Below, piece after piece: positions 1-64,000 of a stretch of DNA of 64,000 nucleotides (within the stretch, counting starts at the first letter, position 1; every line of letters begins with the position of its first letter). Made by a program: the position numbers and the translations under genes. Source of the DNA: Candidatus Uhrbacteria bacterium (GTDB lineage Bacteria; Patescibacteriota; Patescibacteriia; 2-12-FULL-60-25); NCBI GenBank assembly GCA_008363075.1, contig RHKK01000004.1, forward strand, positions 1 through 64,000, given 5' to 3'. Below the pieces are notes generated by a model. It did no database searches. It was given only the letters and a program-made list of their open reading frames with translations, and was not told where the DNA came from.

Positions 1-2
1 AT

Positions 3-1217
3 AATATCGAAAGCTCGGCCAAAGGCACGGAGAGTGAAGCGGATCTTAAGGGGTTGTTTGATGACCTAGATGTCAGCTCCGGCAAGCTCGGAAATACGGT
101 TGAACGACGAAATCAAAAACTCGCCAAGCTGCTGGAAGCGATCAACGATCTTCGTTTCGGCGACTATGCTGAGAGCTCCATAGATGCTTTTGGTGACGCA
201 TATGAGTTTCTGTTAAGCATGTATGCTTCTAGCGCCGGAAAGTCTGGAGGTGAATTCTTTACTCCTCAAGAGGTGAGTGAGCTCCTTGCTGAGATCGCGA
301 CCGTCGGCAAAAAAGAAGTAAACAAAGTGTACGATCCGGCCTGCGGCTCGGGATCGCTGCTTCTGAAGTTCGCCAAGGTTCTTGGCAAAGAGAATGTGCG
401 CCAAGGCTTTTTTGGCCAGGAGATCAATCTCACGACCTACAACCTCTGCCGAATCAACATGTTCCTGCACGATATCAACTACGAAAAGTTTGATATTGCA
501 CACGGGGACACGCTTATTGACCCCAAGCACTGGGACGATGAACCATTTGATGCCATCGTTTCTAATCCTCCCTATTCAATTAAGTGGGATGGCGATAGCA
601 ACCCCATCCTCATCAATGATCCGCGCTTCTCTCCGGCGGGCGTGCTTGCGCCAAAGAGCAAAGCTGACCTCGCGTTTACGATGCACATGCTGTCGTGGCT
701 TTCGACCAGCGGCACGGCCGCGATCGTCGAATTTCCGGGCGTGTTGTATCGCGGTGGTGCTGAGCAAAAGATTCGTAAATATCTCGTCGATAATAATTAC
801 ATCGATGCGGTCATTCAACTTCCGCCCGATCTCTTTTTCGGAACGACGATCGCGACCTGTGTGATCGTTCTCAAAAAGAGCAAGAAGGATAATAAGATCT
901 TGTTCATTGATGCATCTGCTGAGTTTGTTCGCGGAGGGAATAAAAACAAGCTCAGTGAAGTGAATCGCAAAAAGATTCTTGATGCCTACGTCGCGCGCAA
1001 GGATGCCGAACACTTTGCGAAACTCGTGGATAACAAAGCTATTGGCGATAACGAATACAACATTAGCGTTTCAAGCTATGTCGTTGGTAAGGATACGCGT
1101 GAAGTAGTGGATATTGTGAAGCTCAATGCGGAGATCAAAGAGATCGTGAAGCGAGAGCAGGAGCTTCGCGTGAAGATTGACAAAATCGTAGCGGATATTG
1201 AAGGTGTGAAGGAATAA
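3..1217 (+). CDS. hsdM: Type I restriction-modification methyltransferase subunit HsdM, 5'-truncated by the window edge
   Basis: Adenine-N6 DNA methyltransferase subunit of a type I restriction-modification enzyme; with HsdS it forms the modification core and with HsdR the full nuclease. The frame is already open at base 3, so the N-terminal helical domain is cut off by the window; the TTG at 54 is internal, not the start. About 404 residues remain against roughly 500 in the family. Visible are the segment [13 protein letters not shown]-binding motif I DPACGSG near visible residue 111, and catalytic motif IV NPPY near residue 188. The next gene starts 4 bases after the stop, so it heads an operon. 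Family assignment is secure; sequence specificity cannot be read. Confidence 0.96.
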
Positions 1218-1221
1218 AATT

Positions 1222-1659
1222 ATGGAAAACGAAACACGAAATAGCCATGGACCGAATAAGATCGCCCATCTGGAGATGATCCAGGGTACGGTTGATAGAA
1301 TGGGCGGCAACCTCTTCTACCTCCGGGGCTGGTCGATTACCTTGCTCGCTGGCCTCTTCGCTATCTCAACTTCCGATCTGCTGAAGGTGGCTGAATGGGC
1401 GCCGCTCTTGTTTTTTGTGCTTTTGATCTTGTTCTGGATCTACGATGCGTACTTCTTGTCATTAGAGCGAAAATTCCGAGGCCTTTACGACAAGGTGAGA
1501 AAGCTATCGGAAGAAGAAATTGATTTCGCAATGAATATTGGTGAATTCAAAACTCACGCAGACAAAACAATCTTTGCTGCGATGTTTTCTCCTATGCTGC
1601 TTGGTTTTTATGGAGTGCTCGGGGTAGCGATGTTAATTATTTTCGCCTTAATCAAATAA
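1222..1659 (+). CDS. Small three-helix membrane protein inside the type I RM operon
   Basis: A 145-residue protein with no domain that I recognise. It has a hydrophilic N-terminus of about 28 residues, then three likely membrane helices: about residues 30-50, 57-79 and 120-144. A charged stretch between helices 2 and 3 carries KVRKLSEEEIDF. It lies 4 bases after hsdM and 4 bases before a TIR-like gene, so the two are probably translated as a pair. Its position and the pairing suggest a membrane partner or effector of the TIR-like protein, as seen in other two-gene defence modules; that role is inference. It could instead be a nonfunctional passenger. Confidence 0.75.
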   Translation: MENETRNSHGPNKIAHLEMIQGTVDRMGGNLFYLRGWSITLLAGLFAISTSDLLKVAEWAPLLFFVLLILFWIYDAYFLSLERKFRGLYDKVRKLSEEEIDFAMNIGEFKTHADKTIFAAMFSPMLLGFYGVLGVAMLIIFALIK

Positions 1660-1663
1660 AACT

Positions 1664-2401
1664 ATGGCGAAGGTATTCATTAGCTATAAGTACGGGGATG
1701 ATCAGGTTTGGCAGGGCTTGGATCAAAAGTTTTGGGCCGAAGAAACCGACAAAGACACGGGAGTTATTACGAAAGAGACGAAGGCTACTGGCCGCGCCTA
1801 CGTCAACCTCCTGGAAGCGGTCATGGGTAAAGAAAATATTTTAAAAGGAGAGAAACAGGATGAGAGTCTTAAGGGAAAGTCCGAACCTCAGATTTGGGAA
1901 GCTCTTAAGCCGAGAGTGCATGATAGCTCTGTGACTCTAGTGCTTATTTCTCGCGGTATGAAAGATTTTTCTGAGCCGGAAGCCGAGCAGTGGATGCCTA
2001 ACGAGATCCGTTATTCTCTCTGGGAAGTCCCTCGTGGCGAAAAGACTAGTACGACCAACGCCTTGCTCGGCGTGATAATTCCTGATTGCAATGGAATATA
2101 TGACTATATATATGAAAAAAATAATTGCTCAGATTGTGGTCACATCAAGAGATTGAATAAACTGGGTAATCCGTATCTCTTTAACATCTTAAAAGGTAAC
2201 CTCTTTAATCGAAAGAATGATGACGGCAGTACCTGCCAAGGCGTATTGTGCGATTCCACCATTTATGATGGAGACCACTCCTACTTGCATCTAGTCACTT
2301 TAGAAGAGTTCATTAAGGATGGTAAATATCAGGATCATATCGATAAGGCTCTACAGATAAAAGAAAATAAGGATTCTTATTGGGTTGAAAAAACGATGTG
2401 A
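1664..2401 (+). CDS. TIR-like (ThsB/DUF1863-type) domain protein
   Basis: A 245-residue soluble protein whose first 150 residues resemble the TIR-like fold of the ThsB/DUF1863 family, whose Thoeris members make NAD-derived signalling nucleotides after phage infection. Visible features are the opening strand KVFISYKYGDD, the core strand SVTLVLISRG, and W110-M-P-N-E114-I, where E114 is the likely catalytic glutamate, followed by the strand LLGVIIP. A C-terminal extension of about 90 residues contains CSDCG, a possible metal knuckle. It follows the small membrane protein by 4 bases and runs into hsdS. Family placement is by motif, and activity is inferred. Confidence 0.75.
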   Translation: MAKVFISYKYGDDQVWQGLDQKFWAEETDKDTGVITKETKATGRAYVNLLEAVMGKENILKGEKQDESLKGKSEPQIWEALKPRVHDSSVTLVLISRGMKDFSEPEAEQWMPNEIRYSLWEVPRGEKTSTTNALLGVIIPDCNGIYDYIYEKNNCSDCGHIKRLNKLGNPYLFNILKGNLFNRKNDDGSTCQGVLCDSTIYDGDHSYLHLVTLEEFIKDGKYQDHIDKALQIKENKDSYWVEKTM

Positions 2402-2403
2402 TC

Positions 2404-3549
2404 ATGCCCACCCACAAATCCAAAATCGAAAAGCTCATCGCCGAGAAGTGCCCGCAAGGGGTGAAGTTTTTGGAGCTGGGGCAAGCCGCGTCCTATTCGG
2501 AAACGAGGTTACAGGCGTCTGAGCTGCACGGTGAGAATTATGTCGGGGTAGATAACCTTCTACCCGACAAAAAGGGGAAGACTTCATCAAATTATGTTCC
2601 AGCAACAGGCGCATTCACCGGGTTTCAGGAGGGCGATATCTTGCTTGGAAATATTAGGCCCTATTTAAAAAAGATTTGGCGAGCGACTCATGACGGGGGA
2701 ACGAACGGCGATGTTCTCGTAATTAGAATACAGGACCAAAGCACCGGTCAATTAGATTCTGAATTTCTATACTATCTGCTCTCATCGGAGGACTTCTTTG
2801 CATACGACACGCAGCACGCGAGGGGCGCAAAAATGCCTCGAGGAAATAAAGCGGCTATTTTAAAATTCAAAATCCCCATCCCGCCCCTCGAAATCCAAAA
2901 AGAAATCGTCCGAGTGCTAGACTCTTTCACAGAGCTGGAAGCAGAGCTGGAAGCAGAGCTGGAAGCAAGGAAGAAGCAGTATGAGCATTACCGCTCGGAG
3001 CTTTTGATGTTTACGGGAGTAGGACGGATCGCGCTGAATGAGTTAATTGATATGGTTCCCATGCCCAAAAAGCTTAATAAGGAACTATATCAGGAAAATG
3101 GAGCATATCCAGTGATTGATCAGGGCCAGAAGTATATCGTTGCTTACACTGATGATGAAAAAGCAATCGTCCCCCAAAATGAATACGTGATTTTCGGCGA
3201 CCATACACGTGAGGTGAAATATGCGAATTTCTCTTTCGCGCAGGGGGCGGATGGCATCAAAGTATTCAAACCAAAAAATGATGCTGTTCTAGCAAGGTTT
3301 TTGTATCAAGCATTAAAGAATGCTCGAATACAGAATAAGGGTTATAGTCGTCATTGGTCAGAAGTGAAAGATATAAAAATCCCGGTGCCGAAGATGGAAG
3401 AGCAAAGAAGAATCATTTCTATACTCGACAAGTTTGATGCATTGGTAAATGACATTTCTATCGGTCTTCCGGCCGAGATAGTTGCACGTCGCAAGCAATA
3501 CGAGCATTATCGGGGCAAGCTACTGACGTTCAAGGAACTCGTAAAATAG
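2404..3549 (+). CDS. hsdS: Type I restriction-modification specificity subunit HsdS
   Basis: DNA-recognition subunit of the type I enzyme, about 381 residues. It has two target-recognition domains (about residues 10-175 and 200-345), each reading one half of a bipartite site. They are separated by a conserved helical spacer containing the repeat ELEA three times (residues 177-188) followed by RKKQYEHYR, and a matching spacer RRKQYEHYRGKLLTF closes the protein. This circular-symmetric layout is that of the EcoR124I (type IC) group. A GTG at 2398 would overlap the preceding stop; the ATG at 2404 gives the more family-like N-terminus MPTHKSKIEKLI. Neither start has a good Shine-Dalgarno. Confidence 0.93.
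   Translation: MPTHKSKIEKLIAEKCPQGVKFLELGQAASYSETRLQASELHGENYVGVDNLLPDKKGKTSSNYVPATGAFTGFQEGDILLGNIRPYLKKIWRATHDGGTNGDVLVIRIQDQSTGQLDSEFLYYLLSSEDFFAYDTQHARGAKMPRGNKAAILKFKIPIPPLEIQKEIVRVLDSFTELEAELEAELEARKKQYEHYRSELLMFTGVGRIALNELIDMVPMPKKLNKELYQENGAYPVIDQGQKYIVAYTDDEKAIVPQNEYVIFGDHTREVKYANFSFAQGADGIKVFKPKNDAVLARFLYQALKNARIQNKGYSRHWSEVKDIKIPVPKMEEQRRIISILDKFDALVNDISIGLPAEIVARRKQYEHYRGKLLTFKELVK
2932..2967 (+). repeat. Three in-frame copies of a 12-bp repeat in the hsdS spacer
   Basis: The unit GAGCTGGAAGCA occurs three times head to tail and encodes ELEA x3 in the helical spacer between the two recognition domains of HsdS. In EcoR124I-type enzymes, copy number of a 12-bp repeat at this site sets the length of the nonspecific gap in the DNA target. 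Slippage here could therefore switch specificity. Confidence 0.95.
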
Positions 3550-3599
3550 TTGATATCTGTCTTGCCAATATCAACAGAATGGCATAAACAGTTGATATT
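3549..3599 (+). promoter_or_regulatory. Repeats between hsdS stop and hsdR start
   Basis: GTTGATAT at 3549-3556 and its inverse ATATCAAC at 3568-3575 form an 8-bp hairpin that begins on the last base of the hsdS stop. A third copy, GTTGATATT, in direct orientation lies at 3591-3599, just before the probable hsdR ATG at 3604. It could be an operator or a translation-controlling stem that keeps HsdR low; function is inferred. Confidence 0.5.
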
Positions 3600-3603
3600 C
3601 GTC

Positions 3604-6600
3604 ATGGAAAACAACAAATACAATCTGGTGGCGGAGAATTCTCAGAGCACAGTCGTCGCCGAGTACACGCCAGAGAAAACGCGTGCCGAGCACTATCAGA
3701 GTGAGGCCGAGCTTGAGCGTGCCTTCATTGATCAGCTTGGATCGCAAGCGTATGAATTCCTGCCGATCACAAGCGAGGCGGATCTTATTGCGAATCTTCG
3801 TGTACAGCTTGAAAAGCTCAACGATTACAGGTTCACCGATAAAGAGTGGGAACGCTTTTTTGTAAATGAGATTGCCAGCCAGAATCAAGGTATCGAAGAA
3901 AAGACGGCAACAATTCAAGAAGACTACATCAAGAATCTCGTCCGAGATGATGGCTCCACGAAAAACATATATCTTCTCCGCAAAGACAATGTTCACGATA
4001 ATTTGCTGCAGGTTATCAACCAGTACGCCACTGAGGACGGGCAGCGTTCAAACCGTTATGACGTTACCGTGTTGGTGAACGGTTTGCCGCTCGTACATAT
4101 CGAACTCAAGCGTCGAGGTGTCGCCATTCAGGAAGCGTTTAACCAAATCAATCGCTATCAACGCGAAAGCTTTTGGGCGGCATCTGGATTGTTCGAATAC
4201 GTGCAGCTTTTTGTTATTTCAAACGGCACGCATACCAAGTACTACAGCAATACGACCCGTTTTCAGCATATCAAGGAAGGTAACGAAGGAGCAGTAAAAC
4301 GCGGGAAGCGCGCGAGCAACAGCTTCGAGTTTACGAGCTGGTGGGCGGACGCAACTAATAAGCCGATCACGGATTTGATGGATTTTGGGAAGACCTTTTT
4401 TGCTAAGCATGCGCTGCTCAACATCTTGACTCGTTACTGCGTGTTCACGACTGATAAGCGGCTGCTTGTGATGCGCCCATATCAAATCGTCGCAACAGAA
4501 CGTATTTTGAATCGTATCGAGGTAAGCACTAACTATAAACAACTCGGCACCGTCGAAGCCGGGGGATACGTCTGGCATACCACTGGCTCGGGTAAGACGC
4601 TGACCAGTTTTAAGACCGCGCAATTGGCGAGCAAGCTTTCGCATATCGACAAAGTTATCTTCGTCGTAGACCGCAAAGATTTGGACTATCAAACGATGAA
4701 GGAGTACGACAAATTCGAAAAAGGCGCGGCAAATAGCAATACCAGCACCACCGTTTTGAAGCGGCAGCTCGAAGATCCGAGCGCGCGCATCATCATTACC
4801 ACGATTCAAAAGCTCGACAAATTCATTAAGGGCAATAAAGGGCATACCATCTTTGATGGTCATGTTGTTCTCGTCTTTGACGAGTGTCACCGTTCACAAT
4901 TTGGGGACATGCACGCCGCAATCACCAAGGCGTTTAACAGTTACCATCTTTTTGGATTTACCGGCACACCAATTTTTGCAGTGAATGCATCCTCCGGCGG
5001 ACGCCCGGACTTTAAAACGACTGAGCAGGCATTTGGTGAAAAGCTTCATACGTACACGATCGTTGATGCGATTGCAGACAAGAATGTCCTGCCGTTTAAG
5101 GTTGATTACGTTTCCACGGTTCGCGAGGCGGAAGACATTGAAGATAAGAAAGTAAGTGACATTGACCGTGAGGCGGTACTTGCTTCGCCTGAGCGACTGG
5201 AGAATATCGTGCGCTATATTCGGGAGCATTTTGACCAAAAAACAAAGCGTAATAGCTTTTACAAACTCAAGGATCGCAGGCTCGCGGGCTTTAACTCAAT
5301 CTTCGCGGTATCTTCGATTGATGCGGCAAAGAAATACTATACCGAGTTTAAGCGACAACTAGCTGACCAGCCGAGCGATAAGCAGCTCAAGATTGCCACC
5401 ATCTACAGCTTTGGCGTGAATGACGAAGATGCGGACGGCATGATCGATGAAAACTCCGAGGACACGAGCGGGCTTGATGTAAGTTCCCGCGCCTTCCTGG
5501 AAAAGGCGATTGCTGACTACAATGCAATATTTGGGACATCGTACGACACTTCGTCTGACAAGTTTCAAAACTATTACAAAGACGTGAGTCAGCGGGTAAA
5601 AGATCGAGAAATTGATATTCTCATCGTGGTCAACATGTTTTTAACCGGCTTTGATGCGACGACGCTTAATACGCTATGGGTGGATAAGAACCTGCGCCTA
5701 CATGGTTTGTTGCAGGCCTACTCGCGAACGAACCGCATTTTGAACAGCGTGAAGACCTTCGGAAATATTGTCTGTTTTCGCAACCTAGAAAAAGCGACCA
5801 ATGAAGCGATCGCGCTCTTTGGCGACAAAGAAGCCAGCGGTATTGTACTCCTGAAAGCGTATGAGGATTATTACAAGGGGTATAAGGATGGCAACAAAGA
5901 AGTACGCGGATACAAGAGTCTGGTGGAAGAGCTTTTGGAGAAATTTCCTGTGGGAGAGCGCATCGTGGGCGAACAGGATCAAAAAGATTTCATCAAGCTC
6001 TATGGTGCGATTTTGCGCGTGCGGAATATCTTGGTGACCTTCGACGAGTTTACAGGAAACGAAATACTCTCTGCTCGCGATTTGCAGGATTATCACAGCT
6101 TGTACATCGATTTGTACAACGAATTTCGCAAAACTGGCAATGCCGAAAAGGAGAATGTCAACGACGATCTCGTCTTTGAAATGGAGCTGATCAAGCAGAT
6201 CGAGATCAATATTGACTACATTCTCGGACTGATTAAGAAGTACCACGAAGACCACACCAAGAATAAAGAACTGCTCATCGACATTGATAAAGCGATCGAC
6301 TCCAGCATTGAGCTACGCAACAAAAAAGATCTTATCAATCAGTTTATCTCCAAGCTGGATGTTCATTCAGTGGTTGATGAAGATTGGCAAAAATTTGTTG
6401 AGCAGAAAAAAGTTGAGGAGTTGGAGCAAATCATTGAAGAAGAAGGTCTGAATCGTGAAGCGACATACGTCTTTATTCGAAACTCGTTTCGAGACGGAAA
6501 CGTTGCAACAACGGGCACGGCGATCTCAAAAGTATTGCCGCCTGTGTCTCGATTCTCGCCTGGCGGCGAGCGCACTCAGAAAAGAGAGAGTGCTTTGGCT

Positions 6601-6654
6601 AAGCTGACGAGCTTCTTCCAGCGATTCTTTGATATTTCGAGCAGGGAGTTTTAA
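3604..6654 (+). CDS. hsdR: Type I restriction endonuclease subunit HsdR
   Basis: Motor and nuclease subunit of the type I enzyme: it translocates DNA using ATP and cleaves at a distance from unmethylated sites. From the ATG at 3604 it has about 1016 residues, the usual length. An N-terminal PD-(D/E)xK nuclease is seen as YDVTVLVNGLPLVHIELKRR (D..ExK). The helicase core shows Walker A TTGSGKT (about residue 326), the DECH box (D426), FTGTPIF, and the motif V/VI region TGFDATTLNTLWVDK and QAYSRTNRI. A C-terminal helical region binds HsdM. The frame stays open upstream to a TTG at 3550, but that segment covers the repeat region and looks noncoding. No internal stop is seen, so the system appears intact. 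Confidence 0.96.
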   Translation: MENNKYNLVAENSQSTVVAEYTPEKTRAEHYQSEAELERAFIDQLGSQAYEFLPITSEADLIANLRVQLEKLNDYRFTDKEWERFFVNEIASQNQGIEEKTATIQEDYIKNLVRDDGSTKNIYLLRKDNVHDNLLQVINQYATEDGQRSNRYDVTVLVNGLPLVHIELKRRGVAIQEAFNQINRYQRESFWAASGLFEYVQLFVISNGTHTKYYSNTTRFQHIKEGNEGAVKRGKRASNSFEFTSWWADATNKPITDLMDFGKTFFAKHALLNILTRYCVFTTDKRLLVMRPYQIVATERILNRIEVSTNYKQLGTVEAGGYVWHTTGSGKTLTSFKTAQLASKLSHIDKVIFVVDRKDLDYQTMKEYDKFEKGAANSNTSTTVLKRQLEDPSARIIITTIQKLDKFIKGNKGHTIFDGHVVLVFDECHRSQFGDMHAAITKAFNSYHLFGFTGTPIFAVNASSGGRPDFKTTEQAFGEKLHTYTIVDAIADKNVLPFKVDYVSTVREAEDIEDKKVSDIDREAVLASPERLENIVRYIREHFDQKTKRNSFYKLKDRRLAGFNSIFAVSSIDAAKKYYTEFKRQLADQPSDKQLKIATIYSFGVNDEDADGMIDENSEDTSGLDVSSRAFLEKAIADYNAIFGTSYDTSSDKFQNYYKDVSQRVKDREIDILIVVNMFLTGFDATTLNTLWVDKNLRLHGLLQAYSRTNRILNSVKTFGNIVCFRNLEKATNEAIALFGDKEASGIVLLKAYEDYYKGYKDGNKEVRGYKSLVEELLEKFPVGERIVGEQDQKDFIKLYGAILRVRNILVTFDEFTGNEILSARDLQDYHSLYIDLYNEFRKTGNAEKENVNDDLVFEMELIKQIEINIDYILGLIKKYHEDHTKNKELLIDIDKAIDSSIELRNKKDLINQFISKLDVHSVVDEDWQKFVEQKKVEELEQIIEEEGLNREATYVFIRNSFRDGNVATTGTAISKVLPPVSRFSPGGERTQKRESALAKLTSFFQRFFDISSREF

Positions 6655-6669
6655 TCGAGTATTCGAATT

Positions 6670-7290
6670 ATGCCTTGGAATACGCTTTTAGCTGCATTAG
6701 CCGTATTCACTGCTATTCTGAGTGTTGTTAATGGACTGATACTTATCTATCAATTCCTAAGCGATCGGCCAAAGCTTGTTTTGTCATCAGTTCACCCCGA
6801 GGTGTATCAATGGTGGTTTCGGTTACCGGACGGTATGTATGAAGGTCAGGGAACGAAGAGATTTGGTTTTCTGCTTTACATGGGCATTGCGAACAAGGGC
6901 AAAAGAATCACTACGCTAACCTCATGGCGGCTTCAGGTCGTTACTTCACACGGAGAGTCGCCTCAGCTTAAGCCCCTGACCATACCTGAACCAATGCTCA
7001 TCTCGGATAGTGTTGGAAAAAAGTTCGCACAAGTACTAGGTGTTCGCGGTCAGTATTTCTTAGGCGAAACCACCGTAAGACCGGGAGAGAGTATATCTGG
7101 ATTCGTATACTATGTTTACGAATATTGGGGTGACAAAGAATTTGGCCCCAAGATCACGAATGACAAAATTCATGTGACGTTTAGAGTTCAAGATGTTTTT
7201 AGAAAAAAGAAGAAGGTTAAAATACAAACTAGTGAGAAACCGCTTAGCGAAATAGAGAGAATTATACCGGAAATAGCAACAATTAATTAG
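6670..7290 (+). CDS. Unknown membrane-anchored protein after hsdR
   Basis: A 206-residue protein that I do not recognise. One N-terminal membrane helix (about residues 5-30, LAALAVFTAILSVVNGLILI) is followed by a beta-rich soluble domain of about 170 residues ending in a lysine-rich tail (FRKKKKVKI). It starts 15 bases after hsdR on the same strand and shares the more AT-rich composition of the RM operon, so it was probably acquired with it. It could be an accessory of the defence island. The following 80 bases contain pyrimidine-rich repeats but no clear terminator. Confidence 0.65.
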   Translation: MPWNTLLAALAVFTAILSVVNGLILIYQFLSDRPKLVLSSVHPEVYQWWFRLPDGMYEGQGTKRFGFLLYMGIANKGKRITTLTSWRLQVVTSHGESPQLKPLTIPEPMLISDSVGKKFAQVLGVRGQYFLGETTVRPGESISGFVYYVYEYWGDKEFGPKITNDKIHVTFRVQDVFRKKKKVKIQTSEKPLSEIERIIPEIATIN

Positions 7291-7372
7291 TGGCGGTTCG
7301 AGTCATGTCGGGTAAATAATATGAGGGGTCCAACTTGCCCTCCCTCCCCGGTTGCTTTAACCTCCCTCCCGT

Positions 7373-8176
7373 ATGAAAAAAATCTCTATTGGGCTGATTG
7401 CGGCTTCGGTGGTGGCGATCATGGCGGTCGTGATTGTCATTATCGCTTGGCCGTTTGGGATTGTTGGTGCGGGTGAGCGTGGTGTGTTGCTCCGCTGGGG
7501 CGCTGTGACCGACAAGGTGGTGGGCGAGGGGTTGTATGTGCGCGTGCCGATTATGGACCGTGTGGTGCTAATGGACGTAAAGATCCTTAAGGAGGAAGTC
7601 GTGGCCACGGCCGCGTCTAAGGACCTGCAGACGGTCAACTCCAAGGTCGCATTGAACTATCACGTGGATCCGGAAAAAGTCGCGGATATTTATCAGGACA
7701 TCGGCGTGGATTATCGCGTGCGCTTGATCGACCCTGCGTTGCAGGAGTCGGTAAAGTCCACCACGGCCAAGTACACGGCCGAGGAGCTCATCACCAAGCG
7801 CGAGCAGGTGCGCGACGACATCCGTTCACATCTTGTCGAAAAGCTCGAGCCGCGCGGCATCTTGATCGACGACTTCAATATCGTGGACTTCCAGTTTTCC
7901 GCGGCGTTCGACCAAGCGATCGAGTTGAAGGTGACGGCAGAACAGTCAGCGCTTGCGGCCAAGAACAAGCTCGAGCAGATCAAATTCGAAGCCGAACAAA
8001 AGATCGCCGAGGCGCGCGGTAAGGCCGAGGCGTTGCGCATAGAGTCGGCGGCGCTTCAATCCAGCCCGCAGATTCTCCAGCTTCGCGCCTTGGAAAAGTG
8101 GGATGGCAAATTGCCGGCGGTGATGGGGGACGGCTCCACGCCTTTCGTGGACGTGACGTCCTTGATTCGTCGCTAA
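7373..8176 (+). CDS. SPFH/prohibitin-family membrane protein
   Basis: A 267-residue band-7 protein of the prohibitin/HflC type, which forms ring-like scaffolds on the membrane and often modulates FtsH-type proteases. An N-terminal membrane helix (residues 5-30) precedes the SPFH domain with GERGVLLRWGAVTDKVVGEG and VPIMDRVVLMDV. A long coiled coil (about 185-245; EQSALAAKNKLEQIKFEAEQ) follows, and the tail WDGKLPAVMGDGSTPFVDV is characteristic of prohibitin homologues. Composition returns to the GC-rich chromosomal norm here. It is a single-gene unit; no protease gene lies next to it. Confidence 0.92.
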   Translation: MKKISIGLIAASVVAIMAVVIVIIAWPFGIVGAGERGVLLRWGAVTDKVVGEGLYVRVPIMDRVVLMDVKILKEEVVATAASKDLQTVNSKVALNYHVDPEKVADIYQDIGVDYRVRLIDPALQESVKSTTAKYTAEELITKREQVRDDIRSHLVEKLEPRGILIDDFNIVDFQFSAAFDQAIELKVTAEQSALAAKNKLEQIKFEAEQKIAEARGKAEALRIESAALQSSPQILQLRALEKWDGKLPAVMGDGSTPFVDVTSLIRR

Positions 8177-8202
8177 TCCAGCCTATAAAACTTTTAGTTT
8201 TA

Positions 8203-8230
8203 GCAGAGAGGGCAGCGCTGCCCTCTCTGC
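8203..8230. terminator. Perfect 28-bp palindrome after the SPFH gene
   Basis: GCAGAGAGGGCAGC is followed directly by its reverse complement. It lies 27 bases after the SPFH stop and could act as a rho-independent-like stop without a T-tract, or as a repeat element. As RNA it would form a long hairpin with a minimal loop. Confidence 0.55.
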
Positions 8231-8539
8231 ACTCTCCTGCGCACCCCGCCCTGCGTTCCTCCATCGGCAATGATCTCGCTCGCGGACAAGGCGATTTCGG
8301 GGACGCCTTGTGGGTTCACCGCTCGCTCATCAGCCGATATCCGGTACTCGGGAGGGTGTTTGCTTTCCCATCGCGCCCCTGAGGATCACAAGCGCGGCCC
8401 ATGAGCGAGGCCGATGCGGATGCCTGCTGTTGAAGCGAGCGAATCTTAAATGAAGATATTGAGCGAGCAAGTTCAGGCATCCAGGCCGAGCGAGATGGTG
8501 AGCCGCGCGAGAACCGGAAGTCGGCGCGAGCGGGAGGGT

Positions 8540-8569
8540 GCAGGGAGGGTGACGACTCACCCTCCCTGC
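8540..8569. repeat. Perfect 13-bp hairpin followed by TATAAT
   Basis: GCAGGGAGGGTGA and its exact reverse complement flank a CGAC loop. TATAAT at 8577-8582 lies 7 bases downstream, so the hairpin may sit just upstream of or overlap a promoter, or may mark the end of a transcript read from either side. Confidence 0.6.
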
Positions 8570-8721
8570 AAAGAGATATAATACATCCTATGTATCACCC
8601 TCTCCCTCCCGACTTCCGCGACCGGCCGCATCGCTGGTTTTGGAATCTGATGATTTTGTTTCGTCGGAGGCAGATCAAGGCGGAGTGCTGCGAGTCGTTT
8701 CGAAAACCACCGAAGGGAAGA

Positions 8722-8750
8722 GATCCCTCGGCTTCGCTCGGGATGACAGG
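8722..8750. repeat. Half copy of a dispersed palindromic repeat
   Basis: The segment reads GATCCCTCGGCTTCGCTCGG followed by GATGACAGG, the same kind of sequence as the longer element embedded in valS (15212-15288), though truncated. Such half elements are typical of REP-like repeat debris. Confidence 0.6.
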
Positions 8751-8870
8751 GGTTGCCTGCAAAGGTTGCCCGACGCGGTATGATCGGAATTCAACGAGCG
8801 CCCTGTATCGATTCCTTGCGCGGGTGGGGAAAAGAAAAGCGTTGGTCAGGTAATACGGTATACTGGCGGC

Positions 8871-9254
8871 ATGGAATGGTACGACGCCTTGATAAAACCG
8901 GCGCTCAACCCGCCTTCGTGGATCTTTAGCCCGGTCTGGACCGTGCTCTATATCATGATGGCCGTTTCGGCGTTTCTTGTTTGGAAACAGGGATGGAAGC
9001 GAAAAGAAGTGCGCATAGCGCTTGCGATGTTTGGTGTTCAACTCGCATTGAACCTGATCTGGTCGCCGCTCTTCTTTGGTCTGCAAAACCCGCTGCTCGC
9101 GCTCGTGGATATCATTCTTCTGCTCGCCGCCATTATTTGGACCGTCATTCTGTTTTATAAGCTTTCTCGTCCCGCCGCCTATCTTCTCATCCCATATCTC
9201 ATTTGGGTCTCCTTCGCGACGTATCTTAATGCGGCCATCTGGTGGTTGAATTGA
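8871..9254 (+). CDS. tspO: TspO/MBR family tryptophan-rich membrane protein
   Basis: A 127-residue, five-helix membrane protein of the TspO/peripheral benzodiazepine receptor family, which binds tetrapyrroles and has been linked to stress signalling. Recognisable signatures are ALNPPSWIFSPVWTVLYIMM near the start, QLALNLIWSPLFFGL in the middle and PYLIWVSFATYLNAAIWWLN at the end, with the usual tryptophan abundance. It is slightly shorter than typical members (about 150-160) because it begins just before the first conserved motif. TATACT lies about 9 bases upstream of the ATG. The next gene overlaps its 3' end. Confidence 0.93.
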   Translation: MEWYDALIKPALNPPSWIFSPVWTVLYIMMAVSAFLVWKQGWKRKEVRIALAMFGVQLALNLIWSPLFFGLQNPLLALVDIILLLAAIIWTVILFYKLSRPAAYLLIPYLIWVSFATYLNAAIWWLN

Positions 9255-9796
9255 AGAAGCAAAATATTGAGCGTCGTTATGCCCCGAAAAAGAAGAAGAT
9301 CGTGACGGTGAACGACAAAATGCAAAAAGGGTATCGCTATGAATTAACCGAACCCGTGGGTCGCAACTTCGATCCCGAATTCCGCCCGCAGCTTACGCCG
9401 AAGGAGATGCTCGAGCTCGGCGTATTCGGCGGGAAGTACATGACCGACTGCCGCAAGGAGTTCCCAAAGAGTTGGTATGCGCGCGCCAAGCTCTCGGCGA
9501 CGCATGATGATTCTCTGAATTTGTTTCGCGTACACGCCTCCCAACCGCTCCGGGTTTGGCGGGAGAAGGGCTGGATCAACGAGGCGCATGACCCGCGCGG
9601 CTGGTTTCAATGGTATTGCCGCTATTACATGGGCAGACGTTTGCCGGAGGAGGACAGGCGGCAAATCAAGCGCTGGAAGGCGATCCGCCGCCATGCGGCC
9701 CAAGTCTATAAAAACTGTAGGCGAGGCGACTGGTCTTGCCATGCAAAACAGCGCCAGGCGTTGCTGCACTGGGCCTACGACGCCCGGAACATGTGA
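9242..9796 (+). CDS. Unknown basic protein overlapping tspO
   Basis: An up to 184-residue, strongly basic, aromatic-rich soluble protein with no motif that I recognise. Notable segments are LTPKEMLELGVFGGKYM, FPKSWYARAKLS, and a tryptophan/arginine-rich C-terminal half (RGWFQWYCRYYMGRRL, RRGDWSCHAKQRQALLHWAYD). The even, gap-free amino-acid pattern and lack of overlap with another good frame support it as a real gene. The GTG start used here overlaps tspO by 13 bases; a TTG at 9251 would give a shorter overlap. The aromatic and basic surface suggests nucleic-acid or nucleotide binding, but that is a guess. Confidence 0.7.
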   Translation: MVELKKQNIERRYAPKKKKIVTVNDKMQKGYRYELTEPVGRNFDPEFRPQLTPKEMLELGVFGGKYMTDCRKEFPKSWYARAKLSATHDDSLNLFRVHASQPLRVWREKGWINEAHDPRGWFQWYCRYYMGRRLPEEDRRQIKRWKAIRRHAAQVYKNCRRGDWSCHAKQRQALLHWAYDARNM

Positions 9797-9821
9797 TTGA
9801 CAGGACTCTTGACACCTTCTC

Positions 9822-9850
9822 TTGCGATTGATCAAAGCCCTTTCTAGAAT
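9822..9850 (+). promoter_or_regulatory. Promoter for the small acidic gene at 9905
   Basis: TTGCGA at 9822-9827 and TAGAAT at 9845-9850 are separated by 17 bases. A palindrome AGATCAATTGATCT at 9884-9897 lies between the predicted start of transcription and the ATG and could be an operator. Confidence 0.5.
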
Positions 9851-9904
9851 ACCTAGGCTTTTTTAGAAAGCAGCTTATTCTTGAGATCAATTGATCTGCC
9901 ATTT

Positions 9905-10027
9905 ATGATCGACGAAGCGATCATGCACGTGGATCCGATGGAAGAGGAGATGCCGGAAGGCGACTCGGCCATGGGCTCTGACTCGGACGACGAGGACGAG
10001 GAGACGGAAGAAGGCGAGCAGGCCTAA
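9905..10027 (+). CDS. 40-residue acidic protein
   Basis: A short frame, MIDEAIMHVDPMEEEMPEGD onwards, ends in a run of aspartate and glutamate (SDSDDEDEETEEGEQA). It has its own plausible promoter, a palindromic leader, and a strong bidirectional terminator 5 bases after the stop, so it is transcribed as a unit. Its high negative charge recalls small acidic proteins that bind basic partners. A second acidic small gene lies at 54921. Coding status is inferred from context rather than homology. Confidence 0.5.
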   Translation: MIDEAIMHVDPMEEEMPEGDSAMGSDSDDEDEETEEGEQA

Positions 10028-10032
10028 CGGCC

Positions 10033-10058
10033 AAACCCCCGACCATGGTCGGGGGTTT
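10033..10058. terminator. Bidirectional intrinsic terminator
   Basis: AAACCCCCGACCA pairs perfectly with its downstream complement ending GGGGGTTT. It serves the acidic gene on the plus strand and the permease gene that ends at 10057 on the minus strand. Confidence 0.85.
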
Positions 10059-10779
10059 AGTTTCCGAGCCACGTCGAGGTGAAGAAGATACCGACGAACA
10101 GCAGGGCCGAGAGCACGATTTTACGAAACAGCGCTTGCGGGATGCGATCCACGATCAGTCGGCCGAGCCACGAACCGAGCATGGCGATGACGAAGAGGAT
10201 GGCCACGGCCGGATAATGCGCTTCCGGAAGAAACCCCTGGCGGAGATATACGGGGATGCGGGTAAGGTCGACCGCGAGAGCGATGGCGGCGGCCGTGGCG
10301 ATGTATTTTTCTTTCTTGAGATTGAACGCCGTCAAAAACGCGCCGCGAAGCGCGCCGCCCGTACCGATGAGCCCCGCGAGAAATCCGGACAAGACGCCGC
10401 CGATGCCCGCATTCACGTGCGAGGCGGGAATCCGAAGCGTGTCTTTCCAAAGCGAAAGGCCGGAATAGACGAGGAGGAAGACTCCAAGCAGACCTTTCAA
10501 GACGTCCTGTGGGATGAAGGAGATAAGCAGCGCGCCGGCGAGACTTGCCGCGACGCTCGGAACGCCAAAGAAGAGGATCAATCGTCGATCCAGTCCGTGC
10601 TTGAAAAAGCCGATGCGTCCGATGTTGCCGAAAATGTGGAGAAAAGCGACAAGCACGAGCGCGGTTTGAAAATCAAAAAAGAACAGGGCGATGGGAAGCG
10701 CGATGGTGGAAGATCCGAAGCCCGCTAACGTGCCGGCCACCTCCGCAAAGAACGCCGTCAAAAGGAAAAGGGGATTCAT
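10057..10779 (-). CDS. TauE/SafE (TSUP) family permease
   Basis: A 240-residue integral membrane protein of the TauE/SafE sulfite/organosulfur exporter family, with about seven to eight helices. The family's two half-repeats are visible: the first carries AEVAGTLAGFGSSTIALPIA and the second GIGGVLSGFLAGLIGTGGAL, both with the glycine-rich pore-lining pattern. Length matches the family (about 240-260). The substrate cannot be deduced; sulfite, sulfoacetate and thiosulfate are known cargoes of relatives. It stands alone on the minus strand and shares a terminator with the acidic gene opposite. Confidence 0.88.
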   Translation of the reverse strand: MNPLFLLTAFFAEVAGTLAGFGSSTIALPIALFFFDFQTALVLVAFLHIFGNIGRIGFFKHGLDRRLILFFGVPSVAASLAGALLISFIPQDVLKGLLGVFLLVYSGLSLWKDTLRIPASHVNAGIGGVLSGFLAGLIGTGGALRGAFLTAFNLKKEKYIATAAAIALAVDLTRIPVYLRQGFLPEAHYPAVAILFVIAMLGSWLGRLIVDRIPQALFRKIVLSALLFVGIFFTSTWLGN

Positions 10780-10863
10780 TGCGCACCATCATAACAAAAA
10801 AAGAGCCTGTGGATATGTAAGCGTCACAAGATGATCGATCGCAGGTATGATGAAAGGCAAGGT

Positions 10864-11130
10864 ATGAAAAAACAAACACTTTTCGCCCTTGTGGCCCTTC
10901 TTCCGCTCATGGGTCAAGGATGCGTAGATCTGCGCCAACGTGCGCAGGTTGAGTCGCAAACCGAGGCTCAAACCCCCGCCGCCGCGATTGACGCGGCCGT
11001 GGAAGCGGAACTCGACGCCGCGGCGAGCATCAACGCCGCCGAGCGCGACGGCGATACGGACGCCGATCTGATCACCAACGATCAGGCCGAACTTAATTCT
11101 TATACCGAAGTCGAATATGAACTTCCCTAG
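10864..11130 (+). CDS. Small predicted lipoprotein
   Basis: An 88-residue secreted protein beginning MKKQTLFALVALLPLMGQGC, a signal peptide ending in a lipobox-like G-Q-G-C, so the cysteine is probably lipidated. The mature part is low-complexity and Ala/Glu/Asp-rich. The start at 10864 is preferred over a TTG-like upstream start at 10831 because it opens exactly on the signal peptide and follows AAAGGCAAGG. It overlaps the next secreted protein gene by 14 bases, so the two are likely co-translated and may act together at the envelope. Function unknown. Confidence 0.7.
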   Translation: MKKQTLFALVALLPLMGQGCVDLRQRAQVESQTEAQTPAAAIDAAVEAELDAAASINAAERDGDTDADLITNDQAELNSYTEVEYELP

Positions 11131-11917
11131 GTCTTTTCAGCGAATCGTTGCGGCGATGACCGCCGCCGGATTGCTTGTCCCGTCTTTTGCGTTTGCGCAA
11201 CGTCTTGATCTCAAGGCGAATGTTCGCGTGCCGGGCGCGAACGTGGAAGCGCGTGTCCAGGCTTGCGCGAATATCGGCGTGCGCCTCGGCGCGATCGAAA
11301 CGCGGCTGCTCGATTTGCGCACCAAGCTCGATGATCGTCATAACGAGCGCGAGCAGAGGCTCGAAGAGCGCCGCGCCGAACGTGAAACGAAGGTTTCGGA
11401 TGCGCGCGACGAGGCCGAAACGCGCCGCGCACAGGCGACGGCCAGACTTGAGGCATTCGCCGATACGGATGCCGAGCGCGAGGCGATCGTGGAATTCCGG
11501 GCCGACGTACAGGCCGCGGTCGAGGCGCGCCGCGCCGCGTTTGATGCCGCGAACGCCGCGTTCCGCAAGGGCTTGGACGCCGCCGTCACGACGCGACGCA
11601 CGCAGGCCGAATCGTCGGTAACGGCGTTCCGAGCGGCGATCAAGGCGGCGGTCGAAAAAGCGAAGACGGACTGCGCCGCCGGCAAGGACGCCGCGACCAT
11701 CCGCGCCGACTTCGCCGCGGCGGTGAAGGCTGCCAAGGACAAATTTGCCGCCGACCGCAAGGTGATGGACCGCGTCGGGACGCAGGTGCGCACATTGGCC
11801 GAGACGCGCAAAGCGGCACATGCAAAAGCGATGGCCGACTTCCGCGCCGCCATGGAGGCCGCGCGCGCCGACCTGAAAGCCGCGTTCAATGTTGAAGCGG
11901 AAGTAGAAGCTGAATAA
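11117..11917 (+). CDS. Secreted alanine-rich coiled-coil protein
   Basis: A 266-residue protein with a signal peptide (residues 1-28; cleavage after PSFAFA) and an almost entirely helical, Ala/Arg/Glu-rich mature region with heptad pattern, for example ERRAERETKVSDARDEAETR. Two cysteines (VQACANIG and KTDCAAG) flank the coiled coil and could form a disulfide. Many patescibacterial genomes carry such proteins of unknown role. Its codon bias is extreme in GC and creates long open shadows on the opposite strand. It overlaps the lipoprotein gene and ends at a strong terminator. Confidence 0.75.
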   Translation: MNFPRSFQRIVAAMTAAGLLVPSFAFAQRLDLKANVRVPGANVEARVQACANIGVRLGAIETRLLDLRTKLDDRHNEREQRLEERRAERETKVSDARDEAETRRAQATARLEAFADTDAEREAIVEFRADVQAAVEARRAAFDAANAAFRKGLDAAVTTRRTQAESSVTAFRAAIKAAVEKAKTDCAAGKDAATIRADFAAAVKAAKDKFAADRKVMDRVGTQVRTLAETRKAAHAKAMADFRAAMEAARADLKAAFNVEAEVEAE

Positions 11918-11919
11918 TC

Positions 11920-11953
11920 AAAAAACACCCTCGCATCGCGGGGGTGTTTTTTT
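11920..11953. terminator. Bidirectional intrinsic terminator
   Basis: AAAAAACACCC, a GC-rich loop region and GGGGGTGTTTTTTT form a classic hairpin with T-tracts in both directions. It ends the coiled-coil gene on the plus strand and the convergent DHH-family gene on the minus strand. Confidence 0.85.
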
Positions 11954-13091
11954 ATTTACTCTTCATCACTTCGCGCAGCTTCTCGATGATCTTGTTCGTA
12001 TCGTCCGAGAGATCGCCGGGGCCGTCCCAGTGAAACGTCGCGCGCTCACGCGTGCCCGTGCCTCCAAAAGGGCGTGCGAGCTCGGCGGCGTTTTGCGGCG
12101 CTTTTGCGTACACGTCCACGCGCATCCCTTCGCGCGCCTGCGAGAGCAGCGCGACGACCTTGGCGTCGGGTGAGGCGCTAATGAGCTCCTCGACCACGCC
12201 GTCGAGCGCTTCTCGCTTTGCGCCCGCCTCCATGAAGTCGCGCTCCGTGAGCACGCTCCACACGAGGCCGAGCTCGCGGTCTTGCTCGAGATGCGTAAGC
12301 GCGCGTCCCCACAGGCGCAGCGTCGAAACGGTTTGCGTGCGCCACATGCCTTGCACGATCTCGGCGCGTCGCGCGCCAAGCTCCACGAGCTTAGAGGCCG
12401 CGGCGAGCGTTTTCGGCGTCACGTTCGTTGAGCGGAAGCTGCGCGTGCGGCTGATCATGCCGGCCAAAATCGCGGTCGCGATATCGGCGTCCACATGACT
12501 CTGGTTCCAAGCGCTCAAGAATCGATAGACACATTCGGTGACCGAGACGCAATTCAAATCCACCAAGTTCACCTGACCCCAGTATTCGTTTTGATTGCTG
12601 CAATCGATGTTGAGGACCGTGGTTTTGTACAAAAAGTCGGCTTGTTCGCGGAACAACGATCCGAGCGACGCCATGTCCGGCGCGTCTACGGCAATCACAA
12701 GATCATAGCGTTCGTCGCCATGCGCAAACGTCACGTCGTTCGGTTTCCATCCGCCCGCCTTGGGCACGACCGTAATCTCGAGCTGGCCGTCCTTCACGTC
12801 ATACATGAGCTCGGACAACGGCACGTCTTTTACATTCAGCTTGATGCGGAACGTGCGCATGCCGCCCGGGACGGGGCGCACGTCCACGCCGGACGGGAGA
12901 AAAGAGGGGATGGTTTTCGCATCCAGGCCCGGGATCACGGCATCAAACGTTTTGTTGAGTTTTTTCAGCGCCAAACCCAAGGCCAGCACCGACGCGATCG
13001 CATCGGTACTCGCATGCTCGCGCGTGACGAGCAGGATGTTCTTGGCGCGGCCGATCAATTCGACGGCCTGTTGTTCGGGCTTGAGAGCCAT
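11952..13091 (-). CDS. DHH-family phosphoesterase-like protein with degenerate active site
   Basis: A 379-residue protein with the two-domain layout of the NrnA/DHH phosphoesterases, which normally degrade nanoRNA or cyclic dinucleotides with Mn ions. The N-terminal domain keeps the shape of the motifs but not their residues: the first (usually HxxPDxDA) reads REHASTDA, the second DAPD is retained, and the DHH motif reads IDCSNQN, so both histidines are lost. The C-terminal DHHA1-like domain carries the glycine-rich segment ARPFGGTGTRERATFHWDG. It therefore probably binds rather than cleaves its ligand, or uses another chemistry. It is convergent with the coiled-coil gene and has its own promoter. 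Confidence 0.8.
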   Translation of the reverse strand: MALKPEQQAVELIGRAKNILLVTREHASTDAIASVLALGLALKKLNKTFDAVIPGLDAKTIPSFLPSGVDVRPVPGGMRTFRIKLNVKDVPLSELMYDVKDGQLEITVVPKAGGWKPNDVTFAHGDERYDLVIAVDAPDMASLGSLFREQADFLYKTTVLNIDCSNQNEYWGQVNLVDLNCVSVTECVYRFLSAWNQSHVDADIATAILAGMISRTRSFRSTNVTPKTLAAASKLVELGARRAEIVQGMWRTQTVSTLRLWGRALTHLEQDRELGLVWSVLTERDFMEAGAKREALDGVVEELISASPDAKVVALLSQAREGMRVDVYAKAPQNAAELARPFGGTGTRERATFHWDGPGDLSDDTNKIIEKLREVMKSK

Positions 13092-13115
13092 GAGTTCGTT
13101 CCAAATGAACGTCGT

Positions 13116-13144
13116 AACTTAGCTATTTTTTCGCGTTTTGTCAA
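13116..13144 (-). promoter_or_regulatory. Promoter of the DHH-family gene
   Basis: On the minus strand TTGACA (13139-13144) and TAAGTT (13116-13121) are separated by 17 bases, about 25 bases before the ATG at 13091. The -10 resembles the TAAGCT found before mreB and the bactofilin gene. Confidence 0.6.
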
Positions 13145-13199
13145 ATAGTTGACACTTTTCTAACAATGTCGATCTTTTGGCTGAACCTAGGGAAGTCTT

Positions 13200-13258
13200 T
13201 GTCAGAATCGGCTGACAGTATCATCTATCTATCCATTCGGCCAACGATCCGATAAGCT
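13200..13258 (+). promoter_or_regulatory. Possible valS promoter and inverted repeat
   Basis: TAAGCT at 13253-13258 lies 11 bases before the valS ATG and matches the -10 of other promoters in the window, but no good -35 lies 17 bases upstream. TGTCAG (13200-13205) and CTGACA (13212-13217) form a 6-bp inverted repeat that could be an operator. Confidence 0.35.
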
Positions 13259-13269
13259 AGCTCCATTCT

Positions 13270-16080
13270 ATGCCCGAGCTGCCAAAAGCCTACGATGCCT
13301 CATTGGTAGAGGAGAAGATCTACGCGGAATGGGAGGCGTCCGGCGTGTTCAATCCGGATAAGTTGCCCGAGCGCAACCAAGCGGGGGAGCCGTATTGCAT
13401 CATGATGCCGCCGCCCAACCGGACCGGCACGCTTCATATGGGGCATGCCATGGGTATGGCGATCCAGGATTTGCTGATCCGTTTCGAGCGCATGCGCGGC
13501 AAAAAGGCGTTGTGGGTGCCGGGAACCGACCATGCCGCGATCGCGACACAGGTCAAAGTCGAGCAGTTGCTGATCAAAGAGGGGATGAAGGATCCGCGCA
13601 AAGAGCTCGGACGCGAGAAGTTTTTGGCGCGCGTCGTGCAATTCGCGGACGAGTCGCGCGACACGATCGTGAATCAGACGCGCAAGATGGGTTCGTCGTG
13701 CGATTGGTCGCGCGAGGCGTACACGTTCGACGAGACGCGCAATCGTGCCGTGTATCGGCTGTTCAAGATGATGCACGAGGACGGATTAATCGAGCGCGGC
13801 TATCGTATCGTCAACTGGGATCCGCAATTCAAGACCACGCTTTCCGACGACGAGGTGCAGACGAAAGAAGTCACGACCAAGCTCGTCACGTTTACGTACG
13901 ACAAGGAGTTCCCGATCGCGATTTCGACCACGCGTCCCGAAACGAAATTCGGCGATACGGCCGTCGCCGTGCATCCGGACGACGCGCGATACAAGGCGTT
14001 TATCGGCAAGACGTTCACGCCGACGTTTTGCGGTAAGCCGCTTTCGATCAAGGTCGTGGCCGACGCGGCGGTTGATCCGAAGTTCGGCACCGGCGCGCTC
14101 GGCGTGACGCCCGCGCACTCGATGATCGACGCGGACATCGCTACGCGCCACGGCTTGCCCACCGTCCAAGTGATCGGTCCCGACGCGCGCATGCTTCCCG
14201 ATGTCGGTCCCGAATTCGCCGGTCTGACGGTCGAAGAGACGCGTGCGAAACTCATCGAACGGCTCGAACGTGACGGTCTCGTCACATCAATCGAAGACGT
14301 GCAGCAGAACCTGCCGATCGCGGAACGCGGCGGTGCGCCCGTCGAGCAATTGCCCATGGAGCAGTGGTTTGTGCGCGTGAACAAGCCGTTCACGTTGCGA
14401 CAAGATACGCTACGTGATCCCAAGGCGCCGCTCTGGAAAAAGCTCATCGGTCTTGATCGAGGCTGGAAAAAAGGCGATCAGGTCACGCTGAAGCAGCTGA
14501 TGCGCTTTGCGGTCGAGTCGGGACAGACGCGTATCGTGCCGGAATCGTTTACCAAGATTTACTTCAATTGGATCGATAACCTGCGCGACTGGTGCATTTC
14601 GCGCCAGATCTGGTTCGGGCATCGTGTGCCGGTTTGGTATCGGTCCACCTCACCCCAACCCTCTCCTTCGAAAGGAGAGGGAGTGGAGATGGTCGTTTCC
14701 GACGTGTCGCCTGGCGAAGGTTGGGAGCAGGATCCGGACACGCTCGACACGTGGTTCTCATCCGGTTCGTGGACGTTTTCCGCGCTCGGCTGGCCTCCCT
14801 ACGCTGAAGCTTCGGGAGGTAAACCCGACGAGGACGCGTGGGCCAAGCATCGCGCGTATCATCCAACGTCCGTGCTTGAGACGGGCAAAGACATCCTGTT
14901 CTTCTGGATCGCCCGCATGGTGCTCATGTCGACGTATGCGCTCGGCGAAGTGCCGTTTAAGGATGCGTATCTCCACGGCCTCGTGCGCGATGAGCAGGGA
15001 CGCAAGATGTCCAAGTCGCTTGGCAACATCCTCGATCCGCTCGAACTCATCCCCAAATATGGCACCGACGCCGTGCGTTTATCGCTCCTCATCGGCAACA
15101 CGCCGGGCCAGGACACGCGTTTGTCCGAGCAAAAGATCGAGGGTTATCGAAACTTCACCAACAAGCTTTGGAATATTTCGCGGTTTATTCTGACGATGAC
15201 CGAGACCTCTCGTCATCCTGAGGAACGAAGTGACGAAGGATCCCACTTGGCTGCACGAAGTGAGATTCTTCGCTCCGCTCAGAATGACAACGGGGGAACG
15301 TTAGCCGACCGCTGGATCCTGTCGCGCCTATCCGAGGTCGTCGCATCCGTCACCAAGAAGCTCGAAACCTATCAATTTTCCGCCGCGGGCGAAGAGCTGC
15401 GGGACTTCACCTGGAATGATCTTGCCGACTGGTATCTCGAAATCGCAAAGGTGGAAAAAGGAAAATCCGAGATTCTGAAAACGGTCCTCCAAACGGTGCT
15501 GAAACTTTGGCATCCCTTCATGCCCTTCGTGACGGAGTACGTATGGGGAATCGCGGGGTTTGACGGGAAGCTGATCGTGGCGGAGTGGCCCACCTCACCC
15601 CCGACCCCTCTCCTTCGTAATGAGAGGGGAGAGTTTGATCGTCTTCGAACGCTTGTCGTCGACATGCGACGTTTGCGTGCGGAGCAGGGCGTTGAGGCGG
15701 CGAAGCAGGTTGAGTTCTCGATCGCGGGCGATCAGAGCCTTTTGAAGCTCGTTGAGGAGAATCGCGCTTGGATTGAACGGCTTTCGAATTCGACTTGCGC
15801 GACCGGTTCGGCGATCCCCGAAGGGTGGGTCGTGACGCCGTCGGGCACGGCCACCGTCGGGTTGAATCTCGCAGGCGCGGTTGATCTTGAGAAGGAAAAA
15901 GCCAAGCTTGGCAAAGAGCTGGAGCAACTCAAGAAATACGTTGCATCGACCGAAGGGAAACTTTCAAACCAGGAATTCACGACAAAGGCGCCGGTACATG
16001 TGATCAATGACATGAAGGCTAAGCTTGAAGAGGCGAAGATAAAGATCGAGACGCTTGAGAAAAGGCAGAAAAGCCTCTAA
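13270..16080 (+). CDS. valS: Valyl-tRNA synthetase with in-frame repeat insertions
   Basis: Class I aminoacyl-tRNA synthetase charging tRNA-Val; 936 residues. The HIGH motif appears in PPPNRTGTLHMGHAMG (about residues 42-57) and KMSKS in GRKMSKSLGN. The editing domain lies between them and the C-terminal coiled coil (LEKEKAKLGKELEQLKKY) closes the protein as expected for ValRS. Four short segments unlike any ValRS interrupt it: SPQPSPSKGEG (about 461-472), PPYAEASGG (509-517), a 26-residue stretch starting HPEERSDEGSH (648-673) and SPPTPLLRNERGE (775-788). Each is encoded by a palindromic repeat and keeps the frame. tyrS follows after 13 bases. The insertions presumably lie in surface loops, since the gene remains open. 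Confidence 0.96.
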   Translation: MPELPKAYDASLVEEKIYAEWEASGVFNPDKLPERNQAGEPYCIMMPPPNRTGTLHMGHAMGMAIQDLLIRFERMRGKKALWVPGTDHAAIATQVKVEQLLIKEGMKDPRKELGREKFLARVVQFADESRDTIVNQTRKMGSSCDWSREAYTFDETRNRAVYRLFKMMHEDGLIERGYRIVNWDPQFKTTLSDDEVQTKEVTTKLVTFTYDKEFPIAISTTRPETKFGDTAVAVHPDDARYKAFIGKTFTPTFCGKPLSIKVVADAAVDPKFGTGALGVTPAHSMIDADIATRHGLPTVQVIGPDARMLPDVGPEFAGLTVEETRAKLIERLERDGLVTSIEDVQQNLPIAERGGAPVEQLPMEQWFVRVNKPFTLRQDTLRDPKAPLWKKLIGLDRGWKKGDQVTLKQLMRFAVESGQTRIVPESFTKIYFNWIDNLRDWCISRQIWFGHRVPVWYRSTSPQPSPSKGEGVEMVVSDVSPGEGWEQDPDTLDTWFSSGSWTFSALGWPPYAEASGGKPDEDAWAKHRAYHPTSVLETGKDILFFWIARMVLMSTYALGEVPFKDAYLHGLVRDEQGRKMSKSLGNILDPLELIPKYGTDAVRLSLLIGNTPGQDTRLSEQKIEGYRNFTNKLWNISRFILTMTETSRHPEERSDEGSHLAARSEILRSAQNDNGGTLADRWILSRLSEVVASVTKKLETYQFSAAGEELRDFTWNDLADWYLEIAKVEKGKSEILKTVLQTVLKLWHPFMPFVTEYVWGIAGFDGKLIVAEWPTSPPTPLLRNERGEFDRLRTLVVDMRRLRAEQGVEAAKQVEFSIAGDQSLLKLVEENRAWIERLSNSTCATGSAIPEGWVVTPSGTATVGLNLAGAVDLEKEKAKLGKELEQLKKYVASTEGKLSNQEFTTKAPVHVINDMKAKLEEAKIKIETLEKRQKSL
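14649..14690 (+). repeat. Palindromic repeat inserted in valS (copy A)
   Basis: The core CCCTCTCCTT (14659-14668) and AAGGAGAGGG (14672-14681) form a 10-bp hairpin with loop CGA. It is translated in frame as SPQPSPSKGEG. Related copies are at 15592-15633 in valS and 18845-18880 in argS. Confidence 0.85.
14794..14820 (+). repeat. Palindromic repeat inserted in valS (copy B)
   Basis: CCTCCC (14794-14799) and GGGAGG (14814-14819) enclose TACGCTGAAGCTTC. It is read in frame as PPYAEASGG. A different repeat family from copies A and D. Confidence 0.8.
15212..15288 (+). repeat. 77-bp palindromic element inserted in valS (copy C)
   Basis: It is bounded by GTCATCCTG and CAGAATGAC, an imperfect terminal inverted repeat (8 of 9 positions). 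Inside lie GAACGAAGTGACGAAGGATC and GATTCTTCGCTCCGCTCAG. It is read in frame for about 26 residues. The intergenic element at 17300-17378 and the half copy at 8722-8750 are of the same general kind. Confidence 0.85.
15592..15633 (+). repeat. Palindromic repeat inserted in valS (copy D)
   Basis: CCCCTCTC (15605-15612) and GAGAGGGG (15622-15629) form an 8-bp stem, flanked by ACCTCACCCCCGA. It is translated as SPPTPLLRNERGE. Related to copy A. Confidence 0.85.
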
Positions 16081-16093
16081 ACTTACGCCATCT

Positions 16094-17293
16094 ATGCCCA
16101 AGGTCTCAACCGACGCAAAGAAGATCGACTGGCTGCTCAATCGGGCGGTTGAGAATGTGTATCCGTCCAAAGCGGAGGTAAAGAAGTTGTTGCAGAAAGG
16201 GGAGCGGTTGACGGTGTATTTCGGCATCGATCCGACCGGACCGACGTTGCATCTCGGGCATTTCATCAACTTTAGACGTTTGGCGTTGTTTCAGGAGCTT
16301 GGTCATAAGGTGATTCTCTTGATCGGTGATTTTACGGCCACCATCGGCGATCCCACGGACAAAGCGGCCGTACGCAAACCGCTGACGCGCGAGGAGGTGT
16401 TGGCGAATTGCAAGCTCTATAAGGATCAAGCGGCGCAAGTGCTTGATTTTAAGGGATCAAATGCCGTCGAACTGAAATTCAATAGTGAATGGCTCGGAAA
16501 GATGAACTTTGCCGACGTGCTGGATCTCGCGTCTCACTTTACCGTTCAGCAAATGCTTGAGCGTGACATGTTCCAGACGCGTCTCAAGGATGGCAAGCCG
16601 ATTCATGTGCACGAATTCATGTACCCGCTCATGCAGGGATATGATTCCGTGGCGATGGATGTGGATGGCGAAGTCGGCGGAAACGACCAGACGTTTAACA
16701 TGCTGGCCGGCCGCACGTTGATGAAGCAGCTCAAAAACAAGGACAAATTCGTGATCACGAACGAGCTTTTGGTCGATCCGACCGGCAAGAAGATGGGGAA
16801 GAGCGAAGGCAACATGATTGCCCTAACGGATGCGCCGGAAGATATGTACGGCAAAGTGATGAGCTGGACCGATGGGATGATCGTGCCGGGATTCCGCTTG
16901 TGCACGGATGCATCCGACGAGGAGATCAAGAAGATCGAAACCGCGATGAAGAAGGGGGAGAATCCGATGACGTACAAGCGGGATCTCGCCAAGCGCGTCG
17001 TGGCATGGCTCGTGGGTGAGAAAGAAGCCGACCAAGCGGCCGAACATTTTACGAACGTGCACCAAAAGCACGCGACACCGGATGAAATCCCGGAGCTGAA
17101 GGTGAAGGATAGGATGTCCTTGGTGGATGCGCTTGTTGCGTCAGGATTGTGTTCATCAAAATCCGATGCGCGTCGGCAAATCGAACAAGGAGGTGTGAAG
17201 GTGGATGACGAGGTCGTGAAGGATCCGAATACCAACGTGCGAAAGGGATTCGTGATCCAAAAAGGGAAACGGCATTTCGTTAAGTTGGTATGA
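16094..17293 (+). CDS. tyrS: Tyrosyl-tRNA synthetase
   Basis: Class I synthetase charging tRNA-Tyr, about 399 residues. Seen are FGIDPTGPTLHLGH (HIGH variant, about residues 40-53), the tyrosine-pocket segment FMYPLMQGYDSVAMDVDGEV-G, the KMSKS-type loop KKMGKSEGN, and a C-terminal S4 RNA-binding domain (LVDALVASGLCSSKSDARRQ). The ATG at 16094 is chosen because the longer frame from 16055 would overlap the end of valS with unconserved sequence. It lies 13 bases after valS, so co-transcription is likely. Unlike its two neighbours it contains no repeat insertion. Confidence 0.95.
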   Translation: MPKVSTDAKKIDWLLNRAVENVYPSKAEVKKLLQKGERLTVYFGIDPTGPTLHLGHFINFRRLALFQELGHKVILLIGDFTATIGDPTDKAAVRKPLTREEVLANCKLYKDQAAQVLDFKGSNAVELKFNSEWLGKMNFADVLDLASHFTVQQMLERDMFQTRLKDGKPIHVHEFMYPLMQGYDSVAMDVDGEVGGNDQTFNMLAGRTLMKQLKNKDKFVITNELLVDPTGKKMGKSEGNMIALTDAPEDMYGKVMSWTDGMIVPGFRLCTDASDEEIKKIETAMKKGENPMTYKRDLAKRVVAWLVGEKEADQAAEHFTNVHQKHATPDEIPELKVKDRMSLVDALVASGLCSSKSDARRQIEQGGVKVDDEVVKDPNTNVRKGFVIQKGKRHFVKLV

Positions 17294-17299
17294 GCTGTG

Positions 17300-17378
17300 T
17301 CGTTGCGAGGAGTACCAACGACGAAGCAATCTCATTCGATGGGTTCTGAGATTGCTTCGCTCCGCTCGGTCGGAATGA
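17300..17378. repeat. Dispersed palindromic element between tyrS and argS
   Basis: GAAGCAATCTCA (17323-17334) and TGAGATTGCTTC (17347-17358) form a 12-bp stem. The outer parts CGTTGCGAGGAG and CGCTCGGTCGGAATGA resemble element C in valS. It fills nearly the whole 88-base gap and may double as a processing or attenuation hairpin upstream of argS. Confidence 0.8.
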
Positions 17379-17381
17379 TAT

Positions 17382-19172
17382 ATGACTACTTCATGGACTT
17401 ACTGGAAAAATGATCTGGCAAAAAGACTGTCGGATGTTTTAGGCGGTGCAGTCTCGCCGGACGACATTGTCGTGCCGCCGGATCGCTCGCTCGGCGATTT
17501 TGCGTTCGGTTGCTTCAAACTCGCCAAGGCGATGGGGAAGTCGCCTGCGGACATCGCGAAGGAGATTGCGTCCAAGATGAACTTCGGACAATCCGATTTC
17601 ACTTCAGCGTCGGCGGCCGGTCCGTATGTGAATTTCACGTTGTCCGTCGGCGAGGCGGTACATCGAGTCGTGCGGGATATCGAAGTGCTGGGAGAAAAGT
17701 ACGGTTCCGTCGAGACAAAAAAGGCTGACGAGCTTCTTCTCGAGTTTGCGCAGCCGAACACGCACAAGGAGATCCATGTCGGACACTTGCGCAACCTTGT
17801 CCTGGGGCAGGCGCTTTCGAATGTCCTGTCCGCGGCAGGCTGGAAGGTCGTGCCCATGTCGTATCACGGCGATGTCGGCGCTCACGTGGCAAAATGCCTT
17901 TGGTGGCTGGGAAAAGGCTTTAGGTTTCAGGTTTCAGGTTTCAGCGTCGAACAAGCGGATAAGCTCCTCGATCAGATTCCCGTCGAACGACGCACCGGAA
18001 AATTTCTCGGCGAGATGTATGCCGAGGCGTCGCGACAACTCGAAGCGAATCCGGAATGGAAAGACGAAGTCTCGGACGTGCAGCGCAAACTCGAGGCGCA
18101 TGATCCCGCGTGGGAAAAGCTTTGGCGCGAAACGCGCCGCTGGTCGCTCGACGAATTCGCGACGATCTTTGACGATCTCGGCGTAAAGATCGCGCGGCAG
18201 TATCTCGAATCCGAAGTCGTCGATCGCGGACAAGAGATGGTGGACCATTTGCTCAAGCAAGGCGTTGCCAAAGAATCGCAAGGCGCGATCGTCGTCGATC
18301 TGGAGGACAAAAAACTCGGCGTGTTTCTCATTCGCAAATCAGACGGTACATCTCTCTACGCCACGAAAGATCTCGCGTTGGCGGAATTGAAATTGAAAGA
18401 GTATCCGAAGGCTGAACGAAGCTTGATTCTCGTCGACAATCGTCAATCGTTTTACTTCAAGCAGCTCTTTGAGACGCTTCGCATGCTGGAACTCAATCCC
18501 GTTCCGGAATTCGTTGGCTATGAATTTGTCACGCTCAAGTCCGGCGCCATGTCTTCGCGCGAAGGCAACGTGGTCACGTATCAGGACTTCCGTAATGAAG
18601 TCATTTCGTACTCAACGGAAGAGGTGGTGAAGCGTCACGCCGAGGACAAGTGGAATGATGGCAAGATCGAGCATACGGCCTGGTGTATCGCCATGGCGGG
18701 CATGAAGTTCGGGATGTTGAAACAAGATAACGATAAGGTGTTTACGTTCGATCTGGAGCAGGCGTTGTCGTTCGACGGAGACACGGGTCCGTATTGCCAG
18801 TACGCGGCCACGCGACTTGCATCGATTTTGCGCAAAGCGGGCTCTACCCCCTCCGACTCCCCCTTCGTAAGGGGGAGAGAGGATGAGCCGCTTACGCGTT
18901 CGTTCGATCACACTTCCGAAAAGGCGCTCGCGCTCACCCTTGCGCAATTCCCGGTCAAAGTCGCGCAGGCGGCGGAGGAGTTGCGGCCGTCACTTGTCGC
19001 GCAATGGTGTATCGACGCGGCGCAGCGTGTGAACGAGTTTTATCGAGACGTGAACGTGCTTGAGTCGGAAGGGGAACTGAAAGAGGGGAGGTTGCGGCTC
19101 ATCGCGGCCGCCCGGTCCGCTCTCGTGGCCGGATTGGGACTACTTGCCATTCCCGTACCCGATGAGATGTAA
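17382..19172 (+). CDS. argS: Arginyl-tRNA synthetase with in-frame repeat insertions
   Basis: Class I synthetase charging tRNA-Arg, 596 residues. The N-terminal Add1-like domain is followed by AQPNTHKEIHVGHLRN (HIGH variant HVGH), the KMSKS-equivalent GAMSSREGN, and a C-terminal DALR anticodon-binding domain (VNEFYRDVNVLESE to the end). Two segments are foreign: FRFQVSGF (about residues 181-188), encoded by three tandem heptamers, and PSDSPFVRGRE (about 491-501), encoded by a palindromic repeat. Both keep the frame. The ATG follows the intergenic repeat element directly, so transcription may read through from tyrS. Confidence 0.95.
   Translation: MTTSWTYWKNDLAKRLSDVLGGAVSPDDIVVPPDRSLGDFAFGCFKLAKAMGKSPADIAKEIASKMNFGQSDFTSASAAGPYVNFTLSVGEAVHRVVRDIEVLGEKYGSVETKKADELLLEFAQPNTHKEIHVGHLRNLVLGQALSNVLSAAGWKVVPMSYHGDVGAHVAKCLWWLGKGFRFQVSGFSVEQADKLLDQIPVERRTGKFLGEMYAEASRQLEANPEWKDEVSDVQRKLEAHDPAWEKLWRETRRWSLDEFATIFDDLGVKIARQYLESEVVDRGQEMVDHLLKQGVAKESQGAIVVDLEDKKLGVFLIRKSDGTSLYATKDLALAELKLKEYPKAERSLILVDNRQSFYFKQLFETLRMLELNPVPEFVGYEFVTLKSGAMSSREGNVVTYQDFRNEVISYSTEEVVKRHAEDKWNDGKIEHTAWCIAMAGMKFGMLKQDNDKVFTFDLEQALSFDGDTGPYCQYAATRLASILRKAGSTPSDSPFVRGREDEPLTRSFDHTSEKALALTLAQFPVKVAQAAEELRPSLVAQWCIDAAQRVNEFYRDVNVLESEGELKEGRLRLIAAARSALVAGLGLLAIPVPDEM
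17924..17944 (+). repeat. Three tandem GTTTCAG heptamers inside argS
   Basis: GTTTCAG occurs three times in a row; 21 bases equal seven codons, so the frame is kept. Heptamer-phased repeats also lie at 49849-49866 and 57478-57505. Confidence 0.9.
18845..18880 (+). repeat. Palindromic repeat inside argS
   Basis: CTCCCCCTT (18857-18865) and AAGGGGGAG (18869-18877) form a perfect 9-bp stem with loop CGT, preceded by ACCCCCTCCGA. Read in frame as PSDSPFVRGRE. Same family as valS copies A and D. Confidence 0.85.
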
Positions 19173-19190
19173 TCAAATCGGAGGTGTACT

Positions 19191-19502
19191 TTGTCGGAAC
19201 CGCTGTTCGTTGTCGGATGCGTGACGTTGTACCTGGCGATCGGTTTTCTGGTCGCCGGCCTGTCGATACGCGTGTGGCATCGGGCGGATTCGACGTCGCT
19301 TGCCGCGCGCATGCTCTTTCCCTGGAACGCCTATGACCGGTGCGTAGGTTCGGAAGTCGGTTTCTCGATCTACGGTGAGCTGATCCGCCACGATCTTGCG
19401 CCTGCGCCGCTGTACACGGCCCTCATCGCCTGTCTCTGGCCGCTCAAGCTTTTCTGGTGCTGTTGCACCGTAATCTATGTACACAGCCCGCTGTACCATT
19501 AA
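19191..19502 (+). CDS. Small unknown membrane protein
   Basis: A 103-residue protein with two likely membrane helices (residues 5-27 and about 79-98), the second ending in the cysteine-rich LFWCCCTVIYVHS. Between them is a basic, aromatic loop. It starts at a TTG supported by a textbook GGAGGT six bases upstream, 18 bases after argS, and ends in a terminator. No homologue is recognised. The cysteine triplet could be palmitoyl-like or metal binding; nothing in the context decides. Confidence 0.65.
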   Translation: MSEPLFVVGCVTLYLAIGFLVAGLSIRVWHRADSTSLAARMLFPWNAYDRCVGSEVGFSIYGELIRHDLAPAPLYTALIACLWPLKLFWCCCTVIYVHSPLYH

Positions 19503-19521
19503 CCGCCCCCGCGGTTTTTTT
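19501..19521 (+). terminator. Intrinsic terminator after the argS unit
   Basis: AACCGC, CCCC loop and GCGGTT are followed by a run of T. It overlaps the last base pairs of the 19191 gene and ends the valS-argS transcription block. Confidence 0.75.
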
Positions 19522-19548
19522 GACCTCTTGCCATCCGCTTTGTAAGCT
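19520..19548 (+). promoter_or_regulatory. Bactofilin promoter
   Basis: TTGACC (19520-19525) and TAAGCT (19543-19548) are separated by exactly 17 bases, 19 bases before the bactofilin ATG. The same -10 occurs before mreB. Confidence 0.65.
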
Positions 19549-19567
19549 CCGTGCAATCGCAATTCCT

Positions 19568-20041
19568 ATGGCTTTCAACTTTTCAGGCAAACCCGAAAAA
19601 GACGCCGAAGACGAGGTTCCGGTGCCTTCTTACGTTCCCACCCCGGCCACCCCGACACCCCCGCCCGTGACGGTGATCGCCAAGGGCGTCCGTATCGAAG
19701 GCGACTTCGGCGGCGACGGCGACATGCGTATCGACGGCGAAGTGTCGGGCAAGCTCACGGTCGGCGGCACGCTCACCGTCGGGCCCGACGCGAAGATCAA
19801 CGCCGAGGTGAAAGCGGGATCGCTCGTCGTTTCCGGATCGGTGCAGGGGAACGTCACGGCGAACGCGCGCATCGATCTCAAATCCACGGCAAACGTGAAG
19901 GGTGATCTGCGTGCACAGACGCTTGCCGTGGAGCCGGGCGCCGCCATTCACGGATCGGTGAACGTCGGAGCGGCGCCTTCGTCGACGAGTACCCCGCACG
20001 AACCGAAGGCATCGAAAGACCTGAAAGACGCGAAGGTGTGA
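19568..20041 (+). CDS. Bactofilin (polymer-forming cytoskeletal protein)
   Basis: A 157-residue bactofilin (DUF583) that self-assembles into filaments and helps position cell-wall or surface machinery. A proline-rich N-tail (VPTPATPTPPPV) is followed by the right-handed beta-helix with repeating G-x-V/I units (VIAKGVRIEGDFGGDGDMRI, DGEVSGKLTVGGTLTVG, SVQGNVTANA) and a disordered tail. The ATG at 19568 is used; the frame is open further upstream but runs through the terminator and promoter. Its stop overlaps the start of the lipid-kinase-like gene by 4 bases, implying translational coupling. Confidence 0.92.
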   Translation: MAFNFSGKPEKDAEDEVPVPSYVPTPATPTPPPVTVIAKGVRIEGDFGGDGDMRIDGEVSGKLTVGGTLTVGPDAKINAEVKAGSLVVSGSVQGNVTANARIDLKSTANVKGDLRAQTLAVEPGAAIHGSVNVGAAPSSTSTPHEPKASKDLKDAKV

Positions 20042-20775
20042 GCTCCTCATTCGCCTACGTCTATGACGAACGGCTCGGGGAACACAAGTTCCACCGCGAC
20101 GTGGCGAGATTCGAGGCGGATCTGGCGGGATTCGGGATCGGCGGACGCGTCGCACGTCTGTCGCTGTTCAAGCAGGCAAAGGCGTCGGTGGAAGATTTCG
20201 TGCGCGACGGAGTCCGTCATGTCGTGATCGTCGGCGACGAAGGGACGCTCTTGCGCATGATGTGGTTTTTACCGGAACTGCCGGTCGTGATCGGATTCGT
20301 TCCTCTGCTTGGTACGTCATCGATATCGCGGCTTCTCGGCATGACGGATGTGGCATCGGCCATTCGCACGTTGGCCGGGCGCCTCACGACGACGCTCGAC
20401 GTCGGCAAGGTCGGCGACCGCTGTTTTCTCACGAGCGTCGTGATTCCGGACACGCGCGCGGAGCTCGAGGTGGACGGGCGGTTCCGCTTGCGTCCGACCG
20501 AGGGCGGCACCATCATCGTGTCGAATTTCGGGAACGGGGACCCGCGCGACGGTTTGCTAGACGTGCGCGTCTCGTCCTCGGTCGCGCCGAAAACACTGTT
20601 CCGTCGGACCCCGAAAGAATCGTTCGAGACCGTGTTACGCCTGACGCGAGGCGCCGTTCGATCGGAGACGCCGGTGCGGCTGCTGGTGGACGGGCAGGCG
20701 CTGGAAGGGACGTCGTTCAAGATCGGCGTACTTCCGGGCAAGCTACGGTTTTTGATCGGGAAAGGACATCGGTAG
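20038..20775 (+). CDS. Diacylglycerol-kinase-like protein with altered nucleotide motif
   Basis: A 245-residue protein with the fold pattern of the DAGK/sphingosine/NAD kinase group. The conserved GGDGT phosphate loop is replaced by GDEGT (in VVIVGDEGTLLRMM), and the second motif usually written GTGND reads LGTSSIS. The C-terminal half shows VDGQALEGTSFKIGVLPGKL, very close to the end of YegS/DagK-type lipid kinases. It may be a divergent lipid kinase or a binding-only relative. A GTG start overlaps the bactofilin stop, so the two are coupled. Confidence 0.7.
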   Translation: MSSSFAYVYDERLGEHKFHRDVARFEADLAGFGIGGRVARLSLFKQAKASVEDFVRDGVRHVVIVGDEGTLLRMMWFLPELPVVIGFVPLLGTSSISRLLGMTDVASAIRTLAGRLTTTLDVGKVGDRCFLTSVVIPDTRAELEVDGRFRLRPTEGGTIIVSNFGNGDPRDGLLDVRVSSSVAPKTLFRRTPKESFETVLRLTRGAVRSETPVRLLVDGQALEGTSFKIGVLPGKLRFLIGKGHR

Positions 20776-20783
20776 CGGACGAC

Positions 20784-20812
20784 TTGTCAACGCGGCCGTT
20801 TCTTGGTATCGT
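20784..20812 (+). promoter_or_regulatory. tRNA promoter
   Basis: TTGTCA (20784-20789) and TATCGT (20807-20812) with a 17-base spacer lie about 35 bases upstream of tRNA-Leu and fit a stable-RNA promoter serving both tRNAs. Confidence 0.55.
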
Positions 20813-20847
20813 TGCGGCCGCTTGGAGGATATTTCAGGGCACATGGG

Positions 20848-20934
20848 GCGGCGGTGGCGAAATTGGTAGACGCACCACTTTGAGGGGGTGGCGGCCGCAA
20901 GGCCATGAGAGTTCAAGTCTCTCCCGCCGCACCA
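20848..20934 (+). tRNA. tRNA-Leu (anticodon GAG)
   Basis: The acceptor stem GCGGCGG pairs with CCGCCGC, followed by discriminator A and an encoded CCA. The anticodon stem CCACT/GGTGG encloses the loop TTGAGGG, giving anticodon GAG. A long variable arm (GGCGGCCGCAAGGCC region) is typical of tRNA-Leu, and the T arm carries GTTCAAGTC. 87 bases. Confidence 0.95.
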
Positions 20935-20954
20935 CGTGATCTGAAAGAGATTCG

Positions 20955-21031
20955 GGACGCCTAGCTCAGCTGGTTAGAGCATCTCGTTTACACCGAGAGG
21001 GTCGGGGGTTCGAATCCCTCGGCGTCCACCA
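20955..21031 (+). tRNA. tRNA-Val (anticodon TAC)
   Basis: The acceptor GGACGCC pairs with GGCGTCC, with encoded ACCA. The D arm GCTC/GAGC, anticodon stem TCTCG/CGAGA around TTTACAC (anticodon UAC, valine) and the T arm GGGGGTTCGAATCCCTC are all intact. It follows tRNA-Leu by 20 bases and shares its transcript. Confidence 0.96.
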
Positions 21032-21067
21032 CGTAAAAGCCTTCGCGAAAGCGAGGGCTTTTTACGT
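21032..21067 (+). terminator. Terminator of the tRNA unit
   Basis: ACGTAAAAGCC, a TTCGCGAAAGCGA hairpin and GGGCTTTTTACGT form a long symmetric stem with a T-run. Confidence 0.85.
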
Positions 21068-21134
21068 GCCGCGTGATCCGAGCGGCGGCGAGGATTTTAT
21101 GCGGCTATTTCTAGGCTTGACGTGGCGCGGCCGT

Positions 21135-21165
21135 AAAAACCGCGCGAAAAACGCGCGGTTTTTGG
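21135..21165. terminator. Second strong hairpin before the 21228 gene
   Basis: AAAAACCGCGCG and its perfect complement CGCGCGGTTTTT flank AAAAA. Because it would lie inside the longest possible reading frame, it argues that the true gene start is downstream, at 21228. Confidence 0.8.
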
Positions 21166-21227
21166 ATAAAATATTACACGAGGGGCTCGACAACATTCCC
21201 GTTTTCTGTCATGCTCCGTATCTGCGT

Positions 21228-22793
21228 ATGACCCCGTCATTCGCGAAAATGGCCGTTTTGGCAAAGGCTGTGCAACCGCAGCCGCTGCCCGACGTTCCGG
21301 AATCGTCCCGCATCACCGTTCACGCCGCCGTGAGCCGGTTTTCCGTTTTGTATGAAAAGGTCCGTAACGCCGTGGATTACCGGGAAGATCACCTGTTGCG
21401 CAAGGCGGCGATCATCCGCATCGTGAAGCGCCAGCTCGCGCTGGACGGTGATCCGCGCAGCATGGGACAGCAGCTCGTGCGCGAGCTGATCGCGGCGCGG
21501 TATCTTCCGAACGGCGTCCTGTCCGAGACGTTGTGCGACGGTGCCGCGGACATCCTGGCGAAATACGTCGTGCTGCGCCGCCTCGATGCCGGTTCGGAAT
21601 CGCATTACGAGTGGCTGATGGGCGTCCTCGCAGCCGAGCTCGAGGAATATCTCGACGATCACGGGCAGCAGAAGGCGTTCGTCCACTTTTTGTACGAACA
21701 ACTTGCCGAACGCATTACGATCAACAACGGCATCACCGAGGACGAGCGTCGCATTCAGGTCTATATCGCATGCCACCGTACGCTCATCAAGGGTAACGAC
21801 GAGATGATCGGGTACAAACTCGTGCGCGCCTTCTATCCGCGCTGGATGGATCCGGCATCCTGGATCCAGGCACCGGCCGAGATCGCGCTCGACATGCTCG
21901 CGATCGAATCGCGCGTCAAGACGGCCTTGCGTGACCCGCTGGCCATGAAATTCCAGCATGCGGTCAAGCCGTGGGCGATCTCGTTGAATATCCTGCGCAC
22001 CGTCCTGAACGAGAACCCCGCGAACGCCGAGACGTTGCTCGCGGACCGCGAATCCCTGCATGCCGCCGTGGAACGCGTGGCGGGAAAGCGCATCGCGGAG
22101 TCCAAGGCCAAACTGCGCCGCGGCACGTTCCGCGCCATGATCTACCTCTTCATCACGAAGATGCTGTTTGCGCTGGCCATGGAAATCCCTTCGGAATTAC
22201 TCCTGTATCAGGAGATCCACCGAACGTCTCTTGCAATCAACGTGCTCTTTCCGCCCGTACTTATGTTTCTCGTCGGGCTCCTGATCCGTCCGCCGGGCAA
22301 GGAAAACGTGAAGCGTATCGTCCAATGCGTGGACGAGCTCCTGTCGGAGGAGGGGCCCAAGGGCCGCGAAGTGCGGCCGCCGAAAAAGCACGGGCTCATC
22401 GGCCGGGTATTCTTCGGCGCCGCCTATCTCTTCGCCTTCGTGGTCACGTTCGGCGTGACGTTCGTGCTCCTGCAATTCCTGCACTTCACCTGGGTGAGCG
22501 CATTGATCTTCCTGTTTTTCCTGTGTGTCGTGAGTTTTTTCGCGTTCCGTCTGCGTCTTGTGACGCGCGAGTACGTGGCCGTGCCGCGCCCGGATAACGT
22601 GTTTACGTTGTTATCGGATTTCTTCTCGATCCCGATCCTGCGTGCGGGCCGTTTTCTTTCGGAAACCATCTCCAAATTCAACGTGTTCGTCTTCTTCTTC
22701 GATTTCATCTTCGAAGCGCCGTTCAAGCTCTTCCTCAATATTCTTGAAGAGTGGTCGGCCTTCATGAAAGAAAAGAAAGAGCAGCTTCAGTAG
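21228..22793 (+). CDS. Large unknown membrane protein
   Basis: About 521 residues, not recognised. The first 300 residues are a soluble, mostly helical domain rich in charged residues (for example LLRKAAIIRIVKRQLALDGD). The second half has about four or five membrane helices (about 305-330, 340-360, 410-435, 440-460) and two C-terminal amphipathic segments with repeated FxFxFxF aromatic pattern (VFVFFFDFIFEAPF). The start at 21228 is chosen because upstream codons run through a terminator hairpin. TAAAAT at 21166-21171 may be its -10. It stands alone on the plus strand, followed by a dispersed repeat. Confidence 0.7.
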   Translation: MTPSFAKMAVLAKAVQPQPLPDVPESSRITVHAAVSRFSVLYEKVRNAVDYREDHLLRKAAIIRIVKRQLALDGDPRSMGQQLVRELIAARYLPNGVLSETLCDGAADILAKYVVLRRLDAGSESHYEWLMGVLAAELEEYLDDHGQQKAFVHFLYEQLAERITINNGITEDERRIQVYIACHRTLIKGNDEMIGYKLVRAFYPRWMDPASWIQAPAEIALDMLAIESRVKTALRDPLAMKFQHAVKPWAISLNILRTVLNENPANAETLLADRESLHAAVERVAGKRIAESKAKLRRGTFRAMIYLFITKMLFALAMEIPSELLLYQEIHRTSLAINVLFPPVLMFLVGLLIRPPGKENVKRIVQCVDELLSEEGPKGREVRPPKKHGLIGRVFFGAAYLFAFVVTFGVTFVLLQFLHFTWVSALIFLFFLCVVSFFAFRLRLVTREYVAVPRPDNVFTLLSDFFSIPILRAGRFLSETISKFNVFVFFFDFIFEAPFKLFLNILEEWSAFMKEKKEQLQ

Positions 22794-22813
22794 GGGCGTA
22801 TGGCAATACGCCC
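22794..22813. repeat. Short palindromic repeat abutting a stop codon
   Basis: GGGCGTAT, loop GGCA and ATACGCCC begin at the base after the 21228 gene's stop. The wider sequence TAGGGGCGTATGGCAATACG resembles a dispersed bacterial intergenic repeat. Confidence 0.7.
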
Positions 22814-22825
22814 GTACGATATAAG

Positions 22826-23530
22826 ATGTCAGACATGAAACCCTTGGAACGGGCGCATTGGCTCAAGATCGCCATTTTGGTCATGTATCTCGCGGTGATC
22901 GCAGGGACGTATCTCTTTTTGCATGTCCAGGGGATTTCGGTGCGTGACGTACCGGGCATCGTGTCGGAACAGGTGAAGGCCGCAGGTCCATTCGGGCCGT
23001 TCATGCTCATCCTGTTCTACGCGCTCTCGACGATCATCCCGTTTCCGACGTTCTCGATCGCCATCATCGGCGGTGCGTTGTTCGGTCCGTGGATCGGAAG
23101 TCTGGCGGTGATCTTTGGCGTGAACCTGGCGGGAACGATCAGCTTTTTCCTCGCGCGGTATCTCGGACGACATTTCGTCACCGAGCACGAGCGCGGCTGG
23201 GTCAAGAAATACGACGACCTGCTCACGGAGCAAGGGATGTTCGCGGCTATGGCCATGCGTCTGCTCTTTTTTCCGTATGACGCGATCAGCATCGGTTGCG
23301 GATTGACCCGCATGTCGTATCGCCAGTACGCGCTGGGAACTTTTCTTGGTACGTTCGCCTCGACCGTCAGCTTCGTCGTACTGGGCGAGGCGTTCACGAC
23401 TCCCGCGTCGCTCGTCTTCTTTTTCGCGCTCATGCTTGGTTCGATCGTCGTCGCGGTGTTGCTCCGCCGGTCCGAATGGGCGAAGAAACACATTTTCGTA
23501 AAGCCGAAAGAACCGCAGACATTTGAATAA
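22826..23530 (+). CDS. VTT-domain (TVP38/TMEM64, DedA-like) membrane protein
   Basis: About 234 residues with the VTT (SNARE-associated/DedA) fold, a family involved in lipid scrambling or membrane homeostasis. Hallmarks are the re-entrant segments YALSTIIPFPTFSIAIIGGA and LFGPWIGSLAVIFGVNLAG, then FFLARYLGRHF, and the second half with MAMRLLFFPYDAISIGCGLT. Starts at 22826 and 22835 are both possible. The cell-wall-linked tgt gene begins 5 bases after its stop, so they share a transcript. Confidence 0.88.
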   Translation: MSDMKPLERAHWLKIAILVMYLAVIAGTYLFLHVQGISVRDVPGIVSEQVKAAGPFGPFMLILFYALSTIIPFPTFSIAIIGGALFGPWIGSLAVIFGVNLAGTISFFLARYLGRHFVTEHERGWVKKYDDLLTEQGMFAAMAMRLLFFPYDAISIGCGLTRMSYRQYALGTFLGTFASTVSFVVLGEAFTTPASLVFFFALMLGSIVVAVLLRRSEWAKKHIFVKPKEPQTFE

Positions 23531-23535
23531 CGATT

Positions 23536-24624
23536 ATGTTCAATCTGAAAGGTCAAAATTCGAATGGTCGAAGAGGGGAGCTTGTGACCCCGCACGGCAT
23601 GTTACAGACGCCGTTCTTCATGCCGATTGCGACCAAGGCGTCGGTGAAAACGCTTTCGTCTTTCGATATCGAGCAGCTCGGTTCGCCAATCGTGCTTTCG
23701 AACACGTATCATCTGTGGCTTCGTCCCGGCATGGATGTGATGAAGGAGATGGGGGGATTGCATCGCTTCATGGATTGGCATGACGCGATCCTCACCGACT
23801 CCGGCGGCTTTCAGGTGTTTTCGCTTTCCGGATTGCGAAAACTCACCGAAGAGGGTGTCGAATTCCAATCGCATATCGACGGAGCAAAGATGATGCTTAC
23901 GCCGGAGCTGTGCATGCAGATTCAGCGCACGATCGGTTCCGATATTTGTATGGTGTTGGATGTGTGCACGGAATTGCCCGCAAAACCGGGCGAAATCGAA
24001 CGTGCGCTTGAGCTTACGACGCGTTGGGCCAAACGATCGAAAGACGAATTCGAACGCACGCGCGAAGAGTCGATCAATCCCGGCGCGTTGCTCTTCGGCA
24101 TCGTGCAGGGCGGGACGGATCTCGAGCTGCGCAAACGAAGCGCGCAAGAACTCGTCGACATCGGTTTCGACGGATACTCGATCGGCGGACTCTCCGTCGG
24201 CGAACCGTTCGAGGAAGCGTGTCGCGTACTCGAGGCGCTCGACTCGATTCTCCCGAAAGACAAGCCGCGCTATTTCATGGGCGGTGCGCAACCGCATGAG
24301 ATCGTGGGCTACGTGCAGCGCGGGATCGACATGTTCGATTGCGTTCTGCCGACGCGAAACGCCCGGCACGGCACCTTGTATCGTTTCGTCCACGACGACC
24401 TGTCGCGTCCGGATTTTTATGAGATGATCCATGCGACCAATGAGAAATATAAGTACTCAAAAGACGTCATCGGGTCGGAAGGAGAATTGTCCCGTTACAC
24501 CATGGGCTATCTGCGACACCTCTTCAGCGTGAACGAGATGCTCGGCATGCGGCTCGCCACTATGAATAACGTGAAGTTTTACCTCGAGCTCATGGAAAAA
24601 CTTCGAAAGACCATCGAGGCATAG
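23536..24624 (+). CDS. tgt: tRNA-guanine transglycosylase without zinc cysteines
   Basis: Queuine/preQ1 tRNA-ribosyltransferase, which exchanges guanine 34 in GUN anticodons; 362 residues. The substrate-binding core is intact: LTDSGGFQVFSLSGLR (general acid Asp), the GLSVGEP loop and FDCVLPTRNARHGTLY with the nucleophilic Asp. The family zinc site, normally CxCxxC near the C-terminus plus a His, is missing its cysteines: the corresponding stretch reads VIGSEGELSRYTMGYLRHLF, leaving only the His-type context. The protein may use a zinc-free fold there. VTT-domain and helicase genes flank it. Confidence 0.9.
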   Translation: MFNLKGQNSNGRRGELVTPHGMLQTPFFMPIATKASVKTLSSFDIEQLGSPIVLSNTYHLWLRPGMDVMKEMGGLHRFMDWHDAILTDSGGFQVFSLSGLRKLTEEGVEFQSHIDGAKMMLTPELCMQIQRTIGSDICMVLDVCTELPAKPGEIERALELTTRWAKRSKDEFERTREESINPGALLFGIVQGGTDLELRKRSAQELVDIGFDGYSIGGLSVGEPFEEACRVLEALDSILPKDKPRYFMGGAQPHEIVGYVQRGIDMFDCVLPTRNARHGTLYRFVHDDLSRPDFYEMIHATNEKYKYSKDVIGSEGELSRYTMGYLRHLFSVNEMLGMRLATMNNVKFYLELMEKLRKTIEA

Positions 24625-24666
24625 ACGGTCTTTTCAGATTCGCACGCAACCGACACAATCGTTCGC

Positions 24667-27609
24667 ATGCCCGAAGGCCTGCTCGACATTTTGAACGAGG
24701 CGCAACGCGAAGCCGTCACGCATGGCGAGGGACCGTTGTTGATCGTGGCCGGCGCGGGAACGGGCAAAACGACCGTGCTCACCAAGCGATACGCGCATTT
24801 GCTCGCGCAAGACGATTTGAAAACAGAGAACATTCTCGCGCTGACGTTTACGGAAAAGGCGGCCGGAGAGATGGAGGATCGCGTCATCAATCTGATGCCC
24901 ACGGGCACATACGATTTCTGGATCTCAACCTTCCATGGTTTTTGCCAGCGTGTGCTCGAAGCACACGGCCTCGAAATCGGTTTGCCGAATCAATTCCGCT
25001 TGCTCACGCCGACGGATGCGTGGCTACTGCTTAAACGTCGCTTCGACGAATTGCCGCTCGACCATTACCGCCCGCTCGGCAATCCGGTGAAATTCCTGCG
25101 CGCCATTCTGCAGCACATTTCGCGTGCCAAGGACGAGGGCGTGACGCCGGAGCACTATCTCGCCTTCGCACAGGAAGCCGTGCTCGACGGCGATTCCGAA
25201 GTTGTCGAAGGCGAGCGCAGGCGTTTGATGGAGCTTGCGAATGTTTACTTCGCGTATCGCAACATGATGCTGGAGGAGGGGAGTCTCGACTTTGCAGATT
25301 TGATCCTCGAGACGCTGCGCCTGTTCCGCGAGCGCCCGAACGTTCTCGAGGAATATCGCAAGCAATTCCGCTATCTCATGGTGGACGAGTTCCAGGATAC
25401 GAACTGGGCGCAGTACGAGTTGATCAAATTGCTGTGTGGCGAGAAGCGAAACATCACCGTCGTCGGTGACGATGATCAGGCCATCTACAAATTCCGCGGC
25501 GCTTCGCTCGCCAACATCCTGCAATTTCGAGACGATTTTCCGGACGCCAAAACCGTCGCGCTGACGCAAAACTATAGATCTCACAAAGAGATTCTCGACA
25601 CGGCATACGGGTTTATCACCAAAAACAATCCGAATCGTCTCGAGGTAAAGCTCGCGGATACGGGTCTTTCCAAAAAATTGGATGCGGCGCGCGGAGAGGG
25701 CGGTTCCGTCCAACTGCTTTGGAAGCGCTCGGTGGAGGAGGAGGCGGAATCCGTCGCGGAGCAGATCAGGGAGCTAAAAGAGAAGGATAAAGACGCATCT
25801 TGGAACGATTTTGCGATTCTCGTGCGATCCAACGACGGCGCCGAGCCGTTCACCTACGCGCTCGATCGCGCCGGCGTCCCGTTTCAGTTCATGGCGCTTC
25901 GCGGCCTGTATTCGAAGCCCGCGACGCTCGACGTGCTGTGTCTGTTATCGCTGCTTGACGGGTATCACGAATCGTCGGCCGTCTGGCGCGCGATGCACCT
26001 CGGCTGTTATAACCTGCCGTCAAAAGACGTGGCCGATTTGACGCATTACGCGAAGCGCAAAGGTCTTTCGTTGTGGGGTGCACTCAAGCAGGCCGCGGAT
26101 GCGCATGTGAGCCAGGACGGCCTGCGCATCGCGAACAAGATCGTCACGCATGTCGAGGGGCTCATGGAAGCCGCGCGACGCGAATTGCCGTTGCGCGTGC
26201 TTCAGCTCGCGCTTGAGAAGTCCGAGTATCTCGCGTGGGTGATGCGTCTGCCGGAGCGCGAGAAACGTGAGTATCTCCAACATTTAAATGGTTTTGCTGA
26301 ACGTATCAAACGCTACGAGCGATCGACGCAGGGGCCGACCTTGCGCGGTTTTCTCGAAGAGTTGCGCGTGGAGATGGAGAGCGGCGAAGAGGGCGGACTT
26401 GATTTTGATCCGGACGCCGGGCCGGAGCTCGTGAAGATCATGACCGTGCACGCGTCGAAAGGATTGGAGTTCAAATACGTCTTCGTCGGTTCGCTCGTCG
26501 ACGCGCGATTCCCGAGCCGCGCGCGGTCCGAGCCCATCCCGCTGCCGGACGGACTCGTGAACGAGCGCCTTCCCGAAGGTGACGCGCATCTCGAGGAAGA
26601 GCGCCGGTTGTTCTATGTCGCCCTCACGCGCGCAAAAGACCGTCTCTATCTCGCCGGCGCGTCGCATTACGGCGGCCAACGCGCCAAAAAGCCGTCGCCG
26701 TTCTTTACCGAGGCCGGGCTTGAAGTCCCGGACGTCTCGGGTCTCTTCGACGACGCCAAGCGTCTGATGGCGCGCACGCCGGAGGAAGTCGCGGTGTCCG
26801 ACACCGTGCATTACGAATTGAAAAAACGGTTCAGCTTCACGCAGCTCGCCGCGTTCCGCAAATGTCCGTTGCAGTACAAATTCGAGCACATCTATCGCAT
26901 TCCCAAATTCGGGACCTATCAAAAAAGCTTCGGTCAATCGGTGCACAATGCGTATCAACGCATGCTCGAATTGCATCAATTTCGCGGACAGACGCAACAA
27001 GGCACGCTGTTCGGCGACGCGGTCGAGCCGTTCGAGACGACGCCGGGCGGTTTTCGCGTCACGCTCGACGAAGCGTACAAGCTCTTCGACGAGGCGTGGA
27101 TCGATGAGTGGTACGAATCGCGCGCCCGTCACGACGAGTACAAGGCGAAAGGGAGGCAGGCGATCAAAAACTTTTGGCAGGAATGCGCGGTGAAAGCGCC
27201 GGATCTCTTTGGCGTCGAGTTGGATTTTACGCTGGTACTCGGCGTTCACTCGCTCAAAGGAAAAATCGACCGCATCGACAAGCTCCCCGACGGAACCGTG
27301 GCCGTGTTCGACTATAAAACCGGACAAGCAAAGGAAGAGCTTGGCGCGGAAGACAAGGAACAGCTTCATCTCTACCAAGTCGCGCTGGAAGAGAAGGGGA
27401 TCAAGGTTTCCCGTCTCGCGTACATCTACGTGTTGGATTGGGTGATCACGGACGTGGATCTCTTGAAGGCGGAAAAACGCGAGGCGTTTCTCGGCAAAGT
27501 CTCCGAACGCATGGAAGCGATCACTCTCTCCGATTTCAAGCCGACGCCGGAGCCGTTTACGTGCAAATATTGTGACTTCAGGAGTATTTGTGAGTTTCGG
27601 AAATCGTGA
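24667..27609 (+). CDS. UvrD/PcrA-type helicase fused to RecB-like nuclease with Fe-S staple
   Basis: A 980-residue SF1A helicase-nuclease. The motor shows Walker A GAGTGKTTVLTKR (about residue 28), Walker B VDEFQDTN, VVGDDDQAIYKFRGA, MTVHASKGLEFKYVF and FYVALTRAKDRLYL. A RecB/AddB-type PD-(D/E)xK nuclease follows at about 725-980, with LKGKIDRID and VFDYKTG. Four cysteines fit the iron-sulfur staple of AddB: one in FRKCPLQYKF (about 731) and three in CKYCDFRSIC at the very end, spaced exactly C-x2-C-x5-C. It could act in double-strand break processing as a single-chain AddAB-like enzyme. It starts 42 bases after tgt. Confidence 0.93.
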   Translation: MPEGLLDILNEAQREAVTHGEGPLLIVAGAGTGKTTVLTKRYAHLLAQDDLKTENILALTFTEKAAGEMEDRVINLMPTGTYDFWISTFHGFCQRVLEAHGLEIGLPNQFRLLTPTDAWLLLKRRFDELPLDHYRPLGNPVKFLRAILQHISRAKDEGVTPEHYLAFAQEAVLDGDSEVVEGERRRLMELANVYFAYRNMMLEEGSLDFADLILETLRLFRERPNVLEEYRKQFRYLMVDEFQDTNWAQYELIKLLCGEKRNITVVGDDDQAIYKFRGASLANILQFRDDFPDAKTVALTQNYRSHKEILDTAYGFITKNNPNRLEVKLADTGLSKKLDAARGEGGSVQLLWKRSVEEEAESVAEQIRELKEKDKDASWNDFAILVRSNDGAEPFTYALDRAGVPFQFMALRGLYSKPATLDVLCLLSLLDGYHESSAVWRAMHLGCYNLPSKDVADLTHYAKRKGLSLWGALKQAADAHVSQDGLRIANKIVTHVEGLMEAARRELPLRVLQLALEKSEYLAWVMRLPEREKREYLQHLNGFAERIKRYERSTQGPTLRGFLEELRVEMESGEEGGLDFDPDAGPELVKIMTVHASKGLEFKYVFVGSLVDARFPSRARSEPIPLPDGLVNERLPEGDAHLEEERRLFYVALTRAKDRLYLAGASHYGGQRAKKPSPFFTEAGLEVPDVSGLFDDAKRLMARTPEEVAVSDTVHYELKKRFSFTQLAAFRKCPLQYKFEHIYRIPKFGTYQKSFGQSVHNAYQRMLELHQFRGQTQQGTLFGDAVEPFETTPGGFRVTLDEAYKLFDEAWIDEWYESRARHDEYKAKGRQAIKNFWQECAVKAPDLFGVELDFTLVLGVHSLKGKIDRIDKLPDGTVAVFDYKTGQAKEELGAEDKEQLHLYQVALEEKGIKVSRLAYIYVLDWVITDVDLLKAEKREAFLGKVSERMEAITLSDFKPTPEPFTCKYCDFRSICEFRKS

Positions 27610-27679
27610 AGCCGTTCCCGTGAGAACTGGACGATCCGGGCAGGCCGTGCTATTTTGACGCTGATACGTACAGACGGAC

Positions 27680-28135
27680 ATGCAGAGAAATACCCCACTC
27701 GCCATTGTCGCATTCGTGACGATCCTTCTCGCCGCGGTGGTTCAGATTTGCAAACCGATGCAGATGTACTGCGGTCCCTCCTGTGCGGCGGCACCGATGG
27801 CGAGCGCCGTCTCCTCGATGGGTGATGGGATGACGGATGCGATGCCGGGCGAATGTTCCGAGCGAACGGTTTCGTGCGCGGCCTCGGGCGACATCGGGCA
27901 CATGGCCCTCTTCTCGGAAGCATTCCCGTCGCAATTCGCCGGGACGGTGACGCTGCTTCCGTTGTTTGTCGCGTTGGCGCTTCTTTCCTTGTTGAAACGC
28001 TCCTCCGAGAAAAGCCCACAGCCGCTGAAGGCCCGTCTGGCAAGTCTCGTGAGACGACGCGCGAATGTCGCCCGGATCGATCCGATGGCGTTCGCGTTAC
28101 GACGAGGCATTCTCCAACCCATTTTGTACGCGTAG
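27680..28135 (+). CDS. Cys/Met-rich two-helix membrane protein at the head of the copper island
   Basis: A 151-residue protein: an N-terminal helix (about 6-25), an extracytoplasmic loop of about 65 residues rich in Cys and Met (QICKPMQMYCGPSC, SSMGDGMTDAMPGEC), a second helix (about 88-108) and a basic C-tail. Thiol and thioether clusters are typical Cu(I) ligands, and copper chaperone and ATPase genes follow directly. A copper-sensing or copper-binding role is an inference. The protein at 33024 has the same topology. Confidence 0.65.
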   Translation: MQRNTPLAIVAFVTILLAAVVQICKPMQMYCGPSCAAAPMASAVSSMGDGMTDAMPGECSERTVSCAASGDIGHMALFSEAFPSQFAGTVTLLPLFVALALLSLLKRSSEKSPQPLKARLASLVRRRANVARIDPMAFALRRGILQPILYA

Positions 28136-28213
28136 GAGTTGAGACGGCGAAGGTCCGGGAGATCCCGAGGCCACATTCGCCGTTTTATTCGTGTTGCCGA
28201 ATCGGATTCGAAT

Positions 28214-29839
28214 ATGAATCAACCTCCACTTCCTCATGTCTATATCTTCGAGATCGACTCTCTTCATTCGACCGCCCGCGCCGAACGCTTGAACGCTCTC
28301 GTGCGCGAGGCGCTTGCCTCCGTCGAGGGGGCGCAGACGATCGCCACCGATACGGAGCGCCGGCTTCTGACGCTCTCAAGCTCCGTACCGCTCGACATCG
28401 TCGCGTTGAAACGACGGCTCGTGCCGGAGGGGTTCCACGTGCGCGTTCACGAGTCGTCCGCATCCCGGCCGTCCCAAACGATGGAGCTGTGCGTGGACGG
28501 CATGACGTGCCGCAGCTGCGAACTCGCGGTCGAGCGTGCGTGGAAAACACTCGACGGCGTCCAGTCCGTGCAAGTCGATGCCGCCCGGGGAACGGCCCAG
28601 GTATGCCTGTCCGGTTGCGGCCCTTCTCTCAAGGTGTTGCAGGGCGCGCTGGACGAAAAGAAATATCGCGTGCGTCCGGGCGGAGAACGCCCCGCGGCAT
28701 CCGCATCCGCCCCGAGGCCTTCGGCGATCGAGCTCGCCGGACTGTTCGGACTGGTTCTTCTGCTCGGGATCCTGATGTCGAAGCTCGGGCTGCTGAAACC
28801 TGACTTTGCCGTCGGAAGCGGGATGAGCTTCGGCGCCATCTTCCTCGTGGGACTGGTCGCCGCAAGTTCTTCCTGCATCGCCGTGACCGGCGGATTGCTG
28901 TTGTCCGCGGCGGCAACGTTCAATCGTCGCTTCGGGTCTGCCGCACCGGTGTCGCGCATGCGGCCGGTCGCGTTATTCGTCGGGGGACGCATCGCGAGCT
29001 ATGCGTTGTTCGGCGGCATTCTCGGTACCGTGGGACAGGCACTCACACCGTCGCCCCTGGTCACCGCCGGCATCACCGTTGCGGCCGCGTTGTACATGCT
29101 GGTCATGGGCCTCGACATGCTGCACATCGCCCCGGCGTGGCTCAAACGGTTCATGCCGAAAATGCCGAAGGGCCTCGCGCATCGTGTGATGGACGCCGAA
29201 GGAAACACGCACCCGCTCGCGCCGGTCGGTCTCGGCGCCGCGACGGTGTTCCTGCCATGTGGATTCACGCAGGCGCTGCAGCTCTACGCGCTTACGACCG
29301 GGAGCTTCTGGGCCGGCGCGATGACGCTTCTGGCGTTCGCGCTCGGAACGGCGCCGTCCCTGCTCGCGCTCGGATGGGCGTCGAGTTCGCTCAAGGGCAA
29401 GGTCGGACGATTCTTCTTCAAATTCTCCGGCGCGCTTGTCGTGGTGCTCGGCCTTTGGAACATCCAGAACGGTATGACGCTTGCGGGCTATCCGCTCGCC
29501 CTGCCGGAGCTCTCGTTCACTCCGAGGGTGGAAGCTTCGTCCGGCGACCGCGCGGTCACGACGGATGCCCGAGGCGTCCAGGTGATGCGGATGCGCGTCG
29601 TCTACGACTACGAGCCGAACCGGTTCACGATCAAGGCCGGTCAGCCGACGCGTTGGGAAATCGACGGTTCGAAGGGAGCGGGCTGCGCCATGGCGCTCGT
29701 CTCGCGACAGCTGGGCATCCAGCAGTTCCTGACGAAAGGGCCGAATGTGATCGAATTCACGGCGCCCTCGCAGCCCGGGATCTACCAGTTCAGCTGTTCG
29801 ATGGGCATGTATCGCGGCCAGATCGCCGTCGTACCGTAA
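28214..29839 (+). CDS. HMA - DsbD-like membrane - cupredoxin fusion protein
   Basis: About 541 residues with three parts. Residues 1-75 look like a degenerate heavy-metal-associated (HMA) domain without cysteines. Residues about 85-150 are a true HMA domain with MTCRSCEL. Residues about 175-400 form a six-helix DsbD/TauE-like membrane domain (LVGLVAASSSCIAVTGGLLL; VFLPCGFTQALQLYALTTGS with the conserved PCG). The end (about 445-541) is a cupredoxin-like domain, FTIKAGQPTRWEIDGSKGAG to YQFSCSMGMYRGQI, where the C and M residues suit a copper site. Likely moves Cu(I) or electrons across the membrane. The ATG at 28214 is used; upstream codons are unlike coding sequence. Confidence 0.85.
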   Translation: MNQPPLPHVYIFEIDSLHSTARAERLNALVREALASVEGAQTIATDTERRLLTLSSSVPLDIVALKRRLVPEGFHVRVHESSASRPSQTMELCVDGMTCRSCELAVERAWKTLDGVQSVQVDAARGTAQVCLSGCGPSLKVLQGALDEKKYRVRPGGERPAASASAPRPSAIELAGLFGLVLLLGILMSKLGLLKPDFAVGSGMSFGAIFLVGLVAASSSCIAVTGGLLLSAAATFNRRFGSAAPVSRMRPVALFVGGRIASYALFGGILGTVGQALTPSPLVTAGITVAAALYMLVMGLDMLHIAPAWLKRFMPKMPKGLAHRVMDAEGNTHPLAPVGLGAATVFLPCGFTQALQLYALTTGSFWAGAMTLLAFALGTAPSLLALGWASSSLKGKVGRFFFKFSGALVVVLGLWNIQNGMTLAGYPLALPELSFTPRVEASSGDRAVTTDARGVQVMRMRVVYDYEPNRFTIKAGQPTRWEIDGSKGAGCAMALVSRQLGIQQFLTKGPNVIEFTAPSQPGIYQFSCSMGMYRGQIAVVP

Positions 29840-29870
29840 ACGTCTCATCCTCTATCACTCACAAATCAAT

Positions 29871-30074
29871 ATGATCACCACATTCAATATCGACGGCATG
29901 CACTGCACGTCCTGCAAAGTCCTGATTGAAGATGCCTGCGCGGACGTTCCCGGGGTCATCGCCTGTCAGGTGGACGTCGATGCCGGGATTGCCGTCATCG
30001 AACACGATGCGGACCGGGCGGCGCTTGCGCGGGCGATCCAAGCGCTTGGCTATCAGGCGCAAGAAGTCGTATGA
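29871..30074 (+). CDS. copZ: CopZ-like copper chaperone
   Basis: A 67-residue single HMA domain with the metal motif GMHCTSC near residue 11 and the full beta-alpha-beta pattern, the right size for CopZ/Atx1-type chaperones that hand Cu(I) to CopA. Its stop overlaps the start of the CopA gene by 4 bases (ATGA), so the two are translationally coupled. Metal identity is inferred from motif and neighbours; zinc cannot be excluded from the domain alone. Confidence 0.88.
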
Positions 30075-32773
30075 AGAACGACGTACTTGGCATTGTCGGA
30101 ATAAAATGCGAATCCTGCCCGCCGAAGGATGCCGGCAACGCGTCCGACGGCACGCGCGTATCCGTGAAACGCGACCTGCACGCCGAAGGGACGTTGCGCG
30201 TGTGGCCGAACGGGGTCTCGGAATTCGAGGGAACCATCCGTTGCGAGAGCGACGGCGCCTTCGCCCCGCGCGATGCGAACGAGGCTCCTCAATTGGCCGC
30301 CGCGCTGCGGGAACTTGTCCTCGGTCCCTTGCTCGAACGGCTTGAACGGCCCGCGCCGGCGCCCGTCCCCGACGTCCCTTCGTCAACATCCGCCGTCTCG
30401 GCGGAGGTGCCGGCTCGTGCCGCATCCGTCCCCGCGGGGGAGGCGCGCCGGAGTTTTCACCTGTTCGGCATGCATTGTTCAAGTTGCGCGACGCTGATCG
30501 AACGCAAGGTGAAAAAGATTCCCGGCGTCACCCAGGCGAACGTCAATTACGGGGCCGAAAAGCTGCTCGTCGTTTTGGACGCGGGGATGGCGAATGATGA
30601 GGCAATCCTACGCGCCGTTAAGGACGCGGGCTATCGCGCGGAAACGGTCGTGGCGGCGGATCAGGGGGCGGAACGAAAAAAACGGGAGAAGGAAATCGCG
30701 TCCTATCGCAAGAAGTTTCTGGTCGGTCTGGGGTTTAGTATCCCGCTCATCTACTTCATGCTCGCGGACTTCATCCCGTTCATCCCGTTCCGCGACGCCG
30801 TCCTATCGAGCATGGGATTCCTCTCGCTGATCCTCGCGCTTCCCGTCCAGTTCGTCCTGGGCTGGGGGTTCTACAAGGGCATGTGGTCGAGCCTGCGCAT
30901 GAAGACGTTCAACATGGACAGTCTCATCGCGATCGGCACGAGCACGGCCTTCTTCTACAGCCTGTTCGAATTCGTCCGTTACGTCGTCGTGAACGGCACG
31001 GTGATCGCCCCGATGGGGTCGAAGATCCCCGACCTCTACTTCGAGGTCAGCGCGTTCCTGATCACCTTCGTGCTAATGGGGAAATGGCTCGAGGCGCGGG
31101 CGAAAGGCAAGACGAGCGAGGCGATCAAGAAGCTCATGGGATTGCAGGCGAAGACGGCGCGCGTCATTCGCAACGGGGCCACGTCCGATATTCCCGTCGA
31201 AGCCGTCGTCGCCGACGACGTGGTCGTCGTGCGTCCGGGCGAGAAGGTGCCGGTGGACGGCGTCATCATCAAGGGGCTTTCCTCCGTGGACGAGTCCATG
31301 CTGACCGGGGAGAGCATCCCGGTGGAAAAGAAGGAGGGCGACACCGTGATCGGTTCGACGATCAATAAGAATGGCAGCTTCGAATTCCGCGCGACGCGTG
31401 TCGGATCGGAAACGGCGCTCGCGCAGATCATCCGTCTCATCGAGGACGCGCAGGGATCGAAGGCGCCCATCCAGGCGCACGCGGACCGCATCAGCGCCTG
31501 GTTCGTACCGGCGGTGATGATCGTCGCGGGGTTGACGTTCGTGATCTGGTACTTCCTGCTCGGCGCTTCGCTTGCGTTCGCGCTCCTCGCGTTCGTGTCC
31601 GTGATCGTAATTGCCTGTCCGTGCGCCCTCGGCCTCGGCACGCCGACCGCGGTCATGGTGGGAACCGGCAAAGGCGCGGAACACGGTATCCTGATCAAGG
31701 GCGGGGAGCCGCTCGAAGCGCTGTCCAAGGTGAACGCGGTCGTCTTTGACAAGACCGGCACGCTCACCAAGGGCAAGCCCGAGGTGACGGATGTCGTCTC
31801 CATGAGCTCGATCGACGAGGACGAGGTGCTCGCGCTTGCGGGAAGCCTGGAAGCTTCTTCGGAACACCCGCTCGCGGAGAGCATCCACGCGTTCGCGGTC
31901 GAGGAAGGTGCGCTCCTGCAGGATGTCATGGGATTCCGGGCGATTCCCGGCCACGGCGTCGCGGGGTCGATCGGCGATTGTGAGTACTTCCTCGGCAACC
32001 GCAAGCTCATGGCGCAGATCGGTCTTGACGCGGCTTCGGCGGAGAAACGTCTGCAACGGCTGGAGGACGGCGGCAAGACGGCGATGCTCCTTGCATCCAA
32101 GGAGACGATTCTCGGGATCGTCGCCGTGGCGGACACGGTCAAGGAAACGTCGCGCGACGCCGTGAAAGAGCTGCGAAAGATGGGGCTCGCCGTCTACATG
32201 ATCACGGGCGACAATCAACGCACCGCGCATGCCGTCGCCAAACAGGTCGGGATCGACAACATCCTCGCCGAGGTACTTCCGGAAGACAAGGCGAACGAGG
32301 TGAAAAAGATCCAGGGCAGTGGGGCGAAGGTCGCCATGGTCGGCGACGGCGTCAACGACAGTCCCGCGCTTGCGCAAGCCGACGTGGGTATCGCGATGGG
32401 CAGCGGCGCCGACGTAGCGATGGAGGCCGGCGGCATCGTGATCATCAAGAACGATCTTCACGACGTGATCCACGCGATCCGACTCTCGAAGAAGACGCTC
32501 GGAAAGATCAAGCAAAACCTCTTCTTCGCGCTGTTCTACAACGTGATCGGCATTCCCGTGGCGGCGCGCGTGTTCATCGGCCTCGGAATGGTGCTCCGCC
32601 CCGAGCTCGCGGGACTCGCGATGGCCTTCAGCTCGGTGTCCGTCGTCATGAACTCGCTCCTGCTCAAAGGCTTCCATCCGGAAAGAAAGAACTACCTTTC
32701 CGACTACGCCCCGATTGCGTTGACGGCGGTCTTCACGCTCATGTTCATCGGGTTCGCCCGGCTAAGCGCCTAG
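30071..32773 (+). CDS. copA: Copper-exporting P1B-type ATPase CopA with extra N-terminal domain
   Basis: A 900-residue Cu(I) efflux ATPase. Residues 1-120 form an unrecognised domain starting [16 protein letters not shown] and ending in a Pro/Ala linker. An HMA domain with GMHCSSC (about 136-142) follows, then eight membrane helices. TGES is in the actuator, the CPC metal motif is at C516 ([14 protein letters not shown]), the phosphorylated Asp is D560 in [11 protein letters not shown] is in SSEHPLAES, and [16 protein letters not shown] precedes the last helices. CPC indicates the monovalent copper subclass. Coupled to copZ. Confidence 0.95.
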
Positions 32774-32779
32774 CCCTAT

Positions 32780-32968
32780 ATGGCCGTGATCGAAAACGCA
32801 TCGAATGCGCAAGAGACCGGGCAGACGCACGAAGTCGGGAACCGGGCGCAGACGATCTGGGAACAGATGTCGCCGCGTGTCGCGCTGATCCTCGGATTCA
32901 GCGTGGCCGTCTCGGCGAGCAGCGTGTTCGTGCTGTTGATCGTGTTGAGGGCGTGGCTCGGTGCGTGA
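32780..32968 (+). CDS. Small single-helix membrane protein
   Basis: A 62-residue protein with a hydrophilic first half and one C-terminal helix (about residues 35-58, VALILGFSVAVSASSVFVLL). It starts 6 bases after copA, so it is in the copper transcript. Unknown function; it could be a small regulatory subunit of the ATPase. Confidence 0.55.
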   Translation: MAVIENASNAQETGQTHEVGNRAQTIWEQMSPRVALILGFSVAVSASSVFVLLIVLRAWLGA

Positions 32969-33023
32969 GCGCGCGAGGGAAGCCCGGGATGCATCCCGGA
33001 ACCGGGAATGGTATAACGATGGC

Positions 33024-33428
33024 ATGATGCGGGGAGACGGACGATCCGCGATGCGCGGATGGATGCACGGCCTGGTCGCGTTGGCGACCGTCGTCGTCGT
33101 GTTTTCCGCCTCCTGCCACACCGCACTCGGGCTTCCGCAGCGCCATGATCCGCATGAAGCCGGTCAGTGCAAGCAACACACGTTGAGGGAGTTGGCCGAT
33201 GCGCCGGCCCTGATCCTGAAGGACGCGAACCCGCCCAGGCCGCTGGAAGCGACGTGGCTCGCGGTGTCGCTCTTACTCATCTTGTCCCTCGTCCGCCGCG
33301 TCGAAGACGATCGGCGAGCAGACATCCGCGCACGCATTCGTCAGCTTGCCTGGATTTGGGCCAGAGGCTCGCCGATCACGGCAAGTCGGTTCATGCCGAT
33401 ACACACCCCCCGTTCCGAAACCGCGTAA
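33024..33428 (+). CDS. Cys/His-containing two-helix membrane protein
   Basis: About 134 residues. An N-terminal helix (about 13-30) leads into a Cys/His loop (SCHTALGLPQRHDPHEAGQC KQH), then a second helix (about 80-96) and a basic tail. TGGTATAAC immediately upstream resembles an extended -10. Layout and length parallel the protein at 27680, though sequences are only loosely alike. The ATG at 33024 is used; ATG at 33051 is another option. A hairpin covers its stop. Confidence 0.5.
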   Translation: MMRGDGRSAMRGWMHGLVALATVVVVFSASCHTALGLPQRHDPHEAGQCKQHTLRELADAPALILKDANPPRPLEATWLAVSLLLILSLVRRVEDDRRADIRARIRQLAWIWARGSPITASRFMPIHTPRSETA

Positions 33429-33470
33429 CGTGATGAAGAAAAATCATTCCTCTTCACTCTTACGTTACGC
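33423..33470 (+). promoter_or_regulatory. Hairpin between the 33024 gene and the dsbA-like gene
   Basis: GCGTAACGT (33423-33431) pairs with ACGTTACGC (33462-33470), with an inner TGAAGA/TCTTCA pairing. The left arm contains the upstream stop codon and the right arm ends 5 bases before the next ATG. No T-tract follows, so an mRNA stability or translation element is more likely than a terminator. Confidence 0.6.
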
Positions 33471-33475
33471 AATCT

Positions 33476-34249
33476 ATGGATCCAAAACAGGATTTCTTTT
33501 CGGCAATGCCGTCCAAGCCGAGCTTCTTCTTCGGACTCGTCAGCGGCGTCGCCGGGGTCAGTATCATCAGTCTCGTCCTCCTGCTTGGAGGCGTCTTCCC
33601 GGCGCCGCGCGGTTCCGCCGCCGGCCCTTCGACGCCTCCCGCCGCGGTCCCGTCCGTTCCGACGCCGAGCGTGCCTGCGCCGCTGCCGCCGGCCGGCGAC
33701 CCGCCGCCCGTCACCGATGCGGACCACATTCGCGGTGACAAGAACGCCAAGGTGACGCTCATCGAGTACTCGGACTTCGAATGCCCGTTCTGCAAGCGGT
33801 TCCATCCCACCATGCAGCAGGCGTTGCAGGAATTCGGCGGGCAGGTGCGGTGGGTATATCGGCACTTCCCCCTCTCGTTCCACGATCCGCTCGCGACGAC
33901 GCAGGCCGAGGCGGTGGAATGCGCAAACGAACTCGCCGGTAACGACGCGTTCTGGAAATTTTCGGACCGCATCTTCGAGACGACGGCATCGAACGGGAAC
34001 GGGATGACCGTGGATCAGCTCTACGGCATCGCGCGCGATCTCGAGCTGGACGAGACGAGATTCAGAACATGTCTGGAGAGCGGCAAATACCGTCAGCATA
34101 TCCGGGACGAAATCGCCGCGGGCAGCGCCGCCGGCATTACCGGCACGCCCGGCACGTTCCTCGTCGACGAAAACGGGAACTCACAGTTGATTTCCGGCGC
34201 GCAGCCGTATGAGGTTGTCCGTGCGGCGATCCAATCCGTCCTGAACTAG
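33476..34249 (+). CDS. Membrane-anchored DsbA-like thiol oxidoreductase
   Basis: A 257-residue protein: N-terminal membrane helix (about 17-42), a Pro/Ala-rich linker (about 43-80), then a thioredoxin-fold domain of the DsbA/Thioredoxin_4 group with the active site ECPFC (in IEYSDFECPFCKRFHP) and the cis-Pro region GITGTPGTFLVD. It would form or isomerise disulfides outside the membrane. Between copper genes it may keep cysteine ligands or the cupredoxin in the right redox state; that is inference. Confidence 0.92.
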   Translation: MDPKQDFFSAMPSKPSFFFGLVSGVAGVSIISLVLLLGGVFPAPRGSAAGPSTPPAAVPSVPTPSVPAPLPPAGDPPPVTDADHIRGDKNAKVTLIEYSDFECPFCKRFHPTMQQALQEFGGQVRWVYRHFPLSFHDPLATTQAEAVECANELAGNDAFWKFSDRIFETTASNGNGMTVDQLYGIARDLELDETRFRTCLESGKYRQHIRDEIAAGSAAGITGTPGTFLVDENGNSQLISGAQPYEVVRAAIQSVLN

Positions 34250-34271
34250 CGGCATGTTAGACTAGAACAGA

Positions 34272-34297
34272 ATCGGGGGCGCTTCGGCGCCCCCGAT
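34272..34297 (+). terminator. UUCG tetraloop hairpin before the multicopper oxidase
   Basis: ATCGGGGGCGC, loop TTCG and GCGCCCCCGAT form a perfect 11-bp stem. There is no T-tract, so it may be an intercistronic stability or partial-termination hairpin. Confidence 0.6.
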
Positions 34298-34308
34298 CGC
34301 CTACGCCT

Positions 34309-35889
34309 ATGAAAAAATATTCCGTCCACATCCTCGTATGTTTCGTTGCGATCCTGCTCTTGATCGCCGTGTTGGCGTGGAGCTCCGGTACTCCGTCTTC
34401 CGCGCCTACGGACGGTCCGACAGGAATCGCTGACACGACGTCGGGACTCGTCACGTTGGAGAGCGGCGATACGTACGATCTTGTCGCGCGCCCGGTGCAA
34501 AAGGAGATCGGAGGCAAGACGCAAAACATGCTCGCATACAACGGGCAGATCCCTGGACCGGTTCTCAAAGTGAAGCAGGGGAGCGAGATCACGATCCGGT
34601 TCAAGAACGAAATGGACTGGGAGACGTCGCTTCATTCACATGGCGTACGCGTCGACAACGCGATGGATGGCGCGGCTCCGTTCACGCAGCCGCATGTCCC
34701 CCCGGGCGAATCGTTCACATACACGCTGCGCTTTCCCGACGCGGGCGCGTACTGGTACCACCCGCACTCCCGAGAAGACGCCACGCAGGAACTCGGGCTC
34801 TATGGGATGTTCATCGTCGAGCCGCAAGATATCACGTATTGGAATCCGGTCCACCGCGAGATGCCGCTCGTACTCGACGACGTGTTGGTAGATGCGAACG
34901 GTTTGATCGCCCCGTTCTCGAACACGACGGTCAGCCACGCGCTGATGGGGCGATTCGGCAATACGATGCTCGTAAACGGTCGGACGGATTTTGCGATGTC
35001 CGCGAAGCAGGACGAAGTGATCCGCTTCTACGTTCTCAATGCGGCCAACACGCGACCGTTCAAGCTCGCCTTCGACGGCGCGAAGATGAAGCTCGTCGGA
35101 TCCGACGGGGGACGCGCCGCGCATGACGAGTGGGTTGAAGATGTCCTTATCGGTCCGTCCGAACGCGCCGTCGTCGAGGTGAAATTCGATCGACCGGGAC
35201 AAGTCCAAATCGAGCACCGGACGCCGTTGCGTACCTACGCCCTCGGTCGTGTCCGCGTCTTGGCGGATGACTCGGTTTCCGCACTGCCGATTTCATACGA
35301 AGTGCTCGGCGAGGCGCCGTACACTATGTTCCCGAATCTTGCGGATTGGTATGACCGCGAACCGGACAAGCGACTGCGTTTGGACGTGGATCTCGGCATG
35401 ATGGGGCAATCTTCCGGCATGGCGGGGCATGGCGGGATGATGGGCGGCCCCATGGGACACGAGATGGCGGGCGAGCCGCCGGAAGACGGAATCGAGTGGG
35501 AGCAGCCCGCCGATCTCATGAATGCCATGTCCACTCCGCGGACCGTCAAATGGAAGTTCGTGGAAGACGCAACCGGCCGCGAGAATATGGATATTGATTG
35601 GACCTTCAAAAAAGGCGAATATGTGAAGATGCGCCTCGTAAACGATCCCGACTCCGATCATCCCATGCAGCACCCGATCCACCTGCACGGCCAGCGCTTC
35701 ATGATCCTGGCGCGCGATGGGAAGCGCGATGACAATCCGGTGTGGAAGGACACGGTGTTCGTGAAGGCGGGGGAGACGGTGGACATCCTCGTCGAGGCGT
35801 CGAATCCCGGCGAGTGGCTCATGCATTGCCACATTCCCGAACACATGGAGAGCGGGATGATGGGCGAATTCAAAGTGATAGAATCGTGA
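34309..35889 (+). CDS. Multicopper oxidase (CueO/PcoA-like)
   Basis: A 526-residue secreted or membrane-tethered oxidase with an N-terminal hydrophobic segment (about 5-25) and three cupredoxin domains. All four copper-ligand clusters are present: LHSHGV, WYHPHS, HPIHLHG, and HCHIPEHMESGM with the type-1 Met. A Met/His-rich stretch (about 365-390; GHGGMMGGPMGHEM) recalls the substrate loop of CueO, suggesting Cu(I) oxidation to less toxic Cu(II). Downstream of the DsbA-like gene. Confidence 0.95.
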   Translation: MKKYSVHILVCFVAILLLIAVLAWSSGTPSSAPTDGPTGIADTTSGLVTLESGDTYDLVARPVQKEIGGKTQNMLAYNGQIPGPVLKVKQGSEITIRFKNEMDWETSLHSHGVRVDNAMDGAAPFTQPHVPPGESFTYTLRFPDAGAYWYHPHSREDATQELGLYGMFIVEPQDITYWNPVHREMPLVLDDVLVDANGLIAPFSNTTVSHALMGRFGNTMLVNGRTDFAMSAKQDEVIRFYVLNAANTRPFKLAFDGAKMKLVGSDGGRAAHDEWVEDVLIGPSERAVVEVKFDRPGQVQIEHRTPLRTYALGRVRVLADDSVSALPISYEVLGEAPYTMFPNLADWYDREPDKRLRLDVDLGMMGQSSGMAGHGGMMGGPMGHEMAGEPPEDGIEWEQPADLMNAMSTPRTVKWKFVEDATGRENMDIDWTFKKGEYVKMRLVNDPDSDHPMQHPIHLHGQRFMILARDGKRDDNPVWKDTVFVKAGETVDILVEASNPGEWLMHCHIPEHMESGMMGEFKVIES

Positions 35890-35912
35890 TAGAGAAAAGT
35901 AAAACAGCTTGT

Positions 35913-37061
35913 ATGGAGCAAACCCAAAGACCAACTGATCGGTTTCGCCGTTTCATCGATCATGTTCTCGAAGGCACGGACGTGCGGATCAACGGCGATC
36001 GACCGTGGGACATCCGTGTGAAGGATGAACGGCTGTTCGCGCGTGTCCTCTCCACCGGAACGCTCGGCTTCGGCGAGGCGTACATGGACGGATGGTGGGA
36101 ATGCGACGCGATCGACGAGATGATCGACCGCCTCCTGCGTCATGACGTGCGTAAAAGACTCAAACCGACGGCGGCGCTGGTCCGGGATGCCGTTCATGCG
36201 AGATTGATCAACCGTCAACACAAACGCCGCGCGTTCCACATCGGCGAGCGGCATTACGATATCGGCAACGATCTCTATGGTGCCATGCTCGACCGACGGT
36301 TGACATACACGTGCGGGTATTGGAGTTCGCCGACAGGTCGCGCGACGAATCTCGACGAAGCGCAGGAAGCGAAACTTGATCTCGTCTGCCGGAAAATCGG
36401 ATTGCAACCGGGGCAGCGCGTGCTCGACATCGGGTGCGGATGGGGGAGCTTCGCCAAATTCGCCGCCGAGAAATACGGCGCGCATGTCGTCGGCATCACC
36501 GTGTCGAAGGAGCAGGTCGCGCTCGGAACGGAGTTCTGCCGCAGCCTTCCCGTCGAGCTGCGCTTGCAGGATTATCGCGACGTGCACGAGACGTTCGATC
36601 ATGTGATTTCGCTCGGGATGTTCGAGCACGTCGGATACAAGAACTATCACGAGTATTTCCGCGTCGTCCGTCGATGCCTCAAGCCCGACGGTCTCTTCCT
36701 CTTGCACACCATCGGCGGGAACGTCTCGGCCAGGAATACCGACCCGTGGATCGATCGCTACATCTTCCCGAACTCGATGATCCCGTCCGCCGCCCAAATC
36801 TCCAGAGCGGCGGAAGGAGCCTTCGTGATGGAAGACTGGCACAACTTCGGCGCGGATTACGACCGGACGCTCATGGCTTGGCATCAAAACGTCGAGTCGC
36901 ACTGGCCGGAGCTATCGGTGCGCTACGATGAACGATTCCATCGCATGTGGCGATATTACCTCTTGAGCTGCGCGGGAAGCTTCCGCGCGCGCGTGAACCA
37001 GCTGTGGCAAGTCGTCTTCTCGCCGAAGGGTATCCCGGGCGGGTATCGGGCCGTTCGGTAG
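35913..37061 (+). CDS. cfa: Cyclopropane-fatty-acyl-phospholipid synthase
   Basis: A 382-residue SAM-dependent enzyme adding methylene bridges to unsaturated membrane lipids, which lowers permeability and raises stress tolerance. Seen are FHIGERHYDIGNDLYGAMLD, YTCGYW, the SAM motif VLDIGCGWGSFAKF, SLGMFEHVG and IFPNSMIPS near the end. Start ATG 35913 is chosen over the longer frame, which overlaps the oxidase gene. Lies 23 bases after the oxidase in the copper block. Confidence 0.95.
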   Translation: MEQTQRPTDRFRRFIDHVLEGTDVRINGDRPWDIRVKDERLFARVLSTGTLGFGEAYMDGWWECDAIDEMIDRLLRHDVRKRLKPTAALVRDAVHARLINRQHKRRAFHIGERHYDIGNDLYGAMLDRRLTYTCGYWSSPTGRATNLDEAQEAKLDLVCRKIGLQPGQRVLDIGCGWGSFAKFAAEKYGAHVVGITVSKEQVALGTEFCRSLPVELRLQDYRDVHETFDHVISLGMFEHVGYKNYHEYFRVVRRCLKPDGLFLLHTIGGNVSARNTDPWIDRYIFPNSMIPSAAQISRAAEGAFVMEDWHNFGADYDRTLMAWHQNVESHWPELSVRYDERFHRMWRYYLLSCAGSFRARVNQLWQVVFSPKGIPGGYRAVR

Positions 37062-37119
37062 CCCGTCTCGTCGAATCGTGATAAAATAAGATTGCATTCT
37101 TTCTATTCTTTCGTTCCCT

Positions 37120-37395
37120 ATGTTCAAATCCAAATCCATGCCGTGGCGACACGCAGCGGCCATAGGCCTCTTCGTCGTCGGTCTGTATGTCCTGTGCCTC
37201 GTGTGGCGCGTCCTCCTCGTCGATCCCGAGGTGGTCCGTTTCCATCTGCTCGCGTTGAAGACCGCTTTCCCCGGTTTTCAGGGGATGGATGCCGCAAGCA
37301 TGCTCTGGGGAGGTGTTCTCTCGTTCGTGTACGGTTTTCTCGCTTCGCTCGCGTTCCACGGCCTGCATAAGGGCTGCTGCGGGCTGAAAGGGTAG
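37120..37395 (+). CDS. Small two-helix membrane protein (possibly DUF5676-like)
   Basis: A 91-residue protein with helices at about 10-31 and 61-83. The conserved-looking central segment ALKTAFPGFQGMDAASMLWG and the C-terminal HKGCCGLKG with paired cysteines stand out. Small proteins of this size occur in copper and heavy-metal loci, but the family assignment is tentative. The -10-like TAAAAT lies about 35 bases upstream. Confidence 0.6.
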   Translation: MFKSKSMPWRHAAAIGLFVVGLYVLCLVWRVLLVDPEVVRFHLLALKTAFPGFQGMDAASMLWGGVLSFVYGFLASLAFHGLHKGCCGLKG

Positions 37396-37403
37396 AAATC
37401 TCT

Positions 37404-37700
37404 ATGACAAAGCAGCAAAGAAAAAAGGCCGTCATGAACATCCCCGCCGAGCCCATGATCATGGCACTGGGAGCGGCTGCGATCTTGCGTGATAAAACGT
37501 ATGATGCGCTGGCCACGGCGCTTGAGCAGACCAAGTGGGTCGGCAAGAGCCAAAAGGAGATTCAAAAAAAGCTGATGTCGACCGGTGAGAAAGAATACGC
37601 CAGGCTCATGCGCGATGTCGAGCGCACGATGAACGCGGCGATGAAACAGGCGAAAAAGCCGATCAAGACCGCCAAGCGCGGATCGAAGAAGAGGCGATAA
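37404..37700 (+). CDS. Small basic protein
   Basis: 98 residues, helical, with a lysine/arginine-rich tail (KKPIKTAKRGSKKRR). No recognised domain. It starts 8 bases after the previous gene and ends at a bidirectional terminator. The basic tail would suit nucleic-acid or membrane-surface contact. Confidence 0.6.
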   Translation: MTKQQRKKAVMNIPAEPMIMALGAAAILRDKTYDALATALEQTKWVGKSQKEIQKKLMSTGEKEYARLMRDVERTMNAAMKQAKKPIKTAKRGSKKRR

Positions 37701-37713
37701 GCCGTCGCAAATG

Positions 37714-37740
37714 AAAAGGAGCCGTCACGCGGCTCCTTTT
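37714..37740. terminator. Bidirectional terminator
   Basis: AAAAGGAGCCG and CGGCTCCTTTT with a 5-base loop end the plus-strand copper run and the convergent UbiB-like gene. Confidence 0.85.
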
Positions 37741-39431
37741 CGAATCTTGAAAAAGACGATCACTCCGAGCATGACGGAGGCAAGGATGCCGAAGGTCGCG
37801 AGTGGAATGCCTAAGATATGCGTGACGCCTTGGAGATGCAGGAGCACGGAACTGGCAAGCAGGACCGCGACGAAGACGAGGGAGAGGATGCGCACATCGG
37901 TTTGGCGATCGATCTCCTGGGTGATCGCGTGGAACTCGTCGGCGTTCAGTCTCACCTCTACGCGTTCCTGCTTGGCAAGCCGGATGAGATGCCGGGCGGC
38001 TTCCGGCAGGTCGTCGAGCAGGGCGTTCGCATCCAGCGCGGCGTCGCGGGTGCGTCGCGCGAGACGTCCGGGCTCGAGTTCGATCTTGATCGCGCGATCA
38101 AGATACGGCCGCAGCTCGTTGATGATGTCGAATTTGGGATCAAGGTCCAGCGCCATGCTTTCCATGGTGATGATCGCCTTCGCGAGGAGCACGACTTCGG
38201 TCGGGAACGCCACGCCCATGCCCGCTCCGGAAATGATCACATCGTAAAACGTCTGCGAGAGACGCCGACCGGGTGTCGGGGCGTAAAACCAGCGCTCAAG
38301 CCTCGCCTTCGTGTCGGCCGCGAATCGGCGGTGATCCGCTCCGCGCTCCGGCTCCGCGATATGCAGAAGATGCTTGATCGCGGCGTCCGCATCCTTGTCG
38401 AGAAAGGCGAGGAAGCACCCGATCAGCTCGCGTCGCGTCGCGTCGGAAATGCGGCCCACGATCCCGAAATCGTGCAGGCACAAGACGCCGTTTTTTAGGA
38501 CGAAGAAATTTCCGGGGTGCGGATCACCATGGAACAGACCGAGCTCAAAAAACTGGCGAAACGCGAGCCGGACGCCCGTGCGCGCGAGCTCCTTGCGCGA
38601 GACCCCGAGCTTCTTCAGGGCCTTGTGGTCGTCCGGTCGCACGCCGCGACTGAACTCCATCGTGAGGACATGCGGCGTCGTGTAGGTCCAATGCACGTCG
38701 GGAATGTAAAAACGTTCCTCATCGGACAAAAGCGAGCGGAAATGCGCGATGTGCGTCGCTTCGTTGAGAAGATCAAGCTCGCGCATGGTCCATTCCGCGA
38801 ACTCGTCCACGACGCGCGTTGGCCGCAGCGAACGTGCGGTCGAAATACGCTCTTCCAAAAGACGGGCGAGCCATTGCAGGATCAGGATGTCTTCTCCGAT
38901 CGTCTTGTCGATGCCGGGACGGAGAATTTTGACGGCGACGTCGGCGCCGTTGCGGAGCCTGCCTCGATACACCTGGGCCAAGGATGCCGAACCGATGCAC
39001 TTCGGACTGAGCGTTTTGAACGCGAGTTGGACCGGCTGTTTCAGTTCCCGCTTCAGCACGGCTTCGAGTTCCGAAAATGGGAGGGCAGGCACCTCGTCCT
39101 GCAGTTTGCGCAGCTCGTTGGCGATCTCCGGCCCGACCAGGTCCGCCCGCAGGCTTAAAATCTGACCGAATTTCACGAACGTCGGTCCGAGCTTCTCGAA
39201 TCCGAGTCGCAATCGGACGGGAAGGCGCCGCCACTCCTCGGCATGCAGGTCTTCGATCGAAACGTCCGCGTTTTTTGGCAGGCGGAAGCGTCCCATGAGA
39301 CGCAGGCGTAACGGGAGATGTTTTTGCAGCTGGAGTTGTCGGATCAGCAACCCGAAGCCGATTTCATAAAAGACGCCGATGATTTCACGGACGCGACGAA
39401 CGTTCACGCGTCGAAGGGTCGGAGTCGGCAT
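37725..39431 (-). CDS. UbiB/ABC1 atypical kinase-like ATPase
   Basis: A protein of about 568 residues of the ABC1/UbiB/AarF family, implicated in isoprenoid lipid metabolism. The hallmark KxGQ motif appears as FVKFGQILSLRADL, the Ala-rich nucleotide loop as GSASLAQVYRG, the Lys as VAVKILRPG, the catalytic region as LFHGDPHPGNFFV and the metal motif as LHDFGIVG. Two membrane helices close the protein (about 520-560). The ATG at 39431 is used; extra upstream codons lack conservation. No ubiquinone synthesis gene is nearby, so a lipid role is generic. Confidence 0.92.
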   Translation of the reverse strand: MPTPTLRRVNVRRVREIIGVFYEIGFGLLIRQLQLQKHLPLRLRLMGRFRLPKNADVSIEDLHAEEWRRLPVRLRLGFEKLGPTFVKFGQILSLRADLVGPEIANELRKLQDEVPALPFSELEAVLKRELKQPVQLAFKTLSPKCIGSASLAQVYRGRLRNGADVAVKILRPGIDKTIGEDILILQWLARLLEERISTARSLRPTRVVDEFAEWTMRELDLLNEATHIAHFRSLLSDEERFYIPDVHWTYTTPHVLTMEFSRGVRPDDHKALKKLGVSRKELARTGVRLAFRQFFELGLFHGDPHPGNFFVLKNGVLCLHDFGIVGRISDATRRELIGCFLAFLDKDADAAIKHLLHIAEPERGADHRRFAADTKARLERWFYAPTPGRRLSQTFYDVIISGAGMGVAFPTEVVLLAKAIITMESMALDLDPKFDIINELRPYLDRAIKIELEPGRLARRTRDAALDANALLDDLPEAARHLIRLAKQERVEVRLNADEFHAITQEIDRQTDVRILSLVFVAVLLASSVLLHLQGVTHILGIPLATFGILASVMLGVIVFFKIRKGAA

Positions 39432-39463
39432 GCCAAACGGCCCTATGGTACCATCCTGAACAT

Positions 39464-41485
39464 ATGAAAACAACGGGAACGGGGGCACATGCGGGACATG
39501 GGCGGATGGATGATTTTAACAAGCATGCCGGCCATTCCGCCGAGGCATTTCGACGGAAGTTCCTCGTCTGTCTCGTGCTGACGATCCCGGTCCTCTTGTA
39601 TTCCGAAACCGTCCAATCCCTGCTTGGATACGTCCCGCCGTCGTTTCCGGGGGCGGTGTACGTACCTCTCGTCCTTTCTTCGGTGATCTTTTTTTACGGC
39701 GGATGGATCTTTCTCGTGTCGGCGGTCCGTGAGTTGAGAGCGAAGTTGCCCGGCATGATGACGCTTATCTCGCTCGCGATCTCCGTCGCCTATCTGTATA
39801 GCGTTTCCATCGTGCTGATCGGCGAAGGGCAGACGCTGTTTTGGGAACTTGCGACGCTCATCACGATCATGCTCCTCGGGCATTGGCTTGAGATGCGCGC
39901 GGTCTCGGGTGCGCAAAGCGCCCTGAAGGAATTGTCGAAACTTTTGCCTGACGAGGCCGAGGTGATCCGCGACGGGAAGCCTGTGCGTATTCCGCTCTCG
40001 GAAGTGCGCGTTGGCGATGTGGTGCTCGTGAAACCGGGCGGGAACATTCCGACCGACGGAGCGGTTTCGGAAGGAATTTCGGACGTGAACGAGGCGATCG
40101 TGACCGGTGAGTCCAAACCCGTACCCAAACGAGAGGGAAGCGCCGTCATCGCCGGGACGACCAACGGCGACGGAGCGTTGCGCATCCGCGTGACGCGGAT
40201 CGGCGAGGAGACGTTTCTCGCCGGAGTCATGCGGCTCGTCGCCGAGGCACAAAGCTCGAAGTCGCGTTTGCAGATGTTGTCCGACCGGGCGGCCTATTAT
40301 CTGACGATCATCGCGATCGCGGCCGGCGGCGCGACGCTCGCGGCGTGGCTGGGCGCGGGCGAGCCGGCCTTCGCCGTTGAGCGCATGGTGACCGTGCTCG
40401 TGATCGCGTGTCCTCATGCGCTCGGCCTCGCCATCCCGCTCGTTGCCTCGATTTCGACGACCAAGGCGGCGCGCAACGGATTTCTCGTGAAGCAGCGCCT
40501 TGCGCTTGAAGCCGCACGCCGTATCGACGTCGTCCTGTTCGACAAAACCGGCACGCTGACGAAAGGGGAGTTCGGCATCGACGCGATTCTTCCCGCCGAC
40601 AGGGAAGACGAGGCATCCGTGCTGCGGTATGCTGCGAGCGTCAACGCGACCTCCGAACATCCGCTTGCGCATGCGATGGTGGAAGAGGCGCGCCGTCGTA
40701 ACATCGAGCTATCGTCAGCCTCCGGGTTCCGTCGTCTCCCCGGAAAAGGCGCGGAAGCCGAAATCGAGGGCGTGCGCACCGTCGTCGGCAGCCCGGTGCT
40801 TCTTGAGGAAGAGAGGGTGGCCGTCGACGAAGAGAGGCGGTCGCGCATGGACGAGCGTTCGGCGCAGGGAAAGACCGTGGTGGTGGTGACCCGCGGCGGC
40901 GCGTTCATCGGCGCGATCGCGCTCGCGGACGTTATTCGCGAGGAATCGCGCGAAGCGGTCCGTGCCCTGCGCGATCTGGGCATCAGGACGGCGATGATTA
41001 CCGGAGACGCGGAGGATGTGGCGAAATGGGTCGCGGGCGAGCTCGGCATCGACGAGTATTTCGCAAAGGTTCTGCCGGAGCAGAAATCGGAAAAAGTAAA
41101 ACTCTTACAAGCAAAAGGTCAACGAGTGGCGATGGTCGGAGACGGTGTGAACGATGCGCCCGCGCTGACGCAGGCCGATCTCGGTATCGCGATCGGCGCG
41201 GGCACGAATGTCGCCGTCGAATCGGCAGGCATTATCCTCGTGAAAAACGATCCGCGCGATATCCCGAAAATCATCAAACTCTCCAAACTCACCTATGTGA
41301 AAATGATCCAGAACCTGTTTTGGGCCACGGGTTATAACGTCGTCGCGATTCCGTTGGCGGCGGGCGTTCTTGCTTTCAAAGGTGTATTGTTGCAGCCCGC
41401 GCTTGCCGCACTTTTCATGTCGCTTTCGACCGTAATCGTTGCCGTAAACGCCATGCTGCTACGCCGTACATCGTTGGAGGCGTGA
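39464..41485 (+). CDS. copB: CopB-type copper-transporting P1B-ATPase
   Basis: A 673-residue metal ATPase. The N-tail is His/Gly-rich (GAHAGHGRMDDFNKHAGHS) instead of an HMA domain. The membrane metal motif is C316-P-H (IACPHALGLAIPL), diagnostic for the CopB subclass. Phosphorylation occurs at D360 in [15 protein letters not shown] and GDGVNDAPALTQADLG are intact. CopB-type pumps are linked to Cu/Ag export. It is divergent from the UbiB-like gene, with about 32 bases between their starts. Confidence 0.94.
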   Translation: MKTTGTGAHAGHGRMDDFNKHAGHSAEAFRRKFLVCLVLTIPVLLYSETVQSLLGYVPPSFPGAVYVPLVLSSVIFFYGGWIFLVSAVRELRAKLPGMMTLISLAISVAYLYSVSIVLIGEGQTLFWELATLITIMLLGHWLEMRAVSGAQSALKELSKLLPDEAEVIRDGKPVRIPLSEVRVGDVVLVKPGGNIPTDGAVSEGISDVNEAIVTGESKPVPKREGSAVIAGTTNGDGALRIRVTRIGEETFLAGVMRLVAEAQSSKSRLQMLSDRAAYYLTIIAIAAGGATLAAWLGAGEPAFAVERMVTVLVIACPHALGLAIPLVASISTTKAARNGFLVKQRLALEAARRIDVVLFDKTGTLTKGEFGIDAILPADREDEASVLRYAASVNATSEHPLAHAMVEEARRRNIELSSASGFRRLPGKGAEAEIEGVRTVVGSPVLLEEERVAVDEERRSRMDERSAQGKTVVVVTRGGAFIGAIALADVIREESREAVRALRDLGIRTAMITGDAEDVAKWVAGELGIDEYFAKVLPEQKSEKVKLLQAKGQRVAMVGDGVNDAPALTQADLGIAIGAGTNVAVESAGIILVKNDPRDIPKIIKLSKLTYVKMIQNLFWATGYNVVAIPLAAGVLAFKGVLLQPALAALFMSLSTVIVAVNAMLLRRTSLEA

Positions 41486-41489
41486 TGCT

Positions 41490-41792
41490 ATGACCTTCAA
41501 GCCTCTCTCCCGTATCCAATCCGAGTCCCTTGCGAAATACGCGGGGTTGCGTCGCAATGTCGATGCCGTGCGCGTGATGGAGGCGTCCAGAAAAGCGCTG
41601 GAGGGGTTGTGGGGCGCGGATCGCGCGGCGTACATGCGTCCCGTCTCGTTCAAAGACGGCGAACTCAAGCTGGCCGCGTCCGCATCCGTCGTTGTGGGGG
41701 AGTTGAAGCACGAGGAGGTGCGATTGATGAATGAAGTGAACCGAATGATCGGTTCGCGCGTCGTACGGTCGATCAAGGTCGTGCAGGCGTGA
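41490..41792 (+). CDS. DciA-like (DUF721) protein
   Basis: 100 residues with the central pattern of the DciA/DUF721 domain: a tryptophan region (LEGLWGADRAAY), FKDGELKLAASASVVVGELK and a helix ending LMNEVNRMIG then RSIKVVQA. DciA loads the replicative helicase DnaB in bacteria lacking DnaC/DnaI. It begins 4 bases after copB. Confidence 0.7.
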   Translation: MTFKPLSRIQSESLAKYAGLRRNVDAVRVMEASRKALEGLWGADRAAYMRPVSFKDGELKLAASASVVVGELKHEEVRLMNEVNRMIGSRVVRSIKVVQA

Positions 41793-41804
41793 TAGGATAT
41801 CGTC

Positions 41805-42194
41805 ATGAAGTACGGGTCGTTCATTGCCCTGATGGTCGCGGCGACGTTGGCGTCGCTGCTCGGATGGCTCTACATCCTCTTCAACGTCGATCCCGGCGAG
41901 GCCGGGATCGTCGGGTTCGCCCTGTTCTATCTCACCCTGTTCGCGGCCTGTGTCGGCTTGCTCACGCTTGCGGGCGTCACGGTACGCGTCCATATACGCA
42001 AGCGTCACGCCACCGCGTTCCGCGAAGTACGAGTCGCCTTCCGTCACGGCGTGTTGCTCTCCTTTGTCGCGATCCTTTCCCTCGCGCTCTCGGCGAACGG
42101 CCTGCTCAATTTCTGGTGGTTTTTGGGCTTCGTGATCGTCATCGGCGGGCTGGAATACGCCGCGCTGCTCGTCCAGGAAAGCAGGCGATCTTAG
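41805..42194 (+). CDS. Four-helix unknown membrane protein
   Basis: 129 residues with about four membrane helices (about 5-25, 36-60, 83-103, 107-124) and a basic cytoplasmic loop (VRVHIRKRHATAFREVR). Lies just upstream of the shape operon but has its own spacing of 70 bases before mreB. Function unknown; the position recalls small membrane proteins conserved next to mreB in other patescibacteria. Confidence 0.65.
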   Translation: MKYGSFIALMVAATLASLLGWLYILFNVDPGEAGIVGFALFYLTLFAACVGLLTLAGVTVRVHIRKRHATAFREVRVAFRHGVLLSFVAILSLALSANGLLNFWWFLGFVIVIGGLEYAALLVQESRRS

Positions 42195-42221
42195 GCATTT
42201 TTTCGGCCCGCGATTCGTAAC

Positions 42222-42250
42222 TTGCGATATTAAGGTACGGGCGTTAAGCT
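42222..42250 (+). promoter_or_regulatory. mreB promoter
   Basis: TTGCGA (42222-42227), a 17-base spacer and TAAGCT (42245-42250). The ATG of mreB lies only 13 bases after the -10, so the leader is very short. Confidence 0.7.
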
Positions 42251-42263
42251 CGGCCTATTCTTT

Positions 42264-43319
42264 ATGCGCTGGCCGCGTTTTTTAGGTCAACTGACCAAGC
42301 AGCTCGGGATCGACCTCGGGACCGCGAATACGCGCGTATTCGTGAAGGGGAAGGGGGTCGTGATCGATGAGCCGTCCGTGGTGGCCATCAACAAGCGGAC
42401 CGGACAGGTGATGGCCGTCGGCGAGGAGGCGCGGTCCATGGTCGGCAAAAATCCCGGACACATTCAGGTGTCCAAACCGCTCCAACGCGGCATCATCGCC
42501 GACTTCGAGGTCACGGAAAAACTGTTACGCTACTTTTTCGAGAAGGTACATGAAGACAAGACCTTCGCGATCCCGCGGCCCAAGGTCGTGATTTGCGTCC
42601 CGCTCGATGTCACGGAGGTGGAGCGAAAGGCCGTCGGTGACGCGGCCACCGGCGCCGGCGCGCGCGAAGTGCTCGTCGTCGAATCCCCGATGGCCGCCGC
42701 GATCGGCGCCGGACTTCCGATCAGCGATCCCGTCGGCAACATGATCATCAACATCGGCGCGGGGTCGACAGAGATCGCGGTCATTTCGTTGAACGGGATC
42801 GTCACGTCCAAGAGCATCGCGATAGCGGGTGACGAGTTGAACAGGAATATTATCCAATACGCCCGCGACGTCTTTAACCTGCTGCTTGGTGAACGGGTCG
42901 CGGAGGAGATCAAGATCGGCGTGGGATCCGCCGACGAGCTCGAGGAACCCATCGAGACCTCGATGCGCGGCCGCGATTTGCTTACGGGACTGCCGCGCCA
43001 GATCACGGTGAATGATGCACAGATCCGCGAGGCGCTCGGCCGTTCGGTCAAGGTAATCATCGATCAGGTGAAGAGTATTCTCGAGATCACGCCGCCGGAA
43101 CTCGTCGCGGACATCCAGCAGCGTGGCATTGTGCTCGCCGGCGGGGGGGCGCTCTTGCGAGGCCTGGACCAGGCGCTTTCGCGCGGGACGGGGCTGCCTG
43201 TCCGCGTCGCCGAAGACGCGCCGCTGTGCGTCGTACGCGGCACCGGCATGCTGCTCGACGACGCGAAACTGCTCTCCGAAGTCGCCGTACCGGCAAGCGA
43301 TTTAGTCAAAGGAGTATAG
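42264..43319 (+). CDS. mreB: Rod-shape actin MreB
   Basis: A 351-residue bacterial actin that organises lateral wall synthesis. LGIDLGTANTRVFVKGKGVV (phosphate 1), the region FEKVHEDKTFAIPRPKVV, the phosphate-2 loop INIGAGSTEIAVIS and the adenosine motif IVLAGGGALLRGLD are all intact. Length and order match the family. First gene of mreB-mreC-mreD-pbp2, with mreC 4 bases after its stop; the promoter just upstream gives a nearly leaderless message. Confidence 0.97.
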   Translation: MRWPRFLGQLTKQLGIDLGTANTRVFVKGKGVVIDEPSVVAINKRTGQVMAVGEEARSMVGKNPGHIQVSKPLQRGIIADFEVTEKLLRYFFEKVHEDKTFAIPRPKVVICVPLDVTEVERKAVGDAATGAGAREVLVVESPMAAAIGAGLPISDPVGNMIINIGAGSTEIAVISLNGIVTSKSIAIAGDELNRNIIQYARDVFNLLLGERVAEEIKIGVGSADELEEPIETSMRGRDLLTGLPRQITVNDAQIREALGRSVKVIIDQVKSILEITPPELVADIQQRGIVLAGGGALLRGLDQALSRGTGLPVRVAEDAPLCVVRGTGMLLDDAKLLSEVAVPASDLVKGV

Positions 43320-43323
43320 GGGT

Positions 43324-44106
43324 ATGCAGTCCCGCATCTCCTGGCCGTGGATCTGGGCCGCCGCGCTCGTGACGGGCGTCTTGATGTTCGCCGGGTTCTA
43401 TCGACCGTTCGGGTTCCTCGTCCGCGCGGCCACGCTGCCGGTGGTGCGGTTCCTGTCCGGCGCGGCGGCGCAGACGATCACGACCGACGAGCGCGTCCGC
43501 GAACTCGAATCGCGCCTCGCCGTCCTGGCCGCGGACCAGGTCCGCCTGCGTTCGCTTGAAGAGGAGAACCGCACGCTGCGCGCCCAGGCGCGCTTCCTGG
43601 ACCAAAGCGGATATGACAGCGTCGGCGCACGCGTCATCGCCCGCGACGTGCGTGGCACCCGGGCGATCCTGACGATCGACCGCGGAAAGGACGACTCGCT
43701 CGAAATCGGCCAGGCGGTGATCACGGACGAGGGAATCATGATCGGGAAAGTCAGCGTCCTGCAGGATCGGATCGCGACCGTGGAGCTCCTGACCGATCCG
43801 AGAAGCCGCGTGGCTGCCGCGGTTCAGGTCAAGGGACAGCTTGCCGGCGTTCTCGAAGGCCGCGGCAACGGCGCGGCCGTACTCACCTTCATCCCGTCAT
43901 CCGAGACCGTCGTTCCCGACCAGCTCATCGTAACGGCCGGGACCGAAGAAAAGGTGCCCGGCAACCTGCCGCTCGGCGTGGTGAACACGGTGGACGCGCG
44001 TCCATCGGACCCGTTTTTCAGCGCGACGGTCGAACCGTTGGTCTCCCTGGATCGCGTCGTATTCGTGTCCGTCCTGCGTCCGACCGCGCTGCGCCCGCGC
44101 CTATGA
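43324..44106 (+). CDS. mreC: Rod-shape protein MreC
   Basis: A 260-residue single-pass protein linking MreB and PBP2. An N-terminal helix (about 8-28), a coiled coil (about 55-90; ELESRLAVLAADQVRLRSLE), and two beta-barrel subdomains with ARVIARDVRGTRAILTIDRG and GVVNTVDARPSDPFFSATVE, typical MreC signatures. The stop overlaps the start of mreD by 4 bases. Confidence 0.92.
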   Translation: MQSRISWPWIWAAALVTGVLMFAGFYRPFGFLVRAATLPVVRFLSGAAAQTITTDERVRELESRLAVLAADQVRLRSLEEENRTLRAQARFLDQSGYDSVGARVIARDVRGTRAILTIDRGKDDSLEIGQAVITDEGIMIGKVSVLQDRIATVELLTDPRSRVAAAVQVKGQLAGVLEGRGNGAAVLTFIPSSETVVPDQLIVTAGTEEKVPGNLPLGVVNTVDARPSDPFFSATVEPLVSLDRVVFVSVLRPTALRPRL

Positions 44107-44627
44107 CTCTCCGGCTCGTCCTCGCCGCCCTCCTCGGTGCGCTCGCCGCCTTGTACGAAGTCGGCGCGGTGCCTTTTGTGCCCGCCTGGGCGGGGTTCCG
44201 CCCGGTCATGCCGCTGCTCGCGCTGGCGCTCGTTTCCAGCGCGCGTTCCCGTGCGTTCGCCGTCGCCGTGGGCGCGGCATTCATCCTCGACGCCTATACG
44301 CTCGGACACTTCGATCTCGCGATCCTTCGTCTGCCGCTCACGGTGTTCGTCCTCGGTTTCGTTTCGGATCGGTTCCTCACCAACCGGTCGGTCTATGCCA
44401 CGGCCGCGTTGGCTATTGTCGCCCGTTTCGCGGAATGGATCGGCGCATGGTCCGTCTCGTTCGCCGCCGTCTTCCTGACCATGCATGACTCGCTCCGGAT
44501 CCCGCCGCCGGCGCCCGCGTTTATCCTGCTGTGGGACGTCGTCGCGGTATCGCTCGGTTTTCTCGTCCTCGTCTCGTTCACCGGACGCTTCGTCACGCGT
44601 CCGGATTCGCCCTATGCGCCGCGATGA
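44103..44627 (+). CDS. mreD: Rod-shape protein MreD-like membrane protein
   Basis: 174 residues, about five membrane helices, in the MreD position between mreC and pbp2. Sequence is weakly conserved as usual for MreD; ILDAYTLGHFDLAILRLPLT is the clearest family-like segment (usual pattern G-x-x-x-D-x-x). Overlaps both neighbours (4 and 14 bases), indicating coupled translation. Confidence 0.75.
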   Translation: MTLRLVLAALLGALAALYEVGAVPFVPAWAGFRPVMPLLALALVSSARSRAFAVAVGAAFILDAYTLGHFDLAILRLPLTVFVLGFVSDRFLTNRSVYATAALAIVARFAEWIGAWSVSFAAVFLTMHDSLRIPPPAPAFILLWDVVAVSLGFLVLVSFTGRFVTRPDSPYAPR

Positions 44628-46494
44628 CCATCTCGACGTGCGGCACGAGGTCCTGTTCGAGGACGCGATCACGCCGCTCAAGCATCGATCGCTGTTCCTC
44701 GGCCGCGCCGTCTCCGGCCGTCGTTTTTTTGCGGCTCACGTCATCCTCACGCTCCTGCTTGTCGGCCTGATCGGGCGCGCGGGCTGGATGCAAATCGCGC
44801 GTGGTGCCGAGTTCCGTCGCCAAGCCGAGGCGAACCGGTTGCGCGAAACGCCGCTCTTGCCCAGACGCGGCATCATCCGCGATCGGCAGGGGAGGATTCT
44901 CGCCGATAACATCCCACGGTTTCAAGTGACGATGACGCCGGTCGATCTCGCGATCGATGCGGCGGAGATGGAGTCGGACGTGAGTCTCGCCGCGCGCGTC
45001 CTCGGCCGCTCCGTACACGACTTGTTACCGCTCGCACATGCGACGGGAAGCGTACGCGACGAAGCGACGGTGATCGCGGACCAGATCTCCTACCGCCAGG
45101 CCATGGATTTCGCCGTGGCGTGGCCGGATCTCCAGGGGTTCGCGCTCGAAGTCGCCGCGCGTCGACGGTATCCGTGGAGCAAGGAAATCCCGAGCCTGTC
45201 GCATGTACTCGGCTATGTCGGAAAGCTTTCGCCCGAGGAATACCGCGACGTCCGCGATCAGGGTTATCGCCGCGCGGACGATATCGGCAAAACCGGACTC
45301 GAACGGGGACATGAAGCGCTCCTGCGCGGCACGCTCGGCGTACGCACGAGCGAGGTGGATGCGCACGGCCGCGTGAAGGCGCTGGTGGGCGAAGAACAGG
45401 CCCGGGACGGGGAGGATCTCGCGCTCGCGCTCGACCTCGATCTTCAGAAGGCCGTGGAACGGGCCCTTCTGCAAGGTCTCGAACGCGCCGAGGTGACGCG
45501 TGGCGCGGCTATCGCGCTGGATCCGGATACCGGCGAAATCCTTGCGGCCGTGTCCTGGCCCGCGTACGACAACAACATCTTCTCCGGCGGCGTTTCGTCC
45601 ACGGCGTACCAGGCGCTGATTCGGGACGAGCGACAGCCGCTCTTTCCGCGCGCCTGGGCCGGCATGTATCCGTCCGGTTCGACCGTCAAGATCGTGATCT
45701 CCGTCGCCGCGCTTGCGGAACGTGTCATTCACGCGCGTACGAGCATCCTGTCGGTCGGCGGAATCGCCATCGGTCCGTGGTTCTTTCCGGACTGGCGCGC
45801 TGGCGGGCACGGCCCGACGAACGTCCGATCGGCGATCGCCTGGTCCGTCAACACGTTTTATTATACCGTCGGCGGCGGATTCGAATCCTTCGTGGGCCTC
45901 GGCGTCGACCGTCTTACCGATTGGTTCCGCCGCTTCGGACTCGGGTCGAAGACCGGCCTCGACGTGCCCGGCGAGCGCGAGGGGTTGGTGCCGGACCGGG
46001 AATGGAAGGAGAAAACGAAAGGCGAGCGCTGGTTCGTCGGCGACACGTACAACCTGTCGATCGGGCAGGGCGACCTCCTCGTCACGCCGATGCAGGTCGC
46101 CGCATACACGGCGGCGATCGCGAACGGCGGATACCGCGTCGAGCCGCACTTCGCGCGGACCGGCACCTCGACCGAGCGCGGCGAACGGCTCGCCGACGCG
46201 GCCGACATCGAAACGGTCCGTCTCGGGATGCGGGACTGTGTGATCTACGGCTCGTGCCGTGCCTTGAGCACGATGCCGTTCGCGATCGCCGGCAAGACGG
46301 GAACGGCGCAATGGCACTCCGAAAAGGATTATCACGCCTGGTTCACCGCATTCGCGCCCTTCGACGACCCGGAAGTCGTCGTGACGGTCCTGCTCGAAGA
46401 AGGCGGCGAGGGATCGGAAACGGCGGTGCCGGTCGCGCGCGAGATCCTGCAGGCGTGGTGGGAATTGCGACGGGCGAGGGGAGATGTGTTTTAA
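44614..46494 (+). CDS. mrdA: Penicillin-binding protein 2 (class B transpeptidase)
   Basis: A 626-residue D,D-transpeptidase that cross-links peptidoglycan in the elongasome. An N-terminal helix (about 30-50), the pedestal region with RRGIIRDRQGRILADN, then the catalytic domain with S356-T-V-K, S411-V-N and K561-T-G-T. The ATG at 44614 is used because longer frames enter mreD. Contains FGLGSKTGLDVPGE, typical of PBP2. Last of the mre operon. Confidence 0.95.
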   Translation: MRRDDHLDVRHEVLFEDAITPLKHRSLFLGRAVSGRRFFAAHVILTLLLVGLIGRAGWMQIARGAEFRRQAEANRLRETPLLPRRGIIRDRQGRILADNIPRFQVTMTPVDLAIDAAEMESDVSLAARVLGRSVHDLLPLAHATGSVRDEATVIADQISYRQAMDFAVAWPDLQGFALEVAARRRYPWSKEIPSLSHVLGYVGKLSPEEYRDVRDQGYRRADDIGKTGLERGHEALLRGTLGVRTSEVDAHGRVKALVGEEQARDGEDLALALDLDLQKAVERALLQGLERAEVTRGAAIALDPDTGEILAAVSWPAYDNNIFSGGVSSTAYQALIRDERQPLFPRAWAGMYPSGSTVKIVISVAALAERVIHARTSILSVGGIAIGPWFFPDWRAGGHGPTNVRSAIAWSVNTFYYTVGGGFESFVGLGVDRLTDWFRRFGLGSKTGLDVPGEREGLVPDREWKEKTKGERWFVGDTYNLSIGQGDLLVTPMQVAAYTAAIANGGYRVEPHFARTGTSTERGERLADAADIETVRLGMRDCVIYGSCRALSTMPFAIAGKTGTAQWHSEKDYHAWFTAFAPFDDPEVVVTVLLEEGGEGSETAVPVAREILQAWWELRRARGDVF

Positions 46495-46500
46495 GGCGAT

Positions 46501-46573
46501 TTGACAGCGCAGGTACGCCTGATACGCTATCCCCATCCGAGAAGCGCCCCCGCATGTTGCGGGGCCGCTTTCT
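46501..46573 (+). promoter_or_regulatory. greA leader with -35-like TTGACA and long hairpin
   Basis: TTGACA lies at 46501-46506 but the following -10 is poor (TACGCT at 46523-46528, spacing 16). A stem built from GAAGCG and CCCCCGC against GCGGGG and CCGCTTTC (46540-46572), followed by a T/C-rich run, could terminate the mre operon or attenuate greA. Confidence 0.45.
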
Positions 46574-46588
46574 CTCTTGTTAAACACT

Positions 46589-47053
46589 ATGTCTCCCGCC
46601 CAATACGTCAGCGCCGAGTTCCTCCAAAAACTCAAGGACGAGCTTCAGAATTTGAAAACGAACAAGCGTCGCGAGCTCGCAAACCGTATCGAGGCGGCCA
46701 AGGCGCTCGGCGATTTGTCCGAAAACGCCGAATATCATGAAGCGAAAGATGAGCTTGGCTTCGTGGAAGGCCGCATTTTGGAAATCGAAGATTTGCTCAA
46801 GCATGCCGTCGTGATCGAACACGAAGCCGACGCCGGCACCAATGTGCGCGTCGGATCCAAGGTGAAGGTCCGCGTGAACGACAAGGAAAAAGACTTCGAA
46901 ATCGTCGGTTCGAACGAGGCGGACCCGTTGACGGGCAAAATCTCAAACGAATCTCCCATCGGGCAGGCGCTGCTCGGCGCGCACGCGGGCGACAAGGTCA
47001 ACGTGAAGACGCCCACCGGTGCGACGGTGTACGAGGTGCTGGAGATCAGCTAG
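46589..47053 (+). CDS. greA: Transcription elongation factor GreA
   Basis: A 154-residue cleavage factor rescuing backtracked RNA polymerase. The N-terminal coiled coil carries the tip residues in GDLSENAEYHEAKDELGFVE, the D and E that activate RNAP cleavage. The C-terminal globular domain has ISNESPIGQALLGAHAGDKV and TGATVYEVLEI. Start ATG 46589 is chosen over a TTG at 46577. Followed by lysS after 12 bases. Confidence 0.96.
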   Translation: MSPAQYVSAEFLQKLKDELQNLKTNKRRELANRIEAAKALGDLSENAEYHEAKDELGFVEGRILEIEDLLKHAVVIEHEADAGTNVRVGSKVKVRVNDKEKDFEIVGSNEADPLTGKISNESPIGQALLGAHAGDKVNVKTPTGATVYEVLEIS

Positions 47054-47065
47054 GCTGTGGGGGAT

Positions 47066-48535
47066 ATGATGGACGAACGAGAGGTTCGCAAGGCCAAGTA
47101 TCTTGCGTTGCGACAAGCGAAGATCAATCCGTATGGCGTTGAGACCGATCGCGACGCGACCTGCGGAGAAACGATCCATTCGTTCGACGCATGGATGGCG
47201 GACGATCGCGTCGTCACGCTCGCGGGCCGCGTCATGACGATTCGCGTCCATGGCGGCATGATGTTCGCGGATCTTCAGGATGAAACGGGAAAGCTCCAAC
47301 TCGTCTTTAAGGAAGATACGCTCAAGAAGGAGTTCGAGCATTTTCGGGATTTGATCGATCCGGCCGATATTGTCGAGGCGAAGGGAACGTTATTTTTGAC
47401 CAAACGCGGAGAGCGGTCGCTGGAAGTGAAAGAATGGAAGATTCTCACGAAGGCGCTGTTGCCGTTGCCGGAAAAGTGGCATGGCCTCGCAGACGTCGAG
47501 ACGCGGTATCGCCAGCGCGAGCTTGATCTTCTCTCAAATCCGGAAGTGCGCGATCGTTTCATCGTGCGATCGAAACTCGTCTCCGCGATGCGCGCATTTC
47601 TCGACGGGCAAGGATTTCTCGAAGTCGAGACGCCCGTGCTCCAGCCGATTCCGGGCGGCGCGAACGCGCGTCCGTTCATCACGCATCACAACGCGCTCGA
47701 TATCGATCTCTACCTCCGCATCGCGCCGGAGTTGTATCTCAAGCGCCTCGTCGTCGGCGGATTCGAAAAGGTGTACGAGATCGCGCGTTGCTTTCGTAAC
47801 GAAGGGATCGACCATGCGCACAACCCGGAGTTCACGCAAATCGAGCTCTACTGGGCGTATGCAAACAAGGACGCGTTCATCACGTTCATGGAGGAGATGA
47901 TGCGGAACATGGTCGAATCGGCATTTGGCACGACGAAGATCGAGTATGCTGATGGAACCGTAGATGTCCGCGGTCCGTGGGACCGTCTGACCTTCCGCGA
48001 CGCGATCCAGCAGGAAACCCAGATCGACATCGACACCTGCAAGACGGAAAAAGATGTCGTGGCGGCCGTAAAGAAGGCGAAGCTGAAAGTCGATTTCTCA
48101 AAATGCGTCGGGATGGGCGAGTATCTTGATGAACTCTATAAGAAAACGACACGGCCAAAGCTCAAGGGACCCGTCTGGGTGTTCGACTATCCGATCGAGA
48201 TGAAACCGCTGGCCGCGCGCGTTCCGGGCGACGCGACGAAGAGCGCGTCGGCGCAGCTCATCATCGAAGGACAGGAAGTCATCAACGCGTACTATCACGA
48301 GCTGACCGATCCGCTGGATCAACGCGAACGGTTCGAAGAACAGAAGGCGCTGGCGGAGCAGGGGAGCGAAGAGGCCCAGCGCATGGACACGTCGTTTCTC
48401 GAAGCGCTCGAACACGGCATGCCGCCGACGTCAGGATTCGGCATGGGTATCGACCGCCTCGCCGCGATCCTGACCGGTTCGCCGTCGCTGAAGGAGGTGA
48501 TTTTGTTCCCGACGCTTCGTCCGAAAACCGAGTGA
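47066..48535 (+). CDS. lysS: Lysyl-tRNA synthetase (class II)
   Basis: About 489 residues. An OB-fold anticodon domain (VVTLAGRVMTIRVHGGMMFA) precedes the class II core with motif 2 RCFRNEGIDHAHNPEFTQIE and motif 3 GFGMGIDRLAAILTGS. ATG 47066 follows a GGGGG run; GTG 47057 and ATG 47069 are alternatives. serS starts one base after its stop, so the two share one transcript. Confidence 0.95.
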   Translation: MMDEREVRKAKYLALRQAKINPYGVETDRDATCGETIHSFDAWMADDRVVTLAGRVMTIRVHGGMMFADLQDETGKLQLVFKEDTLKKEFEHFRDLIDPADIVEAKGTLFLTKRGERSLEVKEWKILTKALLPLPEKWHGLADVETRYRQRELDLLSNPEVRDRFIVRSKLVSAMRAFLDGQGFLEVETPVLQPIPGGANARPFITHHNALDIDLYLRIAPELYLKRLVVGGFEKVYEIARCFRNEGIDHAHNPEFTQIELYWAYANKDAFITFMEEMMRNMVESAFGTTKIEYADGTVDVRGPWDRLTFRDAIQQETQIDIDTCKTEKDVVAAVKKAKLKVDFSKCVGMGEYLDELYKKTTRPKLKGPVWVFDYPIEMKPLAARVPGDATKSASAQLIIEGQEVINAYYHELTDPLDQRERFEEQKALAEQGSEEAQRMDTSFLEALEHGMPPTSGFGMGIDRLAAILTGSPSLKEVILFPTLRPKTE

Positions 48536-48536
48536 T

Positions 48537-49796
48537 ATGTTGGATATCAAGTACATTCGCGAGAATGCCGATCTCGTCCAGAAAAACGCCGATAACAAGC
48601 GGATGAAGGTTAATATCGCCGCGTTGCTCGCCCTTGATGACCGCAGGCTCGCGTTGTTGAAAGAGGTCGAGGAGATCCGCAAGGAGCGTAACGAAATCGC
48701 GGACAAGATGAAGTCCGTGTCGGCGGAGGAGCGTCCGGGTCTGATCGAAAGGGGAAAAGCGCTTAAGGATTCCGTTGCGCACAAAGAAACGGAATATGAA
48801 GCCGTCGCATCCGAGTGGAAGACGGCGCTGCTTGCGATCCCGAACATGACGCATCCGGATACTCCGATCGGGGCATCTGACGAGGAGAATGTCGAGAAAA
48901 AAGTGTTCGGCGAAGTGCCGTCGCCTCCGTTCACGCCAAAGTCCCATGTCGAGCTGGCGGAGGAGCTGGACCTCATTGACTTCGAGCGCGGCGCGAAAGT
49001 TGCGGGCGCGAAATTCTACTTCCTGAAAGGGAAGCTCGCACTGCTCGAGCAGGCACTCACGCAGTGGGTGATGAAGCTCATGGTTGCGGAAGGATACGTG
49101 CCGATGATTACGCCGGATCTTGCCAAAGACGCGGTCCTGGTCGGTACCGGGTTCAATCCGCGCGGTCCGGAAACGCAGATTTATTCGATCGAGAACGCCG
49201 ATCTTTCGCTCATCGGCACGGCGGAAATTCCGCTTGGAGGTTATCACATGAACGAGGTGATCGAGGAAGACAAACTCCCGTTGAAATACGTCGGTTTGTC
49301 GCATTGCTTTCGCACCGAGGCCGGAACATACGGTCGAGAATCCTACGGCCTCTATCGCGTCCATCAATTCTCGAAGGTGGAACTCTTCATCTTCGCCGCG
49401 CCATGGCAGTCCGAGGCGCTGCATGAAGAGTTGCGCCGCCTGGAGGAAATGGTGTTTCAAAAACTCGGCCTCGTGTTCCGAACCGTGGATATCTGTACGG
49501 GAGATTTGGGCGGTCCCGCGTATCGAAAATACGATCTTGAAGCGTGGATGTGGGGGAAGGGCGGTTGGGGTGAGATCACCTCGACGTCAAATTGCACGGA
49601 TTATCAGGCGCGACGCTTGAACGTGAAGGTACGTCGCAAAGACGGATCGCTCGAATACGCGCATACGCTGAACGGGACGGCGGCGGCCATGTCGCGCGCG
49701 CTGATCGCGATCATGGAGCAATATCAAAACGCGGACGGTTCGATCACCGTTCCGGAAGCGCTTATTCCGTTTACGGGGTTTAACCGGATTGGTTAA
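48537..49796 (+). CDS. serS: Seryl-tRNA synthetase
   Basis: 419 residues. The N-terminal antiparallel coiled coil (about 30-100) that holds the long arm of tRNA-Ser is followed by the class II core: motif 2 FRTEAGTYGRESYGLYRVHQ and motif 3 NGTAAAMSRALIAIMEQYQ. The start MLDIKYIREN is canonical for SerRS. The stop lies inside the left arm of an 18-bp inverted repeat. Confidence 0.96.
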   Translation: MLDIKYIRENADLVQKNADNKRMKVNIAALLALDDRRLALLKEVEEIRKERNEIADKMKSVSAEERPGLIERGKALKDSVAHKETEYEAVASEWKTALLAIPNMTHPDTPIGASDEENVEKKVFGEVPSPPFTPKSHVELAEELDLIDFERGAKVAGAKFYFLKGKLALLEQALTQWVMKLMVAEGYVPMITPDLAKDAVLVGTGFNPRGPETQIYSIENADLSLIGTAEIPLGGYHMNEVIEEDKLPLKYVGLSHCFRTEAGTYGRESYGLYRVHQFSKVELFIFAAPWQSEALHEELRRLEEMVFQKLGLVFRTVDICTGDLGGPAYRKYDLEAWMWGKGGWGEITSTSNCTDYQARRLNVKVRRKDGSLEYAHTLNGTAAAMSRALIAIMEQYQNADGSITVPEALIPFTGFNRIG

Positions 49797-49866
49797 CTCA
49801 TAATTTAGAACCCAGAAATATAGGGAAGATATGGCCCCAAAAGTTCAAGGTTCTAAGTTATGAGTT
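49795..49866. repeat. Inverted repeat spanning the serS stop and alr start
   Basis: AACTCATAATTTAGAACC (49795-49812) is matched at 17 of 18 positions by the reverse complement of GGTTCTAAGTTATGAGTT (49849-49866). The left arm overlaps the serS stop and the right arm contains the alr ATG at 49860. The right arm is phased in heptamers (GTTCTAA, GTTATGA, GTTCTAA). Confidence 0.85.
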
Positions 49867-50993
49867 CTAAGTTACCCGGTAAGACCTGGATCGAAATCGA
49901 CGCGTCTGCGCTTCGCAGCAATTTTCGATCCTTGTCGCGTCTCGCGCGCCCCGCAAAGACGATGGCCGTGATCAAGGCGAATGCGTATGGTCATGGCATA
50001 TTCGAGTGTTCTGAAATTCTGCGAAAAGCGGGCGTGAGATGGTTCGGTGTTGATAATGTTGAGGAGGGATTGGGCCTGAGGAATAAGGGACTAGGGGAGA
50101 GTGTTCTCGTGCTTGGCTATACGCCGCTCGATAGGTTGGCGGAAGCGGTGAAGCGTGATCTCTCTATTGTCGCGTACAACCTCGACACGTTTCGTGCGCT
50201 TGCCCGTCTGCGTGGGAAAAAAGCGAAGGTGCATATCCCGATCGAAACGGGCCTCACGAGACAGGGGATAGGGGAGGGGGAGCTCGATCTGATTCTTGCG
50301 GCGCTCGTCAAGCATCGGGATAGGATCAAGCTCGAAGGCGTTCATACGCATTTTGCGAATATCGAAGATACGAAATCGAGAGCATATGCCGACTATCAAC
50401 TTGATGAGTACAAGAAGGCGATAGTGAAAATCAAAGAGTACGGATTGTATCCAGAATACAAACATACGGCGTCAACAGCAGCATCAATTTTGTACTCGGA
50501 TACGCATTTCGACATGGTGCGTACGGGAATCGGGTTGTACGGCTTGTGGCCTTCAGAGGATACGCGACGCCGTTCACAACATCGTTTGAAACTTGAGCCC
50601 GTGCTGTCTTGGAAGACTATCGTCGCGCAAGTGAAAGACGTGAAAAAGGGGACGCCGGTGAGCTATGGGCTGACCGAACGCGTCCGCCGTGATTCGAAAG
50701 TCGCCGTGCTTCCTATCGGATACGCGGACGGATTCGATCGCGTCGCGAATTCAAAGCAGGGTCACACGCTGATCGGCGGAAAGCGCTGCAAGGTGCTCGG
50801 TCGCGTCTGCATGAACATGACCATGGTGGACGTCACGGATGTACCGCGTGTACGACCCGAAGACGAAGTCGTGCTCATCGGCCGGCAGGGACGCGAACGG
50901 ATCGCGGCCGAGGAACTTGCCTCGCTCGCCGGAACGATCAATTACGAAATCGTCACACGTATCAACGGGGACATTCCGCGGATCGTGATTTGA
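49860..50993 (+). CDS. alr: Alanine racemase
   Basis: A 377-residue PLP enzyme making D-alanine for peptidoglycan. The PLP lysine lies in MAVIKANAYGHG (K39-type), VPRIEV-like regions are seen as THFANIEDTKS, and the second domain carries VSYGLTERVRRDS and PIGYADGF. The ATG lies in the right arm of the inverted repeat, so folding of the message could hide the start. ddl follows after 15 bases, a functional pairing. Confidence 0.94.
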   Translation: MSSKLPGKTWIEIDASALRSNFRSLSRLARPAKTMAVIKANAYGHGIFECSEILRKAGVRWFGVDNVEEGLGLRNKGLGESVLVLGYTPLDRLAEAVKRDLSIVAYNLDTFRALARLRGKKAKVHIPIETGLTRQGIGEGELDLILAALVKHRDRIKLEGVHTHFANIEDTKSRAYADYQLDEYKKAIVKIKEYGLYPEYKHTASTAASILYSDTHFDMVRTGIGLYGLWPSEDTRRRSQHRLKLEPVLSWKTIVAQVKDVKKGTPVSYGLTERVRRDSKVAVLPIGYADGFDRVANSKQGHTLIGGKRCKVLGRVCMNMTMVDVTDVPRVRPEDEVVLIGRQGRERIAAEELASLAGTINYEIVTRINGDIPRIVI

Positions 50994-51008
50994 TGGCACC
51001 ATGGGGGC

Positions 51009-51983
51009 ATGAAGGCAAAAGGGCGAACAAGGGTCGCCGTACTGCTCGGAGGGAGCTCGTCGGAACGAGCCGTTTCTTTGGTCTCCGGCAGGATGGCGCT
51101 GAAATACCTCCCGTCCGACCGGTTCAAAACGACCCCGTACGACCCCGCCAAGACGAAGGACTTGGTGCGGCTCATCAAGGACGCACAGGCGGGGAAGATC
51201 GACGTCGTGTTCAATGCCTTGCACGGGACGCACGGCGAGGACGGCCACGTCCAGGGCCTGCTCGAGATTCTTGGCTTACCATACACGGGTTCCGGGGTCT
51301 TGGCTTCAGCGACGGCGTTCGATAAGTCGGCGGCGAAGGAGGCGTATCGCCGCGCGCGCATTCCATCACCGAAGGGAATGAAGGTGACAGGGGAAGCGTT
51401 CCGGCGCGACCCATCAGGCGTCCTGAAAAAGCTCCATGACCAGCTCGGCCATGCGATCGTCGTGAAGCCGAACGCGTCCGGGTCCAGTGTCGGGCTCTCG
51501 GTACGCCCGGTACGGAAGGCATGGAAAAGCGCCATCGCGAAAGCGTTACGTGAAGACGCGCACGCGTGCCTCGTCGAGGCGTTGATCAAGGGACGCGAAC
51601 TTACGGTTCCGGTTCTCGAAAAGAAGGGGGTGCCGCATGCGATGCCGGTGATCGAAATTCGGACGGCATCGGGTCTCTTCGACTATCAGGCGAAGTATCA
51701 CGATAAACGCACGCAGGAGATCTGTCCCGCGCCGATCTCGCGGCATGCGACCCGACTCGCCACACGTTTCGCGCTGAAGGCACATGCGGCAATCGGGTGT
51801 CGCGGCTACTCGCGTACGGATATGATTCTCGACGAGCGCGGTCGCCTCTGGACGCTCGAGACGAACACGTTGCCCGGGCTTACGCCCGCGTCACTTTTAC
51901 CAAAGGCCGCAAGGGAGGAAGGGATGGAGTATCCCGAGCTTCTCGTGCGCATCCTCGCCGAAGCACGAAGCGACGATAAATAA
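51009..51983 (+). CDS. ddl: D-alanine-D-alanine ligase
   Basis: A 324-residue ATP-grasp enzyme joining two D-Ala. GGSSSERAVSLVSG at the N-terminus, the substrate motif LHGTHGEDGHVQGLLE, the ATP segment VVKPNASGSSVGLS and the catalytic-loop end ETNTLPGLTPASL are all present. Together with alr and ftsQ it forms a small wall-precursor block. The stop lies in an AT-only palindrome. Confidence 0.95.
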   Translation: MKAKGRTRVAVLLGGSSSERAVSLVSGRMALKYLPSDRFKTTPYDPAKTKDLVRLIKDAQAGKIDVVFNALHGTHGEDGHVQGLLEILGLPYTGSGVLASATAFDKSAAKEAYRRARIPSPKGMKVTGEAFRRDPSGVLKKLHDQLGHAIVVKPNASGSSVGLSVRPVRKAWKSAIAKALREDAHACLVEALIKGRELTVPVLEKKGVPHAMPVIEIRTASGLFDYQAKYHDKRTQEICPAPISRHATRLATRFALKAHAAIGCRGYSRTDMILDERGRLWTLETNTLPGLTPASLLPKAAREEGMEYPELLVRILAEARSDDK

Positions 51984-51999
51984 TATATAATATATTATT
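51979..51999. repeat. AT-only palindrome between ddl and ftsQ
   Basis: AATAATATAT, a central A and ATATATTATT fill the entire gap from the ddl stop to the ftsQ ATG. In RNA it would be a weak hairpin; in DNA it is easily melted. Confidence 0.7.
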
Positions 52000-52851
52000 A
52001 TGCGCATGAAGCGACGGGTCAGGCTCGAGGCGGGGGACGTGAACCGTGGTCTCCGGCAGGCCAAATCCGCCAAACGGCGCGTGGTGTTTGTATTGCTCGG
52101 CGTCGGTGCGGTATTCGGCTGGATATATTTGGTGTTCATCAGCGATGTTTTTTCCGTGAATGCCGTCGAGGTGAGGGGAGCGAAGGACCTGGATCCCGTG
52201 GAAGTGACGAGGGAAGTCTTAGACATCCTGGACGCGCGAGCGGAATTTCGTCCCTGGCCTCCTCGTCATGCGTGGTTTATCGATCCTCATTCGCTTGAAG
52301 AGAAGATAAAAAACAGACTTTTCGTACTGAACGCAACTGTGGAAAAGTCATGGGACAACATTTTACGACTCTCGATAGAGGAGAGGGTGAAACGGGTGAT
52401 ATTCCATTCACATCAGCAATATTTTTGGCTTGATCTTGAAGGAATCGCAGCGCAGGAGCTTTCGGATGAAGAAAGACGAGACGCACAGGCCCGCCTCCTC
52501 GGTCATCGTTCCGTGCGTCCCGACGAGCCTCCGATCATCAAACGTGATTTGAATGAACTGGTAGCGCCGGGTTTTGTTCTGACGGAAGCAAACGAGGCGC
52601 GGGCTTGGATCAGTTTATCTGAACAACTGGGTGCCGCAGGACTCTCGTATCGTGAATTTGAGCCTCCTACGGCCTCCAGCAGCCTTTTCAGGGTATTGAG
52701 CATCGAAGGATATACCGTACTAATGGATATAACGGCTCCGATTGAAAGCCAGGTCCACACGTATCAGGCCTTCATCAAAAACAAGCCTGAAGACCTCGGA
52801 CAGCCCGAATATATCGATGTACGTGTGCCGGGGCGCGTTTATTTGAAATAG
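52000..52851 (+). CDS. ftsQ: FtsQ/DivIB-like cell-division protein
   Basis: A 283-residue bitopic protein with a basic N-tail, one membrane helix (about 27-46) and an extracytoplasmic POTRA-like domain starting FSVNAVEVRGAKDLDPVEVT. The region TVEKSWDNILRLSIEERVKR is characteristic of FtsQ. It follows ddl, the usual dcw-cluster order. Either ATG 52000 or 52006 may start it. The rest of the cluster (ftsA, ftsZ) is not adjacent: the operon ends in a structured repeat array. Confidence 0.85.
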   Translation: MRMKRRVRLEAGDVNRGLRQAKSAKRRVVFVLLGVGAVFGWIYLVFISDVFSVNAVEVRGAKDLDPVEVTREVLDILDARAEFRPWPPRHAWFIDPHSLEEKIKNRLFVLNATVEKSWDNILRLSIEERVKRVIFHSHQQYFWLDLEGIAAQELSDEERRDAQARLLGHRSVRPDEPPIIKRDLNELVAPGFVLTEANEARAWISLSEQLGAAGLSYREFEPPTASSSLFRVLSIEGYTVLMDITAPIESQVHTYQAFIKNKPEDLGQPEYIDVRVPGRVYLK

Positions 52852-52873
52852 AGACATGAGCTGATTTTTCCTC

Positions 52874-53058
52874 AAGCATCCGCAACAGCAAGCATCTGCA
52901 ACGAAAAATCTGCGATAATGTTATAAGGACACCGGTTCGTGTTCAATCACTAGTGTTCCTATAAGCAGATTTTACGACGACATAGCGTTCGTAAAATCTG
53001 CGTTAATGTTATACGTCGCTAAAGTCTCGTCAGACTCACCTTAAGCGACGTATAACAT
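52874..53058. repeat. Structured array of direct and inverted repeats after ftsQ
   Basis: Direct repeats AAGCATCCGCAAC (52874-52886) and AAGCATCTGCAAC (52890-52902) are followed by a 21-base sequence AAAATCTGCGATAATGTTAT-A (52905-52925) that recurs at 52993-53013 with one change. GCAGATTTTACGA (52965-52977) pairs with TCGTAAAATCTGC (52989-53001), and ATGTTATACGTCGCT (53006-53020) pairs with AGCGACGTATAACAT (53044-53058), enclosing a second stem AGTCT/AGACT. No coding pattern. This covers most of the 310-base gap between ftsQ and sanA. Confidence 0.8.
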
Positions 53059-53093
53059 ATATTGTGCGACCCATGTGTATCCAACCGTTTCAA

Positions 53094-53161
53094 CCTCGAC
53101 GATCGCAACCCCATCCCCTCCCCGCCCAATTTTTTTGCGTGTTCGAGTCGAGGCTTTTTTT
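53094..53161. terminator. Possible terminator for sanA or the ftsQ unit
   Basis: CCTCGAC (53094-53100) and GTCGAGG (53147-53153) are followed by a run of T on the plus strand. The 46-base loop is long, so the assignment is weak. Confidence 0.35.
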
Positions 53162-53785
53162 TCATTCCACCGGGGATTTTGGTTGCCACATATAAACATC
53201 CCAGAACGCCTTGAAGCTCGCGAGCAAATCGCGTCCGAGGAAAAAACCGATCCGTCGGTATGTTCTCCGATCCGCAGCCAGACCCTGCACATCGATGCCG
53301 AATGAGTCGCACAAGAACAATGCGCGGCTCAAATGGAAACGCTGCGTCACGACGACGGCTTCCGTGATGCCATACACTTGTGCCGCGCGTTTGCAGCTCT
53401 CGTAAGTCCGATAGCCGTGTCCGTCCACGACGATATCCCCTGCAGGGACGCCGGCTTCGTGCGCCACACGTGCCATGGTTTCAACTTCGTTGATATGGAA
53501 CGCGCCGTCATCGCCGGTCATGAGCAGCGTGCGCACCTTTCCGTCCTTATACGCGTCTACCGCCTCCATGACTCGGTCTTCAAGTGCGTCCGACGGCGTT
53601 CCGTCCTGCTTCACGCTCGCGCCGAGCACGATCGCGTATTCCACGGGACGCAGGTCCCCGCGCTGATTCACGATCGACCCGGCTTCGACGAATTGCACGT
53701 ACCCGATCGCCCCCACGATCAACAGCGCCGTTGCGGTGACGGCGCCCGTGAGTCCGAGGAGCGTTCGCTTGAGGAGAAGTTTCAT
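53162..53785 (-). CDS. sanA: SanA/DUF218-family membrane protein
   Basis: A 207-residue protein of the SanA/YdcF (DUF218) group, which affects envelope integrity and vancomycin sensitivity at high temperature. An N-terminal helix (about 7-29) precedes the conserved AIVLGASVKQDGTPSDALED, LLMTGDDG, VDGHGYRTYESCKRA and VVTQRFHLSRALFLC motifs. Its start overlaps the end of rmuC by 4 bases, so it is coupled to it. Confidence 0.9.
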   Translation of the reverse strand: MKLLLKRTLLGLTGAVTATALLIVGAIGYVQFVEAGSIVNQRGDLRPVEYAIVLGASVKQDGTPSDALEDRVMEAVDAYKDGKVRTLLMTGDDGAFHINEVETMARVAHEAGVPAGDIVVDGHGYRTYESCKRAAQVYGITEAVVVTQRFHLSRALFLCDSFGIDVQGLAADRRTYRRIGFFLGRDLLASFKAFWDVYMWQPKSPVE

Positions 53786-54834
53786 TCGTCAAAATCCTGC
53801 GGCTTGTCCAGGATCATTGATTGTACCCCGATTCCCTCTCCGGTGATACGCACGACGTCCTTGTCGATCTTCGTGAATTCCTTTCCGGCGAGATTATACT
53901 GGTTCACCGCCGTGCCGAGCGCGCGTCCGACGGCATCGTGTTTTTCCTGGTACGCCGAGAGATGTTTTTGCAGTTCCATGACGCGTTTGCGGATCTCTTG
54001 CGCTTGTTCCTCGATCTTGAGCGCCTTGAGACCCTGCAACACCGTCTGGAGATACGCCGTAAACGATGTGGGAGAGACGATAATGACATGCCACTTGGCG
54101 GCGGCGCGCTGCAAAATGCTCTCGGTATCCTCCCCCACCTCGCCGATCTTGTTGATGAGTAGGTCGTAATAGATCGCCTCATGCGGGATGAACATGAACG
54201 CGAATTCCATCGTCCCCTCCTCCGGCCGCACGTATTTTGCCGTTTCCTTGATACGCAGCTTCAAATCGCCGATGAACGCCTTTTCATACCGTTCGCGTTC
54301 TTCCGGCGTCTGCGCCTCGACGAGACGGTTGTAATTCTCGAGGCTGAATTTGGAGTCGATCGGCACGATCTTGTCGCGTACGAAAAGAGCCGCGTCCACG
54401 ATCTCCCCGTCGCGAAACTTGTATTGCATCTCGTATTGATCCGGTGCGAAGACGTTTTTGAGCAGCGTCTCGAGATAATACTCGCCGAGGATGCCGCGCT
54501 GCTTCGGGTTTGTGAGGATGCGCTGCAAATTCTCAAGCTGGCCGGAAAAATTCAGCACCTGCTTATTCGTTTCTTCGATTTTTGCCAACCGCTCCGTCAC
54601 GTCGCGCACGGCGCCGGTCATGTGATGGCTCGACGCCTGTTGCGTGCGGACGTTCTCGGACAACGTCTGTCGGAGGTCCTGGTCCAGCGCTTCCAGGCGG
54701 TTTTGGAGCATGAGAAGAGCCTGCGGATCGATTGCGGACCCGCTCCCCTGCCGGCGTGTCAGGAGCCAGACCAGGATCGCGAAACCGGCCACCAAAACGG
54801 CGCAGATAACAAACAAAGCGACGATGTCGTTCAT
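53782..54834 (-). CDS. rmuC: DNA recombination protein RmuC
   Basis: A 350-residue protein with an N-terminal membrane helix (about 5-25), a coiled coil (about 35-110) and the RmuC nuclease-like domain: NPKQRGILGEYYLETLLKNV, VPIDSKFSLENYNRLV, and FMFIPHEAIYYDLL with IIVSPTSFTAYLQTV. RmuC restricts recombination and rearrangement in E. coli. The ATG at 54834 is preferred because it begins just before the helix. Divergent from the acidic gene at 54921. Confidence 0.93.
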   Translation of the reverse strand: MNDIVALFVICAVLVAGFAILVWLLTRRQGSGSAIDPQALLMLQNRLEALDQDLRQTLSENVRTQQASSHHMTGAVRDVTERLAKIEETNKQVLNFSGQLENLQRILTNPKQRGILGEYYLETLLKNVFAPDQYEMQYKFRDGEIVDAALFVRDKIVPIDSKFSLENYNRLVEAQTPEERERYEKAFIGDLKLRIKETAKYVRPEEGTMEFAFMFIPHEAIYYDLLINKIGEVGEDTESILQRAAAKWHVIIVSPTSFTAYLQTVLQGLKALKIEEQAQEIRKRVMELQKHLSAYQEKHDAVGRALGTAVNQYNLAGKEFTKIDKDVVRITGEGIGVQSMILDKPQDFDE

Positions 54835-54920
54835 GTCCGTATTCTGGCCCACCGGCGCGGCTCTTGCAAACTTTGCCACGAGTTTGTATCTTCGCCGCAT
54901 TGATCGAAAAACACATCGCT

Positions 54921-55208
54921 ATGAACGCCATCAATCTCCCCACCGGTCCCTCGAGCTGGGATCGCGACATGCAGGGCCTCGATGAGGACCCGGAATCGGA
55001 AAACCTTGCCGCTTTAGGCATGCACCTTATCGGGAACGATGAGGAAGAGGATGAGGAAGAGGAGGAAAGCAAAGAGGGCGAGCCGGAGGAGGAAAAGGAC
55101 GAGGAAGAGGATGAGCCGGAAGAGCTCGACGAGCTGAAGGAGCTCGACCGTCTCGAAAAAGAACTGAAGGAAGAAGACCCCGCGGTGTTGGTTGACGAGG
55201 AAGAATAG
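54921..55208 (+). CDS. Highly acidic small protein
   Basis: 95 residues, of which the last 60 are almost all Glu and Asp (EEEDEEEEESKEGEPEEEKD) with a central helical ELDRLEKELKEED. Net charge is extremely negative. The N-terminus MNAINLPTGPSSWDRDMQGL is not repetitive. A smaller acidic protein lies at 9905. Role unknown; acidic tails often bind basic proteins or metals. It precedes the 55240 gene by 31 bases. Confidence 0.65.
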   Translation: MNAINLPTGPSSWDRDMQGLDEDPESENLAALGMHLIGNDEEEDEEEEESKEGEPEEEKDEEEDEPEELDELKELDRLEKELKEEDPAVLVDEEE

Positions 55209-55239
55209 ACATGATAGATGAAAGGCCTGGAGGTGCCCA

Positions 55240-55518
55240 ATGGACGTCGCAGAAGCAACTCGGCGGGCCCTGGGGGATCACCTCCGGGAGGCCTTCGCCA
55301 AGCCAGGGGCAGGCAAGCCCCACCGTATCTTCATACCGTTGTGCGACACGCTGTGGTCGCACGTGCAGCCCTCGATCGTGGCGCTCGGCGCCGCACCGGA
55401 TCCCGCGAAGCGTCACAGCTTCAAGGGCGAGATCGAAGTGGACCCCGGCACGCGCCGGCTCATCCGCTTCCGGTTCTACGGCCACCGTCGCATCCTCGTC
55501 GCCCATTGCCTGAAGTGA
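55240..55518 (+). CDS. Small unknown protein
   Basis: 92 residues, mixed alpha/beta, with the pattern HRIFIPLCDTLWSHVQPSIV and RFRFYGHRRILVAHCLK. The start at 55240 is supported by GGAGGT five bases upstream. It overlaps no better gene and ends at a terminator. No domain recognised. Confidence 0.6.
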   Translation: MDVAEATRRALGDHLREAFAKPGAGKPHRIFIPLCDTLWSHVQPSIVALGAAPDPAKRHSFKGEIEVDPGTRRLIRFRFYGHRRILVAHCLK

Positions 55519-55521
55519 CCC

Positions 55522-55546
55522 GCCCCGAATACCCCGGGGCTTTTTT
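55522..55546. terminator. Terminator between the 55240 gene and nrdA
   Basis: GCCCCG (55522-55527), AATACCC loop and CGGGGC (55535-55540) with TTTTTT on the plus strand. It faces the end of nrdA on the other strand. Confidence 0.7.
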
Positions 55547-57450
55547 CATTGACACACCGCACATTCCTCGTTGGCCACATCTCGCTTGATGGATTGCGCG
55601 TCGATCGACTCGGCCTGGATCGGCGCGGCGGAACGGAGGTAGTACAAGCTCTTCACGCCAAGTTTCCAAGCGAGCAAGTGCACCTCATGCAGGTATTTGC
55701 CCGAGATCGGTGTCGGGAAAAACAGATTAAGCGACTGCGCTTGGTCGATATACGGCTGTCGATCCGCGGCTTGCTGGATCAGTTCGCGCATATTCATCTC
55801 GTACGGCGTGCGGAACACGGCCTTCTCCTCCGGCGTCAGCCCCTCGAGGTTCATCACACTTCCCTTGTCCGCGATGATCTTCTTCCACGTCTCGTTCGTA
55901 TTCATCCCCTTCGACTCGAGTAGTTTCACGAGATGCTTGTTCTTGTAGAGGAAGCTGCCGGACAACGTCTTTTGCAGGAACGCGTTGCCGGAAATCGGTT
56001 CGATGGACGGCGTCGCCTCGTTGCAGATGAAGCTCGTGGACGCCGTCGGTTGGATGCTCGTGACGTATGAGTTCCGCCTCGTTCCCCCGTCGAGCGGCAA
56101 CCCACGCTCGCGAGCGAGGCGCTCCGAAGCGGCATGGGCGTGTTTTTGGATCGTCGAGAAGACTTCCTTGTTGATATTGCGCGCCATGACGCTCTCGAAC
56201 GGTACCATCCGACTCATGAGATAGCCGTGATAGCCCATGACGCCCAAACCGATCGATCGCTCGTGCCGTACGGAATTGACCGCCTTCTTGAACTCGATCG
56301 GATCCGCCATTTCGCAGAACGTCTCGAGATTGTTGTCGAGCGCGGTGACGCAGTCATAGGTGATCTGTTCAATCTTGTCCTTCCATTCCTCCCATTTCTC
56401 GATGTTGAGGTTCCCGAGGCAGCAAACGGCCGTGCGCGTCTCGTCCGTCGGCAGCACGATTTCCGTGCACAGATTGCTCTGACGCACGACGAGGCCTTTC
56501 TCCTTGTGGTGCGGCGGCAGTGCGCGGTTCACGGTGTCGATGTAGATGATATACGGCTCCCCCGTCTCGGCGCGCATCGTCAAAATCTTGCGCCAGATTT
56601 CGAGCGCGTTGAGTCTGCCCGTCACCGTTTTGTAATGCGGATCGATGAGATCGTATTCGCGATTGTCCTCCACGGCTTTCATGAATTCGTCGGTAATGAC
56701 GAGGCCGTGGTTGATGTTGAGGCATTTGCGGTCGATGTCGCCGCCGGTCGGCTTGCGGATCTCCAGAAAGTCCTCGATGTCCGGATGATCGATGCGCAGG
56801 TACGCCGCGGCCGCTCCGCGCCGGATCGAGTTGCGCGAGATGGCGATCGTTTCGGAATCCATGATTTTGAGGAACGGAATCACGCCGGACGATTTGAGAC
56901 CGCTCGCTTTAAGCGGGGCGTTTTGACCGCGCAGTTGCGACCAGTCCGTCCCGATACCGCCGCCGTATTTCGAAAGGAACGCGTTTTCGCGGTAGATGTC
57001 GAAAATCCCTTCAAGCGTGTCGGGAACCGTATTGAGAAAGCAGGAAATGGGCAGGCCCTTCTTCGTTCCGATATTCATCATCGTCGGCGAGGCAGGTACG
57101 TACCAGCAGCGCGCCATGTAGTCGTACAGACGCTGCGCGAGTCCCGCATCCCCGCGCGAAAGTCCCGTCGCGACGCGCGCATAGAACTCCTGCAGGTCTT
57201 CGCAAAGATTTCCGTCCGCATCACGGAGCATGTAACGGTCGCGCAAGTTTTCCAATCCGAAATACGTCGCGCGATCCTCGAATTCCGTCGTCTTTTTGAT
57301 GCTCTCATGCACCGCCCGGTCCGCCGTGTAATGCGGACAATCCCAGCTGCGTTTGCCGGCCGTGTCACGCTTGATATCGGCCAAAAGCAGATCCCGCGCG
57401 GCCGTGAGATCGTTGTTGGAGAGGGCGTCGATGACGTTGGTGTAGGACAT
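55546..57450 (-). CDS. nrdA: Class I ribonucleotide reductase large subunit NrdA
   Basis: A 634-residue catalytic subunit reducing ribonucleotides to deoxyribonucleotides. No ATP-cone is seen at the N-terminus, so overall activity control is probably absent. Active-site cysteines and the finger loop appear as SCFLNTVPDTLEG, NLCTEIVLP and SIQPTASTS, and the C-terminal redox pair as EECAVCQ. It is encoded last on the minus strand after an 85-base gap from nrdB. Small for the family (about 750), consistent with the missing cone. Confidence 0.95.
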   Translation of the reverse strand: MSYTNVIDALSNNDLTAARDLLLADIKRDTAGKRSWDCPHYTADRAVHESIKKTTEFEDRATYFGLENLRDRYMLRDADGNLCEDLQEFYARVATGLSRGDAGLAQRLYDYMARCWYVPASPTMMNIGTKKGLPISCFLNTVPDTLEGIFDIYRENAFLSKYGGGIGTDWSQLRGQNAPLKASGLKSSGVIPFLKIMDSETIAISRNSIRRGAAAAYLRIDHPDIEDFLEIRKPTGGDIDRKCLNINHGLVITDEFMKAVEDNREYDLIDPHYKTVTGRLNALEIWRKILTMRAETGEPYIIYIDTVNRALPPHHKEKGLVVRQSNLCTEIVLPTDETRTAVCCLGNLNIEKWEEWKDKIEQITYDCVTALDNNLETFCEMADPIEFKKAVNSVRHERSIGLGVMGYHGYLMSRMVPFESVMARNINKEVFSTIQKHAHAASERLARERGLPLDGGTRRNSYVTSIQPTASTSFICNEATPSIEPISGNAFLQKTLSGSFLYKNKHLVKLLESKGMNTNETWKKIIADKGSVMNLEGLTPEEKAVFRTPYEMNMRELIQQAADRQPYIDQAQSLNLFFPTPISGKYLHEVHLLAWKLGVKSLYYLRSAAPIQAESIDAQSIKRDVANEECAVCQ

Positions 57451-57477
57451 AAAGGGCAGTTGTCAGAGTTCAGTGCG

Positions 57478-57505
57478 AGCTTCTAGCTTTTAGCTTTTGG
57501 CTTTG
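57478..57505. repeat. Heptamer repeats between nrdB and nrdA
   Basis: AGCTTCT, AGCTTTT, AGCTTTT and GGCTTTG follow one another exactly every seven bases. On the transcribed strand this reads AAGCTAAAAGCTAGAAGC. Similar heptamer-phased repeats occur in argS and before alr. Confidence 0.85.
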
Positions 57506-57535
57506 CGATTTATGAGTTTCACGTTTCAAGACCTG

Positions 57536-58510
57536 CTACCAATCCGCGACGACCGCGCCCTTGGCGTATTCCGTCGCACGATTTTCGAAGAAATTGGTGT
57601 GTTCCTTCGCGTTGACCATCACGTCGAGCCATGAGAGCGGATTCGTGACGTTGTACGCCTTGTCGAGACCGAGATCGTTCAGCTTTTTGTCGGCCGTGTA
57701 GCGGATGTACTGCTTGACCTCCTCCGGTTTGAGTCCGGGCACCGCGCCCATGGCGAAACAGGTATCGATGAAATGATCCTCCAGTTTCACCATGTCCTCG
57801 CAAGCCCGATAGAGCGTCCGTTTGAATTCGTCCGTCCAGATGTGCTTGTTCTCCCCCACCAACGTCCGGAAGAGGTGGCAGACGCCTTGGCTGTGCAGCG
57901 TCTCGTCGCGGATGCTCCAGGTCACGATCTGTCCCACGCCCTTCAGTTTTCCGAGACGCGGGAAGTTCATCAGAATCGCAAAACTCGAGAACAGGCTTAC
58001 ACCTTCCATGAAGCCGCCGAACACCGCGAGATTCAGCGCGAGCTCTTCCACGGAGCGCACGTCGAACGTCTGGATGTACTGGTACTTGTTGCGCATCGCT
58101 TCGAATTCGAGGAACGCCGAATATTCTTTCTCCGGAAGCCCGAGCGAGTCGTTCAAATATGAATACGCCCATACATGCGTGCTTTCCATGGCGGCAAAGG
58201 CAGAAAGCATCATTTTGATTTCAGGTTTGGGAAACGCGGGGATGAGTTTTGTGTTGTAGTTGTTATTGACCTCGATGTCGCCTTGCGTGAAGAAGCGCAG
58301 GATCTGGATGACGAGGTTTTTTTCCTCCGCGGAGAGCGTAAAGCGATAATCCGTGATATCCGATTCCATCGGAACCTCGATCGGGAGCCAATGCGCCTGG
58401 TTCTGCTTCTGGAAATACTCGAAAAATTGCGGATATTCGAAGGGCCGATAAAACGGACGATGTGTGAGAAGCGGACAGGCGCCAAAGAGCGGAGTCATAC
58501 GCGGCGTCAC
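57536..58510 (-). CDS. nrdB: Class I ribonucleotide reductase small subunit NrdB
   Basis: A 324-residue di-iron/radical subunit. The metal-ligand helices read FTQGDIEVNNNY and FAAMESTHVWAYSYLNDSLG, in which the E, H and the expected radical Tyr (E-x-x-H-x-x-x-Y) are kept. The second ligand set appears as EEL and TWSIRDETLHSQGVCHLF. Starts 58510 or 58498 are possible. Its start overlaps the TSCPD gene end by 4 bases. Confidence 0.93.
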   Translation of the reverse strand: MTPRMTPLFGACPLLTHRPFYRPFEYPQFFEYFQKQNQAHWLPIEVPMESDITDYRFTLSAEEKNLVIQILRFFTQGDIEVNNNYNTKLIPAFPKPEIKMMLSAFAAMESTHVWAYSYLNDSLGLPEKEYSAFLEFEAMRNKYQYIQTFDVRSVEELALNLAVFGGFMEGVSLFSSFAILMNFPRLGKLKGVGQIVTWSIRDETLHSQGVCHLFRTLVGENKHIWTDEFKRTLYRACEDMVKLEDHFIDTCFAMGAVPGLKPEEVKQYIRYTADKKLNDLGLDKAYNVTNPLSWLDVMVNAKEHTNFFENRATEYAKGAVVADW

Positions 58511-59007
58511 GAGGCGGGCGTGTCGAGCCGCGACAAGAATGAAGGCGCGGGTTCGTAGGCGGCGGCCGGGACGGAAGGGGCGGACTCCTTGACCTCTTGG
58601 TACATCCCGATGGATTGCCGCTCCTCCGGCGTCAGGAATTTCAACGCGAGCCAGCGGAAAATATAGTCCACGATGGATTTTGCCTGCGGGATATTCGGAT
58701 TTTGCGTCGCGCCGGACGGTTCGTAGCGGGCGTGGATGAACTTGTTACACAGGACCTTCAACGGTACGCCGTACTGCAGGCCGATCGAGATCGCGGTCGC
58801 GAATGAGTCTACGAGGCCCGCGATCGCGCTCCCCTCTTTCGTAAGCGTGATGAAGATCTCGCCCGGCTGGCCGTCTTCATAAAGACCAACCGTCAAATAG
58901 CCCTCGCAAGGACCGATCTGGAACTTGTGCGTGATGGCTTTGCGTTCGTCGGCCAGCCGGCGGCGGCGCGGCACGAAGGCATCGCCCGAGATGGGAGTCG
59001 GGGTCAT
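58507..59007 (-). CDS. Orphan TSCPD domain of B12-dependent ribonucleotide reductase (NrdJ)
   Basis: A 166-residue stand-alone protein matching the C-terminal TSCPD domain of NrdJ: LADERKAITHKFQIGPCEGY, LTVGLYEDGQPGEIFITLTK, GLVDSFATAISIGLQYGVPL, CNKFIHARYEPSGATQN and the ending IFRWLALKFLT. NrdJ proper is not present in this window; instead a class I NrdAB pair follows. It may be an accessory or regulatory domain of NrdAB or a remnant of a displaced NrdJ. First gene of the nrd operon, directly behind NrdR-like boxes. Confidence 0.85.
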   Translation of the reverse strand: MTPTPISGDAFVPRRRRLADERKAITHKFQIGPCEGYLTVGLYEDGQPGEIFITLTKEGSAIAGLVDSFATAISIGLQYGVPLKVLCNKFIHARYEPSGATQNPNIPQAKSIVDYIFRWLALKFLTPEERQSIGMYQEVKESAPSVPAAAYEPAPSFLSRLDTPAS

Positions 59008-59133
59008 AAGTCAGGAAAAGAGACGCGTCAAATCGCGTCCGTGCTGGGCCTTCGGGAGCGTGGTCCGGTGTGTCGCGCGGCGTGTCGCCGCCCGGTCGAA
59101 CCATTCGCGTGAAACGCTTCCGAGATGACCCGT

Positions 59134-59181
59134 CCACTACATCTAGTGGTGCAATTTCGATTCTACCACAAGATGTAGTGG
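59134..59181 (-). promoter_or_regulatory. nrd promoter with two NrdR-box-like palindromes
   Basis: CCACTACATCTAGTGG (59134-59149) and CCACAAGATGTAGTGG (59166-59181) lie 32 bases apart start to start, the three-turn spacing typical of NrdR operators. On the minus strand an extended -10, TGGTAGAAT (59160-59165 core), sits between them, so NrdR binding would occlude polymerase. Serves the operon beginning at 59007. Confidence 0.75.
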
Positions 59182-59241
59182 ACGACACAACTCGTCGAAA
59201 CCCTTGGAAAAACGGTTCGTTCGGCTTGGAATGTGGATAAC

Positions 59242-59823
59242 CTAGAATCCCAGGCTTAAGTTGATCGCCGGACGCTGCGCGGGTTCCGGCAGCTCGAGCG
59301 GAATCGGGATTTCCTGCCGTTGCCCTTGTCTGTTATTGAACGCGACGGTGCCGTGATGAAGCGCGTGTTCGTACACGTCACGCGTCACCTTCACGTCTTG
59401 AAGGCAGTAGTCGCGCAGCTTGTCGAGCTCGCCGTTGCGCCAATACTCGACGGCCATCAGACCGTGACCCGACTTCCCCACCCCGAGCGTCGCTTGGGCG
59501 ACGTCATCGAGTTTGATACGAAAGCCGAGACGCCGTTCGATCTCCACAAGAAGGTCGACGGTCGGTAATCGCATGATGTCCCCCGTGTAGTAGCTTTGCA
59601 AGCACGGGTAATCGAACCCGACGAGGTTGTACCCGATGACCCGATCCGCGCGCTCGAGCTTCGGCCACAGTTTCGGCAGATCCTGTTCGAAGAAGCCTTC
59701 GAAGGTATCGGTTTCGTAAAAATAGCATCCGACAAAAGAAACCTTGAGTAACGAAGGGTTATATGCGCCGACGTCTTGGAACGTATTTTGCGTCTCGATA
59801 TCGAGCACGACTTCGCGTCTCAT
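59242..59823 (-). CDS. DEDD-type 3'-5' exonuclease-like (RNase H-fold) protein
   Basis: A 193-residue protein with the RNase_H_2/YprB-like exonuclease pattern: VVLDIETQNTF (first D and E), VIGYNLVGFDYP (N-x-x-x-F-D), and YCLQDVKVTRDVYEHAL (Y and last D). About the size of the isolated nuclease core. The start is placed at the ATG before RREVVLDIE. It is on the same strand as, but separate from, the nrd operon by the regulatory region. Confidence 0.8.
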   Translation of the reverse strand: MRREVVLDIETQNTFQDVGAYNPSLLKVSFVGCYFYETDTFEGFFEQDLPKLWPKLERADRVIGYNLVGFDYPCLQSYYTGDIMRLPTVDLLVEIERRLGFRIKLDDVAQATLGVGKSGHGLMAVEYWRNGELDKLRDYCLQDVKVTRDVYEHALHHGTVAFNNRQGQRQEIPIPLELPEPAQRPAINLSLGF

Positions 59824-59925
59824 AGAACGCGTGAAACGATAACACACGAAAGCGCGATGGGGAACGCGTCACGTTTTCCCTTGATTTTTGTAGCATATTC
59901 TGCTTCCCTGTGCGCGGAGGTTCGG

Positions 59926-60741
59926 ATGGATTCGAAGAAGAGAACCCTCATCGTTCGATTGTTTTCGTTCTTTCCCACGGACGGGCACGCCTTGTGCTTC
60001 GAGGATCTGCTGCGGGTGGCCAGGCTCGAGGTAACGCCGGAGACGATTCGGACGCTCGATGCCGGCGCTCGCCGGCGCGCCCTATCGCATGTTCACGCAT
60101 GGCTCCGCGCGATGGCGTCGGACTGGGACGGCCCCTTGGTCCTGTTCGCCTGGTTCCACCAGACGCTGGCCGGGACACTGTCCTCGCTCGGTACGCTCGA
60201 CCACTTCGTGCCGGACCTGCGGCGCGCCCGGAAGGTTGTGGTCGTGCCGGACGACCTGTGGCCGTCGCTCGTCGGCTCCGGCAGTGATTCGGAGGACGGC
60301 TGGTTCCGGGTGCCGTACGCGAGTCTGGACGGCTGCGAGTCCGAAAGCCGTTCCGCGTTCGTCTTGCGCCTCGATGCGCATCAAGCCTCGTTCCGGACGG
60401 CCGTCGAGCTCGGCCTGTTCCTCGGGACGAGGACGAGCCGGCGCTCGGCCGCGGACCTACCCGTCATCGGTGCGGACGAGGACGAGCCCACGGCGACGGG
60501 GCCGCCCACGCCGCCGCTCGGCGTCTCGTCGTCACCGACGCGCGAGGACGAGACGCTCGAGATCGCCGTCGGGAAGCATCCGCTTCCGGTACGCGTCCGT
60601 CACCCGTCCAACGGGGCGGTCGAGGTCCGCCGTCTCGGCTCGGGTCGTCCCGACCCGCGCTGCGAGGACGAGGACCTGCGCGACACGATCGAACCGCCTC
60701 CTCCGTCCCCTCGCGACGATCCTACCAAGCCCAAGCTCTGA
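59926..60741 (+). CDS. Unknown soluble protein
   Basis: 271 residues. The first half looks folded (FSFFPTDGHALCFEDLLRVA; VVVVPDDLWPSLVGSGSD) and the second half is a proline-, Glu- and Asp-rich disordered tail. The ATG at 59926 is preceded by GGAGG at a good distance, so the start is well supported; a longer frame to 59776 would overlap the divergent exonuclease start. Not recognised. Ends at a hairpin. Confidence 0.65.
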   Translation: MDSKKRTLIVRLFSFFPTDGHALCFEDLLRVARLEVTPETIRTLDAGARRRALSHVHAWLRAMASDWDGPLVLFAWFHQTLAGTLSSLGTLDHFVPDLRRARKVVVVPDDLWPSLVGSGSDSEDGWFRVPYASLDGCESESRSAFVLRLDAHQASFRTAVELGLFLGTRTSRRSAADLPVIGADEDEPTATGPPTPPLGVSSSPTREDETLEIAVGKHPLPVRVRHPSNGAVEVRRLGSGRPDPRCEDEDLRDTIEPPPPSPRDDPTKPKL

Positions 60742-60751
60742 CGCTTGGGCT
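60728..60751 (+). terminator. Hairpin ending the 59926 gene
   Basis: AGCCCAAGC and GCTTGGGCT form a 9-bp stem over the stop codon, followed by only a short T/C run. Confidence 0.6.
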
Positions 60752-60761
60752 CTTTGATCAC

Positions 60762-60783
60762 AAAAAAAGATCCCTTGGGGATC
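60762..60783 (-). terminator. Terminator of the 60782 gene
   Basis: On the minus strand GATCCC, CAA, GGGATC and TTTTTTT form a compact intrinsic terminator overlapping the stop. Confidence 0.75.
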
Positions 60784-61429
60784 AGAGCTGAAGATGCGGT
60801 CGGGGTACGTCGTATGCGGAGACGAGACGGACCCAAACGATCTGAACCCACTCGAACCGATCCGTCTGCACGATGGCATAGGTCGGTTCGAGCGTAAGAA
60901 CGCCGTCGTAGCAGCGCCCACGGTCCGTCGCCGAGAACAGGACGATCACGTACGAGCGCGGGATCGCCACAGGGATCTCTCCGCCGGACGTGCGCACGGG
61001 GACCGGTGCCATGGTTGGCGGCGGTTCGACACGGTGCCGCCACCCGGCTTCCGTCGCATGCGACGGAATGAAGCATACGCTGCCGAGGACGATCCAGTTG
61101 GCCGCGACGACGCAGCCGGCCGCCGCCACCGCCTTGGCCCAAGGCCATTGCGTGATCTCCACCCGGCTTCGAGCGTGCGTCTTGTCCTCCGCTTCGCGAA
61201 GCCGGGCGTGAAGCCTCCGGACCTCCTCCTCGAGCGCACGGATCCGCGCATCCTTGGAGTCGCGGTAGGGCGTGTCGAGCGCGTGTTGCGTCGGCAGGGT
61301 CGCTCCCGAGAAGTTCATCCGTCTCAGGAGACGTGCGAGAAGGGACACCATGCGTAGGGCGTATGGCCCGGTGCGCGGGGCCAAGAGCGCCCCCAGACCG
61401 AGAGCGATACACATGATCGGAAAGATCAT
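60782..61429 (-). CDS. Unknown coiled-coil membrane protein
   Basis: 215 residues. An N-terminal hydrophobic segment (about 1-17), a short coiled coil (about 58-90; KDARIRALEEEVRRLHARLR), a membrane helix (about 103-122) and a C-terminal beta-rich domain (about 150-215; RSYVIVLFSATDRGRCYDGV). The start is certain by GGAGGTGAGCG directly upstream. No homologue recognised; divergent from the secreted protease gene. Confidence 0.6.
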   Translation of the reverse strand: MIFPIMCIALGLGALLAPRTGPYALRMVSLLARLLRRMNFSGATLPTQHALDTPYRDSKDARIRALEEEVRRLHARLREAEDKTHARSRVEITQWPWAKAVAAAGCVVAANWIVLGSVCFIPSHATEAGWRHRVEPPPTMAPVPVRTSGGEIPVAIPRSYVIVLFSATDRGRCYDGVLTLEPTYAIVQTDRFEWVQIVWVRLVSAYDVPRPHLQL

Positions 61430-61565
61430 CGCTCACCTCCTTCGTCTTTCGATGGGAAAAATGCGACGAGGTCCATCCGGACCTCTTTTCCCATTTCGCC
61501 TTGTTTACGCCTCTCCGTCAAGAACCGTTTTTCCGCTTAACATCCGCCCCGGATTGTCGCATACT

Positions 61566-62720
61566 ATGCGCATGCACGCGTTCATTCGCCGGCTCTTCCC
61601 TTTCCTGCTGTTGACGGGCGCATGGGCGGTCCCCGTCCGCGCGCAATCGATCGACCCGCTGGCGGACGCGAAGCAGGCGGTCGTCTGGGTCGCCTGCGGC
61701 ACGAGTCAGGGCTCCGGCACCGTGATCAACGGTCACGAAGGCTATGTACTGACCAATGGCCACGTGGCCATGGATATCCATACCGGTACCATCAAGCCCT
61801 CCTGCGAAGTCGCCTTTGCGGACATATCCGGCCGGCCGCAAATCTATTATCGCGCCTCGGTGATCCGCGCCGTCTTTAACGAAAAATTGAATCAGGACTT
61901 TGCGATGCTGCAGATCGGCGCTCCGATCGGTCAAACCGCGCTATCGAGGCCGTATCCGTCCGCCGTGACGTACGAGTTTCCGTTCAAGGGCGACCGCGTG
62001 CACGTGTACGGCTACTCCGGGATGCGCGACCGCCTCCTCACACATTCCGGGACGATTCTGGACTTCGTGGCGGGATTCATCCAAACCGACGCGGAGGTGA
62101 ATCCGGGCGACTCCGGCGGCGCGGGATTCGACGATCTCGGCCGGCTGATCGGCATCCCGACGCGCATCGTTACGCTGACCGACTCGCAAGGGAACGAAAC
62201 CGTATATTACGAACTCGTGGACATCCGCGCCGTCATGACCTGGCTCGATACGTTCGGATTCAACGAGCACGACACGTACTTCACGCACGCCGATCCGGAC
62301 CGCTATCACCGGAGCGCGGTTTTCATCACTCAAGACAACCTCGGATGTTCGTCGCTCGGTCGAACGCATGCCGTGTCATCCGTGTATTGCATCATGGTCG
62401 ATGGCACGCGTCTCGCCTTCCCCAATGACCTGACGTTTTTCTCATGGTTTCCGGATTTCTCGGACATTCGGTTGTATGACGCGGATGCGCTTGCCGGGTA
62501 TCGGTTGACGAGAAATGCCACGTTCAAGCCAGGAACGCTCGTAAAATTGCGCACGGCGCCGCAGGTATATGTCGTGGTGGACGTGTTCGGCACATTGCGC
62601 TGGGTTCCGTCCGAGTTGCGCGCGACGGAGTTGTGGGGTCCCGCGTGGGCGGGTCTTGTCCGCGACGTACCCGATGAGTTCTGGATCAACTACACGATCG
62701 GCCAGCCGTTGGAGGGATGA
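61566..62720 (+). CDS. Secreted trypsin-like serine protease with lineage-type C-terminal domain
   Basis: A 384-residue protein with a signal peptide (to about residue 25, VPVRAQS). The S1 peptidase domain keeps its triad: H66 in LTNGHVAMD, D111 in NQDFAML and S183 in NPGDSGGAGFD. After about residue 250 comes a second domain with GTRLAFPNDLTFFSWF, LTRNATFKPGTLVKLRT and VDVFGTLRWVPSELRATEL, a repeat-type domain common on surface proteins of patescibacteria. Start 61566 or 61572; CATACT directly precedes the ATG, and TTAACA lies 17 bases before it, so the message may be leaderless. Confidence 0.9.
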   Translation: MRMHAFIRRLFPFLLLTGAWAVPVRAQSIDPLADAKQAVVWVACGTSQGSGTVINGHEGYVLTNGHVAMDIHTGTIKPSCEVAFADISGRPQIYYRASVIRAVFNEKLNQDFAMLQIGAPIGQTALSRPYPSAVTYEFPFKGDRVHVYGYSGMRDRLLTHSGTILDFVAGFIQTDAEVNPGDSGGAGFDDLGRLIGIPTRIVTLTDSQGNETVYYELVDIRAVMTWLDTFGFNEHDTYFTHADPDRYHRSAVFITQDNLGCSSLGRTHAVSSVYCIMVDGTRLAFPNDLTFFSWFPDFSDIRLYDADALAGYRLTRNATFKPGTLVKLRTAPQVYVVVDVFGTLRWVPSELRATELWGPAWAGLVRDVPDEFWINYTIGQPLEG

Positions 62721-63408
62721 AATTTGGATAATAAGAACGGGCGGCCCTTGGCGCTTGAGCTAGGCTCAATCGCTAGGTACCGCCTCAGAAGGTGGGAATG
62801 TGTGGAGCGTACTCTCGTGCCGGAGCCGGAGCTCGGGCGTTTCGCGAACGGTCGTCGGGGGAGACGAGCCGCATCGAGTGAGAGAGGCGGGTGTGCCGTG
62901 GCTAGCCCGTCACGCTAGGACGAACCTCGTCGCGTCCGTCGTTGGACGCGATTCCTTTCGTCTTTCTCCCCGTCAGGCTCACGCCTGTCAGAGCTTCGCG
63001 TTACGCTCCCGCATCCTGGGATGATGGCATGACTCGCGCCGAAGCGCGTCTTCCGCTGCCGTGCGGCAGTCCTCATCGCGCCGAAGCGCGTGCAGGCCTG
63101 CGGCCGGATCAGCCTCGAGGTTCCCCTCGTGACTGCGCGCCGTCCGAGGTGACCCTCGACGACCGGAAGAAGCGATGCCGCTTCGATCCACGAATGCGTT
63201 GACTCTCGCCTTGCGACTCACGGATTGCTCCGCAGCCTCACGCCCGGAGGCGATCGGCCAAGTCGTTCGGTTCGAGCCCCACACGTTCCCGGATCCGTGC
63301 CCGATTTGATGTCGGACAGGGATCAGGGAACATGTGGTCGTTCTCAAAGTGCATGAGGCACATTACTCCTCCTATAAAAGCCGTCAAGTTCGGCCTGTGG
63401 ATAACTCC
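62721..63408. other. Gene-poor stretch
   Basis: About 690 bases without a convincing gene on either strand; short frames here have no protein-like pattern. Sixteen bases, TCGCGCCGAAGCGCGT, occur at 63034-63049 and again at 63076-63091, each a small hairpin with loop CGAA. No known RNA gene (RNase P, tmRNA, SRP) was recognised by its core motifs. Confidence 0.45.
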
Positions 63409-64000
63409 TTACCGATTCGTCAATGTGACTTCGTATGCCGGTTCATCTTGCGGCGGATGCTGATAAAACGTCCGAACGGGAGTGCCGACCTCGGCCCAGC
63501 CGTAGATCCATTCGGCGTCCGTATTACGAAGATTGATGCATCCGTGCGACATGCGATGGCCGAAGTTGCTATGCCAATACGCGCCGTGGATGTAATACGG
63601 CCCGAAAATCTGAAGGTTCCATTTCACGTTGGGCAAATCGTAGTTGTCCGGATGGCCCGGACCATACACCCACCGATATCGTTTGACGTCGACTTTATTA
63701 CGAACCCATGTGTTGAGGACGGGCGTGGGATATTTTGTCGTGCCGGTGGAAGTCAGGAATGTCCGAGCGATCCTCCCCCGTTCATACGCATACACGCGTT
63801 GTTCCGTGAGGTTTACATGGATCGCCTTCTCCTGCGTCAGCGGCCCCGAGACGAGCGGAACGAGCGCGACGGTGGCGAGCCGCGAAGATCCGTGTGTCGC
63901 ACGGATTTGCGTTGCGGACAAGCCGCCGCGATAATGCGGATCCTGGACGAGATACTTGCCGAACAGGTCGCCGTTTCTCGAGAATACCCGCAGTTCGGCA
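63409..64000 (-). CDS. L,D-transpeptidase (YkuD) domain protein, truncated by the window edge
   Basis: At least 197 residues; the frame is open through the window end, so the N-terminus is missing, and the TTG at 63921 is internal. The YkuD domain shows IHVNLTEQRVYAYERGRIAR, the conserved GPYYIHGAYWHSNFGHRMS and the active-site block SHGCINLRNTDAEWIYGW with the catalytic Cys. Such enzymes form 3-3 cross-links or attach proteins to peptidoglycan. It would be anchored or secreted by the missing part. Confidence 0.93.
   Translation of the reverse strand, partial: AELRVFSRNGDLFGKYLVQDPHYRGGLSATQIRATHGSSRLATVALVPLVSGPLTQEKAIHVNLTEQRVYAYERGRIARTFLTSTGTTKYPTPVLNTWVRNKVDVKRYRWVYGPGHPDNYDLPNVKWNLQIFGPYYIHGAYWHSNFGHRMSHGCINLRNTDAEWIYGWAEVGTPVRTFYQHPPQDEPAYEVTLTNR

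Follow-up and report, generated by a model that had tools for sequence, protein, structure and literature searches.

Paired hairpins adjoining the dif site of Patescibacteria, a candidate gene-less unit inserted by Xer recombination

Introduction

One of the closest described counterparts of the locus examined here is the attachment region of CTXphi. The central regions of its attP1 and attP2 measure 12 and 7 bases, respectively, and the two sites pair into a forked hairpin that constitutes the attachment site; integration leaves one working dif and two nonfunctional dif-like sites (PMC3089051). Recombination of a second phage, TLCphi, starts with XerD (PMC5357621). Among openly accessible papers, we found none on hairpins adjoining dif or on Xer/dif in Patescibacteria.

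Here, we describe an array of repeats behind an ftsQ-like gene in a 64-kb stretch of patescibacterial DNA (the whole analyzed stretch is referred to below as the window). The array consists of two copies of a two-hairpin unit of about 100 bases each, an eroded copy at 52860-52964 and an intact copy at 52965-53058, and it ends in a predicted dif site. Whereas CTXphi forms one forked hairpin, the unit forms two separate ones.

Results

All of the repeats listed in a first-pass annotation of the window were present at the positions given. These were a 21-base direct repeat (52905-52925 and 52993-53013; 20 of 21 bases identical), a perfect 13-bp inverted repeat (52965-52977 and 52989-53001), a perfect 15-bp inverted repeat (53006-53020 and 53044-53058) with a nested stem (AGTCT...AGACT) inside it, and a near-repeat, CAAGCATCYGCAAC (52873-52886 and 52889-52902). 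The annotated extent, 52874-53058, covered these repeats but closed too early on the right, where the feature runs to 53072, the end of dif. The array was also rightly described as unlike CRISPR, as it holds no regularly spaced repeats. The genome-wide search proposed for the 21-base unit returned no copy outside the array in the unit's own genome at three or fewer mismatches. A similarity at G000:C22 was discarded: it reaches no further than the CAAGCATC repeat in the loop of H1, and no dif-like site lies there.

The window contains five perfect inverted repeats of 13 bp or more (loop, ≤30), two of which fall within the array, and the same criterion retrieved none in any of 10 first-order Markov controls. 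The other three (13 to 14 bp, with short loops) are located at 8539-8570, 17322-17359, and 59131-59184. The RNA fold of 52852-53165 had a z score of -5.97. Folded as single-stranded DNA, the intact unit reached -31.6 kcal/mol (z = -10.98; 0 of 200 shuffles), and the eroded left unit alone (52860-52963) was no more stable than its own shuffles (z = -0.5).

TABLE 1 Features of the ftsQ-dif locus, with positions in the window
Feature	Position	Strand	Evidence or remark
ddl, D-alanine--D-alanine ligase (context)	51009..51983	+	NCBIfam NF002378 above cutoff; Pfam PF07478/PF01820
ftsQ-like gene, conserved left neighbor of dif by its end	52000..52851	+	POTRA_1 PF08478, E = 2.6e-4, just below curated cutoff
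H1, first hairpin of older, eroded unit	52860..52913 (arms 52860-52870 / 52903-52913)	+	Direct repeat with H3/H4 junction
H2, second hairpin of older unit	52920..52964	+	Left arm GTTATAAGGACAC, right arm GTGTTCCTATAA
Putative old D-arm scar, TGTTCCTATAA	52954..52964	+	Directly before newer unit; 7/11 to consensus, P = 0.05 alone
H3, first hairpin of intact unit	52965..53001	+	Perfect 13-bp stem with Xer-arm-like TTTTACGACGA at 52970-52980
Linker GTTA between H3 and H4	53002..53005	+	Unpaired in all folds
H4, second hairpin of intact unit	53006..53058	+	Perfect 15-bp stem
dif site	53045..53072	-	Conserved, one per genome, about 30 relatives; GC skew sign change
Terminator-like hairpin CCTCGAC...GTCGAGG, then T-run, beyond dif	53094..53164	.	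Sequence and RNA fold
DUF218/SanA-like gene, convergent right neighbor of dif	53162..53785	-	PF02698, E = 1.1e-22

The hairpin junctions of the two units form a 24-base direct repeat (52902-52925 and 52990-53013; 92% identical). In the intact unit, the stem of H3 holds the Xer-arm-like sequence TTTTACGAC, and TTTTACGACGA is present on both of its arms. The left arm of H4 is an inverted D arm (TTATACGTCGC, 53009-53019); its partner in the stem is the D arm of dif together with CAT, the first three bases of the center. The dif site itself comprises a D arm at 53045-53055 (GCGACGTATAA), a center at 53056-53061 (CATATA), and a C arm at 53062-53072 (TTGTGCGACCC); read on the minus strand, it is GGGTCGCACAA TATATG TTATACGTCGC.

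The first-pass annotation had seen no resemblance to a known dif site. This was incorrect: the last inverted repeat supplies, with its right half, one arm of dif. When the array was searched against 57 related genomes, the matches covered 53042-53075 and not the hairpins. Their alignment revealed a site of 28 bp in which a 6-bp center separates two 11-bp arms (consensus, GYGTCGTATAA-SATATA-TTGTGCGACGC). A weight matrix of the site was built from 28 relatives. Among 41 family members, dif was found in 26, one per genome, at the sensitivity used. Across about 30 relatives, the C arm is nearly invariant and the D arm is variable. In nearly all examined relatives of the class, dif lies 6 to 369 bp behind ftsQ, whose C terminus (..YIDVRVPGR/K..) is directly upstream; the order of ftsQ and dif is reversed in G273 and G090. 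A check of GC skew, also proposed in the annotation, placed dif at or near the skew switch. The skew changes sign at dif in a single-contig genome (G571, 112 kb) and near dif in G012 and in the contig analyzed here (G000).

The genome, which is 99.89% complete, contains one tyrosine recombinase gene (PF00589; G000:C8:20219-20776), and its product scores above the cutoff of an XerA-type NCBIfam model. Because the 28-bp site is conserved and single copy, lies at the skew switch, and is accompanied by one Xer-type recombinase, we identify 53045-53072 from its sequence as dif, the chromosome dimer resolution site, with Xer predicted to act on it. The site can serve as a marker of the terminus, placed beside ftsQ for one class of Patescibacteria. 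Of the functions suggested in the annotation, recombination or attachment pointed the right way, and a protein-binding array is partly right in that the arms match Xer half-sites.

Xer-arm-like sequences were also observed just upstream of xer genes (L177, around 7228-7280; L042, around 1118-1132), and in G417 this sequence is a full H3-like hairpin; these are possible autoregulatory sites. The xer gene of the genome analyzed here contains an in-frame, palindrome-rich stretch (SPPSKGGDDRGGLTP; L042, around 1808-1863) in its catalytic domain, resembling a small repeat insertion.

Both hairpins of the unit also precede dif in other members of the family (G018, G025, G027, G031, G035, G336, and G369). 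The full unit is present at 8 of the 26 dif loci of the family, and its distribution is patchy even within genera. A covariance model built from seven family units (R1) detected units beside dif in 19 genomes, which represent eight or more families of the class; a second model built from 20 units (R2) added about 10 units in other classes of the phylum. In total, about 30 Patescibacteria genomes carried the unit beside dif, and they belong to more than 15 families and to more than one class; the E values of the models are rough, and many of the genomes searched are fragmentary. Units scored 47 to 111 bits, and dif alone scored about 25 to 34 bits. In every strong case with a recognizable dif, the unit adjoins dif on the D-arm side. 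The order H3-linker-H4 is constant, and the Xer-arm-like sequence of H3 is conserved across classes. In G273 and G090, the unit and ftsQ are on opposite sides of dif.

The pairing of both hairpins was evaluated over 20 genomic copies. Of all cells, 95.7% were paired (0 of 500 shuffles), and controls with slid alignments reached at most 50%. Changes on both sides were found at 19 of the 26 pairs (86 such cells); of the 13 pairs in each stem, 10 in H3 and 9 in H4 showed compensatory changes. The alignment used (A4) was fitted to the structure of the model, which favors that structure, and a smaller MAFFT alignment (A2) agrees. Judged from these sequence comparisons, compensatory change has maintained both stems. 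Covariation also links the third base of H4 to the first base of the center of the host dif (pair 88:200; GC in 9, CG in 8), as a rule of strand exchange homology would require.

In G444 (L120) and G325 (L104), the dif-like site after the unit is divergent, with TTTTACGACGC or TTTTACGTCGC as its right arm instead of TTGTGCGACGC. Contig ends fall at the unit or within dif at the start of G366:C18 and the end of G336:C52, which would fit a branching of the assemblies at that point; mixed population forms or strong hairpins could cause such breaks.

A second D arm lies directly left of the unit in several genomes. It is GCGCCGTATAA in G369, GCGTCGTATA in G216, and ATGTCGTATA in G179, matching the D arm at 10, 10, and 8 of 11 positions, respectively, and at 7 of 11 in the genome analyzed here (TGTTCCTATAA). 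Against shuffled flanks, these putative scars had a combined P value of 4e-4 over 20 units, being clear in only 4 to 6 of the 20; among these units, no recognizable scar was present in G025, G035, G049, G084, G141, G280, and others. The scar of G369 is the D arm found in the dif of its congener G013, which is without the unit. G216 has an identical tandem copy of 50 bases, a duplication for which ordinary Xer exchange or homologous unequal exchange could be an alternative source. Between G336 and G369, ftsQ is 94% identical, yet the units and their flanks differ. The last bases of the scar, TATAA, abut the unit, and the host center follows the new D arm, which places the exchange at the border between the D arm and the central region. 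Taken together, the scars, the tandem copy, and the turnover of units suggest repeated insertion at this border.

No cargo genes were found inside any unit examined, only short loops. Neither a copy of the unit away from dif nor a form with cargo genes was found. The DNA upstream of dif in G719 and G216 contained only ordinary neighboring genes, and a 231-amino-acid open reading frame beside the first G216 unit had no Pfam match.

Viral contigs yielded 13 exact matches to a 24-base dif pattern, compared with about 0.01 expected by a rough estimate. One of them, a 3.9-kb inovirus-like contig (L334; IMGVR_UViG_3300009784_000101), encodes Zot (PF05707), Rep_OBD (PF01719), and small membrane proteins, with a full patescibacterial dif at 14-37 that overlaps the end of the rep gene. 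Among the viral contigs, its Zot matched only itself. Another contig (L258), with terminase, portal, and helicase genes, has a dif-like (not exact) site and an H4-like inverted D arm at around 6087-6209. Further dif or dif-like sites lie on L224, L229, L332, L333, L213, L335-L338, and other viral contigs. These observations point to phages, one of them inovirus-like, with patescibacterial dif sites. Phages that use the patescibacterial dif probably exist, and L334 is a candidate CTXphi-type phage of Patescibacteria. No virus found among the viral contigs carries the full H3-H4 unit; searches of these contigs with unit patterns gave nothing or chance matches in coding DNA, and the array had no match in a phage DNA collection.

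Discussion

We interpret the locus as a chromosomal dif into which a cargo-less unit of about 100 bp was inserted at least twice in succession, on the D-arm side, by Xer acting on a folded single strand; we regard this as close to an even call, with a slight lean in its favor. The unit would be a C'-arm hairpin, 3 to 4 nt, and a D-arm hairpin. On a folded single strand, the two hairpins would rebuild both Xer-binding arms, with a D-6-C' junction along one flank and, inverted, C'-(11-13)-D along the opposite one; these spacings come near the 7 and 12 bases of attP2 and attP1 of CTXphi, respectively. The single Xer of the host would swap one strand at the border between the D arm and the central region of dif. 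To the left of the unit, the D arm of the host would remain as a scar. The new working dif would combine the D arm of the unit with the central region and C arm of the host. The adjoining remnant would be an inverted, nonfunctional dif-like site with a spacer of 11 to 13 bases, and further rounds could produce arrays like that at 52860-53072. In this scheme, we infer Xer as the agent, a single-stranded substrate and integration intermediate, and movement between cells rather than only local amplification. We speculate that the uptake of single-stranded DNA by Patescibacteria is one route of transfer between cells.

The main rival explanation is that the hairpin pair is a selected, immobile, cis-acting accessory of dif; it could, for example, add Xer half-sites or form a cruciform by which the single Xer is loaded, restrained, or oriented. 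Its invariable position beside dif on the D-arm side, without cargo and in many classes, and the strong compensatory change in both stems agree with such a role. We nevertheless think it unlikely, given the patchiness within genera, where the full unit occupies fewer than a third of the dif loci of the family, and the complete replacement of units between genomes with nearly identical ftsQ; old D arms beside units and an identical tandem copy are likewise not expected of an immobile accessory. More improbable still is that Patescibacteria phages exploiting Xer (CTXphi-like inoviruses or tailed phages) lost their bodies and left the units as decayed attachment regions. The true patescibacterial dif sites on viral contigs, the Zot and Rep genes beside dif on L334, and the H4-type inverted arm (40 bits) near the dif-like site of the tailed-phage contig L258 all speak for this origin. 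The approximately 30 units, however, are compact: their stems are perfect, most of their loops measure 4 to 60 nt, and they contain no phage gene fragments. The viral contigs searched included no virus with both hairpins.

Errors of replication at the terminus, by fold-back or template switching, might copy half of dif in inverted orientation without a recombinase, and H4 in each genome does repeat, in inverted orientation, the local D arm plus a few flanking bases. Random fold-back would give neither the constant order of H3, linker, and H4 nor an Xer-arm-like sequence of H3 conserved across classes, which leaves this explanation very doubtful. We give the least credence to a regulatory RNA, as suggested in the first-pass annotation, or a terminator of ftsQ. 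Stable hairpins do lie downstream of ftsQ, but Rfam gave no match at E ≤ 1, the conserved parts of the stems are Xer-arm-like, many relatives are without the unit, dif separates the unit from ftsQ in G273 and G090, and a terminator-like hairpin is already present beyond dif (Table 1).

If successive Xer-mediated insertion is correct, recombination of folded single strands by a housekeeping Xer would no longer be confined to Vibrio phages and integrons and would span a large uncultured phylum. A broader proposal, which we advance only tentatively as a possibility, is that Patescibacteria harbor a gene-less mobile element, a self-folding strand of about 100 nt. The single Xer of the host would insert it into dif and exchange the D arm at every insertion; the dimer resolution site would be continually rewritten and its arrays would lengthen, in a gene-less parallel to CTXphi integration and integron cassettes. 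The size of the unit is within the range of oligonucleotide synthesis, so the origin of single-strand attachment sites would be directly testable.

Several known systems share features with the unit. Integron attC cassettes are folded single-strand sites for an Xer-related tyrosine recombinase, and their arrays grow at one receiving site; the unit differs in having dif-like arms and no integron integrase, attI, or cassette genes. An attC site was rejected as an identity for the unit, as its core motifs point in the wrong direction and an integrase is absent: neither intI nor attI was found, and the sole tyrosine recombinase of the genome scores far below integron integrase cutoffs. The pdif/dif modules of Acinetobacter are similar in that short Xer sites bound DNA segments beside dif, but they contain genes and double-stranded sites, and the unit has neither. 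XerH/difH, XerS/difSL, and archaeal XerA/dif likewise combine one Xer protein with one dif near the terminus; the accessible sections of PMC5357621 do not mention adjoining hairpin pairs in such single-recombinase systems. TLCphi-type IMEX share the D-side exchange to which the unit junctions point, and they differ in their double-stranded attP and full phage genome. The unit differs from CTXphi in having no phage genes, with a short loop in place of the phage body and no phage genome between the sites in any unit examined. In the unit, the junctions point to the D-arm border as the place of exchange; CTXphi instead uses XerC. The host of the unit has one Xer protein rather than XerC and XerD. 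The attP(+) of CTXphi-type IMEX of Vibrio cholerae nevertheless consists, as described in PMC3089051 and PMC5357621, of two inverted dif-like sites, with centers of about 12 and 6 to 7 bases, that pair on one strand into an Xer site. The unit, too, has inverted dif-like sites that pair on one strand, as indicated by covariation and folding. The paired sites of CTXphi adjoin a regenerated dif, as those of the unit would under the proposed insertion, and in both the pairing near the exchange point matches the dif of the host.
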